Below, one piece after another: positions 1-64,000 of a stretch of DNA of 64,000 nt. Both the position numbers and the translations under genes were made by a program. The notes under the pieces were generated by a model, which had not been told where the DNA came from, did no database searches, and saw only the letters and a program-made list of their open reading frames with translations. This DNA is from Phlyctochytrium arcticum (Eukaryota > Chytridiomycota > Chytridiomycetes > Chytridiales > Chytridiaceae), in the NCBI GenBank assembly GCA_025602905.1, contig JAHLKI010000007.1:310001-374000 (forward strand), given 5' to 3'. Position 1 is the stretch's first letter. Every line of letters starts with the position of its first letter.

Positions 1-290
1 GCCAAGCAAAGGCAAAGTGATCTTTGGTGGCAATCGGCGCGGGAGGAAAAGGTTAATCGCGGGCGACCCAGCTCATAAACTGGCATGGGAGTGTGCCAAA
101 GAACTTCCATTGTCTGCTTCGCCCAGCATCTACTGTCCCATCCCCATATTTGTTGGGACGATATCTTCTTTTGGGTCAACCAACCACCCCAAACAAGTAG
201 CGAACAAGCAATTGCCTTACATGACATCGGGACAAGACTGTTAAAAAAAACGCTTTTTTCATCTCTCGGTATCAACTCGCTCAACCCTCC

Positions 291-2402
291 ATGGCTGACT
301 ACGGCCGGTTCCCCAACGATGGCGGTCGCGGCTCCAACGGTCCCGAATCTTGGGACAATGATCGCAACAACGATGGATACGACAACTACGTGCCTGCCGA
401 CAGTGTTATGCAGCGTCGTCGCACGCGTCTGATGATGGACGCTGTACGCGACGGAGACGATGAAGAAACGCGTTCGGTCTCGCTCCGCTCGCCCAACTTT
501 GGAGGTGCCGGCTACGATGACACGACTCTCACGCGTAACCCGCCTCTGGAGAAGCAGCGTACTCTCTTTGAAAAAGTCGCACGCGTCTCGCCCATCATTG
601 GCGCGCTGCGCACCTACACCTTCAAGGATGCCATCAAGGACTTTGCCGCGGGCATGACCATCTCCCTCGTTCTCATCCCTCAAGGTATCGGTTTCGCCAT
701 TTTGGCCGATCTCGATGTCTACCATGGTATCCTCTCTGGCATTTTCCCCGTCTTTGTCTACGCGTTCCTCGGTGGAGGCAAGCACTTGTCTGTTGGTCCC
801 GAAGCCGCTACCACCGTCGTCCTTGCTGAAACTATCCGTCTGGTCCGAGAAGAACACCCCGAGCTCCGTGGAATCGACAATTTTGAGATAGCAGCCTTAA
901 TCACAATTCTGGTGGGCTTAATCGATCTGGTCTTTGCCGTCTTACGTCTTGGTTTCATCAACAACATGCTCTCTGGTTCGCTACTCATCGGTTTTGTCGG
1001 CGCTCTCGGTGTCCTCATCATCTCTGAACAACTATCGCCACTCACTGGAATCATCAAGCCGAACGCCGAACTCTCGACAATGTCCAAGTTTAAACATTTC
1101 TTTGAGAATATAAAGAATGTGAATGGACCGACAGTGGCAGTGGGGGTGGCAGGAATCGTGTTTTTACTTGGAATGCAAATCGTCAAGGGCAAGTTCAAGC
1201 ACCCCGTCATCCAAAACATGCCTTCCGTCCTTGTCCTCGTCGTCTCCATGATCAGCGCCAGTGCCGCCTTTGGCTTCACCGCCCGCAACATTGCCACCCT
1301 CGGAGAAATCTCGCTCAAGTTCCAGCCACCCCGTCTTCCCGGTGTTCCAATGTCGATCCTCCCCACCCTCATCATGCCAGCCATTACCATGTCAGTGGTC
1401 GGATTCATTGAAACAATGGTTGCCGCCAACGCCTTTGCCAACAAGCACGACTACCAGATCAACGGAAACCGAGAACTTGCTGCTCTCGGCGCGTCAAACG
1501 TCGTTGGAGGACTACTCGGTGCCTACACCATCATTGCTTCTTTTGCGCGTTCCAAGATTTACGAAGCTGCCGGTGTCCGCACGATGGTCGGTGGTCTCTT
1601 TGCTGGAAGCTTTGTTCTCGCCATCTATTTGCTGCTGTTGCCCGTTCTCAAGTTCTTGCCGCGTGCCACGGTCGGCTCTATTCTGTTTGTCGCTGGTTAC
1701 AACTTGATCGAAGTCTTTGAAATCTCCTTCATTATTCGCATGGGCAGCGCTCGCGACATTGCTTACCTCGCCATCGCCTTCCTCGCTTCCGTCTTTGGCA
1801 ACACTGAAATCGGCCTGATGGTTAGCATCCTTCTCTCCCTCATGACCCTTCTCCGCAAGAGCAGCAAACCCGAAATGTCTGTACTTGGTGAAGTCACCGA
1901 AGGCAAGGAAATCAACTACCGGTCTATCGAAGAGTTCCCCCACGCGCGCACCCAAGACGAAGTCATGATCATCCGCGTCCTCTCCAGCTTGCGATTCTAC
2001 AACTCCAGTTTGCTTCGTGACCGTCTCGCCCGGCTCGAAAAGCGCACCCGCAAGTTGTCTGAGCAGTTTGGCAAGGGTCCTGGGGCCATTCAAGAATTTG
2101 TCCTCGATATTGGTCTTTGCAAGGAAATCGACTCCACCGGCGCTCTGGTCATTTACGAATTGCTGCACTCCCTCCACCACCGTCACGTCCGCGTCTCCTT
2201 TGCCAATGTCAAGGCTCAGCACCGCAAGGCTTTCCGCGCCGGCAAGATTATCGCCGAGGTCGGTGAAGAGATGCTCTACGAGACCCTTCATCAGGCTGTC
2301 GCCGGTGCCCGCAAACGCGCAGCCAACCCAGGATACAACACGACCTCAACCTGGCATCCGGATGTCAAGGTCGACGTCAAGGCCCCCAACCCGTCTTACT
2401 AG
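291..2402 (+). CDS. SulP-family sulfate/anion transporter with C-terminal STAS domain
   Basis: An intronless 703-residue protein that should import sulfate (or a related anion) across the plasma membrane. After a hydrophilic N-terminus of about 100 residues come many hydrophobic segments (about residues 105-530), including the SulP-type stretch with IPQGIGFAILADL. A cytosolic STAS domain follows (about residues 560-680) with the LDIGLCKEIDSTGAL core, where the Ser/Thr of DSTG is the usual STAS signature. The ATG at 291 is the first in frame and lies just after an A-rich leader. Length is normal for fungal SulP proteins. MET17, which uses the reduced sulfur, lies about 9 kb downstream. Pieces of this gene's 3' half recur as decayed fragments at 18.7-19.35 kb. 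Substrate specificity is inferred from family only. Confidence 0.93.
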   Translation: MADYGRFPNDGGRGSNGPESWDNDRNNDGYDNYVPADSVMQRRRTRLMMDAVRDGDDEETRSVSLRSPNFGGAGYDDTTLTRNPPLEKQRTLFEKVARVSPIIGALRTYTFKDAIKDFAAGMTISLVLIPQGIGFAILADLDVYHGILSGIFPVFVYAFLGGGKHLSVGPEAATTVVLAETIRLVREEHPELRGIDNFEIAALITILVGLIDLVFAVLRLGFINNMLSGSLLIGFVGALGVLIISEQLSPLTGIIKPNAELSTMSKFKHFFENIKNVNGPTVAVGVAGIVFLLGMQIVKGKFKHPVIQNMPSVLVLVVSMISASAAFGFTARNIATLGEISLKFQPPRLPGVPMSILPTLIMPAITMSVVGFIETMVAANAFANKHDYQINGNRELAALGASNVVGGLLGAYTIIASFARSKIYEAAGVRTMVGGLFAGSFVLAIYLLLLPVLKFLPRATVGSILFVAGYNLIEVFEISFIIRMGSARDIAYLAIAFLASVFGNTEIGLMVSILLSLMTLLRKSSKPEMSVLGEVTEGKEINYRSIEEFPHARTQDEVMIIRVLSSLRFYNSSLLRDRLARLEKRTRKLSEQFGKGPGAIQEFVLDIGLCKEIDSTGALVIYELLHSLHHRHVRVSFANVKAQHRKAFRAGKIIAEVGEEMLYETLHQAVAGARKRAANPGYNTTSTWHPDVKVDVKAPNPSY

Positions 2403-3152
2403 ATAGCAACAACCCCTGATCCCCCAACTTCTATATCTAGAAAGATTTTACACCCGCACAACACCCCTTTACATATGACATATCCAAAACGATCCCTTAG
2501 CTAGCGTTCGTTTCTGTACATAGGCCTTTTTTTCTTTTTTGTTGCTTCGCACGTATACGTGTTGTGCTTTTTTGGGTTTATCGGTTCAAAATAAACATCA
2601 TAAACGCTCACTTTTTTATACCATCTACTCTTTGCATGGTTCTTTCTGGGAAGGCTGTTAGAATCATGATGCCTGGGTTCAGGCGCCAGACGCAAATTTT
2701 GCATCTTCTCAAATATGAAGACGCAATTGATGTCAGCAGGCACATCTTGGAGATGTTCAAACGTTTCGGGGAGTTGATATTGCAGCAGTACCCTCCCAAA
2801 GTGCTTTTCGCGGACTTTGGAAAATGCCGGGAGGTTCGGGTCGGAGTTTCGGAGAAGCCCGGCAACGGCAATTAGAACCAAAAAGGATTAATCAACTAAG
2901 GTCCCGATGCAACGTTGCCAGAAGCGTGAGACCGGAGAAATGATTTTTGACAGGCGGCCTGCTTTTGCTTTACTTTCACCAACAATAGTGAATATCTCTG
3001 GGACATATTGCAAAAACGGCCACTTTCTGGGGATTATCCTTGCCGTTCTTCAGGTTTCCCTTTGTCCTTTCGATACTCAAAAGCGGGTTCTGCCAAGCGT
3101 TTTCCTCGATAGCCAAACGTCACACTTTCAGATACTGTCAACAACCGCTACA
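2403..3152. other. intergenic, no supported gene
   Basis: About 750 bases between the sulfate transporter and the Myb-like gene. Short open frames overlap on both strands near 2500-2880, but none shows a recognisable motif or splice structure. The 3' part holds the promoter and leader of the Myb-like gene. Confidence 0.5.
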
Positions 3153-4171
3153 ATGAACTTTCTCCAACTGAGCGCCAAACGAATGTCTGGAAAGCGTCTG
3201 CTGTCTGCTGGTCTCCATCACTTCGCCCCGACTCTGCAAGTCTCTCGTTCCCTCTGGAGCGTCACTCGCTCAGTAAGTATAACTGTGATGATTGTATGTG
3301 ACATTGTATGTGTGCCAAAGTCTAATTGTCTATGCTGCAGACCTACGGAGTGACCGGCTCAGTACTTGGCCATGAGCTGTTGGTCAAGAAGCAATTTGCG
3401 TCATTCGGCCTGCACACCACCGCTATCGTGCAAAAAGATGTGCAATCACCCGTGGGAGCCTTTGAGCGTCTGAACACCAAGAAATGGTCAAAGGAGGAGG
3501 ACGAGTGTTTGCTACAGATCATCAAGGAGCACAGTGATAGCCCCGACAGATGGGTACTCGCCTCTGAGACCCTTCTCGACAAATTTGGGATTTATCGCTC
3601 GGACCGCGCGTGCACTACTCACCACCATCACATCTGTGGACATATGGCCCCTCCTAGAGCGTGGACTAAGGAAGAGGACAAAAAACTTATTGAATTGTAC
3701 AAAAAACGAACCCCGTTAATTGACATTAGCGAGGCATTGTCTCGATCCACCCACTCGGTCCAAAAGCGCCATACTCGTTTGACCAATCCTCTCTTCACTG
3801 GGGTCAAGAGGGGCCCGTACAGCGACAAAGAATCAGAGATTATCAGATCGATGGTCGAAGAGCAGATAGCCAGAACAGGAGCGCCGTCTTGGCGCGCCAT
3901 TGGGAAAAAGCTGAACCGCGATGAAGATTCAGTGCGGATTCATTACGATGGGACCCTATCCGGCGGCAACGGGGGTCCATTCACTTTGGAGGAGGTTAAA
4001 ACGATTCAAAAGGCGAATGACTTAGTGGCCCAAGGTGGTGAGCCTGACTGGAGGGCCATTGCCGCGACCATGGACAGATCGGTGGTCAGTGTCAAAGGCC
4101 GAGCGAAAAGGATGATGGCCAAACAGAACGGTGAAAGTGCCGAGGCTGAAAAGGAGGTCAAGACTGAATAG
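3153..4171 (+). CDS. Myb/SANT-like multi-repeat protein with basic N-terminal leader
   Basis: Two exons (3153-3272 and 3341-4171, 68-base intron with GTAAGT donor and CTGCAG acceptor) give 316 residues. Several Myb/SANT-like helical repeats follow each other: one starts at KKWSKEEDECLLQIIKEH, one at RAWTKEEDKKLIELYKK, one at RGPYSDKESEIIRSMVEEQ, and a last one around FTLEEVKTIQKAND. Each begins with the aromatic-acidic pattern of Myb repeats, and the regularly placed later Trp are partly kept. The first exon encodes a leader of about 40 residues rich in Arg, Ser and Leu with almost no acidic residue. That resembles a mitochondrial presequence, which would be unusual for a Myb protein. DNA binding is inferred from the repeats; localisation and targets are not known. 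Confidence 0.75.
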
Positions 4172-4353
4172 TCAGACAACCATTATATTTGAATTGAAAG
4201 TAGTGTATGTATGAATAGTTTTGCCATTAGGTGTGCAGTTTTAGTGTATAGCAATATTGATTACATGTGTTTGCATAAACTTGAATCAAAACCAATTTTG
4301 TAAAACACGCGAAGCGGTCATTGTGCACGGTCTGCATCCACTGTACGATTGGT

Positions 4354-6784
4354 CTAATCATCATCGCCATCCTCTTCGGCTTCTCCTTCTTCCCCACTTC
4401 CCTCTTCAGCCTCTTCCTCTTTGGCCTTGCGCTCCTCCTCAAATGCCTGCTCCTCCGCCACTGTAGGGTCAATTGCCTCAACACAGTCGTCACCCACATA
4501 CTCCTTTTGGAGTTCCTCCAAGGTGGGCGGTACAAATTTGCCAACGCCGGCGGTATCCTTGAGACCGTCGCCAATATAAATGTTGACAAACTTGTCGTTG
4601 TGCGCAATGGTGCTTGAGCCGGGCCAGCGTGTGTTGTGGAGCACAATGGGAGAGAATTTTGCGGGTAAAAGGTTGGAGCATGGGCGAGCGGACCATGCTG
4701 GGTGTTCGTTAAAGTCTAAAAAGTATATCAAAGTTTAGCGTGGGATCTCTGACAAGCACGAGTTGAATGCCTTGAAATTTGGTCAGACACAAACCTTCAT
4801 CACTATTAACAGGTGCCAAAACCGGTGGTCCTGTCTCTGGTTCAGCTTCCGGCTCTTCCTCTCGCTCCCCAGCTTCACTCCCTTCTTCATCCTCATTCTC
4901 ATTTTCATCCTCATCACCATCACCACCGCGTTTCGCGACCGGATTTTCCCAAGTCACTCGCCCCTGAGGCAAAATATATGGAATGTGATGAACCCAGTTA
5001 CTGGGATCCACCAGGGCATCCGGGGCAGGAGTCTCGTACTCGGGGTTAATGATGATGGTCTGTGGACCGGGATTATCTTCATCCTCGTTCTCTTCGTCCT
5101 GATCGAATGTATAGTAGCCGGCGGGGGAGACAACGGTGGCGGCTGAGATGCGGGCAATTTGGCAACGCAGGTACTGGGCTTCCGTATCGTTGAAAGGAGG
5201 GTAGCTTACAACCTAAGATGTAACATTGAGTGGATGCTTTTTTTAATGCGGCACATTCTGAGATATGACATACCTTGGTGGTCAAGTTGCCGGTAAAGTA
5301 CTTTCGAATCTTTCGCGAGGCCTGGAGCTTCTCGGGAATGACATCGGGCAATCGGTGCCAGGGTCCTCCAGCTGTCGTAAACTTTTTTGAGTAACAACTT
5401 CCTTTGTCAACGTCCATTACAGCAATCTCTTAACTTACCATAGTTGCAAACATAGTAGACATATCGGTTGACTCCAACGCGATCTTCCTTAGACAACGGC
5501 ACAACACTCTTGACTTTTCGTTTCGGCAACGGCGCCTGCCCTTCCTCAACCTCTTCCTCTTCCTGCTCCGGGCCCCGCTCCTCCTCTTCCTGTCCAGCTC
5601 CAGCAGCACCCTCTTCGCCATCATCATCCGAAGCCCCTTCGCGCAATTCCGCCTCGACAATAATGTAGTTGTGAAGGGTGCCAATGATTTTACCCCAAAT
5701 GCGGACAGAGCGGAGGGGTTTTTGGGTCACGAGTTGTTTGAGGGCGAGGAAGAGCATAAAGGTTTCTTCCTTGCCGAGCGATGCCTAATTTGATCATTTT
5801 AGCGTTTGTATCAAGATCAAAGATGATACTATACTCACTCCAGCCCACTCCCACAGATTGGCCTGATCCATGACATCAGGGATCTCACCAAATGCTTCTT
5901 CGGCATTGGGGTCATCTTCAACCCGCTATAGATGCAGTGTAAGCACCTTGAACTGGGGGAAAACGGCTCTATATGCGGTCTAACCTCGAAGAGTTTGATT
6001 TGGGCATCACGCATTTCCTTTGTTTTGGGGGATAAATCTTCGGATTTCTGTAAATTGATAGACAAGTTTAGCACCGGCTAGGGGGAAGTATTGAAAAGGA
6101 ACATACATGAAGTGCCCCGGGTGCATTAGGACGGTCTACAATGAAATGCGACCGCTTGATATCCGACGAAATAGTTTCCAAAATGTCTAATAAAAATAAA
6201 ATCTTTTTGATCAGCATACTGGATAGATGTGAAGATATCAATAGGATGAACCCACCAACAGCATTATTTGGTCGTGTCTCCAAAACTCGCATAAAAAGTT
6301 CCGTCATGTGGTGGTAAACCGACAAGTTGGATTTCTCGCTCGTGGACATCAAAAAAGCTTTAGCCAAAGCCAGTTCGCTTTCCTCTGGAAGATTGGTTTT
6401 GGGCGGCACGTAAATGTCTTTGCGACCGAGAAAGGGGTGGGCGGGGTAGGTGGGTTGGGTGTCAATGACATTGTGGGTTGAGCGCGCACGCTGGGCGAGA
6501 GGTTGGGGCTCAGGTTGTTGGGAATGCGAGGGGGGAAGTGATGCCTGTGGGGGTGTGGCTACCGGTTCAGACGGTGCGGGAACATCTTCTGTCGGAGGAG
6601 GGGGAGCAGCATCGGTGGTTGCGACATCATCACTCGACTCGTTATTTGTGGCATCGTTATTGTCTGCCGCGACAGGAGTATCTACGGGCGCATCATCGGT
6701 GGGGGGCACATCCGAGGGGGCATCGGCCTCAACTGTTGGCTCCGGGGGAGGGGGTGAGTTTCCTGTGGGCTGATCTTCGTCCAT
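4354..6784 (-). CDS. RSPH4A: Flagellar radial spoke head protein RSP4/RSP6 homologue (RSPH4A/6A)
   Basis: Eight exons (6784-6256, 6186-6107, 6047-5986, 5925-5839, 5784-5439, 5371-5273, 5212-4795, 4715-4354) join in frame to 660 residues. The radial spoke head in motile 9+2 cilia and flagella relays signals from the central pair to dynein. Family landmarks seen: the segment with VDQ-like [10 protein letters not shown], the [11 protein letters not shown] stretch, a [10 protein letters not shown] motif, and the conserved C-terminal block [20 protein letters not shown] followed by the [11 protein letters not shown] region. The N-terminal 120 residues are Pro/Asp-rich and disordered. An acidic loop sits in the middle (about residues 390-420) and a long acidic tail ends the protein. 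Its presence shows that the organism builds a motile flagellum. The gene converges on the Myb-like gene. Confidence 0.95.
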
Positions 6785-6954
6785 ATTTTTTGAACTTATC
6801 GCCGTCAATAGTCTGCTCAGATCCCACCGACCGGATTTCTTTTGAATTTGCAGCGGCGGACCTTGCTTACCTAACGCGCGTGACGCGTTTCGTGCACGGA
6901 TAAATTGACGCCTGTCGGTTCATTTTGGGGTTGCACTTTTAAAGGAATCCCAAG

Positions 6955-7570
6955 ATGTCTTCACGGAACCAACGACATCGCGCTATGTCTGGTCAAGCTG
7001 ATTACGCCGACGCTGACTGGCGAGGATGTCTGAATATCAGATACTCGAAGGTCGACCGCAGAATACCTGCTTACTTTGGGAAAAACTGCGTTCTCCAAAT
7101 CACCGAAACTGCACCCGGAGTCAGTTTTTGACAACCCCGCAATTATCTTCCACAACGCCCAAAGCTTCTCACTCTCAGAAGTGCAACAAATCCCGCAAAG
7201 CATGCGCGGAAACACATCACCAAACGGTACCATTCAGTATGTGAACTGAGACAGTTCTCTCCAACATGCCAACGAACGACGCGACTATCGCTTTCCTCAC
7301 GAAGGTCATACCCGCGGCCTCCATCAAGAAGCACACCATACAAACAACTTATTACGCCTCCGGATGTCCTGGTAACGGCGCAAGCTATTTGCCGCCGACA
7401 AAGTGGTAATTAACAGTGTTGTCGGAATGCTTGGAACTCCCAATGACACCATCTATGCCGCGGTGAAAAGATTAATTGCTTGGTCGAGAGAATCAACGCC
7501 ACGGAAGACCAAAGAAAGCGGCGTAGAACCAAAGAAGAAGTCTGTGGCCTCCAAAGAGCCTCTGGCATAG
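6955..7570 (+). pseudogene. Gene-like stretch with broken frame, not assigned
   Basis: From an ATG at 6955 a frame runs 59 codons, and a second coding-like frame follows at about 7126-7249. Near 7400-7570 a third frame carries a basic C-terminal tail ending at a TAG at 7568. Codon use looks protein-like but no set of GT-AG introns joins these pieces cleanly, and no family is recognised. It sits between the radial spoke gene and the repeat-rich region, so a decayed or captured gene is as likely as a real small gene. Confidence 0.3.
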
Positions 7571-7838
7571 GTCAAAAAGGGAACAACCCTGATTTGTACG
7601 TCACTGCGAGAAAAGTCGGGTAAGTCAGAACTTCTTCACCCATTGCCAACAAGTTTACTCATCTGTTCTCCATATCCTTATAGAGAAAGGCGAGCGCTTG
7701 TATGAGGAAGGGGAGTTCTGCCGGTATATAGACGAAATGGAGTTTTGGTACGAGTACGCGGAGCCCGTCAAACTTGAACCACTTTCTCTGACGGCGACGG
7801 CGACTCGATCAAGACCTCGACAATCACGACAGCACGAC

Positions 7839-7969
7839 AAAATGCCACGAACGATTACTGGTTAGAGGATGCCGAGGAGCTGGCGATTGTCAACCGCTGG
7901 TTTGAGGGGCAGGGAGGGGAGGTTGATGAGGAGACGGTGGAGGAGGACGGTGCGAGTGGAAAGGGGGCG
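7839..7969 (+). repeat. Degenerate partial copy of the 'YW-LEDA' module
   Basis: The start ATGCC at 7841 and the sequence coding YWLEDA match the first codons of the module copies at 8589 and 17925, but about four bases are missing, so the frame stops at once. An acidic stretch (Glu/Asp/Gly) follows. This is the most decayed relative of the module and lies directly upstream of copy A. Confidence 0.5.
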
Positions 7970-8524
7970 TCGCCTCCCCCACTTTGATCTTTATCCAACG
8001 TCAAACTTGGACCAATACCTTCGGGGCGACGACAACGACTGACAACGACCCATTTTTCTAACGACTACAACGCGATGTCCGTTCACGAAGATATGGAAGA
8101 AGTGGGGGGGTGGATTGGTGGATCGAAGGATGGAACGGGGGATGGAACGGGGGGTGTGGGCGGTGGGGGAGTGGTGGAGTGGGGGGCAGGAGATAGAGGA
8201 GTGGATGAGGGTTGAGGAGGAGGGGGAGGGGGAGGTGGGGGGGGGGGGGGAGGACAGTGATAGTACCTTCTCCTTTGTGAGAAGGGCGCCGGAGGTCCTG
8301 ATGGTGGATGAGGGATTCTATTGCCGGCGGCGAGGTAAGCCACAATTTTCTTCTAATCTTGATACTCCTGATGACACCCATCTTTACAGCGGAGAAGGCT
8401 CGGAGGGAGGCCCGCGAGCCGGCTCTGTTGCTGGTGCTGCAGGTCTGCCTGGAACAGGCTTTGGAGCAGGCGCAGCAGGCCCGGGAGCAGAAGCCGCACC
8501 GTTGGTGGCAGAAGCTCACCAAGT
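7970..8524 (+). repeat. Module copy A (two-exon gene-like repeat)
   Basis: Begins with a block (CTTTGATCTTTATCCAACG and flanks) that recurs at 17797. The N-terminal part has been replaced by an extremely G-rich tract. The conserved 3' half of exon 1 (STFSFVRRAPEVLMVDEGFY) and a near-identical intron (about 8335-8390) follow, then the exon encoding AEKARREAREPALLLVLQ and onward. It runs straight into copy B, so A and B form a tandem pair. No homologue outside this window is recognised. Confidence 0.6.
8103..8255 (+). repeat. G-rich low-complexity tract
   Basis: About 150 bases of GGGG/GGTGGGG/GGAGGGG runs on the + strand, including one uninterrupted run of more than ten G near 8237. Many G-runs sit close enough together to allow G-quadruplex folding. 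It replaces the N-terminal coding part of module copy A. The long open frames here in several registers are a by-product of the skewed composition. Confidence 0.7.
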
Positions 8525-9172
8525 GCGACGACGAGCGACGATCAATGACTAGTACGACCTATACCACGACGACTACAGCGACAAGAAGATGCCTAGCTAC
8601 CACGCATACTGGCCGGAGGACGCGAAACTGGACCAGCCCGCTTACTGTGAGGCACAGGAGTCGGAAGTGGTAACGGAGTGCGGGGATGAAAAGGAAGGGG
8701 ATGAGGAGGAGGTGAGAGAGGACAGTGACAATACCTTCTCCTTTGTGAGAAAGGCGCCGGAGGTCCTGATGGTGGATGAGGAATTCTATCGCCGGCGGCG
8801 AGGTAAGCCACATTTCTCTTCTAATCTTGATACTCCTGATGACACCCATCTTTACAGCGGCAATGGATCGGCAGGAGGCCAGGGAGGTGGCCCTTGAGGC
8901 AGCCTTGCAGGGGTGCCTGGACAGGCCTTGGAGCAGACCCTGGAGCGGCAGGCCCGAGAGGAGAGGCCGCTTTTTCGGTTGAAGAAGCTGGCGAAGTCCG
9001 CTTTCAAGAAGCGGGGGAAGCGATCCCCCATCAAGGGCCCCGTTGCCTTCTTAAAGATGCTTCTAGGCATGAAGACAAAGCAGACCATGAGTAAGTCAAA
9101 CACTCTCCGTCTCATGCCAGCTACAAGATCACTCATCTGTTTTACGCACCGCAGGCTCGCAGGCAACTCTAG
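8525..9172 (+). pseudogene. Module copy B, intact exon 1, frameshifted exon 2
   Basis: Exon 1 (from ATG 8589) encodes MPSYHAYWPEDAKLDQP and a Glu-rich segment ending in FSFVRKAPEVLMVDEEFYRR. An intron of about 55 bases with GTAAGCC donor and TTTACAG acceptor (near 8803-8857) leads to exon 2. Compared with copy C, exon 2 lacks one base in the CTGGA-CAGG stretch (about 8921-8923), which throws it out of frame. The frame beyond this point still encodes a basic Lys/Arg-rich tail. A second intron-like stretch (about 9090-9150) ends in GCAG and is followed by a fragment of MET17 rather than by the sequence that follows copy C. Function unknown. Confidence 0.55.
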
Positions 9173-9260
9173 TTTAACACCGGCCCTCCAACCATTCCAG
9201 AGTTATCTTGCCGCGGGTGGGCATTGATGTTCGATTCGTGCCTGACGACTCCCCTGATGA
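9172..9260 (+). pseudogene. MET17 fragment (decayed, about 90 bases)
   Basis: Bases 9172-9260 align with coding positions around 12357-12445 of the MET17 gene (minus strand), across the segment encoding [17 protein letters not shown] to SGDSPEDF. The stretch GGGCATTGATGTTCGAT is identical and the remainder has scattered changes plus small gaps. It lies directly behind module copy B and ends exactly where the left arm of the large inverted repeat starts. It cannot encode an enzyme. Confidence 0.8.
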
Positions 9261-10470
9261 TTTTTGGAGCTTCAGTGGACTTTATGAAAGTGTCGGCAGC
9301 ACGACCGAACCTATCAACATGCAAAGAAGATATCTGGGCAAAGAATAATCATGCCCTATACTGGCCACGCCTTTATCGTGAAGTCCAACGACAAACACGA
9401 CCCACTTCATTATCCACATTTTGATTGTAATCCCCCACACTTATCATTATTTTCATTTAAAAACATTCCCACACGGCGCATATTCATTGAAGTTTCATTG
9501 AGTTTGAGTGAATGGAAGCAGTGGTCAATATGGTTCAAAGACCTATATCACATTTTTGATTTGACGCGGAATTGGCAGCTACCCATAGCACGACTGACAT
9601 TTCCACCAATTCCGCAGCATTTGACATTATGAGATTATTAACCTCCCGCCCTTCCTTTGTCCCTTGAGTTTCCATTGATTTTCAGTGCGGAGAGGCATAA
9701 CTAGTGTAGTTAAAGACCTGTATCACATTTGGGATTTGACGTGGAATTGGCAGCTACCCGGACGACTACTGACATTTGCCCGAAATCCGCAGCATTTGAC
9801 CTAGGCCCACGGAAGATAAAGCCTGAGAGATTTGACATTTGAGTGTTATGCGATGAATGTCTCTGGAGTATGCTGCTAGGATATTGGCCAACCCGATTTT
9901 ATTGATCCAGAATATGGAACCTTGATGTTCTAATACCCGCGATTTGTGAAAGATTCCAAAACGACCAATCAGCGTTGTCGGTCGGTCGTATTTCTCGGTG
10001 TTGGTTGCAGAGACCTAACTGAACGTTACCGTTCCAGAGTTTTGCGAAAATATCTGCGGAGGGAGAGGGAATAGATACGATTCAGGCAAAAAATTTGATG
10101 CCGGAAAGATTTTATTATATGAGCGATGGACGTCTTTAAGCACTTCCCTATATCTCCCCACAGCGTAAATCTCTCCATAAAAATCAAAAATAGAAGCTTC
10201 GAATACAAAATAGAAGAAGGGCTTACGAATTGACCGCAGCGGCAAATCCCCTGAACCAAGCCCCAAAAACTTCCCACCGCACGTGATTGTCTCCCGCTGG
10301 ATCCGGGGATCTGGCGCCCAAGATTCTGCCCACGGAACCTCTTCTCGGCATACTTTTCTACTTCGAAAACCGTCTATTGAATTTATGGGGATTATCGACG
10401 AGAAAAACCTGCAGGACGGAATAGGATATCGCTTTTGGACTGCGCAATTTTTGATCAACGGTCGGAAAAC
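9261..10470 (+). repeat. Left arm of a large inverted repeat (about 1.2 kb)
   Basis: Reads in the same order as the reverse complement of 15600-16845. Shared blocks include AGTGGACTTTATGAAAGTGT, the GACCTATATCACATTTTTGA block, TAGGCCCACGGAAGATA, GTGTCTCTGGAGTAT, TTGTCGGTCGGTC and GTCTCCCGCTGGATCCGGGG. Inside the arm a subunit of about 100 bases is repeated in tandem (about 9540-9640 and 9712-9810). The arm has no open frame worth calling. An extra partial copy of its inner end occurs at about 10548-10615. Confidence 0.85.
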
Positions 10471-11451
10471 AGCCGCCGGTACGATTATCGGGAACTTCAC
10501 TTCTCTTCTGACTCCTCATTGTATTATTAACACTGTGGAGGATTATTGACAAGCAAGAATTGAGGGCCGGAATAGGATGTCGATTCTGAGCTGCGCATTT
10601 CTTGATCCAGGATATGCCGCAGGTACTATTGTCGGATGGCAGTTATTTATATACTTTTGTTCTGACTATCACCCCGTAGGCCTAGATTGATCCACTACTC
10701 CGACCACACACATTGAGTACCGACCCATACCCAGCTCTTGAAAACCTTGCCCACGCCACTTCCTCCCACACCTGTTGTCTTAATTACGATCGCGACTCGG
10801 GTTCCGCAGACTAATATACTAAATCTCATACTAGATGAGATATTTAACAGTGTATTTCAGACGGCCTACCATGAAAAAGCCTTTCAAAATCCCAGCTATT
10901 ACTAGCTATTACTAGAAAGCCAGCACAAGTGCCGTCCAACTTCATAACGTCTCCAATCAACCCAAGATTCCTTTAGCCGACAATCAAGGGCAGTGAGAGC
11001 GTTTATAACCTCAATTTGACAGCACGATGTGTGATTGACATAGTCTCGCGGAGTGTGCATAGTAGTTGCGTATCGACTTTTGCACGGGTGATGATTGAAT
11101 CGATGAATCGAGCCATTGAGTTTTTGAAACATGGACAGTTCTAGAGAGAAATGAGATGCGCCAAATGTGTAAATTATGCGCAAGCCAGGGCCCAGGAATA
11201 ACGTCAAGGCTCCAAAACACCCGGCGAAATGTGTGTTATCCATGCGGCAGCGCGGCCGTGAAGGTGGGGAAGGGGCACTAGAACATGAATTCCGGCATTG
11301 CGTAGTATTTTGATTTGTGTGAAAGTGATGGAAAAAAAACGATATACAAGCAAAAACAATTTGAAAGTCTGAGGAAACAGTGCCAACAAACGAGACAAAC
11401 TAAGGAACAGGGACGCAGCTAGTGAATGAAGAGGGAGAATCAAGTACAAAT
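10471..11451. other. intergenic between inverted-repeat arm and MET17
   Basis: Contains a second partial copy of the inner end of the left arm (about 10548-10615, GGAATAGGATGTCGATT). Otherwise AT-rich sequence with the MET17 3' flank. No supported gene. Confidence 0.5.
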
Positions 11452-13994
<2,543 letters not shown>

Positions 13995-14963
13995 ATGGGT
14001 GCCAACGACGACGACGTGTTCTCCGGCCAGCTCAAAATCATGGCCAATATGGGCTTTCCGGACGCTACCCTGAACCGCCGGGCCCTCCTGCAAGCTGAAG
14101 GCCGAATCTACGCTGCCGTCGATCTCATCGTTTCGGGTAATGTCAAGGAAACTCCCGCGACCAGTAGCGGTAACGCCGGGTCAAAGGATGCATTTGATAT
14201 GACGGCGTTTGATCCCTTGGCCAACCGGACCGGATCTTCTGCATCGCTTGGGACAAGGTCGAGCCGCTCAAATTTGAGCTCACAGTCTTCATTGGCGGAT
14301 CCTCCAGTCATAAAGTACAAGCCACTGTCCCCGGACAAGCAACATCTGATTGTCCAGTTGCATCAAATGGGATTCAGGAATGAGGGAAAGGCGCGAAATG
14401 CGCTGACATTGAGCAAATGGAAAGTGGAAGAAGCCGTTGAAATATTGCTCGAGCGCGAAAAGGATCTCGATGTGTATTTCGACGCGATAAACAAACCGTC
14501 AAGCTCCACCCCTTCAACTTCATTTAATGGAAGGGGATCTGCTCCCGCAGGGTTTTCGGGTGGACACACGGGCGCCGAAGAAGGATCTCCATTCAATGAC
14601 TTGGCCAGTCTATCATCAGCCTTCACAAACCTAAACACGCAAACTTCTGGCAGCGCTCGCAACGTATCTTGGCAATCTCGACCCTCGTACGCTTCACCCC
14701 CATCCAGTTTCGACAGCCATGTACCCCAGTCCGCGGCGCAATTCCCATCCATCATACCCGGTCCCAGCATCCTCAAACCAACAGGAATCAACTTGGGATC
14801 CCCAGCCTACAATGCACCCATGACAAATCAACAACCCTTTCACCAACAGCAAAACCAATTTTACCAGCCGCCTCAGCAGCAGCAGCAGCAAGAACCACTT
14901 ACACCAGGCCAGGACCCATTTGCCGACCCCTTTGCTGATCCACCCGAATTTAATCAGCGCTGA
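13995..14963 (+). CDS. Two-UBA-domain protein with DPF motifs, probable ubiquitin/endocytic adaptor
   Basis: An intronless 322-residue protein. Residues about 8-48 (LKIMANMGFPDATLNRRALL to AVDLIVSG) and about 115-152 (LIVQLHQMGFRNEGKARNAL to AVEILL) fit two UBA domains, each with the MGF loop that contacts ubiquitin. The rest is Ser/Pro/Gln-rich. The end has a run of Gln and DPFADPFADP, two DPF motifs of the kind that bind the AP-2 alpha appendage. A role as a ubiquitin-binding adaptor at sites of endocytosis is inferred from these motifs. It lies inside the inverted-repeat loop with MET17. The start ATG is the first in frame; an upstream exon was not found. Confidence 0.7.
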   Translation: MGANDDDVFSGQLKIMANMGFPDATLNRRALLQAEGRIYAAVDLIVSGNVKETPATSSGNAGSKDAFDMTAFDPLANRTGSSASLGTRSSRSNLSSQSSLADPPVIKYKPLSPDKQHLIVQLHQMGFRNEGKARNALTLSKWKVEEAVEILLEREKDLDVYFDAINKPSSSTPSTSFNGRGSAPAGFSGGHTGAEEGSPFNDLASLSSAFTNLNTQTSGSARNVSWQSRPSYASPPSSFDSHVPQSAAQFPSIIPGPSILKPTGINLGSPAYNAPMTNQQPFHQQQNQFYQPPQQQQQQEPLTPGQDPFADPFADPPEFNQR

Positions 14964-15599
14964 TATGCGTTTCCTTTGTCTTTATAGTCTGATTCACCAT
15001 TCTTTCGTCTGTCTATTGGATTGTAATTTTTCTCGCTTTTCCTTTTCTTGTACTTATTTTTTGAATTGTGCGTTTGCTTTTACGCCTTTTTTTGTAGATT
15101 TTCTAAAATGAACTTAGTACCTATGTCGATTACTTGTCACATCTGAAGAAGGTCGGGGATTATACTCCGCATCAGGCAGACATTCATAGTCCGTGTACTT
15201 TTAACGGGACATGAAGGGATGGATGGGACTTCCATTTGTTTCTCATCAACACTTCAGCCTTGACCATCACTCGAAGGATCAATGTTGCCCCGAAAAATTG
15301 CTCCCCCTGCGACTTCGCGCGTCGGTTTTGAAAATCACCATACCTCTTCCTGAATGGACTAGAAACGCCTCGGAAAATGGATCGGCTAGTATACGACTTT
15401 CTCATGGTCGGCCGTCTCGCCATCGTATCTTTCGTCCAATGGGGGGGTTTATTGTAGATATGCGAGTCTTGGCTTGGAAAAAAGTTTCGAGACTAATACT
15501 GATATTGGGTCGGTGCTCATTGTGTGAGGTCGGGGTAGGAGGTTCAGATTGGGCCCTTATGTGGTAGACAGAATGAAAGCGCATGAAGGAACAGGCACA
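14964..15599. other. intergenic up to right inverted-repeat arm
   Basis: A T-rich 3' flank of the UBA gene followed by non-repetitive sequence. No supported gene. Confidence 0.5.
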
Positions 15600-16845
15600 C
15601 GTTTTCCGACCTTGACCAAAACTTGCGCAGTCCAAAATCGATATCCTATTCCGTCTGCAGGTTTTGCATGGCAATATTCCCCAAAAGCCCAATATACGGT
15701 TTTCGAAGTTGAAAGTATGCTGAGAAAAAGTCTTGCAGGCAGAAGCTCTGCAGAGGCTTGGCCAGATCCCCGGATCCAGCGGGAGACAATCACGTGCAGT
15801 GGGAAGTTTTTGGACCTTGGTTCAGGGGATTGCCGCTGCGGTCAATTCGATTTCGTAAGCCCTCCTTCTATTTTGTATTCGAAGCTTCTATTTTTGTGGG
15901 GAGAAAATACGCTGTGGAGAGACATAGGAAAATCCTCAAATTATTTCTGCAGGATGGTAACTCATATCATAATAATTTCTCTGGCATTCATTTTTTTTTG
16001 GCCTGAATCGCATCCATTCCCTCCCCCTCCACAAGGCAAGTTGGCAAATTTCCGGACGGTAAACTAGTATGTTCCTGGAACCGACATGACCGACCGACAA
16101 CCCTGATTGGTAGAATGTTTGACAAAGTTATTAGAATACCAATGTTTCATATTCCGAATCAAAAAAGACGGATTCTAGCAATATACTCCAGAGACACTCA
16201 CCGCATAACAGTGAACCCGCAATTTCGCCTGCAAAAAGGCTCTATCTTCCGTGGGCCTATTTGACGGCTCGGATGTGAAAATGTCAAATGCTGCGGATTT
16301 CGGGCAACTGTCAGTCGCGCTCTGGGTAGCTGCCAATCCCGCGTCAAATCCCAAAAGTGATATAGGTCTTGAATCTACATTAATGACGGCCTCTCTCCAT
16401 TGAAAATCAATTGGAACACAATGGGCAAAGGAAGGGCGGGAGCTTTAATGTCAAAATGTCAAATGCTGCGGAATTGGTGGAAATGTCAGTCGTGCTATGG
16501 GTAGCTGCCAATTCCGCGTCAAATCAAAAATGTGATATAGGTCTTTGAACCATATTGACCACCGCTTCCATTCACTAAAACTCAATGGAAACTCAACGAA
16601 TATGCGCCGTGTGGGAGTTTTTGTAATTCGACACAATTGAGAGGGCGGAGTCTTATGATCGAAATATGGAGAATGAAGTGGATCCTGTTTGTCAGTTGGA
16701 CTTCACGATAAAGGCGTGGCCAGTACCGTGCACCACTACTGCTTTCTCACATATTTCTTTGCATGTTGACTGTCATCCAAGATATAATGCAAAGTTTCTG
16801 GCCGTGCTGCCGACACTTTCATAAAGTCCACTGAATCTCCAAAAG
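15600..16845 (-). repeat. Right arm of the large inverted repeat (about 1.25 kb)
   Basis: Reverse complement of 9261-10470 with scattered substitutions and small indels (for example an AATCG insertion next to the GACCGCAGCGGCAA block). The two arms face each other across about 5.1 kb holding MET17 and the UBA gene. Open frames in the arm (for example 15549-16067) do not match in the other arm, so it is non-coding. Confidence 0.85.
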
Positions 16846-17789
16846 GGGCAGCTACTGGAGGAAAATGACAACCTTCTTTTAATGTAGCGCGTCTGCCCGA
16901 CATGGCCGCCGTCCACATATTTTGAGTGAACATATACCAAAAAAGAACGAACACACATATCCCTCGCGATACCAAAATTGCACATTGCGCCTATATAACT
17001 CCATTACGACTGCCTACTGCAACTACAGCCTTGACCATATCCTTCTAGTCAGATCCTGACTCATTGTCATAGAGGTATAAAGAACAAAGTCGACCGAAAG
17101 TCCGCCTTACGTACGCGCTTGCACCATTTGAACCCCGCGACCTTCCAACTGGACCGAACAAACAAACAACTCAAACAAAGTTATGGCTATATGCTATGCA
17201 GCATATGCAAGATCGGGACAAACTACTCTGCAGTTCGCTATACGACTTAATCGCATTCCCTTTTGCTAGTGACATGTACAGAAAAAATTCGCACGGAGTA
17301 AACGTTGACGATTTATGGGCGCCTTTACTGAACATGACCATGCAGCAAGTTCAAATTACCTTGCACACACAGACATACCCACTTAGGGACAGCTGGAAGC
17401 CCGTAAATCTTAGTTCAGGGACCAGTAAGCTCCATGACGCACCGTGATACTCGAATCCCAACTATTGTTTTGCAGCGTAGAATCGTCTTCGGGGTTAGAA
17501 GACAATGAGGATGTCCATCGCCTGGTAGGTTTTGCATTTACACCCCCAGATCCAGATCCAGATATAGATCCAAACACATGTACCGAAGAGACTTTATGGT
17601 TCTCACACAATAGTACCAAGTGCATTTTGGCAACGCGTTGGCCTACGGATTTTTTAAGAGGAACATGGACAATGCCAGTGCACATAGGACAATGTCCATT
17701 GCGTGTAGACAATAGATCAGTTGACATGAGATGAGGGTCAAGAAACCTTATAGGACATCGAATGGCTCGGGGTTATATAGCAGGGCCTG
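16846..17789. other. Possible broken gene near 17196-17734, otherwise unassigned
   Basis: Two adjoining + strand frames look protein-like: one from an ATG at 17196 and one ending at a TGA at 17732 that encodes a DPDPDID-type acidic stretch. A good donor (CAGTAAGCTCC, 17424) and acceptor (TTGTTTTGCAG, 17475) lie between them, but joining them gives a stop. Either the gene is broken or my exon choice is wrong. No homologue recognised. Confidence 0.25.
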
Positions 17790-18476
17790 CCGCCTCCCCC
17801 CCTTTGATCTTTATCCAACGTCAAACTTGGACCATACCGCTTCGGACGACGACGACGACGACGACGACGAGCGACGATCAACGACTAGTACGACCTATAC
17901 TACGACGACGATAACGACAAGAAGATGCCTAGCTACGACGCATACTGGCTAGAGGACGCGAATCTGGACGAACCCGCTCACTGTGAGGCACAGGAGTCGG
18001 AAGAGGTAAGGGAGTGCGAGGAGGAGGAGACGGTGGTAGAGGACAATGGGAGTACCTTCTCCTTTGTGAGAGGGGGCCCAGAGGTCCTGATTGTAGACGA
18101 AGAGTTCTATCGCCGGCGGCAAGGTTAGCCACATTTCTTTTCTAATCTTGATACTGCTATTGACACTCATCTTTACAGCGGCGAATGCCCGGAAGGAGGC
18201 CCGGGAGCTGCGCTTGGAGTTAGCCTTGCAGCACTGCCTGGAGCAGGCTTTGGCGGCAACCCTGTACCAGCAGGCTCGGGAAGAGCGGAAGCGCCTTCCT
18301 TGGTGGAAGAAGATGGTCAGACCCGCACCCAAGAAGAAGGGGAAGCGAGCGAGCCCCGTCTCCTGGGTGAAGAGGCTACTTTGCATCCGGACCAAGTAGA
18401 CGGCAGGTAAATCAAACACTCTTCGTCTCATGCCAGCTACAAAGATCACTCATATCTTTTCTTTTTACAGGAACCG
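17790..18476 (+). CDS. Module copy C, small acidic-then-basic protein of unknown function
   Basis: The best preserved copy of the repeated module. Exon 1 starts at ATG 17925 (MPSYDAYWLEDANLDEP) and runs through a Glu-rich stretch to GPEVLIVDEEFYRRR. A 55-base intron (about 18125-18179, GTTAGCC donor and TTTACAG acceptor) leads to exon 2, encoding AANARKEARELRLELALQ and a Trp/Lys-rich tail (LPWWKKMVRPAPKKKGKR) ending near 18399. The donor differs from copies A and B (GTTAGCC against GTAAGCC). A second intron-like segment (about 18412-18470) matches the one after copy B, but what follows is SulP-derived here. The 5' block near 17797 matches 7970. Nothing like it is recognised outside this window. 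Confidence 0.45.
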
Positions 18477-18699
18477 TCCGGCCATGAAGTGCGGTGCATG
18501 GCGCGGCAACTGATCCTTGTGGGGCCAGGTGGTTCGGCGTGCTGTCTTGTCACGCAGCAGCATTCCACCTACCCATCCGTGCAGCAACTCACTCGCACAG
18601 CAATCTCTCCAACGCGCTACTTGCACCCCGTCTACTACCCGCGGATCTACCTTCCGACTCGCAGCAGCAGACGCGATCCACATCCTCTGTATTACTTGC

Positions 18700-19360
18700 T
18701 GGCCGCATCACCATCACCCTACTATCCCGCAAATCACCCAAATTCACCATCTCTGAACACCTCTCGCCACTCAGCGATCTTCATCCACTGGTACTGGCTA
18801 ACCGCAGCATCACCACTCTACTACCCCGCAAATCACCCAACTTCATCGTCTCTGAACCACTCTCGCCATTCACCGGCATCATCAACTTGGGAGCCAGACT
18901 ATCGACGGCAAGAAAACCAACCACCGCGCCATCGAAGAGTTTTCCCCACGCGCTCGCTCACCCAAGATAAAGTCATGATCATCCCTGCCCTCTCCATCTC
19001 GCTCTTCTACAACTTCTCGTTTGGTCTCGCTTCGGCTCCCAAGACAAAGTCATGATCATCTCTACCCTCTTCATCTTGCCCTCTACAACTCCAGTTTTTC
19101 GTGGTGACCGTCTCGTTTCGCTCCCAAGACAAAGTCACAGTCATCTCTTATACTCGCTTCTACCACTCCAATCATTCTTCATGGCCGTCTCTCCGCGGCG
19201 CACTCGCAAGTTTTCTGATCAGTTTGGCACTGTTCCCGGGGCCATTCAGGAATTCATCTTCTACATTGGTCTAGTCATTTACAAATTGCTCCACTTGCTC
19301 CACCACCAATTCGTCCGCTTCTTCGTCGCCAACGCCAAGGCTCACACACGCAACGTTCTC
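18700..19360 (+). pseudogene. Shuffled fragments of the SulP transporter gene
   Basis: Several pieces align with the intact gene at 291-2402. 18745-18780 and 18845-18905 both match about 1015-1080 (encoding ISEQLSPLTGII) and form a tandem pair of about 100 bases. 18908-19037 matches about 1905-2035. 19038-19122 and 19123-19260 restart from the CAAGAC(G/A)AAGTCATGATCATC point (about 1953) twice more. 19271-19345 matches about 2146-2235 after a gap that removes the STAS DSTG core. Frames are broken throughout. No function as a transporter is possible. Confidence 0.85.
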
Positions 19361-19443
19361 CAACACAATGTCGCGAGCAACCAATTCGTCCGTGTTTTCT
19401 TCACCTCAAGGCGTACCCTCGCAACGTTTTCCATCACACTGTC

Positions 19444-19490
19444 GCGAGCAAATGATATCCATGTCACCCACCACCAGTGCTTCTGGCGTA
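19444..19490 (+). pseudogene. Short fragment resembling the homeobox gene
   Basis: About 47 bases (encoding QMISMSPTTSASG) resemble 36032-36080 of the homeobox gene (encoding QMISMSPSPSAPG) with under ten mismatches. It lies directly after the SulP fragments. Confidence 0.55.
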
Positions 19491-19492
19491 TT

Positions 19493-20135
19493 TCGACTTG
19501 AAAAAACATCCATCGTCGCTGTATTTTCTACCCTATCAGCACCCACAACAAAAGGAGTATGCCTAAACTTCGGAGTGCCGTGTCTTCCCCCAATCAGCAC
19601 ACACTACATTCATGAACGGACTCCATCGCTCAGTGTCCAACCCGCTATTCCCCAGCGTACCCAAAGCAGCATGGACCTACGTGCATCACAGTCTCAGACA
19701 CTGGTCTGCACTCGCTCAACCGCCGACCCGTCCCCGCTGCCAACGTCAAGGCTCTGTCTCACAACGCTTACCATTCCGGTTTCTCGACTTAATTTGACAT
19801 CCATCGTCGCCACCCAAATAGCACCCACACCACCCAGAGTATCCACAACAAACTCCGGAATGCCGCCTCTTGACAGATCGACGCACACTACATTCCCAAA
19901 GCCTCCACACTGGACTCCATCATCCAGTGTCCGACCTAGGGCACCTATAGCAATATGGACCTACGCGCACCCCGGTCTCAAGCATCAGCCATCATACGCA
20001 GCGGGAGCGTTCGCCAACTACCCCAGGAAGCAACAAAGGGTAATACAGCACCCGATCAATCTTTACCGGCGCTGAACACACGACACAAGCATTGTGCCTT
20101 TAGCTATACTGGAGCGATCTCTGAAACAATATGTA
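19493..20135 (+). pseudogene. Two tandem inverted copies of the 3' end of the gene at 20591-22563
   Basis: Unit 1 (19493-19780) and unit 2 (19781-20135) each start with TCGACTT followed by an ACATCCATCGTCGC block. Each then aligns with the reverse complement of 20590-20930, the C-terminal 110 codons of the neighbouring membrane protein. Unit 1 keeps PSLSVQPAIPQRTQSSMDLR against PSPSVRPATPQRTQSNVDLR in the intact gene. Unit 2 keeps STTNSGMPPLD and runs to the gene's last codons. A short SulP-like piece (GCCAACGTCAAGGCTCT, about 19740) is embedded at the end of unit 1. Frames are interrupted in both. Confidence 0.8.
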
Positions 20136-20590
20136 TTTTAGACATTAGTCGTTTTATACTTTAGAGAAATAGAATGATTATCATTGATACAGGTCACATA
20201 AATTATAAAATAGAAAAAGATCCAATGTGCAGAAAATGTTTTAGAGAAAGTAAACGGAACAGTGAAGGAAACAACTCTAATCTATTGTGAAGATTCAATA
20301 AATCAGCGGACATCATATAGGAGGTCCCTTGCTTTGCAAACCATGTAGGCCAAAGACCCATTTCAACCGTGCCGGGACCATGACAGATGTGTCTTGACTA
20401 AAGAGCCGTCCATGACAGTTTCCACACTCTCGACATTTTTCACTTATATATCTCTTTCTATATCATTATTCTTATGACAAATGTATCAATTATAAACCTC
20501 TTCAATGTCGACAGTACACGTTGACCTAGTATTTTATGGATGTAAACCACGGGTCCGTATTGTCCAAACAATAATGTCAAAAAACCCATA
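20136..20590. other. intergenic, AT-rich
   Basis: Space between the inverted 3'-end copies and the intact gene they derive from. Ordinary AT-rich 3' flank, no gene seen. Confidence 0.5.
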
Positions 20591-22563
20591 TTACTTCAAC
20601 GATCGCTGCAACATAGCCAACGGCACATCATCCTCATGTTTGTGCCGTGCGTCCAGCGCCGACAGAGATTGATCGGATGCGTTGTTACCCTTTATGGCTT
20701 TCTGGGGTAGTTCGCGAACACTTCCACTACGTACGATGGCCGGTGGCTGGGACCGTGAAGCGCGTAGGTCCACATTGCTTTGGGTGCGCTGCGGGGTAGC
20801 GGGTCGGACACTGGGTGAGGGAATCCAGCGCGGTGGCTTTGTGGATGACGCGGGCGCTGAAGGGTCAAAAGACGGCATTGCAGAGTTTGTTGTCGAGACT
20901 TCTTGTGGTGTGGATGCTGATGGGGTACCATCTACGACTGCGATGGTGGTCACATCCTGTCGGGATCCATTGTGTTGGCCTAATTGGGGTGGAGTGCCTT
21001 GACGCGTACCGCGAGGGTTACGGGCTGAACGCTCCCGCTTGAAAGTCAATCCTTCATCATTCCGATCTTCGGATGACGGGGTATCTTCCATGTCATCCAC
21101 CATGCGCCGCGTTGTCGCGTGCGCCCGGTGCCGCTGCTGCATGGATTTATTTTGCCTATTCAGAGACGCTGAACTTTCAGTACGGCGATACTGGTGATGT
21201 CGCGAGTGCTTTTGCGCTAATCCGGCCATGGTCATTTCCGATTTGGATCGTCGGAGAGTTTGCTCTTGGACATGGCAATTAGACGAATGTGATCTGTGGA
21301 GATGATCTCGTCTTGGCTCGGGTTCAGAGGGACCATCTGGATCAGCATTGCTCTCTTGCCCTTGGTCACGGCGACTACGGTGCAGCGCTCCCACACTGAC
21401 AGATTGATTTCGCTGGACCAGTCGCTCACGAGGATATTTTACCGAGACAGATCGAGAAGCAACCAGACTACCCGAAGATGTGTTTTGTCCTTCGTTATGG
21501 CCGGATGGTGATGAACTTTGAGTGTCAGAAGAGGAGGGACCCGTCTGAGTTGGCTTCCTTGTGGTTGTTCGCTGCCTTTTCACGGTTCCAGCCCGCGAAA
21601 CCGATTTTACTGTCGACTTTTTCCGGTGAACGGACATGGACCGCTTATGATCAGATGACCCAGACCGTGATGATAGATCAACCCCAAACTCTTTGTCCAT
21701 TCCTACGGTGAGCGTATCGCCATCGCCCATCTCCAACGTCATGCTTTCCTCGACACGAATCACTGATGATTGAGGGATAAGGGAGAATCGTTTCATGTCG
21801 GCAAATCCTGAGCCCAAATCTCTATATTTGGCCGGTGCCGCATTTTTGTGATATGGATTCTGATCATTTTCATTTCCATCCTCCGTCGAACTTGAAGTAT
21901 CGTCAGGATCTGACTTGCGCAGCGTGCTTGAATGCGAGTGGACTGAGTCGCGCCGAGCATGCTCTCTTCTTTTATACATGTCGGACGTCGCATCCTCCTT
22001 GTATTCGGCATCTAACCGGTGCTTTGGGGTTCGCGTACTAGGACGTTGTCGACTCTGGGCGCGCAGGATCTCGCGCGTTGAATTGGGTTTCGAAGGGGCA
22101 GCGATGTCATTGCATTCTTCCCGAATCTCGATCGTGTCATGCTGCATCCTCTCTCCGAATTCCTTTTCTCGCTGCGGACTCCGTTCACGTCCTAATCCCA
22201 TTTTTTGCTGCGTCTGGGCGATGAGATGAGCAAGACTTGGACCGCCATTGCTGCTATTTCCGCTCATCGCACTGTTTCTGCGCCCGCGGTCACCAACACG
22301 GTTGCGGTACCATAACCCACTGAATGAAACCACCATTAAAACAAGAATGATAATAGCGATGGCAGCGACCCAGTCTGGCCATGTTCCTAGTGCACCTGTT
22401 CAATTGAAGTAAAGATGAGTTGATGAGCTTTCTATTGTTTGTTTATTTTAATATCCCAGTCTCTCCCGACCATATTTTTCCCACACATTTGAACCCATAC
22501 GAGTACATAGAGTGGAGATGGGTGAAGCACTACAGGTTCCTTACCTAGATGAACTGATCCCAT
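20591..22563 (-). CDS. Membrane-anchored Ser/Arg-rich protein of unknown function
   Basis: Two exons: a 19-base first exon (22563-22545) and 22395-20591, separated by a 149-base intron. They join in frame to 607 residues. The first exon adds MGSVHLG, and the second begins with a single hydrophobic helix (WPDWVAAIAIIILVLMVVSF) followed by a basic stop-transfer stretch (YRNRVGDRGRR). The remaining 560 residues are Ser, Arg, Gln and His-rich and disordered, with no fold recognised. The topology is probably N-terminus out with a long cytosolic tail, by the positive-inside rule. The last 110 codons have been copied twice, inverted, just downstream (19493-20135). Function unknown. Confidence 0.7.
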
Positions 22564-23266
22564 AATGTCCTCGGTTCTTGTATTTCGTTGTTTTCAACCG
22601 GAAAAGTCGCTGGCGAAACTCCTTCAAATTTTGGATCTGAGAAAAGCGGAGTTTTGAAATGTGTCACACAAGCAGCTTCCATTCCCAGCACACAGACACC
22701 AACAGGATATCAAGACTTTTGATGGAAAAGTTTGTCTTCACGGCAGCCTAATGTATAAATTCTTGGGCAATAGGACCGTCTCAAATTGCGCAGACCCCAG
22801 GGATGGGTTGTTATGCCAGGGGTTGGGCACCGTACCACAACTTTAGTACCATAAAAAACAGTCAAAGGGAAAAGGATCAGACTCTTTCTGTTATGGCAAC
22901 TCGGCGAGAGAAGGACAAAAAACATGAGTTTACACCACCGAACAAAGCGTTCCGTCCTTTTTGTGCCTCTTGATTCACATTATGATTCTGCGAGATCGCC
23001 GAGATTGTTCATGGCTCGAGCATTTCGTTCATTTTGTTCTATCTCTTCAACCTCAAATGCCAAGCATAAAGTGACCTCGCCGTGCACTGGTTTTGGCATG
23101 TTTTGAGACATATGGGTGTTGGATCTGGATATGATGGCCATAGAGAAGATGTGTGAGATCCGAATTGAGATGCATCGCAACCTGGTGGGTGGCTTGGTCC
23201 CAGACTCCGAGTCTGTCGTTCAAGTTTGTTGAATCGCAAACCAACGTATTTATCGAAGACCCCAGT
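22564..23266. other. divergent promoter region
   Basis: About 700 bases between the divergently transcribed membrane-protein gene and TAF13. No gene or repeat seen. Confidence 0.5.
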
Positions 23267-23695
23267 ATGCGCGCCCCCAAGAAAGTATTCACAAAGGAAG
23301 GTCAGTGGAAACCGATGCGTTTTGGTTGTTGTTGCAAGGTTTTTGATCCAAAAAAATCCCAGTCCGTATGCTCATGTATGGCTTTGGCGATGTCTCCAAC
23401 CCATCCCCCGATTCCGTCGATCTCATGGAAACCATGTTAAACACATACATATTGGATCTGGTACAATTTTGCAGCCTCTATGCCTATCAGATCATGTTCT
23501 GTTTTACTTATCGTGTTTGGGTAGTGTGAGTCGGCTGCAGCCATCAATCCCAAACCCAAAACCAATGATTTCCTGCATGCTCTTCGGAAGGATCCCAAGA
23601 AGCGGGCTAGAGGACAGGAGTTGCTGGCGCTTGATAAAGATTTCAAGCGGGCTAGAACCATTTTCAACGATGTGCCAGAAATGGCGCAAAAGTGA
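23267..23695 (+). CDS. TAF13: Transcription initiation factor TFIID subunit 13
   Basis: Three small exons (23267-23300, 23363-23460, 23525-23695) join in frame to 100 residues. TAF13 is a histone-fold protein that pairs with TAF11 inside TFIID and helps load TBP at promoters. Seen: an N-terminal KKVFTKEVRMLMYGFGD that matches the family's KELRxMMYGFGD, helix 2 (SVDLMETMLNTYILDLCE), the KTNDFLHALRKDPKK block, and a C-terminal ELLALDKDFKRARTIF helix. Length is near the fungal minimum. The first donor is GTCAGT rather than GTAAGT, and the third exon's acceptor (GGGTAG) was chosen because it alone keeps the frame. All exons are too short to show as long open frames. Confidence 0.88.
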
Positions 23696-24220
23696 TTCAA
23701 ACGATTTGCAGTGAGGACGTATGGAATTTGGAAAATTTGGCCATCTTTTCCGGAAACGAACACATTCAACAGCAGAATTGAGGGCTTTAGGGCAATCATG
23801 AGGATTGAACTATGGACAGCTGTTGTTACGCATCCCACTCAGCGGCGTACGACCAACGCCCCAAAAACGACAAATTTGCCATATCCGAACGTATTTGCAA
23901 TCAATTGAGGTTTTCTGGATTTGGCGGGACGGCATTCGATTCGCCATTGCTTCCGTCGGACATCCCCTCGGAAAGGCTAAGAATTACGGGAACGCTGTGC
24001 GCAAAAGACATACGGCACGCCACGCATTAGCGCTCTCATCGATCGCGCGGAATATGAAATGGGAGGACATTCAACAACGCATGAGTCTGCCCTTCCGCTT
24101 CATCATTGTGGTGGTCGAGGGGAATCGTTATGTAGATGAGGCTTCAAAAAACCAAAAAAAGCAATGGATTGAGTATATCTTGAAACTAGAGTTATTATCC
24201 ACGGGAGTGTCTTGTATGTA
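23696..24220. other. Convergent spacer with an uncertain 72-codon frame
   Basis: Between TAF13 and the septin fusion. A + strand frame at 23812-24030 (starting MDSCCYASHSAAYDQRPK) has fairly protein-like composition but no recognised homologue, and a second frame overlaps it to 24224. I leave it as an open possibility rather than a gene. Confidence 0.3.
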
Positions 24221-25735
24221 TTAGTCAATCTCTTTCGCAGACCCTTGGCTCCGCCACCGCACAAACTTGTCTGCTGTGATCCGCCGAATTTCATCTAAGT
24301 ACAAAAATAGTAGAGATTCCTTGAATGTGTCAAACTCATTCAAAAATCGCCCGCCATCCAGTTCCGACCCGGAGACATCAGACTTGCCGAATTCACCCTT
24401 TCGCTTCATGTACTTTGCTGAAATGGCATAGGGAGGTGACCCTCGAATCTTGGCATCCGCGAGGGCAATCAGCTCTTCATTGGAAAACCCAAATCCAAAA
24501 AATTCAACCCCACTTCTTGACAGCGCATCCACAATTTCCTTTTTAGCAGCAAAGCTTTCGTCCATGCCCAACGTATCTGACCGTATGAGTATTGGAATCA
24601 CGCAAGTTGTTTTGGACAGCCGGCGCATGTACTCAAGGTCTACTTGGGTGATCCGGTGTAAGATACAATAAATGCTGGCGTCGACGTGGCTGTGACCGCC
24701 TGTGTTTGCGGTCAAAAATCGGATGAGCTGGTTTGGGGTGGCTTCACGGGTAAATATCTGGTCTGTCTGGGCAAATTGGGAAACATGATAAGACACAACC
24801 GGGTGAATGATGGCGAGGGCATCAGTGCTGGCGCCGTAGCCGGGGCTGTCGATGAAGGATAAATTGTACTTGTCCTCATCCGATGTTGAGAAAATTGAGC
24901 CAGGCACTGTTGACGCGTAGTATTCCTGAATCATCAGCGGTGTTGGCTCTATACTGTCTTTGGGCGCAGGAGGGTCTGCTGCGGTAATCTCTGATTGTTT
25001 CAGGAGCTCAAAAAGCAGTGTGGACTACAGACATGAAAGGATACGCATGAGTCTTCAGTGACGACAAAAAGACTCTGCTGATGCATTACCTTTCCTATAC
25101 CCGAGTCACCCACTACAGATACCTTCAATTTGCCAATATCTATTGGGGCCCGCGCTCGATTTCTCCTGCCAACTTCCAATTCCGACTTTTTGCGTTTCAA
25201 GTCTGTCAGTGATAAAGCCACCGGTGCTGCTGCTTTTGCTCGCATTTGCTGCAGCTGTTGGGGTTGCCGAGACTGGCGCCGTTCCGTGACAATCAAGGAT
25301 GCTGTGCGAGAAGGGGCTTTTGAACCATTACGATCAAATGTTCCGGTCGACGCCGCCACGGGAGCATTATTCGAGTTTATCGCTTGCAGAAAGTTTCGAG
25401 GAACAAGTCCAACCGCCGCCGTGAGTTCATTCTTTGCTAAAACCCAGCCTAAGATGTTGTCATGAGCTGATGTGCACTACGCGGGCGCTCGTCGCCTCCT
25501 CCTACCATCATCATACGCGTGCATAAGCACCAACCGATCTCCAACAGCGAGCCCCAATTCATCGCCATGTAGTGGTGTGTAGACTGCAGCGGCAGTAAAC
25601 CGTTCTGGAATCAAGATGAAGGGTTAGTATTCCATGTATGAAATGTTGAAGTATCGGTCAAGCGGCGGCCAGCGTTTCCTGTTGCCAGCGCCTAGATGGA
25701 CAGGAGTTTATACCTTCAGTCTTTGTTTCAGCCAT
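24221..25735 (-). CDS. SH3-septin-like GTPase fusion protein
   Basis: Four exons (25735-25714, 25604-25506, 25448-25090, 25024-24221) join in frame to 427 residues. Residues about 8-70 form an SH3 domain: RFTAAAVYTPLHGDELGLAV, then GDRLVLM, the conserved GW at an exon junction, and GLVPRNFLQ. A basic linker follows (about 75-145). A septin-type GTPase domain then begins with the P-loop GDSGIGKST split by an intron (about residues 153-162). It continues with switch II IDSPGYG and the base-recognition loop IPILIRSDTLGMDE, where septins have AKAD. The C-terminus lacks the usual coiled coil. Septins build filaments at the cell cortex and the base of cilia. An SH3 domain fused in front would bind proline-rich partners. 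I do not know this architecture as a standard septin class. Confidence 0.82.
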
Positions 25736-26165
25736 CCGACGTTCTTATTTGAGAAGGAGTAGTTGTTCTTGCAGGTTTTGAATCCCGTTGAAACTGGCCA
25801 GGAAAGTCATCGCATCCACAACTCGCCCAGGGCTCCGCAACGGCGCGACCTGCTGCGCCAGCGTTCGCCGAGAGTAGACAAATGAAGCCTCTGATTTTGA
25901 ACCGCCATACTTTCTTTTTCCTATTCCTTTTACTGCTTGATATGTGATACTTTTCTACTTTCTGCCAGTACATATGCCCAAAATTGCATGCACTTTATTA
26001 AAAGTAAATCAATGAAAGAATGAAAGTATTCGGCGCTTGAACCGAGAACTGAAGCTGAGAAGCCCCCTCCGGTCGGCGGCACAGGCACGTAAACCACTCA
26101 AACAAGGCCAGATTTTGCCTTTTTGCGATCTGCAAAGCACCCATTTCAAGCAACAACTCTGCAAC
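25736..26165. other. divergent promoter region
   Basis: About 430 bases shared between the septin fusion and the RGG protein gene. No motif stands out. Confidence 0.5.
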
Positions 26166-29100
26166 ATGAGCCGCAAGTATAGCGCTCCTAGAGACGGCGG
26201 AGGTGCTAGGTACTCTGCATACGAGCGCAATGACAGCCGAGGTGGTCGTCGAGGCGGGCGCGGAGGTCGTGGAGGTCGTGGAGGAGGATATTCCGGTCGA
26301 GGGGGGGACGGGCCGAGCTGGGACTCTATTTCCTCCAACAACCAGCTGGACCAAGTAACAACCCCATTTGAGACTGAAAATGTTGCCAATTCTTGGGAAA
26401 TTGCCGCCCAGCCTGAAGCGACTTCTACGTCCTGGGGTTCATTTGTTGTGGTACGTATCCAGGATAGGGGTTGGAATCATTCTTTCCACTTACAATTTTT
26501 GTTTACAGAGCGAGCAAGCCGAGGACAACGCCAACATAGATACAAAACCAGCGCAGCGTTCTGGGGGAGGGTCAGGAGGGAGACGGGCTAGTTTCTCCAA
26601 GGAGCCCGGAACATCCCGAGAGGCATCCAACACCCCCAAGGAGGATTTCACGCCGCCTTTAACTTTGGAAGAAATTAAGCGCCGGAAAATGCAAGCACAG
26701 AGTGGGGCATTGTCTGGCGAACCTCCCGCTTCTCCTACCACCCAAAGTGGCGCCATGCAGTATGCTATCCCACTCGAGCCGGCAAGCGCAATGAAAGCAG
26801 GAGAATCAATGGATGTGGATAAGACGGTAGAGAGTGAAAGCGAGAGCGATGGAGATTTGCCACCTCGCCGATCCAGCCGCGTATTGGAGACAGATCGAAT
26901 CGCGGAAAGACCTTCTTCGCGACAGCAGGTATGGAGGAGTTTGATATGATGGGTGGTCTAAAGTCATTTAAACTCGAATTGCAGTCGCGTTCCGATTTAC
27001 GTGCGGATCGGCGGTCCAACCAGCAGCGGAGTATTCCTCCGCGTAATGAGCCAGCACGAAACGACTACTCAAGGTCCGATCGAGATGGCGGAAGGTCTGA
27101 TTCTCGTGTTTCGGTCATGGAAAAGGTTGGCGCAGAGTTTTTATCGGTGATGCTTTGAAGAAGGATGGACAGCTTACTCTCATCTTTTTTGAAAATCAAA
27201 GGAAAATATTGGAACGAATAACGGAGAAGGTACATACGCGAATTCCCGGATTTGTTTATGAGGGATTGGAGCTCTTAGATGCGAGATGTGTTGCATCCGA
27301 GACATTTTCCCGTCAAAAGTACTTGATTTATTGTTGGAATGTGAACTCAAACGAACTCTTTGTCTTCCTTTCAGAGCGATGGGGAGCGAAGGCCAAGGTT
27401 GAAGGAACTGTCAACAATAGCTGGGAGCAAACTGCATACCACCTTTCGGCAGAGGTATCTGGCTGAGTGGAGCAAAACGCCTTGAGAGTGTGACCCATTT
27501 TCTGATCCAATTCTCCAGGATCGGTCAAAGCAAACAGTTTTCGGATGGTCAGTTGAGGCTTTGAAAGAAGAAACTCGTTCTGAAAGCATTGGAGGTCTTG
27601 CTACCGCGCAGGATGTGGACGGTTCCTCCAAGGACCGCGAACACTCGAAATGTAAGAAGTTGCCGCAAATACTGCGAGCTCTCCCCTGTCTCGATAGCGG
27701 ATGTTGATACCATGCCACATAGATCACCAACGTCATGCGGAAAAGTCAGATGAGCGTTCAGCTTCGCGCGGGCAGCGAAACGACCGATATGATCAGGGCC
27801 AGGACATGCAAGACGCTGTTGTTTTGGATGATGATGCCATGTTGGCGGACCCAATCATTGATGAGTTGAAGGCGATCCCTCTTGACAATGATGACATTGT
27901 GCAAGACTATCGTGACAGTCCTTTTGCGAAAGTAGCATGGGGTGAAACCCCCAAGGAATTTCAGAGGCCGCGCAGAGATGAGCCGTCGCATACCCGGCAA
28001 TCGAATGGTATGGCTGAAAGAAACTCAAAGATATTCATGCCTAGCTTCCGTGTAGGCTTACCTGCATGATTAGGACGTGATGAAGTTAGACATCATGAGG
28101 TTGACCCCAGAATGTCATCCGAACGCAGTCGTCTATTGTCTCGTGAGCCCTCACCACCACCTCGCGCTCAAGCAGGAGCGAATCGATATAACCATCGACC
28201 AGCTCATCGTAATGCGGATGACTACAAACGAGGGCCTGACCGCCATCGCGATGGAATGGAAGCGGGTGATCGTTCTCACCGACGCCAGCCAGTTGGACGT
28301 GAGACCGGACGGGATGAGCGAGAATATGATAGCCGCAAGTCTTATGGCCAACAACTAGACCACCGCTCTGAACGCGTCGAACGCGGCAGCAAGTGCAATG
28401 GTGAGGAACCTGAAACGCACGGTGCAGTCGGTGAGTACTAACAAGAGTATATTTAGATCCCCATTCCCGAGATGTTGAGGATACGACAGATCGAGACAAT
28501 GTGAAACGTAGCAGAGATGAGCCAGTCACTCCGATGCAAATCCAAACTGAGCCGCGCACGTCATTGGAATCTCAAATTTCTCGTTTGCTGGAAAGTGGTC
28601 GTCCACTTCTAGAGGCTGTAGACTTGATCGAAATTCACCCAGACCAGACCACGCTCAACTTGGCTCGCAACATTTTACGCGAAGCAGTCTTCCGCCGTGA
28701 CCTGGATGCCCTGCGTCAGACCTTTAACTTTTTGAAACACACCTTTGATAAGCAGGTCCAGGTTTTGGACTACGTTATCGTTGCTCAAGGTTATGCCCAG
28801 CAAAACGACGCTACACAGCTTACGGCCACCATCGCGGATGCCAGACAGTCTGGTCGCGCGTTGGGGCAAGCAGAGTATGAGCAATTATGGCATGTCTTGC
28901 CTGAGGAGAAGGGTCGGGATGTGGTCCGTGTCTTGGTAGATGGGTTGTTAGCTACAAGAGAGTCGGTCAGCGCCAATCTCGCCCACGTCGTGCTTCAAGA
29001 TATGATGACTGCACAACTCACGCAGGAAACCTTTGAAACGTTTACGGCTTTTGTCAAAACTCCAGGAGTCGTTCTCGAGAGTCACCTGTTGGAACAGTTG

Positions 29101-30102
29101 AACTTGTTTTTCCATGCGCGAAAAGAGTACAAGTCCATTGTCGACGTATTACACTATATGTTGGACAAGCGGATGCCACTGAATATAAACGATTGCCTCC
29201 ATATTACTTTGGAAGCCTTGAAGCGGCCGACCTACGCCGATGCTGCCAGCCAGGTATAATTGAACCATTATTGGACCTACCGACACTCTAGATGACTAAA
29301 CCATCGCCTGACAGATATACTACGCAACCAAGTCGCAAAAATCGTTCACCGTCCGCCATGGTGCGACTCTTGAACAGATTATGCAGCTATTCGTACAGCA
29401 AGAGCAGGCTTCAAAGGCTATTGAAGTTTTAGAAGATTTGGCTGCAGCGCGTATCCCTCTGCAATCATATGATGTAGTGGGAACACTAATGGACGGTCAC
29501 CTATCCAAAGTTCTTGTCGTTGCTCTGATTGCGTCGTTGAGGAGAATCCTTGAGTCCACCAAGGCCGTCCCAATGACCCGACCCACTCCCGAGGTCTGCG
29601 AGAAGATGATTACCGCATGCCGCAACCGAGATTTACGTGACGATGCGGGATGGATTCAGCAGTTTATGGATCAGAACCATATTCGCCAGTCTGGACTAAC
29701 ACCAGCGACCGACGCCGCACCTGTGTCGATTCATGAAGTTTCTGAGGGGCCGGCACCTCCATCCAGCAGTCGACGATCGGACGTGGAGCCGCGGTCTGGT
29801 AGTGGAAGCTGGTCTTCAGATCGACGCGCGGATGAGCCGCGCAACGCAGACTGGTCTAGCAGTCGTCGATCAGAGTCACGATCAGAGCGTAACGATGGGT
29901 CGTGGTCTGGGGACCGCCGCCAGGATAGGTCCGACAGAGACTCACGATCAAATGATGGCTCATACCGACGCTCGGATCAGCGCGACGGCAAATATGTAAG
30001 TACTGTGGTTGTGCGTATTTATTCCAGCGGTGACTGACGATGTCTACAGGAGAGCAACAGCAGGAATGATTCACGATTTGCTCCTTACAAGCGGGCCCGT
30101 TA
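26166..30102 (+). CDS. RGG-rich, multi-exon protein with a helical C-terminal region, function unknown
   Basis: Starts at ATG 26166. Clear exons are 26166-26450, 26509-26928 and 26985-27125. Further exons lie near 27375-27465, 27520-27650, 27720-28005 and 28070-28430. The last large exons are about 28460-29257 and 29315-29995, with a final short exon ending at 30102. The N-terminus has RGGRRGGRGGRGGRGGGYSG, a typical RNA-binding RGG box. The middle is Arg/Asp/Ser-rich. The region 28540-29700 is largely alpha-helical, with repeated 35-residue-like units (for example VLDYVIVAQGYAQQNDATQL) that recall PPR or TPR helical hairpins. The C-terminal tail is again Ser/Arg/Asp-rich. RNA binding is inferred. 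The exon map between 27126 and 28460 is uncertain. Confidence 0.6.
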
Positions 30103-30472
30103 ACCTTCTCGTCCTTTCCTACACATCACTATCATGACCCGCGCCCACGCGTGTCTGACACCATTCTTTATTTTGTTCCATACGTTTGCAGCTTTCTTTT
30201 TGAGGTTTTGTATATGGAATTAGTCTGCCTCTGTATGTATAATTCTTTTGCGATTGATATACGATTTTTCATCTACATTGTCCTTACATCATATAATTTG
30301 CGTGAGAAAGAATGAGTGCACACGAGAAAAAAAGTGAACAAATTAACAAATGTATTTTTCAAAAATAAGACACAAAATCAAGAGAAATGAAAAAAGAGAA
30401 TAAACATGACTATGAACATACGAGCGGAGAATGAGTAATAGTATCTCGAAAGGATGCAAAGAAGAAAAAAAT
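30103..30472. other. convergent 3' spacer
   Basis: AT-rich 370 bases between convergent genes, with AAAAATAAGAC-type A-rich stretches likely serving as 3' end signals. No gene. Confidence 0.5.
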
Positions 30473-32238
30473 CTACATAAAGCCAGAGTCTTGGCGGACC
30501 ATGTCAGTGGGATATGCGCCTGACGGCATTCCTGGTGGTAGTCCCAAAACGCGGGCATACGATGTTGCGCGAACAATCGCTTTGGGCGCGACGGGTCGGG
30601 CCATGGATGATTTCTCGGTCGATTCTATTGGAAGTGGAGGTGCTGGAAGGATTTCGACTACGCGTGGATATTCCCCGGCCACTTGGGCCGTGGGAGTTCT
30701 GGGAGCGTCAGCGGCTGGAGTATGAAATACGGGTGCGTCGGAGCCAATGGAGACAGGTTCTATCAGGGTTATATTGTTGTGGCAGGTGAGAAGCGTGGCG
30801 GTTGGTGCTGGGAGTGTCGGGGAGGATGCGAGTGGCTGGCCTTTTGCAAAGGAGGCAGTGGATCGTGGAGCATCTCGGGTATGCGCAGACTTAAGAGCCA
30901 AGGAAGCAAATTCAGCAATACTATCAAACGCGACCGAAAGCGTGTATGGCTGCGTCGGAAAAGTTTGGAAGACGTGGTACATGTCCTTGTACAGCTCCAG
31001 ACTACACCAGGTGCCCGCCATCCTTGCTACGTGGTAAAGCAGCTTGGCGTCATCGGCCAGAACTTCAGCTTCCCCGGCTTGGATCAGTATCGGGCATAAA
31101 TCGCGGAGATCGGCGTAGACGGGAGAGACAATGGGATGCATGGTGCCAATGGTTCCGGCATAGACTTGGAGGGCCCATTTCAAGCCTGCGGGGTCCATGG
31201 CCATGTAGTCGGTGGTGAAATTGCGCGACCAGGAAGAGGATGAGACGGCGTGGTCGACGAGCGGGGATAGGAGGACTGATGCAGCTGGGAGGGGAAGGCG
31301 GAGGGCGCGGAGGGCGAGAAGGAGTTGCATGGTCAGCCCGCCGCCGGATGAGTCGCCCATGACCAGGATCTGGGATGGGTTGATAGGAGTCTGACTTGAT
31401 GGCTGGGATGCTAGGCGAGTAGAAAACGTTGAAAATTCATATCCAATCAAAGCGCAGTAGGCTGCAACTGCATCTTCAACGGCCGAGGGAAACGCGTGTT
31501 CGGGTACGAGACGGTAGTCGACGGCCAATACTTTTGCGCGGCATGCTTGGGAGAGTCGCGAAGTAAGGCCGCGGTGGGATTTAGGGGAAAGAAAGATGTG
31601 GGCGCCGCCATGGAGGTAAAGGATAACGGGTGCAGCGGGATCTATCAGCTCTTGAACAGTCAATGATGAGTGCGTCACCCATTCAGCTGGAATCGATCGT
31701 GGTTGAGGGTCGGGAAGGTCAGAAACGGTTTCGACGGACGAGACAGAGTCTGCGGGAGTGATGGTGTCTTCATAAGGAAGGTCCAATGCCTTGCGAATCA
31801 TGCAGGCCAACGCGTCCGAGTCCGAGACGACAACCTTTTCGGGCGTGCCGGTCGCGTTCACTGCCCAGAATGGGATGGTAACGCGAGATGTGATGGCGCG
31901 TACGAGTGGCATTGCATGGCGAGCCTGGGGAGGATTGGACACCAGGACAGACTGTTAAGGACATAAGTTAGGCTGTGATGAAGTCGTTTAGGGTTGACTG
32001 TTAGAAATCTTACCCGCAAGGCCGCGACAGCCACTGTGGTTGCGAGAGTCCACGACTCACGTACAGGTCCATCGACCATATGCGCCATTACTGCCGTGGC
32101 AATGCTGGTGGTGGCCGATATGCCCGAGGACAGTAGATGAATGGGAAGTGGGAGTGCATGCGTGAGCTTTTCAGTGATGGTGGTAGGCGCTGGAGCGGGA
32201 GGATGAATGCCAGCAAGCTGCAAACTCGAACGAGACAT
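30473..32238 (-). CDS. Alpha/beta hydrolase, hormone-sensitive-lipase type esterase
   Basis: Two exons (32238-32014 and 31951-30473, 62-base intron) join in frame to 567 residues. The hydrolase core has the oxyanion-hole motif LYLHGGAHIF and the nucleophile elbow GDSSGGGLT. VDYRLVPEHAFPSAVEDAV is typical of the HSL (alpha/beta hydrolase-3) family, and the catalytic His is probably in DMYHVFQ. Such enzymes hydrolyse carboxylic esters or act as lipid deacylases; the substrate cannot be told. An N-terminal stretch of about 110 residues with hydrophobic character precedes the core and may anchor it to membranes. The C-terminal 140 residues are Pro/Ala/Ser-rich and disordered. Confidence 0.88.
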
Positions 32239-34382
32239 ATTTTTGGCTTTGAGTGTCCCGTGTGATGTTGGATTGCGAATGGGGTTGGAGGTTCGTCACG
32301 ACCCAAATATATGCAGCAGAATAAGGGTCTGTAGAAGCCTTGCCCGATTAAGTTTGGGCAAAAAGAAGCAAGCAGGGAGACAAGATAGGACGCCGGCCGT
32401 GGAACGAATGAATGTGTGCGGTGTCCACGGTCTTTTGGATTGTCCTTATATCTCACAATGCAGCCCCAGGGACACTCACTGCCACCATAAGGTACTTGTC
32501 AAAGTCATGAACATGTAAAGCGTCAAAAAACAAGTTTCCGATCCACCAAAAAAGAAGCTATCCGCACACAATTAAAGCTAACCGCAATCAAAGCTTCTAT
32601 TTTTTACCGGACCGTGGCACTGCCTGTACTGTACCCCGCCCCACATCAATGGTAAACCATGTTCTTAAAATACCCCCCATTCAAGCAATAGAAGCTGGCT
32701 GTGGCTCCGGATTTGTGCTTTAGAAGGTGGACGCGATTTTCTGGCTTACGTTATAGAAGTTCCGACATTTCGACGCGTCAAAAAGTGTCGGGTTCGATAG
32801 GTTCTTGGTTTTGGTAGCTATCACTATCAACAATCAAGAGAGCGGTCTCGACCGTTTGTTATGCCATTGATTGCAGTCCCCCCCTCATTCAAGCTTAATC
32901 CAAATCTTCGAGAAAAAAATGCGAACGTGTGAAGAGGTGTGGCAATTATCAATTTGGCAAAAAGTGGACCGAAGTATAGGACGGTCACCTTCTATGATAT
33001 GAATATTTTGGCCTTAGCAACTTTCAAGGAAGTGTCGGTCGTCTGCGTAATTACGAATCAAGGCAATTGCATAGAGACGTTCCTATCAAGAATTTGTGTA
33101 AAAATGTAAACTGGCAACTTTTTTTATTTTTTTGTTCAGTGGACAGAGAGAAGGAAATCCGGTGGATTTGGTGGATTTTTTTTTCACACCAAAAGTTCCA
33201 TGGGTCACAAAAGCGAGATCCGGTGGTTCGTAAATCTGCACGGGGGGATGATTATATGATGTCCAGAACTGGCCAGGGCCCAAGGATTTCTTTTGAATGA
33301 AATGAATGAAACTCAAAGGCCTCCAGAAAGCCTCCTTTGGGGTAAGCAGCTGCCTCTTTCAAAACAATGATAGCATCAGTGCATATCATATCAGACTTGG
33401 ATCTTGAAGCGACTTTCCGACAGAGTAGTGGGCATTACTAGACTGAGATGCATGCAAGTTCGATACCGGTAAGCAGATGACTTTTTGTTTCCACTTGCAC
33501 ATCTTCTCAGCATCGACACAAGCTGCATTCAACCACACCATATGCCGCAGCCTCTCGCGACTCTTTACGAAGGCACCACGTTTCCAAACATACTCCGAAG
33601 GCCAAAACAATGAAGTGATGCGCATAAAACAAGACTCTGTTTGAGAAACCCGACGCGTGTATAGTAAATCGACCTTTTCCACGGCGTTTCAGGACTGGTT
33701 TTTGGGGGAGTGGCTCAGAGCTACGGTCGCATCCGAGTCCCGGGCGTTGCCCTTTTCCCCGCGACACCCAAAGGAACACACTGACAAAGAATGTGCGACC
33801 GACATTGGCCAAGAGATACCCCCAAATCAAACAGCCTCACAGCATCTAATCCGGGTCTGTTTGTTGGGGCAACTGGAGCCCAGGCTGTACTTTGATGTTC
33901 TAGATGCTCGGCAAGTAGGTTCAGTCTCGCCGAAAACGACCCCAAATCCCGATTCCCGGCCCAAAACTCCGTGTTTCAGGATTTCAGCGGGTTGCGGTCG
34001 CCTGCGCCACACCGCGGCCAGATTGTGCCACCACGGCCGTTCAACCTGCGCAGCCGCTACGCGAAACCCCGCTATGAGGACCCCCGGGCCCCTGCCCTTT
34101 CGCCCATTCCATTCCGACTTTTTGTTTTTTTTCCTACTCCACCCACCAAACAACCCTGCGAAGGAACACAGTCTGAGCCTCTACCCCGTTCGAAAAAACT
34201 TTCACACCTCTCAGTTGGGTGTCATCGCCATTTCATTTCCCGCTATCGTTCATAGTAGGCTCTCGCGCAGCATCAAACCAGAGTGGGATCATCAGGAACC
34301 AAGGGAGGAAGGACATTCAATCAACATTCACGACAGCGGCGGTGTAAAGAATAGAAACACTCTAGGATATACTCCCCCTCAA
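32239..34382. other. long divergent intergenic region and homeobox gene leader
   Basis: About 2.1 kb between the hydrolase and the homeobox gene. An open frame runs in phase with the homeobox gene from 33657, but its translation is compositionally unlike the protein and contains no ATG other than internal ones, so I treat it as 5' leader. Nothing else is recognised. No tRNA was seen. Confidence 0.5.
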
Positions 34383-36689
34383 ATGGCGAGCGCCTTGCAG
34401 ACTGCATCCAATGAGCAGCAGTCCCGCCCACAAATGCTTCAACGGTCGTACTCGCAACAAGCCATGTCCCAAGCACAACCACCACAGCAACAGCAGCAGC
34501 AGTTTGAACCCACGACGACGGGGTACAATGGGGGACCAGTCTCGGCAGCGACTTCCACCAGCATGTTTCCCAATTCCAGTACATCCGGCCCTCCTCACCT
34601 CAATCTATCCCTGTCATCACCGCCGAATTCGTTTGCGGATTTGACGGGCGGCGGAGGAGGACACCAGCACCACCCGGGCATGGGTCGTCGCTTCTCGGTC
34701 GACTCGGCACCCCGGCCTCCATTCAACAACCAGTCGCATTTTTCCTCCCATGCTCGCCACGACAGTTTTGACGATGATGACCCATTCCGAGACTTTTCCG
34801 AAGACAATTATGGAGGAGCCCTGGATGATTCACCCGCTGCAGACTCTCATACGTATGATCGACGGGACTCCATCATTTCCACTGCATCATCTCTGGGCAA
34901 CATCAGCAGTCACTCTACGGAGAGCTCCAGCAGTCCCCATCACTCATCCAACACAAACTCACACAACAATCATCAAGGAAGGGGCGGTAGTCCCAACAGC
35001 ACTAACGACAACAGTGGCCCACCAAAGAAGCGCTCGCGAGCAACCCCCGAGCAATTGGCTATATTGGAAGATACGTTTGCCACCAATACATCTCCCAACG
35101 CCAAACTCCGGGAAATCCTGGCGGGAAAAGTCAACATGACGGAACGCTCGATTCAAATCTGGTTCCAAAACCGACGGGCCAAAGTCAAATTGATTCATAA
35201 GCGGGCTGCTCAACAGGCTGCCAAGGAGCATGTTATGCGGACTCAGAGTATGTGGGCGGCCGCATACGGTATGCGACCTGGGTTCTACCCCGCTCCGTAT
35301 GGTATGCCATACTCTCCCTATGCACCAAAACACGTGGGCCGATCAAGCAGTGTTGATCTTTCGGCACTGGGTGGAATGGGCGGGATGGGAATGGGGATGG
35401 GCATGGGCGGGATGGGGATGGGGCCCATGGGTGGTCCTATGGGAGGTATGCCACGGGGAATGATGCCTTCACCAGGGATGCTGGGAATGCCCGAAGATAC
35501 CGGGTTGCCCGGTCCCGTATCCGGCGAAAAAGTAGCGAGTTTCACTGCGGATTCCCTTGCGGTCGGTACATGGCGTCGCGTCCCGATTACGACCAACGAC
35601 CTGGTCTGCAGTTTCAATCTCATGGACCGCACGATGCGCTGGCAGATTGTGGAAGGCGCGTCGAAATTCAAGATGGAGCTTCCGTTTGCCTGCATTTCGT
35701 CTATCGTGTTTGAGCAGTTGGATGCGTTTACGGGACAAATCACCTTTGAGCTCAGTCAAGTTCCCATGTTTTTCATGGAGGTCATGATGGGTGGGGCGTG
35801 TGTCTGGACCCAGTGTCGCGATTTCACGGAAGAAACTCAAGCTACCAGGGTATTACAACACATTATCAAGGGCCAAGCCGAGTCGTTGAAGGGAGAGTTG
35901 CTTTACCTAGGTCAACAAGACAACCTCCTCCAATCCATCATGCATTTCCTCGGCAACGGTAACCCATCCGTCAACATGTCTGGCATGACTTCCGGTGGTG
36001 CACCCTTTGCTCCAATGATGATGCCTGGCAGCAACGAGCAAATGATTTCCATGTCACCCTCTCCCAGTGCTCCCGGCGGTGCCATGCTTCAACACCCCAT
36101 GTACCCCGCCCAACGTCGCCATTCCACGCCCAACCTCTTGATTGCCCAAATGGAGCAAACCAGCCTACACGACTCGCTGATGCGGCGACCCATCAATGGA
36201 CTTGCCGCTCATCTTTCCCCTCATGGGAGCGCGTCCCCCGAAACGATGGATCTTTCGCTACATACATCCGGCTTGTCAAATCCGCCCGCTTCTGCATCAA
36301 CTACTTTTATCCCTCCGCAACGCCAGCACCACCAACGCCGCCCGTCCATGTTGTCGCAATCTGCCTCGTCGCCCGAGCATCAAGATGCTGCGCAGCAGCA
36401 GTTTACTCAAAGTGTGGAGCAGCAGCTCTCGACGACGGATGAAGGATTTGATTCTGCCCCCAGTGATCTCTCTGCCCTTGCCCAACCCCACACTCAACAA
36501 CAACAACAGCAACCCGATTACTCCTCCCTTTACTCTTTCCAAAACACCAACAATGGATCCATCCCCCACCCATCACAACAGCAACCTGATCTCGGCGGCG
36601 GCCCAAACCCGCCCCAATCTGACCAGCAAGTCTTCAACGATACCCTCCTTCAAGCACCGCACCTGCTCCACCCCGGCGTAGTGGTCTAA
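34383..36689 (+). CDS. Homeobox transcription factor, Phx1-like
   Basis: An intronless 768-residue nuclear factor when started at ATG 34383. The homeodomain (about residues 214-275) opens with KKRSRATPEQLAILEDTF. It carries the recognition helix RSIQIWFQNRRAKVKLIHK, with the diagnostic WFQNRR. The flanks are Gln, Ser and His-rich. A Gly/Met-repeat stretch (GMGGMGMGMGMG type, about 340-365) follows. Then a conserved fungal module (about 380-525) begins with SFTADSLAVGTWRRVPI and includes DLVCSFNLMDRTMRWQI and FKMELPFACISSIVFEQLD. That module accompanies homeodomains in fission-yeast Phx1-type proteins. The C-terminal 240 residues are disordered. A short piece near residue 555 has a decayed relative at 19444. 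Confidence 0.88.
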   Translation: MASALQTASNEQQSRPQMLQRSYSQQAMSQAQPPQQQQQQFEPTTTGYNGGPVSAATSTSMFPNSSTSGPPHLNLSLSSPPNSFADLTGGGGGHQHHPGMGRRFSVDSAPRPPFNNQSHFSSHARHDSFDDDDPFRDFSEDNYGGALDDSPAADSHTYDRRDSIISTASSLGNISSHSTESSSSPHHSSNTNSHNNHQGRGGSPNSTNDNSGPPKKRSRATPEQLAILEDTFATNTSPNAKLREILAGKVNMTERSIQIWFQNRRAKVKLIHKRAAQQAAKEHVMRTQSMWAAAYGMRPGFYPAPYGMPYSPYAPKHVGRSSSVDLSALGGMGGMGMGMGMGGMGMGPMGGPMGGMPRGMMPSPGMLGMPEDTGLPGPVSGEKVASFTADSLAVGTWRRVPITTNDLVCSFNLMDRTMRWQIVEGASKFKMELPFACISSIVFEQLDAFTGQITFELSQVPMFFMEVMMGGACVWTQCRDFTEETQATRVLQHIIKGQAESLKGELLYLGQQDNLLQSIMHFLGNGNPSVNMSGMTSGGAPFAPMMMPGSNEQMISMSPSPSAPGGAMLQHPMYPAQRRHSTPNLLIAQMEQTSLHDSLMRRPINGLAAHLSPHGSASPETMDLSLHTSGLSNPPASASTTFIPPQRQHHQRRPSMLSQSASSPEHQDAAQQQFTQSVEQQLSTTDEGFDSAPSDLSALAQPHTQQQQQQPDYSSLYSFQNTNNGSIPHPSQQQPDLGGGPNPPQSDQQVFNDTLLQAPHLLHPGVVV

Positions 36690-37128
36690 GCTCTCGCCTT
36701 GCTGCCCTGTCACGTTTCGTCGTCTTCTTTTTTTCCTGCCACCTGTACATATTCTTTGCCCTACTCCTATCGGACCTTCTAATTTTAGCTGTTCTCATCT
36801 ACTGTCCACCTGCATATACACATTTTCCCCCCACATCTATCTACCCAATATGTATCCACTGAATACTGACACACAATTTCCTTCTTTGCGATATGTGCAT
36901 CCATCCAAATGAAGCGTTGACTATATTCTAAGGGGTGGGAATATTCAAAAACCCTGTCTCCATATCTCCAACATGACTGTGCCGCTGAGCGTAAAGTATA
37001 AAGTGAACGTGACGTCACTCGATGACAAGCTTGAATAAATTTCGAGACGCCGAAACTTTTTTGACATTTGGCTCTTTCCTCCGTTGATTTTCCTAGTAAC
37101 TTTTTTTCTTGGACATTTATTAGTAAAA
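36690..37128. other. intergenic
   Basis: T-rich 3' flank of the homeobox gene and the promoter of the phosphatase gene. No gene seen. Confidence 0.5.
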
Positions 37129-39182
37129 ATGGGTTCCTCGCCGTCCGTAACAACCTCGGCTCCTGGACCCACACTCGCTCCAACCGGAAATACCGAACTC
37201 GAACCGCCCGCCGTCGTCGTCGATCCGCAGACCCAGGCCGCCGACATCCAGCAGCAGCAGCCGGCTCCCGCGGCCGAATCGAATGATTCCCCGGCAGCTC
37301 CAACCGTCAAACCTATGGTCCTGGCCAAGGAAGACAGACCCGTAGACCGCGTCTTTCAAAATATCGTCAATTTCAGGGATGTCGGCAAGAATTATAACAG
37401 TGATTCGGGGACAAAGTGAGTATACTTGAATGTGTATTCTCATTTGGCTTGATGTTGACTATAAGTCTCTCTCTAGTCGTTTGCGTGAAGGATGGTTTTT
37501 CAGATCGGGTCGTTTGGATGATGCGTCGACGGTAGATCTAGAATTGCTCACGGAAACTTTTGGGATTAAAGTCGTGGTTGATTTGCGTTCAGAGTATGTG
37601 TTGTTGTTGCTGCTGGAATTTACTTGTTTCGTTTACTAAATTACGTGTTTTTTTCGTGTGCATTGCAGAACGGAAGGCAAAATGGGGGATGGCCTCGTCA
37701 ACACTTTTCCCGCTTCTGTCATCAATGAGGTAAATAACTGAGGCCTGGCGTAACGCGGATTCCGACGAGCCCGAGCGAAGCGAGGGCGAGGAGGGCATGG
37801 CCCAGACATTTTTCCGTAGGAAAAATGGATGGGCGGAGAATCATTTTGCGAAGAGAAAGAACACTGACGAAGCACTGAAAGGGCGAGGAATGATTTTGCG
37901 CAGCAAAATCAGAATGAGGGAGGAAAGGGGACATTTCGACGAGCCCGAGCAAGCGAGGGCGTGGAGCGTGAGTTTTGTAATTGCCGGGGTTGGTGGTTTG
38001 ATGAGAATAGGGGGATGAGGGATTAAAAGAGGAACAAACATTATACTAAAAACGTTTCTTTCCATAATTTAGCATGCACATCTAGCCGAAATCCTCAAAC
38101 CCGAGACAACCCCCCTCCACCATCAAGAGTCCAACAACCCCGACACCGTCAAAGTCATTCGTCGCGTAGAGACTATACCGCCGCATAAAGAAAAACGACG
38201 GCACCGGATCCGGAAACGGGTTCGGCGGCATAGACATCGAAGTAAAGAAGCAGAGAGTAGTGCTCAAGCTGATGCTGCTTCTGTAGCTGTGGTTGATGAT
38301 AAAGTTCGAGTCTCTGATGTGGAAGAAGGGGAGAGTGGAAGTGAATTAGAGACAGTTTCGGAAACGGATGATGATGATAGTAGTGGTGGAACACGGACCC
38401 CTGATGAACCGAAGAAAGACGAGCAAGTCAATGTGGTGGTTCAAAAGGATGGGACGGTTGCCCCTGTTGTTACCAGTCTACCTGCTGTACTGGATGACAA
38501 TAGCCCAATGACCACATCGCGACATGTACAAAAACGCGTTACGTTTTACATCAACTTTGCCGGCAACAATTTTAGACGACGAGCTGTTTGGAAACCCCTT
38601 CCCTTGCGTTATAAACTGTACGTCCCGTCACTAACTTTCACCCCCACTCACAAACAACAAGAAACTAAACATTTCAAAAATAGTAAAGCCATCTCCCTCC
38701 TCGCCGTCAACAACCGTGCCGCCGTCGTCCGTCTCGTGGGCGCCCACTCCATCCAACCCTCAGGCCTCCTCGGTCTCAATAAAGCCTTTGTGACCCACTG
38801 CGGCGCCGAAATTGTGTCGGCCCTCCGTCTCCTTTCCAACATCAACCATTACCCGGTCCTAGTCCACTGCACTCAAGGCAAAGATCGGACAGGGTTAGTC
38901 GTCGGACTTGCTCTCCATTGTGCAGGTGTGACCGAAGAATTCATCTTGAAAGACTATGTTCGGACCCAGGAGGGATTGAAGGCACAGTATGAGGTGATGG
39001 TGGAAGAAATGCGCAAGACGGGACTGGACAGTTCATTTTCGGATGCGCCCGAAGAAGTCATGCGGGAGACGCTCAAGTTTATTCGAGAGACGTATGGGAG
39101 TATTGACGGGTACTTGGATTCACTCAAGTTTGGACCAGCAGAGCGGACTCGATTGGGAAGTTGTTTGTTGGCTCAATCATAA
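37129..39182 (+). CDS. Tyrosine phosphatase-fold protein (Y_phosphatase3 type)
   Basis: Exons: 37129-37415, 37477-37592, about 37670-37731, about 38072-38617, and from about 38684 to 39182. The N-terminus (about 75 residues) is Pro/Ala/Gln-rich. The catalytic fold starts at VNFRDVGKNYN, continues with LREGWFFRSGRLDDAS and IKVVVDLRSE, and ends with the P-loop HCTQGKDRTG, which has the Cys nucleophile and Arg of CX5R phosphatases. A Ser/Glu/Lys-rich insertion of about 120 residues interrupts the fold between the two halves. Members dephosphorylate phosphotyrosine or phosphoinositides; the substrate here is unknown. The third intron is several times longer than the others in the window and holds repeats. 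Confidence 0.8.
37732..38071 (+). repeat. Long repeat-bearing intron in the phosphatase gene
   Basis: A 340-base intron (GTAAATAAC donor, ATAATTTAG acceptor). The block GACGAGCCCGAGCGAAGCGA at about 37758 recurs, slightly changed, at about 37938. CATTTTGCG-type blocks occur twice (about 37850 and 37891), the second inside a small palindrome ATTTTGCGCAGCAAAAT. Other introns in this window are mostly 50-110 bases. Confidence 0.6.
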
Positions 39183-39787
39183 AAACCCCGGCTAGGACAT
39201 GTCATTTGTATAAACACTTTTTTTCCCGCACACACACACACACAACCGAATCTTTTTAACAGATGGATAATGAACTGATATTGGTTTGGATAACGAACTA
39301 CATAACACAAGAATACATACTTTGATAAACACGACCCAAAAAAACAAAGACCTCGATATAGACTCCTGCTGCTGCAGCTCAGTGGACTTTTCCATTCGCC
39401 GAGCCGGAAAAACAAGAAGAAGAAAAAAAGTAACATACGCCATTTCCGTACCTTCACTACAACCTTGACAAAAGAGTTTCAAGGGAGGAAGGTGGGGGAA
39501 GACAATATGACTTTTTTTTTGGAATTTCTCTCCCCGCGGACGGCGGCAATAAATAAGAATGTTGATCCCGGAACGTTTTCGCGAGAGGATAACATTTGAC
39601 GCAAGCGAAATGCGTGGGTGGGTGGGAGGCGGCCCTTGGCAATGATAGATGCCGGGTGGTTCGTCGCGTGCCCACAGATCCATTTGGCAGGTGAGAGAAA
39701 AGGGGGTGTGGTAAAGCATCATGAGAGAGTGATGGGATACAAACAAGTACTCATCATCATGGGGTGGTGGAAAGAGAAAGAGAGATT
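39183..39787. other. convergent spacer with a short CA repeat
   Basis: About 600 bases between convergent genes. Contains a short CA microsatellite at about 39229-39244. No gene. Confidence 0.55.
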
Positions 39788-40891
39788 TTACTCGACATCA
39801 TTGTCGTCGATGCAAGAGCTGTTTTTCAAGTGGCGACGAAGTGCATCTGCCCGAGTGAACCGTTTGGCGCATCCTTCCCCGGGACACGCGTGGGCCTTGA
39901 TTTTGGAATGAACCGTCTCATGGCGCTCCAAATCGTGAACCCGTAAAAAACTCTTGCAGCAGACAGAGCACTCAAAGGGCCGGCTGCGTTCGGGGTCGTG
40001 GGTGCGAACGTGAGTTTCGAGGTTAAACTTACGGGTAAAGAATTTGGAGCAGGAGGGGAGGGGGCAGGTGTAGACTTTGTTGGGGCGGCGGCGGGAGCGA
40101 TTGGTGGTGGGGCTGGCGGTGGGAGTGGTAGGAGACAAAGGGGAGGGATCCTCTGCGTCGTGTCGGGGGACAGCGGAATTGACAAGATTGCAGAGATGGA
40201 CAAAGTCCGAGACGGGGACCTGGACTGTGTCGGTGCTGCTGGCCGTAGACTGGGGCTCGAGCTTGAAAGCGGGGTCAGCGGCTGGAGCAAGGAGGGCGTC
40301 AAAAAGACCTAGGCCCAAAAAATCTGCCGGGACAGTGAGGGTACCGGAGGCGGAGGTAAAGAGATTACACGGATTGATAGAGCTCAAGTCCGAGGTGGTG
40401 GAAAAAAGGTCGTCACCAAAATCACTGAACAGAGGAGTGTCAGCAATGAGGGAGGGTGAGGTGGGGTCAAAGGTTGACTCAAGAAATTCTTGGGGGGTAG
40501 GGTAATATGCGGCGGGGTTGTTGTTGGCGTCGGCTTCCTTCAAATGTTGCTCGGTGGCCAAAAGAGTACTATGGGACATGGTGGGATCAGACGCCATACT
40601 TTCGTCTTTGAGTAATTCCATAACATACCTATCCGTGAGAGGAGGGAACCGGTCGGCTTCAGGCGACAAGTATGGAAATGGGGTAAAGCCAAAGTGGGTG
40701 GTGGTGGACGACGGATCCTCGGTTGGAATCTTCCCCGTGTCACAAATAGGTGTATTTAGAATAGGCGGAGTGGGGGGTAAAGGTTGGGCTGTCGAAGGAT
40801 GGGTGGGTGGTTCAGGTAGGTCAAAGAGAGAAAAATCGAATGCTTCGGAATCGTTGTAGGTAGGTGTCAAATGTGCGAAATCAAAGGACAT
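39788..40891 (-). CDS. C2H2 zinc finger transcription factor
   Basis: An intronless 367-residue protein with three C2H2 fingers near the C-terminus. The first is YTCPLPSCSKFFTRKFNL to HVRTH, the second FECSVCCKSFLRVHDL to HETVH, and the third HACPGEGCAKRFTRADAL to HLKNSSC, which ends in Cys in place of the usual last His spacing. Two of the three fingers have the long C-x4-C spacing. The N-terminal 270 residues are Pro/Ser/Thr and acidic, as in activation domains. DNA binding is inferred from the fingers; targets are unknown. Confidence 0.85.
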   Translation of the reverse strand: MSFDFAHLTPTYNDSEAFDFSLFDLPEPPTHPSTAQPLPPTPPILNTPICDTGKIPTEDPSSTTTHFGFTPFPYLSPEADRFPPLTDRYVMELLKDESMASDPTMSHSTLLATEQHLKEADANNNPAAYYPTPQEFLESTFDPTSPSLIADTPLFSDFGDDLFSTTSDLSSINPCNLFTSASGTLTVPADFLGLGLFDALLAPAADPAFKLEPQSTASSTDTVQVPVSDFVHLCNLVNSAVPRHDAEDPSPLSPTTPTASPTTNRSRRRPNKVYTCPLPSCSKFFTRKFNLETHVRTHDPERSRPFECSVCCKSFLRVHDLERHETVHSKIKAHACPGEGCAKRFTRADALRRHLKNSSCIDDNDVE

Positions 40892-41467
40892 AACAATTTG
40901 GCTTTACTTTAAACGGGTGTGGGTGTGTGTGTTTTGAGTAAAGGATGAGAACGACAAGGACTATGATAATCGTTGTCGTTGTCGTTGTCGGAGAAGTATA
41001 GCAATGAGTGTGCTGCTAAACCAAAAACGTTGCTTCTTCTTTCACCCCTTTGAACCAAACAATTGCCGCTCGAAGAACAGAGTCTGAGAGCGTAAAGTGT
41101 CTGGCGGCTAGCAAAGTGAAGGAAAAACGAGGTTGTGAAAACGTCGTCCGGGTGCGAAAGAAGCGGATGCCGAGGTCGTTTCGCCGTCTTTGTAGACTTT
41201 TCCGCCGCGAAAGTCGCCGTGGGGAAGCCATGCAGCGGCTCCGCTCACTTCCCCGCCCAGGGTTCATTATGCTTCTTTCGGCTAAAGGTGCTGCTGACTC
41301 AGCAGGTTCCGCTTGCAAATTCCCCAGACCAATCCCCAGGCAGACACATCAGACACGTTAGAAACATCACAATTATACTATTGTAGAATGTACGACTAGA
41401 GTAGACTAACGATAAGTGACGCAGTTTTCATACGGCCCAAGTTCTTAATAGGGACCTACGTCGAAAT
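40892..41467. other. intergenic
   Basis: Upstream region of the C2H2 gene and 3' flank of MGS1, with GTTGTCGTTGTCGTTGTCG triplet repetition near 40970. No gene seen. Confidence 0.5.
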
Positions 41468-43413
41468 TCAATGTGAATCAACTTCATCTTCAATCTTTTC
41501 TGGCCGCTGGAAAAAGTCCACCTCCTCCAATTCTGGAGGCAGATACGTCTGATGAACAGGACCCGCAAAGTCGGGATTGTACTTGTACCCTTTGCCATAG
41601 TCTAGCTCTTTCATCAACTGCAGCACCACCGGAGTTAAGCAAACAAGGCAGTGGGGGTTCAGTTGGCACTTACCTTGGTCGGTGCGTTCCGGATATGTAA
41701 TGGGACTGGGAAGGCTACATTCGTTGCTATTGTCTGCTTGACACTCTGCTCCAGGGTCAAAAAGTAGCATTACTCTCATTAACTGTGACAAGCATACCTT
41801 CATGGCCTTGTACACCTCTACGCTTTTCGGCGCATGGGCCAAATACTGCTCAAAACTTCTTAGCGCCAGAGATAAAATAACCATAATCAAAGTCATCACC
41901 GCACCGTAACACAGTGGCCCAGAATGGCATCGCATTCCGGCATGCCAATCATTTGACAAGACTGATATGTCGCTACCGCCAGCGGTAAGGCACTGTTATC
42001 AGCTAAACCAATATCCTCAGACGCAAATCGGACGAGTCGGCGAGCAACATATAACGGGTCTTCCCCCGCATAAATCATGCGTCCGAGCCAGTACAGTGAC
42101 GCGTTGGCATCAGATCCCCGCATACTCTGGGTAAAGAAATATAAGAACCGAGTTCATATGTGCATGAATCAAACACTAACCTTGTGTAATGCCGAAATGA
42201 TGTTGTAATGTTCCTCGCCGTTTCGATCGTACTGAAGTGATGTCCGCTGTAGTGCCTGTCTAATCATTTCTTCCGATACTTCTATTTCACTGCTCGCATC
42301 TTCAGCTAGCTTCGTCGATGGTACTGCAGAGTCCATAGCCATTTCCAACGTATTAAGAGCTGCCCGTGCGTCTCCATCACACAAACCAGCTAAATGAGCT
42401 AAAACCTTGTCTGAAACTTTCACCGCCTGCGACATTGTTTCTTGCTTGATTTTGATTGCTCGGCGTAAAAGGATCGTCACATCCCCGACTGTCAATTTGT
42501 CCAGTACAAACACCTTGGATCGACTCAACAATGCATTATTGACCCGAAAACTGGGGTTTTCCGTCGTTGCAGCAATCAATGTAAACTCTCCTTTTTCCAA
42601 AGCTGGGAGAAAGAAATCCTGCTGGGCTTTGGTAAAGCGATGGATCTCATCGAGAAAAAGAATCGATTTGCGGCCAGTCAGTGTACGATGATTACGCGCT
42701 TCATCGGCTGCTTTTCGGACATCAGCTACATTGTTGATGGTGGCAGACAGCTCACGATAGTGCGCCTTCTGAGATTTGGCTGTTAAGTCGGGGTTTAGTG
42801 ATTAGTCTTTTCGGAAGACAAAATGAATTGTCATGTTAAGTAACAAAAACTGATTCGCACCAATGATCCGGGCGAGGGTAGTCTTTCCCGAGCCAGGCGG
42901 GCCCCAGAAAATCAAGCTGGGAACTTTGTTCTGATCAATCAGGTTACGCAATAGAGTGTTTTCGCCGATAAGCTCTTGATGACCTTGCACCTCATCCAGA
43001 GATTTGGGCCTGGCAAGATCTGCTAGCGGCGCATTGTTGTCGATGCGAGCTTTTTTCAAGCGGGGTTCCTCCGAGAATGGGTTGGAAGAAGTTATTGATG
43101 CTGGTGGGGCTGTCGCATCGCCGTTGACTTCGTCATCGGGTCTTGGTCGTTTGCTAGCAGGTGATCCTCCTCCCAAATTAGACGTTCGCCGCAACACTCC
43201 AGAAACCGGTTGTTTGCCTGGTGAGCCAGCTGACTCAAACAGCTTTGTTTGCACAGTTCTTTGGCCAGGAGTGGTGGCCTGACCTTCGGGTCGGGTGCTT
43301 GCAGCAGAGTTTACAGCACATCCCGAGTCAATGTGTTGGTTGATGAACCGGGAGCAGACCGGGCGGGTACAGATAGGACAAAGAACAGAGGCGGAGCCCT
43401 CGGCTGTCATCAT
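41468..43413 (-). CDS. MGS1: AAA+ ATPase of the MGS1/WRNIP1 family
   Basis: A multi-exon gene starting at ATG 43413. The N-terminus carries a ubiquitin-binding UBZ finger ([21 protein letters not shown]). The AAA+ core starts with [19 protein letters not shown], has Walker [16 protein letters not shown] and Walker [12 protein letters not shown], and sensor 1 in AATTENPSF. The C-terminal oligomerisation region includes [20 protein letters not shown], then [15 protein letters not shown], then [17 protein letters not shown]. The protein helps stalled replication forks by binding ubiquitylated PCNA and polymerase delta. Introns lie at about 42785-42862, 42125-42180, 41835-41900 and 41640-41810, the last two with uncertain ends. 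A DIRS element ends only 75 bases upstream of the start codon. Confidence 0.92.
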
Positions 43414-43488
43414 GGGTGCTAAGTATCACGAACCCGTAGCGATTGCGATTTGATTGGTATGGAAAATCTGAAACTCGGACTTCCTCAC

Positions 43489-43540
43489 GATAGACTTCAT
43501 AAATTCGTCCATCCTTGGACAGATTTCGCTCTGCAGAAGG
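43489..43540 (+). repeat. DIRS left inverted terminal repeat, outer part
   Basis: Outer part of the left terminal repeat, complementary to the first half of the ICR (51653-51710). It ends with the first copy of the GCAGAAGG target duplication made by the nested transposon. Confidence 0.85.
43533..43540 (+). repeat. 8-bp target site duplication, left copy
   Basis: GCAGAAGG, directly outside the left terminal inverted repeat of the nested DNA transposon. Identical to 47464-47471. The uninterrupted site is seen, reverse-complemented, in the ICR at about 51659-51666. Confidence 0.92.
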
Positions 43541-43565
43541 CCCAGCGCACGGGTTCCATTTTAGG
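43541..43565 (+). repeat. Left terminal inverted repeat of the nested transposon
   Basis: 25 bases, perfect reverse complement of 47439-47463. Begins CCCAGCGC at the element end. Confidence 0.95.
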
Positions 43566-43963
43566 CTAAATGATCTCAAACTTGTGCGCAGCTGTGGACT
43601 GAACACTTTCTGAGCAGAAGAACGTCTATTAAAACCTTAAAGATAGGCATACTGATATGAATGATTCCCTTTCAATGAAGTCAAATTTGAGGTTTCCAAA
43701 AAAAAATTCACGCTTTGGTAATAAAACTAGTCTATTCTACGAAAATTTTGAGAAGAGAGTATAACCGCGATGGGCTTGTTGGAGGATTGGAGACTTGGAC
43801 CTGGATAGATTCAGTTAAAAATTGCAGGAATGAAATTTCAGACATGTCTCTAGGAACTGACACAAGCTGTGGGCATTTGGTGCGGTCATTCCGGCGATTG
43901 ATGCATATCTATGTCCGCGTTTGTGTCAGCACGATCAAGATGCGGTAGGTCACAGTGAGTTAC

Positions 43964-46900
43964 TTACCACAGCTCCTCAGTGATCTCCTCATCCTCATCT
44001 TCGTCTCTTACAAAGTCTTCATCCGAGAGGGGCTTCGCCATGTTGTGTATCCACCAGATAAATTCATTCCCAGCAATTAACTGTTTGAGGTGAATGCAGA
44101 TATCTTGACTCAAAATAGGGCATTGACAAATGATTGAACCAGGCCTCATCGGGGGTTTTTCGAATGTGGAAAACTTATTGAAGAACTTCTTATTGTCAGT
44201 TGCGGCATCACCTTGATTGGTTATGTCTTGAAGCGGGGTTCGCACTCTCTCAACTGCAGCAAAGTCACTAATATCCGTGTGAACGTTCAGAGGAACGACC
44301 TTCTTATCTCCCCAGAGGGTAAGTGGTAATAACCGTTCGGACACAGTCACGATTACTTCAGGCGGGATATTACAGTTGATGAATTTCGAAATTTTGGTGT
44401 TCTTCTTTCGCTTCTTCTTCGCGGGTTCCGTTGCTGTAGCGGTTGATGGCTGGGATGGGGCCACTATATAGCGGACCTGATACCCGCGAACTTTTCTAGC
44501 GGTGGCAGAATGAGAGAACATCATCTCTCCCTTGATGGTGATGTTGGGCGAATTGGCAATGAGTTTGCGGAACATGTCCTTAAGAGTAGCGACCATGATT
44601 TCGAGATGTGAGTTAAAGTACTGTGTACGTTTGGTCTCTACGGGCTGTCGTGGTTGAAGTGTGAACTTTCCCGCGAACTTTGTCCATGGTGTCCGCTTTT
44701 TCCTGTCGTCAGCTTTTTGTTTTGCGACTTGCGCCAGAAATGACCTTGAACTTAAATTTTTGTTTGCAGAGAGGTAAAGTGTGTTTAAGACGGCACGGCC
44801 GTGCGAGTCGAATGGCCGGATGCAAGCACGGAGGAGGGAGTGGAAAACCTCCAGATCCTCAGAACTTGCTAGTGGCAGGTTGCTGTATAGCGCAGCAGTG
44901 ATGTTATCATCACCCCCCATCTCAATCTCCTGGATTGCAGAGAGAATGTGGAGAACGATGGTGACATAGTTCCTTTTGCGATATCGTATGAAGAGTGGCA
45001 ACAACCTATGCAGTACCTCCTTATACAGCACAATGTTGCCGCTGGCCATGGCCGTTGCAGCATCCAGTACGAGCGGCAACTCTTCATCGAACAGCCGGAT
45101 GAGGGAGTCCACTATGACACGCTGGAATTCGGGGAGATCTTTCTGCTGTTTCGCCCAATCCATCACTTGGACACGGCACTGTTTCCAAGCTAAGAACATC
45201 ATTGTTAGCAACATCATGCGCCTTACAGGTCGCAGCTTTACTAGTTGAACGGCAAAATCCGGGAATGCGGAGCTCCAAATAGGCATGAACACATTGAAGT
45301 TCCATTGCAATAACGCTGTGATGCATTAAGTATGTAGCCTTGAGACGATGATAATAAGGATTTACCTTGCTGGGCATTCAGTGCGATGTGCATACCATCA
45401 GGCCATGGGCAAAGAACGATTCGGAGATATGCATGGTCTGGAGATAGACGGCCCCGCGTTTTCGCCCATAGTATCTTCATGACGTTCCGCCAAACATAAA
45501 AGTCGCCAGTAATGAAAATCGCTCCGTCTTTGTAGTGTTCAATAAACTTCTTGACGGAAACCATTAGAGATCGTAAATCTTCCGCAGTCTTCATTCTGTT
45601 CGGCATCGCATCGAAAACATGAAACTGTTTTAATTCAGCGGCACTGGTTGACATGTCGAATTGATACGGCCTGCGAAAAGCATTCGCTTGGTTTGTGTTG
45701 ATAATTTTTTCGCCGTAGGTTTCCTTCTCAACGATGTCAGTTATTGCTTTGTCTAGGAGAGGCGCGTTGACGAAGGCCTTCTTGTCCTTGTCAGATCCCA
45801 TGTCACTGAAGTCTATATACGGCTTTTCCAAGAGTGGTAGAGGTAAAGCTCGATGTACGTGTCCATTCTCCTCATCATAAGACGATTGCCCCTTCGGAAA
45901 AAACTTCACAGCCAAGTTAGCTTGAGTTTGCACGGTGCTGAACTTTCCTGAGTTCGCCGAACCAGGTGTTCCATGAACTGAAACTCTGTTGAAGTCGTCC
46001 ATCTTGACAACTGGAACAACTGTACCCCCGCTCATCTGTTCGGTCAGCTCCTTGTACGCCCTCGCGTTCGCTTCCTTCATTTTCTGCTTCGCTACGTCCG
46101 GACTGAAACTCAAATTAAAAGACGCGAGCACCTTTCTACTGCTCTCGGATAATCCTAATGTGGTTGATATCAACACATCCTTCATGAAATTGATGTGGGG
46201 ATGAAGGAATGCGGCCTTCTGTACAGTAATGGAAGCTATGATTCTTCTCCTTCTCTCTGACTCTGTTTGCTTCCAGCTAACAGCTGGTAGAAATGTTTCA
46301 GTTTCACTGGTATGAGTGGTCAAGCATTAGGTACCTGAGAGCCCCAAGTCGACCGCTGTCTTCGTCGCCAAATTGTCGCAACTATCTAAATGCTCAATAA
46401 ACGCGTCCAAATCCGATGTAAAAGGCATCTTGAGATCACACTCCTTGTCAAGCAGGTCAAGAACGCCGTTCCTAAACTTCAAGGTATCGGACATGACCGG
46501 CTCAACAAAATCGTTCCTGTTGTCCTCCAAGTCGACAGTGATAGTGCCAAAGTTGATTGTGCGCGTAGGCGTAGGTGAGGCGATCGTGGGCGAGCCGAAT
46601 GTGGGCGAGCCAAACGTGGGCGTGACGGGTGTATGCACCCCGAAAATAGGCTCAACGGGTTCAAACGTTGCAGGTGTAGGCATGACAGGTTGTGCAATCA
46701 CGGATATTGGCGGTACCGGCATGGGCGTGACGTGTGTGATGATTGTCGATGTACTAGTTGCGACTGCCTGGGCATCGTTTTCCTTCTGATTTACTCGAAA
46801 CAAGGGGTGTGGGTACTTGCGGTCAAGTTGGTTCCAGCATTTTTTGCAAAACGTGGCATTCTTGTGGCCGGCATCCGTGCTGAAATGAAATGGGACGTTG

Positions 46901-47067
46901 TTCGCTCGAAGATGGGCAAGAAGACCGAGATCTCGATGGCAGTAGCGGGTACTGGACTTAGTCTTGCAAATGATGCAGACAGGCTTGACTCCTTTCGGTT
47001 CTGTATCGTTGAATGGTGCGATGAATCGGCCATCCTGCCGCCGATTATTGGGGGGACTAGAAGCCAT
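43964..47067 (-). CDS. Putative transposase of the nested DNA transposon, about 1,000 residues
   Basis: Exons 47067-46335, 46283-45367 and 45316-43964 (introns of 51 and 50 bases) sum to 3,003 bases, a whole 1,000 codons plus stop, which supports the splicing. An in-frame ATG at 47250 would add 61 residues. The N-terminal region has a Cys/His cluster (CIICKTKSSTRYCH and later FCKKCWNQL), a likely DNA-binding zinc finger, followed by a Pro/Thr-rich repeat linker (TFGSPTFGSPT). The centre has AIFITGDFYVWRNVMKILW, then LCPWPDGMHIALNAQQALLQ across intron 2, then FMPIWSSAFPDFAVQLVKLR. A GD, then P-D-G-x-H, then N-x-Q pattern may be the acid core of an RNase H-like transposase. A basic cluster (PAKKKRKKNTK) could be a nuclear signal, and the C-terminus is acidic. 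Confidence 0.75.
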
Positions 47068-47438
47068 GATAACTCGAGTGGACCCGGATAAAACGCTCCA
47101 ATATTGAAGACGGGCTGAGATAATATGTGTGCCGAGGGTATCTAAGCGTCTCCGTACTCGTCCAATGCGAGGGACCGAAACGGGGGGACCTGGAAGGGGG
47201 GGAGTTAAAAGAGAAATCGCCATCTGAAATTCGCACATAACTGTTATCATTGCTACACAAAACGGCTCAAAACGTCAGCCAATCCAAAGTGAATTATTAC
47301 ATCTCGAGGTTCGTGACGTAAAAGCGCAACTTTATTGACAGTCTGCAATGAAACAGGGTCAAGGTAGATTTACCAACACGTATTTCACGAACACGCCGGA
47401 GCTCTGATTACATCAGCGTGGCTGCGACTCTGATTTGT

Positions 47439-47463
47439 CCTAAAATGGAACCCGTGCGCTGGG
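47439..47463 (-). repeat. Right terminal inverted repeat of the nested transposon
   Basis: 25 bases, perfect inverted match to 43541-43565, ending GCGCTGGG at the element end. Confidence 0.95.
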
Positions 47464-47471
47464 GCAGAAGG
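47464..47471 (+). repeat. 8-bp target site duplication, right copy
   Basis: GCAGAAGG, identical to 43533-43540. Confidence 0.92.
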
Positions 47472-47570
47472 CCCGGTGTCAGTGATTATGCGTAATCTAA
47501 TATAACCATAAATGCTATAGAAAAGACTAAAATAGTGTCCCGTTCACCCTCCCGTTTCCCTTTGCCGTTT
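47464..47570 (+). repeat. DIRS left inverted terminal repeat, inner part
   Basis: Continues the left terminal repeat after the nested insert. Bases 47491-47567 are an almost perfect inverted match to 51818-51895, including the GTGTCCCGTTCACCCTCCCG block. The right repeat carries about 35 extra bases (around 51896-51931) that are absent here. Confidence 0.88.
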
Positions 47571-47649
47571 TCAGAGCAGCGAGTCTGGCAACATCGACAA
47601 GCTCTAACACAAAACTGACTACGACCCATCAACTAAACAACCTTCACCT

Positions 47650-48651
47650 ATGGCTGAAAATGCTCCTACTCAAACTAACGAAGTCGAGGCCTTGCACAAT
47701 ACGCTGGCAGGCCTCGGGATCTCAGTGGACGCCCTGCGTACGATCATGGCTCCCCAACAGAATACCAACACTCCTCCCAAGAAAGCTAAGTATAGACTCA
47801 ATCCTTGGGACTCGGAGAATGACGACGACTCCGATGGTTCTAGCTCAGACGAAGAACCACCTACCCACGCCGCCGAAGCCTTTAAAGCTGGACAATGGGA
47901 TCTACCCGAAGAAACTCGCAAGATCCTGGCTCCCGACGACGAAAGCGACGCCCGCCTTTCTCGCTACTACACTCGGCGTATTTTGCGTAAACAACGAGAA
48001 CCTCGAGGAGGCTTCTGCAAGTCAGCCGAGCTCGATCCAGCCCTTGCAGATCTCAAAGGGAAACGCGTTGAACATACAGTGGGCGAGCTCGACAAGCAGT
48101 ATGCGGATACAGAACGAGATTTCGGAGTCACCGCACGTAACGAAGCAATCCTCCTCTGGAAAGCTAACACGCTCGTCAAATTCCTCAAAGACAGTCGAGA
48201 GACCGGAGAACCTCTCGATGGCGACCAATTACTCGCTAGGGCAGAAGACTTGGCCCGTTCGTTGGAACACCAAGTCACTTACACAGCGCACCTCAAAGCC
48301 ACCACCCGCTTCAAGCGCCGCAAAGCGTTCATCTCCGGAGCTAAGATGCCCGCCGAAATCAAAGACGCAGGAGACAAAGAGCCGCTCCACAACCGTTGGC
48401 TTTTTGGCGACGACCTGGTCCAAACCTGGCGCCAAGCAAACGAGAGACGGAACACACAACAGGTTCTCTCCCTCGCTGCCAATCGAAACCGTGCGCCTAC
48501 CGATGCTAGACGCCCGCAGCAACCACACCGACCCCGTGGAGGATATCGAGGTCAGGGAAACGACAGGGGCCGCGGCCGGGGCCGTGGCCAAACCAACCAA
48601 CAGTACCAAAACACCAACCAATTCCAGAACGGGAACCCGACAGCCAATTGA
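47650..48651 (+). CDS. DIRS ORF1, gag-like protein
   Basis: 333 residues from ATG 47650. It is acidic near the N-terminus (ENDDDSDGSSSDEE), then helical and charged. It ends in an RG-rich tail (RGGYRGQGNDRGRGRGRGQ) suited to nucleic-acid binding, as in Gag-like products of tyrosine-recombinase retroelements. It overlaps the start of the RT frame by a few bases. There is no zinc knuckle. Identification rests on position and composition. Confidence 0.75.
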   Translation: MAENAPTQTNEVEALHNTLAGLGISVDALRTIMAPQQNTNTPPKKAKYRLNPWDSENDDDSDGSSSDEEPPTHAAEAFKAGQWDLPEETRKILAPDDESDARLSRYYTRRILRKQREPRGGFCKSAELDPALADLKGKRVEHTVGELDKQYADTERDFGVTARNEAILLWKANTLVKFLKDSRETGEPLDGDQLLARAEDLARSLEHQVTYTAHLKATTRFKRRKAFISGAKMPAEIKDAGDKEPLHNRWLFGDDLVQTWRQANERRNTQQVLSLAANRNRAPTDARRPQQPHRPRGGYRGQGNDRGRGRGRGQTNQQYQNTNQFQNGNPTAN

Positions 48652-50764
48652 TAGCCACACTGGAACGAGCGACTTCGCAAGGGGCGAAGCGATGGCCGCT
48701 CAGACCAGAGCTGACCCCACGGGGGACACAGCGGTGCTGGCAGCAATGGCAGGACAGCGGAGTTGCCCCTTGGGCCAGCAGGATGATTCGGGAGGGAGTG
48801 TCAATCGAAATTCCACCCCATACAAAGATTCGCTCACGCTCACAAAAGTTTCGTCTGGCAATGAACGATCAAATGATTCTCGACAACCAGATCAAGGAGT
48901 GGCTGGACACGAAGGCAATAGTGGAGATCCAAGACCCCGAGGAGCGACCGCAATGCACTCTCTCAAACTTGTTCGTAGTGCACCAGCCGAACGGGAAAGC
49001 ACGTCCGTGCTTGGATGTCCGACACGTGAATGCGCACATCCCATACAATCACTTCAAGATGGAAGGAATGTCTACCCTTCGGGGTTTGATCCGCCCGGGG
49101 GACAAGATGGTCAAATTGGACTTGAAGGACGCTTACAATGCCCTCGCCCTTCACGCAGCTGCTCGTCGGTTCGTGTCGTTCGAGTGGCGGGGAAAGATCT
49201 ACCAATTCTGCGTTTTACCGTTCGGACTGAGCAACGCACCGCGGATATTCTCCAAGCTGATGCGAGCAGCACTGACACCCCTGCGTGAGAAGGGGATCCG
49301 CCTAGTGTTTTACCTCGACGACATACTGATACTCGGACGGACCAAGGAGGAAACAACGACGGCACTCGAGGAGGTGACGTCACAGCTGTTGCGGTTGGGT
49401 TTCACCATCAACCTGGCCAAATCGGTTCTACAACCAACCGAGACCATCCAATTCCTCGGATTCCAGGTCAACTCGAGGAATATGACGTTGACGCTGCCCA
49501 AAGACAAGGTCCGGTCCATCCGGAGAATGACCGACCAAGCAATTCTAAACCAGGTAATGACGGTCCGCCGCCTGGCGTCGCTGATTGGGGTGCTCAACAG
49601 TACGGCGCAGGCGGTCCGCCCCGCGCTGCTCCAGCTCCGTCACTTGCAACGGGAGCAGAATCGTGGCTTACGGAAAGAGGGCCGCTGGGACGCGTCGATA
49701 CTACTGAGCAAAGAGGCTCTCACGGAACTAACGTGGTGGCGCGATTCACTACGGACTTGGAACGGAGAATGCATCATTCCACAGGCGACGGACGAGACGC
49801 TGACAACTACGACCGACGCGTCCAGTCGCGCATGGGGATTCACCAATTCCACGAACCAGGAGACCAGCGGATTTTGGTCGATATGGGAGCGCCAACAGAG
49901 TTCGAACTACCGAGAGCTGAAGACAATCTTGTTCGCGCTACAGATTCACCGGGAACAATGGCGCCGGAAAACAGTCCGTCTGAGAACAGACAACACGACG
50001 GCGCTAGCGTACGTCAACAACCAAGGGGGTACCCGGTCCCCGCTCTTACTAGGCATTGCGAAACGATCTGCATGGAACGGAACATTCGACTGATAGCTCA
50101 GTTCATTCCCGGGAAGGAGAACGTTCACGCGGATCGCTTGAGTCGAATAACTTGGGACAGGAACGCATGGCAACTCCACCCTGTCGCATTCCAGACGATT
50201 CAAGCAGTATACGGAACTCGAACGATCGATCTTTTTGCCGACCGCCTGAACCGCCAGTGTCCCCGATTCTTCAGCTGGCGCCCAGATCCGGAAGCGGAAG
50301 GCACGGACGCCCTGGCCCAGAAATGGCCAACTACGGGAGCGTACGCCAATCCACCGTGGATCCTCATCCCGGACGTCCTCCGTATTCTCCAACAACAACG
50401 CGTGCGGGAACTGGTACTGATAACTCCCCGCTGGCCGGGCCAGGCGTGGTGGCCGGAGCTCTTGCGCCTGAGCGTAGCGCCGCCCCTAGTGATCAAGGCT
50501 CACCACAGCTTGTTCCGACCGGTACAACAGGGATTCGCACAAGGAGTGGGTCCCGCCAGTTGGGACTCCGTCGCATGGAACTTATCCGGGCGGCCAAATT
50601 ACACGAGGGCCTCTCGCCCGCCGCCGCAGCCCTTCTCTCAGAGGAGGTTAGGCCAAAGACTAGACGGAACAAGGACTCGAATTGGGGCAAATACAGTGCT
50701 TGGTGCCTCGAGAAGGGGCACGATCCAAGCAAATACGATGTCCCTGTCGCGGTCAATTTCTTGA
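48648..50764 (+). CDS. DIRS reverse transcriptase / RNase H / methyltransferase-like region, frame broken
   Basis: The first frame (48648-50093) starts without a good ATG; the first in-frame ATG is near 48786, so reinitiation or frameshifting from ORF1 is likely. RT motifs: LDVRHVNAHIPYNHFKMEG, VKLDLKDAYNALAL, LPFGLSNAPRIFSKLM and the catalytic FYLDDILILG. RNase H begins at TTTTDASSRAWGF and has LRTDNTTALAYVNNQGG. Within RNase H, at about 50030-50060, the frame must shift by one base to continue as ERNIRLIAQFIPGKENVHAD in the frame that runs to 50764. That second part holds FFSWRPDPEAEGTDAL and YANPPWILIPDVL; the NPPW recalls the adenine methyltransferase motif found in DIRS elements. Confidence 0.85.
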
Positions 50765-51651
50765 TGGATATGGCGAATACGCACACATTCAACTCCCTGC
50801 GTAACTACTCGAGCACCATATCCTCTACCTGGCTGCGTCTTCACCCGACGCGACCGCAGCTGGGGCGGACGCCCACCATGACCGATCTCCTACGCCGACT
50901 ACAGGATCGAACCGCGCGCCCGCGGCTTCCTCCGCCAACTTGGGACCCCATGATAATTTTGGACCACTTGCGGACTTCACCACTACCACAAGACTTACCG
51001 CTGGATGTATTGACAAAACGGACAGCGTTTTTAGTGAGTCTTTGCTCACTGTGGCGCCCACGATCGGACGTGGCAAGGATTTTGTATGAGGGGATGCGCT
51101 TTCAACCGCGCAACAAAATTCGAGCCACATCGGAGCCTGATTGGAGGACGTGGCCGTTAGACGAGGCCTTAGAGGGGGTCCATTTTCAAGAATTTAAGGT
51201 GAAAGAAGGACTCGAGAAACGACGCTACTTGCGCGCGTGGCCGGCGGATATTCGGATATGCCCGGTACACCACCTATTCCTCCTTCTCCGTCGTACTGAG
51301 GACCGCCGCCCGACACCCCATCCGACCTCGCACATTTTCTTGATTACTCGGGCCCCATACCGGGAAGCCTCCGGAGACACAATTGCCAACTGGATTCGAG
51401 AAATTATTGCGGCGCCGCCCCACTCTATCCGCGGGGTATCTTCTTCCGCCGCATGGCTCCGCGGTGCCGCCATCGATAGGGTGTTTGCCGCGGCAAACTG
51501 GAGTGAGCGTAGCCGCATGTTTTACCGTCACTACCTGCGCGAGGTACCGCAACACCCACCGGTCCCGCCCCTCAGCTATTCGGGCCGACAGATCGATGAG
51601 TCCGGGGATGTGGAACATGCCATTCTGGCCGGATCTACGAACTATCACTGA
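50575..51651 (+). CDS. DIRS tyrosine recombinase
   Basis: 358 residues from an ATG at 50575; the frame is open further upstream but there overlaps the RT region. The N-terminal core-binding part begins RAAKLHEGLSPAAAALLSEE and NKDSNWGKYSAWCLEKG. The catalytic part has the first Arg in LVSLCSLWRPRSDVARI, the HxxR box in PPHSIRGVSSSAAWLRG, the Trp-containing IDRVFAAANWSERSR, and the nucleophile region MFYRHYLRE. The R-H-R-Y set is complete, so this frame looks intact. The enzyme would integrate the circular cDNA. Its stop codon lies inside the first bases of the ICR, the usual DIRS arrangement. Confidence 0.9.
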   Translation: MELIRAAKLHEGLSPAAAALLSEEVRPKTRRNKDSNWGKYSAWCLEKGHDPSKYDVPVAVNFLMDMANTHTFNSLRNYSSTISSTWLRLHPTRPQLGRTPTMTDLLRRLQDRTARPRLPPPTWDPMIILDHLRTSPLPQDLPLDVLTKRTAFLVSLCSLWRPRSDVARILYEGMRFQPRNKIRATSEPDWRTWPLDEALEGVHFQEFKVKEGLEKRRYLRAWPADIRICPVHHLFLLLRRTEDRRPTPHPTSHIFLITRAPYREASGDTIANWIREIIAAPPHSIRGVSSSAAWLRGAAIDRVFAAANWSERSRMFYRHYLREVPQHPPVPPLSYSGRQIDESGDVEHAILAGSTNYH

Positions 51652-51752
51652 CACCGGGCCTTCTGCAGAGCGAAATCTGTCCAAGGATGGACGAATTTAT
51701 GAAGTCTATCCGTAAGACGGATGAGCTCTAGGAAGGCCCGGTGGATGTGATT
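51646..51752 (+). repeat. DIRS internal complementary region
   Basis: Bases 51646-51710 are the reverse complement of the original left end (43489-43540 joined to 47472-47484). Bases 51711-51752 are the reverse complement of the right end (about 51925-51966). The two meet at 51710/51711. This region is the template proposed to close DIRS cDNA into a circle. Confidence 0.9.
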
Positions 51753-51814
51753 CCCTCCCACGACCATATTCAAGTCGCTCAACCCACCACTACTAGGATC
51801 TACCTGCTCTTCAA

Positions 51815-51966
51815 CGGCAAAGGGAAACGGGAGGGTGAACGGGACACTATTTTAGTCTTTTCTATAGCATTTATAGTTATATTAGATTACACCAACAGAG
51901 ACTCGTTGCCGTGGGAACGGCATAATCACATCCACCGGGCCTTCCTAGAGCTCATCCGTCTTACGG
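51815..51966 (-). repeat. DIRS right inverted terminal repeat
   Basis: Inverted match to the left repeat from the CGGCAAAGGGAAACGGGAGG block outward, with an insertion of about 35 bases relative to the left copy. Ends CATCCGTCTTACGG. Confidence 0.88.
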
Positions 51967-52769
51967 ACTCCGACAAGCGAGGCTTGGCAAACCGACCAGC
52001 CTGACATAATCAGCGGAGTTTACGGCTGCCTTCTAGGGCGGGATCGCTTCGTTGAAAAAAAGCTATTCTTGTCAATTATCGGAGTATTCTAGAGTTTTGG
52101 CAAGCTTAATCTACCGCTGGACAACCGCAAGGCGACGACGGTTCATGACACATCTACGTGGAAAAGTTTCCAAGCTATGGGGATCCTCTTATTAAAAATG
52201 GAGGCTCAGATGCTGGGAGGGTACAGGGCTTCTAGAAAAGTGGTACCCTCATTGTATTATTGACAATGTAAGGGTTGCATGGGAAATGTGCTTTACCGGC
52301 TTTCTACTTTGTCTGGTGAGGGGGTGATGCTTCTGCAGCTTCTCCCGCGCGCGCGTGACTATCTTTGTCGCCATACCATCGAGAATACTTTCTGCTAGCA
52401 ATTTTTAGGTTATGCAAAGATCAGAGTGTTCCATTTTTGTCAAGCACTCAGTGGCCTTCATAGTTACCTTATTGAACATCTTCATACCTGGGAAAATATA
52501 CACAAAGCAAAACTTATTCGTTACAAGGATCGTGGATGTTTCCAAATGTTCTGCAAAGTCTGAGTATATATATAAAGCTCCTTTAGCCTGGAAGCCACCC
52601 TCGCTCTGTGCCGAATCATACATTCTCACACTTATATACACCCATTTGTTGATGCGCATTCTATCGGTCCGACCTAACACTACGGCTGTTACATTCTAGT
52701 CTTTGGACAGCCGTTTTATTTTCACCTCATATAAGTCCAACGAGTGTCTTATTCGTTCCACAGCCGCAC
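51967..52769. other. intergenic, promoter of C2H2 gene
   Basis: Right flank of the DIRS element, then a promoter with TATATATATAAAG at about 52565-52576, some 195 bases upstream of the next start codon. A short hairpin CATTGT...ACAATG lies near 52252-52269. No gene. Confidence 0.5.
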
Positions 52770-53933
52770 ATGTCGGATCAAGGATATGGCCCGCCATCAA
52801 CGGATGGATCGCCGGAAACATCAAAACCGCAGCCCCATTCTACCCTTTCTACTTACTCTGAGGACATGTACGACATCCTCCAAGAGTTTTTCCCCGAGTT
52901 GCTCGCGAGCGAGAACCGAACTGAGCCAGTCGTCTCTCCTCTAACTACAGCCCCGAGTTTGTTTCCCTCCATAACGGTTTCGGGTGCTCTGGCCGTAAAG
53001 GAATCCATGATGGCATGCGATGGCAACGGATTGTCGTATCCGCTGAGCAATATGACTCTGATATCATCTGCCGACACGCTTTGTGAAGATGATACGCTGC
53101 AGATTCCTCCCCCGCACCACAACGCATATCTTGGCGCAAACAAATTTTACAACAACAATATGTCGCAGGCGGGATCAGCTAGCACATCAATAGAGTCGCT
53201 GTATGAGCCAAGATATGAGATGTATACCGACTACGGGAACCCAACTTGGACAGATTACTCGGGCTCATCCTCAGCGATTCCCTCTGCCGCGCCATCTGCC
53301 GCACCGTCCATGCCGGTTTCGCGTCGTGGCTCCCATGTCAGCAATGCTTCGATATTTGCTAGTCCACCTCCATCAAGTACACCTTCCGTAGCACTCGGAA
53401 TCACCCATTCCCCTCACATGTCCAACCTCTCCATGATCAATGTCACCTCCGCCGACTCGACAATGGATCCGGCATATAACACGATGAGTGCCGGGGCATT
53501 CCCTATCGCGCTGCCTACCCCCACACCCACGTACGATGCAGATGCGGGCCAGCCAGCAGACTGGTTAGGTGTTCCACGACTGAGTAAACGACGTCGGGCA
53601 TCGGCGCCTGAACGCTCCTATGTCTGCCACTTTGACGGCTGCACAAAAGTGTACGATACAGGCGCTGGACTGCGGTATCATCTAAAATCGAAACATGGAG
53701 CACTCACAGCACGAGCCGCCAAGATCCGGGCAAAACCAAGAAACATTCTTTGCTCCAGATGTCCCGATAAGGCATTTTCGACTCGGGCAGGCCTGAAATA
53801 CCACCAGCAAACCATGCACGCGCAAGACTACCTCCTTGATGGGCCCTCAGATAGTGGTAGTGGTAGTTGCAGCGGAAGTGGGGATTTGTATCATGGTCCA
53901 CCTCAGGATGGGCCGCCACCTCCCTTTACTTAG
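52770..53933 (+). CDS. C2H2 zinc finger protein
   Basis: An intronless 387-residue protein. Two C2H2 fingers lie near the C-terminus: YVCHFDGCTKVYDTGAGLRY followed by HLKSKH, and CSRCPDKAFSTRAGLKYHQQ followed by TMH. A basic stretch (SKRRRASAPERS) precedes them and may serve as a nuclear signal. The N-terminal 270 residues are Ser/Pro/Thr-rich without a fold. The tail is Gly/Ser then Pro-rich. A transcription factor role is inferred from the fingers. Not a close paralogue of the C2H2 gene at 39788, which has three fingers of other sequence. Confidence 0.82.
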   Translation: MSDQGYGPPSTDGSPETSKPQPHSTLSTYSEDMYDILQEFFPELLASENRTEPVVSPLTTAPSLFPSITVSGALAVKESMMACDGNGLSYPLSNMTLISSADTLCEDDTLQIPPPHHNAYLGANKFYNNNMSQAGSASTSIESLYEPRYEMYTDYGNPTWTDYSGSSSAIPSAAPSAAPSMPVSRRGSHVSNASIFASPPPSSTPSVALGITHSPHMSNLSMINVTSADSTMDPAYNTMSAGAFPIALPTPTPTYDADAGQPADWLGVPRLSKRRRASAPERSYVCHFDGCTKVYDTGAGLRYHLKSKHGALTARAAKIRAKPRNILCSRCPDKAFSTRAGLKYHQQTMHAQDYLLDGPSDSGSGSCSGSGDLYHGPPQDGPPPPFT

Positions 53934-54313
53934 CCTAGTTTTAGTTGCATCTCTGGCCAACTTTACTGTATATATCATGCATAGTGTACTTCCTATACCT
54001 GAAATCTCTCTCTTTACTTACTACAGTGTTCTATCACCAACCATCTTTCTCTTGACTCTACTCCTCTTGGCATTCGTTGTCCTGTGGGTGGGATTTTACA
54101 TTGATGTGTGTACTGCCCGAACATTGCTATTCGCAGATAGTTTGGTGGAAGTTGGTCTATGATTGACGAGCGACATCAAAAAACTTCAACGCAAACTTGG
54201 TCGCAAAATCGTCGGAAAGAGGCTTAGCTACGCGTTTGACTTTGACGCGTTATTATTGAGACAACGGTTTAGTGAGAGGCGAACAAGGGGAAGTCTGGGG
54301 ATAAAAAGCCGAC
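53934..54313. other. intergenic
   Basis: 380 bases between the C2H2 gene and NPHP1. A hydrophobic open frame (53836-54162) overlaps the end of the C2H2 gene and looks accidental. Confidence 0.5.
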
Positions 54314-56793
54314 ATGAATCGACCAGCTTCAATCAAAAGCACAAAGAGCCGCCGGTCAAATCTGAAAAATCCCACCAATGATCATTCACGGCGACAATCC
54401 GAGGACGCCGGGAGAAGGCGAGAGCGATCCGCTAGTAACATCAGTCGTAGATCGTCTATGAAATCTGCCAAGAACGTCCAAGATGCATCAGAGGTATACA
54501 CAGGGGATAATTAGGAACTGGAAAAGCTCGATGCTCATACCTTATAGTACGCCCTTGCTCTGTATGATTACCGTGGCTCTACTGATGAGGAGTTGAATTA
54601 CAACGAGGGGGACACCTTTCTCATCCTATCTACCGAAAATCTCGATTGGTGGTTCGTGGCATAAACAAAAAGGGATTATCAGTAGGAATCTGATTTTTAG
54701 TCAGGCTTGTGCGAACACTGGGGGTCAATCATTTTGAAGGATTTGTGCCAACCACTTACGTGCGAAAATTGGAAACCGATGAGGTGGATGACATGCAACT
54801 CCGGCAACATTCGGGAAGTAAGGGCGAGAAAGCGAAAAGCCCACGCAAGGATGAGGACGATGAATCGTCAGGTTATCGGACGTCGGACGAGAGTGAGGAC
54901 TATGAAGGTTAGCTACATCATAGCATGGTCGCTGTGTAGGACCCATTGTTTATTTTTCTCATACCTCGTAGATGCGACGGATGGAGATTTCGAGAATGAC
55001 CGAGTGGCAGGATCCGACCCGGTCTCTATCGTTCGGCGTGTCTCACACCCTCACCCCGCAGTATCTCTCACTGGAGGCCGTAGAAACAGATGGCCAGATC
55101 GAAGGCCATCTAAAAAGCGACTGGTTCCTGCAGATACATTGAAAGGATTTGGGACACTGCCGCAAGGGTATCGTATGTCAACTCTTACCAAGACATTTGA
55201 CGAAGGTAGGCAAGAATCCTGTATCAATGCCCCACCCCTTTCTTAGAACAGTCGCATTCATATAGGAATCGGGCACTTGTCACGTTCACTGACCCCCAAA
55301 TTGACACCCGATGGCCTCGAATTCAAAGACCTTCAATGGAATCATGTCAAAGACAAAATCAAGAAGCGTCCCGCGAATTGCACAATTGCATTTTCTCTCC
55401 TTGACGCGCGCTGCATACCTCACCCAGGTCCACATGTACGGGTGGTAGGGCGATGCGTACGCATGGCCTTATTTGACAAATCCAATATCCTCAGCAACAT
55501 CCATGCGGTCCCTGCCGTGTATAATCCAGAGATGGAAAACATGTGGAGATTCTCGACCAAGGTGTGCATAGTACTCTCATGCATGAATTCAATCGAGCCA
55601 TGTATGTTGACTCTCAAGCAATATAGGCATCCCTCTTGTTCCCCAAGGATGATGAGAACACGTGCTTTTTACGCGTCAACGATGTCGACGTGAATCTCTG
55701 TATACTGTTTGAGCACTGTATAATAGTGGAGCGAGAGCAGAGGAATGGGGGCCTAGGTATGCAAACCTGCCCTATTTGTGTGCAGCAGCATTTGACAAAC
55801 GACACATTTTAGGGATTGCGCAGTTGAGCTGCGGTTGGGGTATCTTACCATTGTACAGTGCTGACGGGGGTCCTATCGAGAACAAAACCTATGAGATTAA
55901 ACTGCATGGAGGGACACCGTTCGAGCGGAACATCAAGCTCTATGAGGAGCCTCCGAAGCCGGGTACGTTGAGTGATACTCTGTCTCCTGTCGGTCGTTGG
56001 TGACTAAGCTGCGGAACAGGGCTGCTGGCGAGTCTGATTCAGCCGAATCGGTCCCCCCGCTTGAACGTCCGGGTTTGGAAACTCGGCAAGTCCGCGCTGC
56101 AACGTCTCGAGTAAGTCTTTCGGGAGTGACTCTGAATTGGGACCTTGAGTAAATTGACATCCTTTAGCCATCTCCCTGACACGCTGCTTTCCTTTCTGTC
56201 TGCGGTACCTGTGTTTTCTATGTATCGGCAAGTTCTAGCTGATGCACTTGTTGCTCCTAAGCGCGAGCACACATTTGTGAGCGTGGCGGAGCCTGCGCTA
56301 GGAATTTTCCCAGTATTGGCTGAAGAGAACGACCTATTGCGATTGCTGGTGGCTGTGTGGGAACGCACTTGGAGGGATATGCCCCGGAGAGAAAAGGTAT
56401 GCATTTTTTGTACATTGGTAGTCACCATCTTATTCACCAGCATACCTGACAGAGGTCATTGAAAAGAAGCAAACATAAACTGACGCAGTGCATAATGGCG
56501 GTTTGGCCGCTGCTTCACGTCAGAGAGCTTCCAAAGTGGTTGCCTGGGCACACCGACGTCTCCAGGGTAAGAGAATTGTTAAGTTATGCACAAAGTCTGC
56601 CACTTGCTGATCATTCGATGTACAGGCGCGTCAAGCTATCATTCAGCGGTTTCAAGAGATTGGAGTGTTAGACTTTTTGGGCAAAACTCCTCCCAATACC
56701 ACTCTTCGCCCATTCGATGCTTCTGAGGTTCACTTTAATTGCCTTGCTTCCATAGCTGCAGCTGGCGCCACAGCGCTTGCAGCGGGTGTATAA
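54314..56793 (+). CDS. NPHP1: Nephrocystin-1 homologue, ciliary transition-zone protein
   Basis: A multi-exon gene. Exon 1 is 54314-54493, encoding a basic Ser-rich leader. Exon 2 begins at 54548 with an SH3 domain: YALALYDYRGSTDEELNYNE, then the DWW pair, then HFEGFVPTTYVRK after an intron. An acidic linker follows. The C-terminal nephrocystin-1 region is clear: RCVRMALFDKSNILSNIHAV, then LSCGWGILPLYSADGGPI, then KTYEIKLHGGTPFERNI. It goes on with LPDTLLSFLSAVPVFSMYRQ and VWPLLHVRELPKW, ending at TAA 56791-56793. NPHP1 sits at the ciliary transition zone and gates protein entry. There is no N-terminal coiled coil of animal type in what I can see. The exon 2/3 splice near 54640-54705 did not resolve cleanly and may hide a sequence difference. 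Confidence 0.88.
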
Positions 56794-57118
56794 TTGGAAA
56801 AGCATGCGGGAATTTTGAAATATTTGTAGCTATAGTATTCAAGCGCCTATCGCCAGGCCAGGCGCTAAATAGCAGCCGACAGACCTCCCTCCCTTATATA
56901 CAAAAACAAACGATAAGCCAGAGGAACCCACTCTAGCGGCAGTTGCCCACACGCAGATCAAGACTGTACCGCCCTGTGGGTTCACATCTTGACATAGTCT
57001 AAAGAAACAAATCTACTTGCCAGTTGGCGACATTCTGTGGTATGGTCCGTCTGAACTGGTGTCATGAGAAAAACGTCCGTAACTCTTCCTGTACTGTCCT
57101 GTACAGAAACGCGGCCGG
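56794..57118. other. convergent spacer
   Basis: 325 bases between convergent genes, no feature seen. Confidence 0.5.
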
Positions 57119-60100
57119 TTATTTCTCACACTCTAACGACCATTCCTTTAACTTGGTCATGCTCTTTTCGATCGGCGGTTTTGCCAAAAAGTTTTGGATT
57201 GCGGGCTTTGGCTCAAAGCTGTACTCGATCGATCCCAAGGCGGATATATCTTTGACGCGATTTGCCATCATACGCAGTTTGTCAAAGTTGATCATTTGTT
57301 TGTCGGGCCCAATCCTTGATTCGTTACCGTCATTCATAAAGATCAGATCTTTGAGGTATATCGCTATCAAGAAAAATAGTCAGTTAAATTATGTGGGAAA
57401 AATGGAACAGCAACACCATCGAGCAATGAGCTTACGTAAAAAGGGGACAATCGGTGGAGAAGCCGCAAGAATCAGGTCACGGTAGGCTTTCATATTGCGC
57501 GATGGATCTGCTATCCGTTCCAGTTCGGTCCAAGTCTTCTTTGCCTTTTCTGGCAAAGCTTCCCACGTTTTCTTGAGCCGCTGAATCACTGGCATATTTA
57601 GACTTGCAATAAGAGCAAACATGGAGAAGAAGTTACTAAGATCGGCGCACATCTGGAAACCATTCGTGATTAGATGCAATCGCTCCACATTCGACATTAA
57701 GTCCTACCTTGGCAGTCAGAATGAATTTGCGTAGTAAGCTTGATCTCTTTTTCAAATCTTTCTCCCGTAAAATTTCGGTGGCCGCCCAGTACGACTCTTT
57801 GTCAAATCGTTCGATAAAGTAAATCATAGACGGTGAACTCTCGGAAGATTTTTTCCAGATTTGATTCAAGTATTCGATAGGGTGAATGTTGTGGAAAAGT
57901 TTGAAGTTGTGTATGCACAGCTGTTGGCTGAGATCTTCCACCTTGATCTCTTGCACCATTCCCTCAATGGTTTTTCCTCTTCGTTCGACGGCTTTGTAAT
58001 TCAATATTATCTCTTCGTAAGACTGGTTTTGCGTCTCAGTTAGATGATATAGCTCCAGCGCGTCAGATTTGAATTCTCCATTGTTGTAGGCCTTGATTTG
58101 ATCGACAAAATCTTCCAAATCAGCTTTGATAGATCCATCCACTCCGAAATCATGGTAGTGATGTTCGACCCACCACTTGAAAGCGGCAATAACTCTGCAA
58201 TAGCCACATCTCAATCTTTATTTTCTACCATAGGGTCGCACACTACTAACGTACCTTCGCTGGGTTGGAACCTTCATTTTCGTGAAGAACTCAACATCCT
58301 CTGGCGTTGGATCTGGCGGTAACTCCGCATTAAAACGCGCGACTAGTTGATCGAAAAATTCCAGAGGGCTCATGAAGGAGCGATATGTTAAGAGGATGGT
58401 ATCCGTAAAGTTATTGTCTATACAGTTGTCAAGTCAGTTAAATCTTTTTGTACTTAATATATTTTTCTCACCTTGCTCCGCCTCATCAGTCAGCCTCTCG
58501 ATGAGTTTCTCAGGCGTTGCCGCCATAACTTGCATCCTGAAAATAATCCATTTAGCACAGGCGAAAAAGAATCTGCGCAGCACGCTTACTTTTTGCTCGC
58601 CTTTCCAATAACTTGTAGAATCATGACATCTTGACCACCTTCGCTAACGCACATGGTACTGTAAGTCTTCTCCTTTTTAACGACTTTGACCTCACTGATC
58701 CCGCAATCATTCATATAGTAACCAAGCGGCCTATCCATCTCGATTACAAGTCCTGGTTTTGTGACTTCCAAGGAATACTCATCAAAGTCAAGTTTTCGCT
58801 TTTGGCAAATGTTCAGTAGTACGGTCTCCATTGAGAGCTCGGGTTGGATCATAATGCTGGTGCTCGCTAGATCGGGGAGTGCCACTTTCAGTACCACCCG
58901 ACGGGTATCATCGACACCAATTGGCGAGACCGACGTTGGGGTGGAGCTGCTGGGTATGCTGGACGTTGCACTCGCAGTGTCTGTTACTTCAATGGCGGTT
59001 TCAATCCCCGTAAGAACATCAGTGTTGGACCGTTGCCGGTTTGTGCGGATGACTGGACGACGAAGGGTGGACGTGCTGTGACTGCCGCTAAGTGAAGTTA
59101 CTGGAGTGGATATGGTTCGCTTTCGACTACACAAAATATGTAAGCACATACGAAAAATCGATTGTACAAGGTGACCCACATTTTCTCACGTTGCAGCGTC
59201 TCTTTAAAAAGATCCGACTCCTGTCGTGGCAAGGAATTCTCCATCGAATAGGGATAGGGTTTATCATCAATGGTGCCAGCACTATTATTCTTCACGTCGA
59301 GACTCTTCTGTCCGATTGAGGAGGAAGAGTCCACCGCGAGGACATCCGTAGACACTGAAGCTCGTTTGAAGCTCGCAGACGTAATACTTCGCCGTATTGG
59401 CAGTGTGTTTGAATTAATATTTTCATCGCTAGATCGTCTTGTTAAGGCCATGTTGAAACTCTGTATTGGAGATTGCGATGGTAAACTTGGCAAATTCTTC
59501 GTTTCCGCGGATGACGGCTTCTTGTTACTATGACTGATACCCTCAAATGATCGTAAGGTGTCCAGCTCAAAATCACTAGCACTGGGACTGGACGAGTGTG
59601 TGCTGACTGCGCCGTGAGACGAGTCTATTCTGCTCGAAGTACTCTGCCGGCGGTACGAGCGACTGGCAACACTCGCTCGATCATCATCCTGTGTTATTTG
59701 CAGAGATGCGGTACTGGCATTTTGCCCATTTCCTGCAACGGATCGACGCATCGTTTCTGAAGCCCCCAAATTCGGGGTGTCGATTTCCGCGTTGGATTTT
59801 TTGTGAAAGAACAGCATAGCCATGGCCACATTCCGTATCGATTTGCCCTTACGTCCTACACCCGAATCCTGACGCCCCATCCTGGCCGCTAAGGTGGCTT
59901 CATCTATCACCGTTTTCGGAAATTCCTGGGAAGACATACGGATGGCTGCCGGCTTGGGTGCGTTTAGGACAATTGAAGCGCGGCGACCTTGGCGCATTCG
60001 AGCGGGATTGTTTGCTTCAGACGCTAGACGATAACATGAGAAAAAATCATAAGTCAGATGTGGGACGGCAAATACCGGCACCACTCCGCCTCTGGAGAAC

Positions 60101-60343
60101 AATCCTTTCGAGTTGTGTGTACGAGCTGAGTGCTCTAGCTTCATCTGCAAGCTCTTCCTTGCCATCGATCATTACCACTTTGGCGATATGTTGGGACGGA
60201 GTAAGCTGCTTCTTTGAGCTTATAACACACAGCACTTCCCACATTGTCATGTCATTTTGGACTTGAATGACAGTCGTCATATCATTGGGGAGCTGGACGC
60301 GCAGAAGGTAGTCACTCGATGCCGTGTCCTCGTTGCTGCCCAT
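57119..60343 (-). CDS. Ras guanine-nucleotide exchange factor (RasGEF_N + CDC25 domain)
   Basis: A multi-exon gene starting at ATG 60343. Order of parts: a ubiquitin-like or Ras-binding fold (about residues 10-90, LLRVQLPNDMTTVIQVQNDM onward), a long Ser-rich region, a second such fold (SIMIQPELSMETVLLNICQK onward), a RasGEF N-domain (FTDTILLTYRSFMSPLEFFD), and the CDC25 catalytic domain. That domain carries LSQQLCIHNFKLFHNIHPIE, RFDKESYWAATEIL, NFFSMFALIASLNMPVIQRL and YLKDLIFMNDGNES. It should load GTP onto a Ras-family GTPase at the membrane. Having two small Ras-association-like folds in front is reminiscent of RalGDS-type effectors, but here they precede the catalytic domain. Exon ends were not all resolved. 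Confidence 0.87.
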
Positions 60344-61195
60344 GAACGACTTGGAACTGACAAAGAATTTTTAACCAAAAAAACCGTCGTTATCAGGTAG
60401 TTCGAAACATACCTTGGCGTTCGCAAAGTCATCCTTTCCCAATTTCACTTGCGTCAATGGTAGAAATGGTGAACCCTGGACCCGGCGCTATCAACAGTAT
60501 TTTTGATAGACCTGCAAAACGTATAAATTTGTCTCGATATTGTTAAAAAGTCGCTCAGACTGGATAGCACGGCTTTGATGAAGTGGCAGATGCGGATCCA
60601 GAGTAGGAAAAATCAGGGGCTCAACCGGTATTCAAACAGATGATAAGTTTTCCTTCTCTTCCAGATCCCGGTGCTGAGAAAAACCGACCAAATAATGCGG
60701 GTGCAGTTATTTTAAGGATATGCACATCGACGGTACCCCCAAAAAAATAACCCCTAAATTGTGCTTGAAATTGGCCGATTTTGAAATAAAATTGTTACAC
60801 ATGGAAAGTTACGCCATAGCTTCGGGTTCATTCAGAATAGAAAATTTTAAGGAATTCACTTCTGTACTTCTCGACTATTGAAGTTAAGGCGGCTTGTTTT
60901 CCTTTTTTTTCCGGAATTTTGGCAGGCAACTTGGGAAAAAAAAGGCTATCACTTTGCTTCAAACCACTATGAACCTGCCTACCGACCACCAGTGGATTTT
61001 TTTTTAATTCACATGTCTCGTAATTTTTTTGATAAAAGTCAAAAATGTCTCTGGTAAATCAAGATTGTATGTACACGAACTGTTATGCATTTACAGTCAC
61101 ATCAGTCCAAACAGCGAGTGGTAGTTTGCCTCCAAACGAAATCAACGATTTCTAGATTCTGCTTGAGTCTCCCGTTCAGCTTGCAATGTAAGTCG
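60344..61195. other. intergenic, AT-rich
   Basis: About 850 bases, with T-runs and A-runs near 60905-61030. A further 5' exon of the RasGEF gene could lie here, but none was identified. Confidence 0.5.
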
Positions 61196-61973
<778 letters not shown>

Positions 61974-62458
61974 TTGTCCCAGCTGTCCGCTCTCCAGATC
62001 TTGACCTGCCCCCGCAATTGGGGCCGCGCCCGATACTAGGTTCTGTCTATCCGTCTGTACGGCACTGGTGATCAGATCAGAGGTGCCTCCTTTGCAAAAT
62101 GCACACCTACCATGAAGTCTTTGCTATCCAAATTTTGATTCTCGAAAACCGCACGATCCTGGCGACGATGCCGACATTGTCATTGCCCGTCTTGCGCACT
62201 CTTGCCGCGTCTTACGACTGCGCCATACACATGACTGGCGGAGCAAGCAGGGAGGTCGTGTGACGGCCAATGTTGTTGAAAGATTTGACATTTCGCTCGT
62301 GCATCGCCGACAATCACTGAGAACTATATACCATTGTCTCTGCGCCAATGTCTGCCATAACACGATCATGTTTGCGGGGCTCACTTAGGGTCGGTCTCAA
62401 CCAATTATTCATATATGGAACTGCCCACTGATCTCCCATTTGCACACAGAGCACGCGT
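61974..62458. other. divergent promoter region
   Basis: About 485 bases between TVP23 and the acyl-CoA dehydrogenase gene. The part adjoining TVP23 may hold an earlier start of that gene. No other feature. Confidence 0.45.
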
Positions 62459-64000
62459 ATGTGCACAACTTCCTTGCTCTCATCCCGACGCTACCTCGCA
62501 TACGACTCCTATAATGCTCATGTTGCCGGTCTCTCCGACGAGCTTTCCCAGGTAGGCACATGATAGCCTTTGAAGGTCGACACTCTTGATTCATGGGTAT
62601 ATAGCTTCGAGAAAGTGTACACGAGTTTGCTCAGAAAGAGCTTGCTCCCCGCGCAGAAGAGATAGATAAAAGCAATAACTTCCCAATGGTAAATGAAAGA
62701 CTGATAATTCATGTGCATCCGCTCTCTTGTAAGTCTCATGCGCTTTATTAGGATATGTGGCGAAAGTTTGGAGATATGGGACTTTTGGGAATCACTGCAC
62801 CAGGTAACGCGAATGAATAACAACATACCGCGGAACACTTTATTAACGAGTTTTCATATTAGAGGAGTATGGCGGACAAGCCATGGGATACCTCGCCCAT
62901 ACGATCGTGATGGAAGAACTCAGTCGTGCTTCGGGCTCTGTGGCACTCAGCTATGGAGCGCATTCCAATCTCGCAGTCAATCAAATCGTGCGCAATGGAA
63001 ATGCCGCTCAGAAGCAAAAGTATCTCCCTAAAGTATGAGCTCCGTGCAGACCGATTTGATGTTCATGAATTGACATGGGAAGTGCAGCTTATCAGTGGTG
63101 AACATATCGGTGCACTGGCAATGAGCGAAGCGGGATCCGGTTCGGATGTTGTCTCCATGAAGTTGCGGGCTGATAAGAAGGGTACGAAAAGAGACTGCCG
63201 AATATGCAATATCTGGTGAAATGCGTCTAACAACAGTGTCAGGTGATCGCTACATTCTGAACGGAACCAAGGTTAGAAACATCTAATTCATATCCACCCT
63301 CCAATGTACTCACTCAGCATTTTTCACAGTTCTGGATCACGAACGGCCCAGATGCTGATACTCTGGTTGTGTATGCCAAGACAGATGTCAAAGCTGGCCC
63401 CAAAGGAATTACCGCTTTCTTGATAGAGAAGGTGCGTTTTCCCATCCACTCTTTGTAAGAGACGCTAACGTTCACAACAGGGTTTTAAAGGCTTCAGCCG
63501 ATCACCTAAACTCGACAAATTGGGCATGCGCGGTTCCAACACCTGTGAGTTGGTGTTTGAAGATTGCGAAGTGCCCGCCGAAAATGTGCTGGGAGAAGTC
63601 GGCAAAGGCGTTTATGTCCTTATGAGCGGACTTGATTTGGAACGATTGGTTCTGTCAGGTGGACCTTTAGGGTAGGTCAATTCAGCAAGGAGGGCGCCCT
63701 CCACCCTCTCATCTTGTTTTCCAGCTTGATGCAGGCGGCCTTGGATATTACGGTTCCTTACGTACACCAGCGGAAACAATTTGGTCAATCCATCGGCCAA
63801 TTCCAGGTAATGCTGTGTCAAAGGCCTCTTGCAAATTGGGCTTCGCATTTACACAACTGTAGCTGATGCAAGGAAAACTGGCTGACATGTACACGAAGTT
63901 GAGTGCATCTCGTGCCTATGTATACGCAGTGGGACGCGCATGCGACGCTGGCCAAATCAGTAACAAGGTTTGCTTTGGTCAGTTTAACATTTTTTGATTT
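62459..64000 (+). CDS. IVD: Isovaleryl-CoA dehydrogenase, 5' part (cut by window end)
   Basis: A mitochondrial flavoenzyme that oxidises isovaleryl-CoA to 3-methylcrotonyl-CoA in leucine breakdown. From ATG 62459 the first exon encodes [17 protein letters not shown], a short mitochondrial-like presequence. The next exons give [20 protein letters not shown], then [17 protein letters not shown]. The family core follows: [80 protein letters not shown], and [20 protein letters not shown]. The Glu in [10 protein letters not shown] is the IVD-specific catalytic-base position. At least eight exons with 50-70 base introns are present, and the gene runs off the window. An earlier exon before 62459 cannot be excluded. 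Confidence 0.92.

Follow-up and report, generated by a model that had tools for sequence, protein, structure and literature searches.

The window analysed here is a 64,000-nucleotide stretch of the genome of the chytrid Phlyctochytrium arcticum, taken from an assembly of 31.5 Mb in 91 contigs, and positions 43541-47463 of the window are occupied by a single element of 3,923 bp. The element ends in terminal inverted repeats (TIRs) of the sequence CCCAGCGCACGGGTTCCATTTTAGG that are perfect over 25/25 bp and 94% identical over 31 bp, and it is flanked on both sides by the 8-bp target site duplication (TSD) GCAGAAGG. The gene of the element, encoded on the minus strand, consists of three exons that together specify 1,000 codons and a stop codon, separated by two introns of the GT-AG type, 51 and 50 nt in length. 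The perfect 25-bp TIRs, the 8-bp TSD and the three-exon, 1,000-codon gene of the original prediction were all confirmed on re-reading of the sequence, and the coordinates of these and other features are collected in Table 1.

Table 1. Features of the element and of the repeat that surrounds it, in window positions; residue numbers refer to the 1,000-amino acid protein.
Feature	Position	Strand	Remarks
Host repeat, with the element in its left end; not part of the transposon	43490..51709	+	Right boundary approximate, with related sequence extending to 51890
Left TSD copy, GCAGAAGG, 8 bp	43533..43540	.	Single copy in empty paralogues L130 and L131
Left TIR, 25 bp	43541..43565	+	
Right TIR, 25 bp	47439..47463	-	
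Right TSD copy	47464..47471	.	
Putative transposase exon 1	46335..47067	-	GT, AG splice sites retained in 9/9 copies
Putative transposase exon 2	45366..46283	-	Splice sites retained in 9/9 copies
Putative transposase exon 3 and stop codon	43964..45315	-	Splice sites retained in 9/9 copies
CxxC...CxxC zinc-finger-like stretch, N-terminal, residues 31-77	46837..46977	-	Pattern in 8/26 sequences, many of them truncated
Candidate first catalytic Asp, D340 (MDDFN)	45997..45999	-	19/19 sequences having the position, of 29 aligned; role putative
Candidate second catalytic Asp, D505 (GDFYVW)	45502..45504	-	22/22 sequences having the position, of 29 aligned
D(2)H motif, D540-G-M-H543	45388..45399	-	H543 in 24/24
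Candidate catalytic Glu, E703 or E706 (SSEDLEVF)	44849..44860	-	Each 25/25, of 29 aligned
SWIM-like CxCx7CxH, residues 947-959	44090..44128	-	5/26 sequences: window protein, P0001, P0002, P0005, P0006

The repeat in which the element resides includes a reverse transcriptase and inverted ends, and is read as a DIRS-like retrotransposon; its last long frame is without a Pfam match at E 0.001, and thus without a recognised tyrosine recombinase. When the flanks of the element are joined, the resulting sequence is spanned by eight matches elsewhere in the genome, and the two that were inspected (L130 and L131) each possess one GCAGAAGG without an insert, and are thus paralogous empty sites. This nesting within a retrotransposon, as well as the D(2)H signature, the weak link to DUF6589 and the CACGTG preference that are described below, were absent from the original prediction.

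With up to three mismatches allowed, the 31.5-Mb genome has 27 occurrences of the 25-mer TIR (21 perfect, six with one mismatch), compared to zero of a reversed-pattern control, and a DNA search of the genome returned 60 matching pieces, ends included. Nine copies were aligned, one of which was covered only up to base 3,861. By substitutions, with indels left out, the nine are 99.5-99.9% identical, the other eight carrying 4-19 substitutions relative to the window copy. The whole reading frame is intact in six of the nine, including the window copy, and all four splice dinucleotides are retained in every one. The identity among copies and the 6/9 intact frames support the earlier description of the element as young.

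Copies with these ends belong to what is here termed subfamily I, for which a two-ended set of 15 insertions was assembled, consisting of ten members of the close family of the window copy and five relatives of ~72% DNA identity. Perfect 8-bp TSDs, all different, were found at 14 of the 15 insertions, and the TSD of the remaining one has a single mismatch; the mobile-element reading of the original prediction is supported by these same-ended copies with differing duplications. Two insertions of this set became apparent only when the flanks of an oppositely oriented pair of copies on contig 5 were re-paired; the TSDs of this pair are shared crosswise in the pattern expected from an inversion between the two copies, one end of which has a shortened TIR.

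More distant members of the family were sought among 5.8 billion proteins with three queries, a single sequence and two alignments, candidates being required to share exact words. At least 28 distinct relatives were recovered, of which 27 belong to P. arcticum and the remaining one to Thoreauomyces humboldtii, which is a member of a different chytrid order and whose relative is known here from protein alone; a scan of IMG/VR yielded 106 pattern matches, none of them relatives. A 22-row tree splits the family into subfamilies I (five rows), II (one row), III (two rows) and IV, beside which the Thoreauomyces row is placed on a long branch. The ends of subfamily II (CCCAGGRCGGACCTCCCAG) number 29 at up to two mismatches and those of subfamily IV (CTCAGCGCAACCCGNGTTTT) number 112, with zero in both controls, while subfamily III ends (CTCAGGCGGCTAGTCCTAA) were matched seven times at up to three mismatches and the control eight times, so that only the six perfect ends of this subfamily count. 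A 5′-CYCAG terminus is common to all four subfamilies, the proteins of which are 22-67% identical to P0001, and TIRs in the family are about 19-25 bp in length. Among end pairs hand-chosen from the lists of ends, 8-bp TSDs flank 6/9 pairs of subfamily II (two of the three misses representing one duplicated site) and 3/3 of subfamily III, and are perfect in 23/30 pairs of subfamily IV, where three further pairs have one mismatch. Of the four other subfamily IV pairs, L106/L107 has ends 14 kb apart and likely represents two elements.

The flanks of subfamily I insertions share a short palindromic word, CACGTG, at a nearly constant distance from the element. With offsets counted outward from the element and the TSD occupying positions 1-8, CACGTG starts at +18 to +20 outside one end in 8/15 two-ended insertions and in one of three single-ended ones. 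Within 300 bp outside 32 subfamily I ends the word was found ten times, nine of them in this interval (seven exactly at +19, one at +18 and one at +20) and the tenth at +56. It sits on either side of the elements, and the positive insertions include 4/10 of the close family of the window copy and 4/5 of the ~72% relatives. The exact word at the fixed distance is missing from seven of the 15 two-ended insertions, including that of the window, which has a degenerate word only; one of the seven has CATGTG at +19. The word was first noticed by eye in the flanks of 13 insertions, and the test therefore rests mostly on the discovery set, outside of which L018/L019 and L020 are positive, and the word is missing from L017 and L026 (both single-ended) and from the flanks that came with L012.

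CACGTG occurs 2,738 times in the genome, or once per 11.5 kb, and is rarer than its reversed control, a word with 4,643 occurrences. A binomial estimate puts the association at 3.5e-23, and at 1.3e-17 once all hexamers and 90 offsets are allowed for. When the flanks were rotated at random 2,000 times, no hexamer at any one offset was counted more than 5 times, compared to the 8 observed. Chance was rejected as the source of the association on the basis of these tests. In subfamilies II-IV the word was found at the fixed distance in 0/41 insertions (30 of subfamily IV, eight distinct ones of II and three of III; Fisher 4.5e-6 relative to subfamily I), and single occurrences lie at other distances: +43 and +94 in IV, +35 in II and +44 in III. 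A literature search on CACGTG and transposases gave no precedent among the matches listed, judged by title.

How the word is recognised is a matter on which two readings are close. CACGTG is the classic site of bHLH proteins and is bound by Cbf1/USF-like factors, and it has nearly an even chance of being true that the complex carrying out integration is tethered at a constant distance by a host factor of this type, the preference then not being made by the transposase. In keeping with such tethering, no CACGTG was found inside the six subfamily I elements scanned, unlike Dada elements, whose subterminal repeats carry the target word that lies at the same distance in the target (PMC3706591); a Dada-like copying of the target word within the element was accordingly rejected. 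The lack of the word in a 4-kb element nevertheless says little, because it is expected only every 11.5 kb. The character of the target sites points in the same direction as tethering: the CACGTG-bearing empty sites look non-coding, with a frame open through 192 bp in 2/8, compared to 16/26 empty sites of subfamily IV. The corresponding values are 5/15 for subfamily I as a whole and 4/6 for subfamily II, and the controls are 67% for random pieces of the window and 25% for shuffled sequence. These counts suggest that subfamily I sites are intergenic, but are too few to rest on. The near-rigid spacing, with 7/9 words exactly at +19, also fits a direct contact by the transposase. The lack of the word in the element argues mildly for a host factor, and the spacing mildly for the transposase, as the reader of CACGTG.

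With regard to the protein, the Cys/His-rich N terminus noted earlier corresponds to a cluster between C31 and C77, and the central region reads GD...PDGMH...NAQ as had been described. In an alignment of 29 sequences the acidic residues D340, D505, D635, E703 and E706 are kept wherever the position is present (26/26 for D635), and the D of the DxxH motif is invariant in an 8-sequence alignment and conserved in at least 90% of an 18-sequence alignment. The Thoreauomyces protein retains DDF, GDFYVW, PDLLH and SSEDLEVFHS. Conservation does not distinguish between E703 and E706, each a candidate for the catalytic Glu, and D635 could be catalytic instead. Near the C terminus a CxCx7CxH motif, which we take to be SWIM-like, spans residues 947-959. 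Neither this motif nor the cluster at residues 31-77 exceeds a Pfam cut-off, and Pfam searches with three C-terminal and two N-terminal pieces gave no SWIM match and weak unrelated matches only. Sequence searches of the PDB gave no support for an RNase H fold: the sole match, a designed TIM barrel found at E 0.29 and 0.0022, was taken as spurious.

The order D, D, DxxH, E is the signature of the hAT, Kolobok, P, MuDR, IS256 and Dada superfamilies, as set out in PMC3706591, and its conservation here suggests that the protein is a DDE transposase of the hAT/MULE/P/Dada clan. Profile searches did not place it further. The window protein has zero Pfam matches at E <= 10, and none of 18 aligned members matches a hAT, MULE, P, Kolobok, Dada, piggyBac, CACTA/Plavaka, KDZ or CxC model at this threshold, at which the HMMER filters discard most matches above about 0.1; the original prediction, which recognised no motifs of hAT, P, KDZ, MULE or piggyBac transposases, agrees with this result. 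NCBIfam was likewise without a match in five proteins of the family, so that a clear match to a known superfamily, the outcome named in the original prediction as removing the novelty, was found neither in Pfam nor, for these five relatives, in NCBIfam. The only recurrent Pfam match is to DUF6589 (PF20231), for which Pfam states no function and which was compared by Pfam profile alone. It was found in 7/18 members with a best E of 5e-5 and 22.6 bits, below the curated cut-off of 27 bits, and a six-frame search of the genome gave 18 matches that are also sub-threshold (best 23.7 bits); the matches are confined to profile positions 233-325 of 410. Eight other Pfam families matched one or two of the 18 members, with a best E of 0.053. 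The family is perhaps distantly related to DUF6589 proteins, of which no mention was found in the literature searched.

The C-terminal SWIM-like cluster is a feature known from MULEs, and this likeness is among the observations that would fit a second alternative, namely that the element is not new but a very divergent member of a known superfamily of the DxxH type (hAT, MULE/MuDR, P, Kolobok, Dada or KDZ). Other likenesses are the DxxH or CxxH past the second D in hAT, Kolobok, P, MuDR, IS256 and Dada (PMC3706591) and the 8-bp TSD, a length that is usual among hAT elements and has been reported in Zisupton/KDZ (PMC12730594, PMC12810828). We consider this alternative unlikely given the empty Pfam searches and the results of profile-profile comparison: hhalign with 11 MULE frames from the same genome gave a probability of 0.2% (E 0.26), compared to 100% for subfamily I with subfamily IV (E 2.6e-60) and 100% with Thoreauomyces (E 6.3e-40). 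The Pfam MULE profile works in the P. arcticum genome, with 151 matches at E <= 0.01, and none of these was seen, by eye and among the matches listed, to overlap a protein match of the element family. Profile-profile comparison covered the MULEs, and hAT, P, Kolobok, Dada and KDZ were set apart by Pfam search or description; for KDZ, the TIRs of 139-241 bp described in Cryptococcus (PMC12810828) contrast with those of about 19-25 bp here. Under the rule used by Repbase, as given in PMC4455052, a superfamily is defined by transposases that do not converge to another superfamily in iterated searches, and by this non-convergence rule the family is a candidate new superfamily. That status is one we infer, and a distant kinship to a superfamily of the DxxH type is conceivable. 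No paper on the element family was found in the literature searched, judged by titles, and no title on P. arcticum was about transposons.

A third alternative, that the CACGTG association reflects the survival of insertions in certain promoters and not targeting, is compatible with the 5/15 open frames at subfamily I empty sites but is very improbable, as survival would not restrict the spacing to one to three base positions, whichever side of the element the word is on, and subfamilies II-IV of the same genome show 0/41.

The probable reading of the ends, TSDs, empty site, multiplicity, intact copies, conserved residues and target word, taken together, is that of an autonomous DNA transposon of the cut-and-paste type, belonging to a candidate new superfamily in which subfamily I integrates beside an E-box-like CACGTG. 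For the 1,000-amino acid protein, the most likely identity is a DxxH-clan DDE transposase of the RNase-H-like kind, with D340, D505, D540xxH543 and either E703 or E706 as its putative catalytic residues, a zinc-finger-like cluster at the N terminus and a SWIM-like cluster at the C terminus. Such a transposase would bind the 5′-CYCAG-type terminal repeats, cut the element out and insert it into the two target strands at positions 8 bp apart, from which the 8-bp TSDs would result. In subfamily I the complex would be positioned by a contact to CACGTG that starts 10 bp, or about one helical turn, past the TSD, placing the word 17-19 bp (mostly 18) away from the element on either side. A bolder and more tentative version, to which we would assign somewhat less than an even chance, holds that the element represents the lineage, highly expanded, on which a so far unrecognised DDE superfamily of chytrids is founded, that DUF6589 is a transposase domain, and that one subfamily has evolved CACGTG-guided integration, mostly at 18 bp.

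With this family, an under-studied fungal lineage yields a candidate transposase superfamily, and DUF6589 receives a functional hint that, if true, would reveal it as a transposase domain. To our knowledge, few natural DNA transposons select their target by a short sequence that lies at a fixed distance. The combination of a young family, several intact copies and a simple palindromic word makes targeting by the transposase and targeting by a host factor directly testable, and bears on how transposons locate tolerable sites and on programmable insertion.

The element can be compared to several known systems. It resembles hAT elements in its 8-bp TSD, short TIRs and zinc-finger-like N terminus, and differs in having no hAT Pfam match and in its 5′-CYCAG ends, those of hAT elements being 5′-CAGNG. 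The likeness to MULEs extends to a C/DxxH motif with an N four residues past the H (CRWHxxxN in the MULEs of the same genome, DGMHIALN here), and is offset by the lack of a MULE Pfam match and the hhalign probability given above. By TSD the closest fungal group is KDZ, which shares the 8-bp duplication and a fungal transposase with a cysteine cluster, although the TSDs of the two Cryptococcus elements described range from 4 to 8 bp (PMC12810828, PMC12730594). The Cryptococcus elements are about 9-11 kb in length with the long TIRs noted above (PMC12810828), whereas the element here is 3.9 kb with TIRs of 25 bp, and KDZ has domains of its own (PMC12810828, PMC12730594), whereas the element is without a KDZ or CxC Pfam match. 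Dada elements, as described in PMC3706591, insert within small RNA genes and have TSDs of 6-7 bp, in contrast to the 8 bp found here, but they share the DDE triad with DxxH after the second D, and in some Dada families a target word lies at a set distance from the TSD, comparable to CACGTG in subfamily I.

A DIRS-like retrotransposon, which has inverted ends and a profile match to reverse transcriptase (RVT_1, E 4.6e-25), carries the transposon of the window nested within its left end; the transposon's insertion site is spanned without the insert by eight alignment matches elsewhere. A paralogue of this host repeat on contig C28 holds a subfamily IV element (paired ends L066/L067) whose insertion point is 2 bp from that of the window transposon; subfamilies I and IV have struck nearly one position in the repeat.

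Two further loci involve subfamily I copies. On C5, two copies (L011 and L012) lie in opposite orientation with target-site duplications that match crosswise between them, the mark of an inverted segment between both copies. Another copy, on C15, is interrupted by about 26.8 kb of DNA (L018 near 3591, L019 near 481), possibly a giant transposon, with inverted ends TGCCACGG at both borders and an accompanying 5-bp duplication, GACAT.

Coordinates of the loci
Feature	Sequence	Positions
DIRS-like retrotransposon	window	43490-51709 (right limit approximate)
L011 and L012	C5	1055702-1082063
L018/L019	C15	210290-237080
MULE-profile locus (example)	C36	213029-213280
MULE-profile locus (example)	C67	8891-9142

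Across the whole P. arcticum genome there are 151 MULE-profile matches at E <= 0.01. Among those listed, two are inside copies of the transposon family, one within the copy of L016, which belongs to subfamily I, and the other between the paired subfamily IV ends L108/L109.
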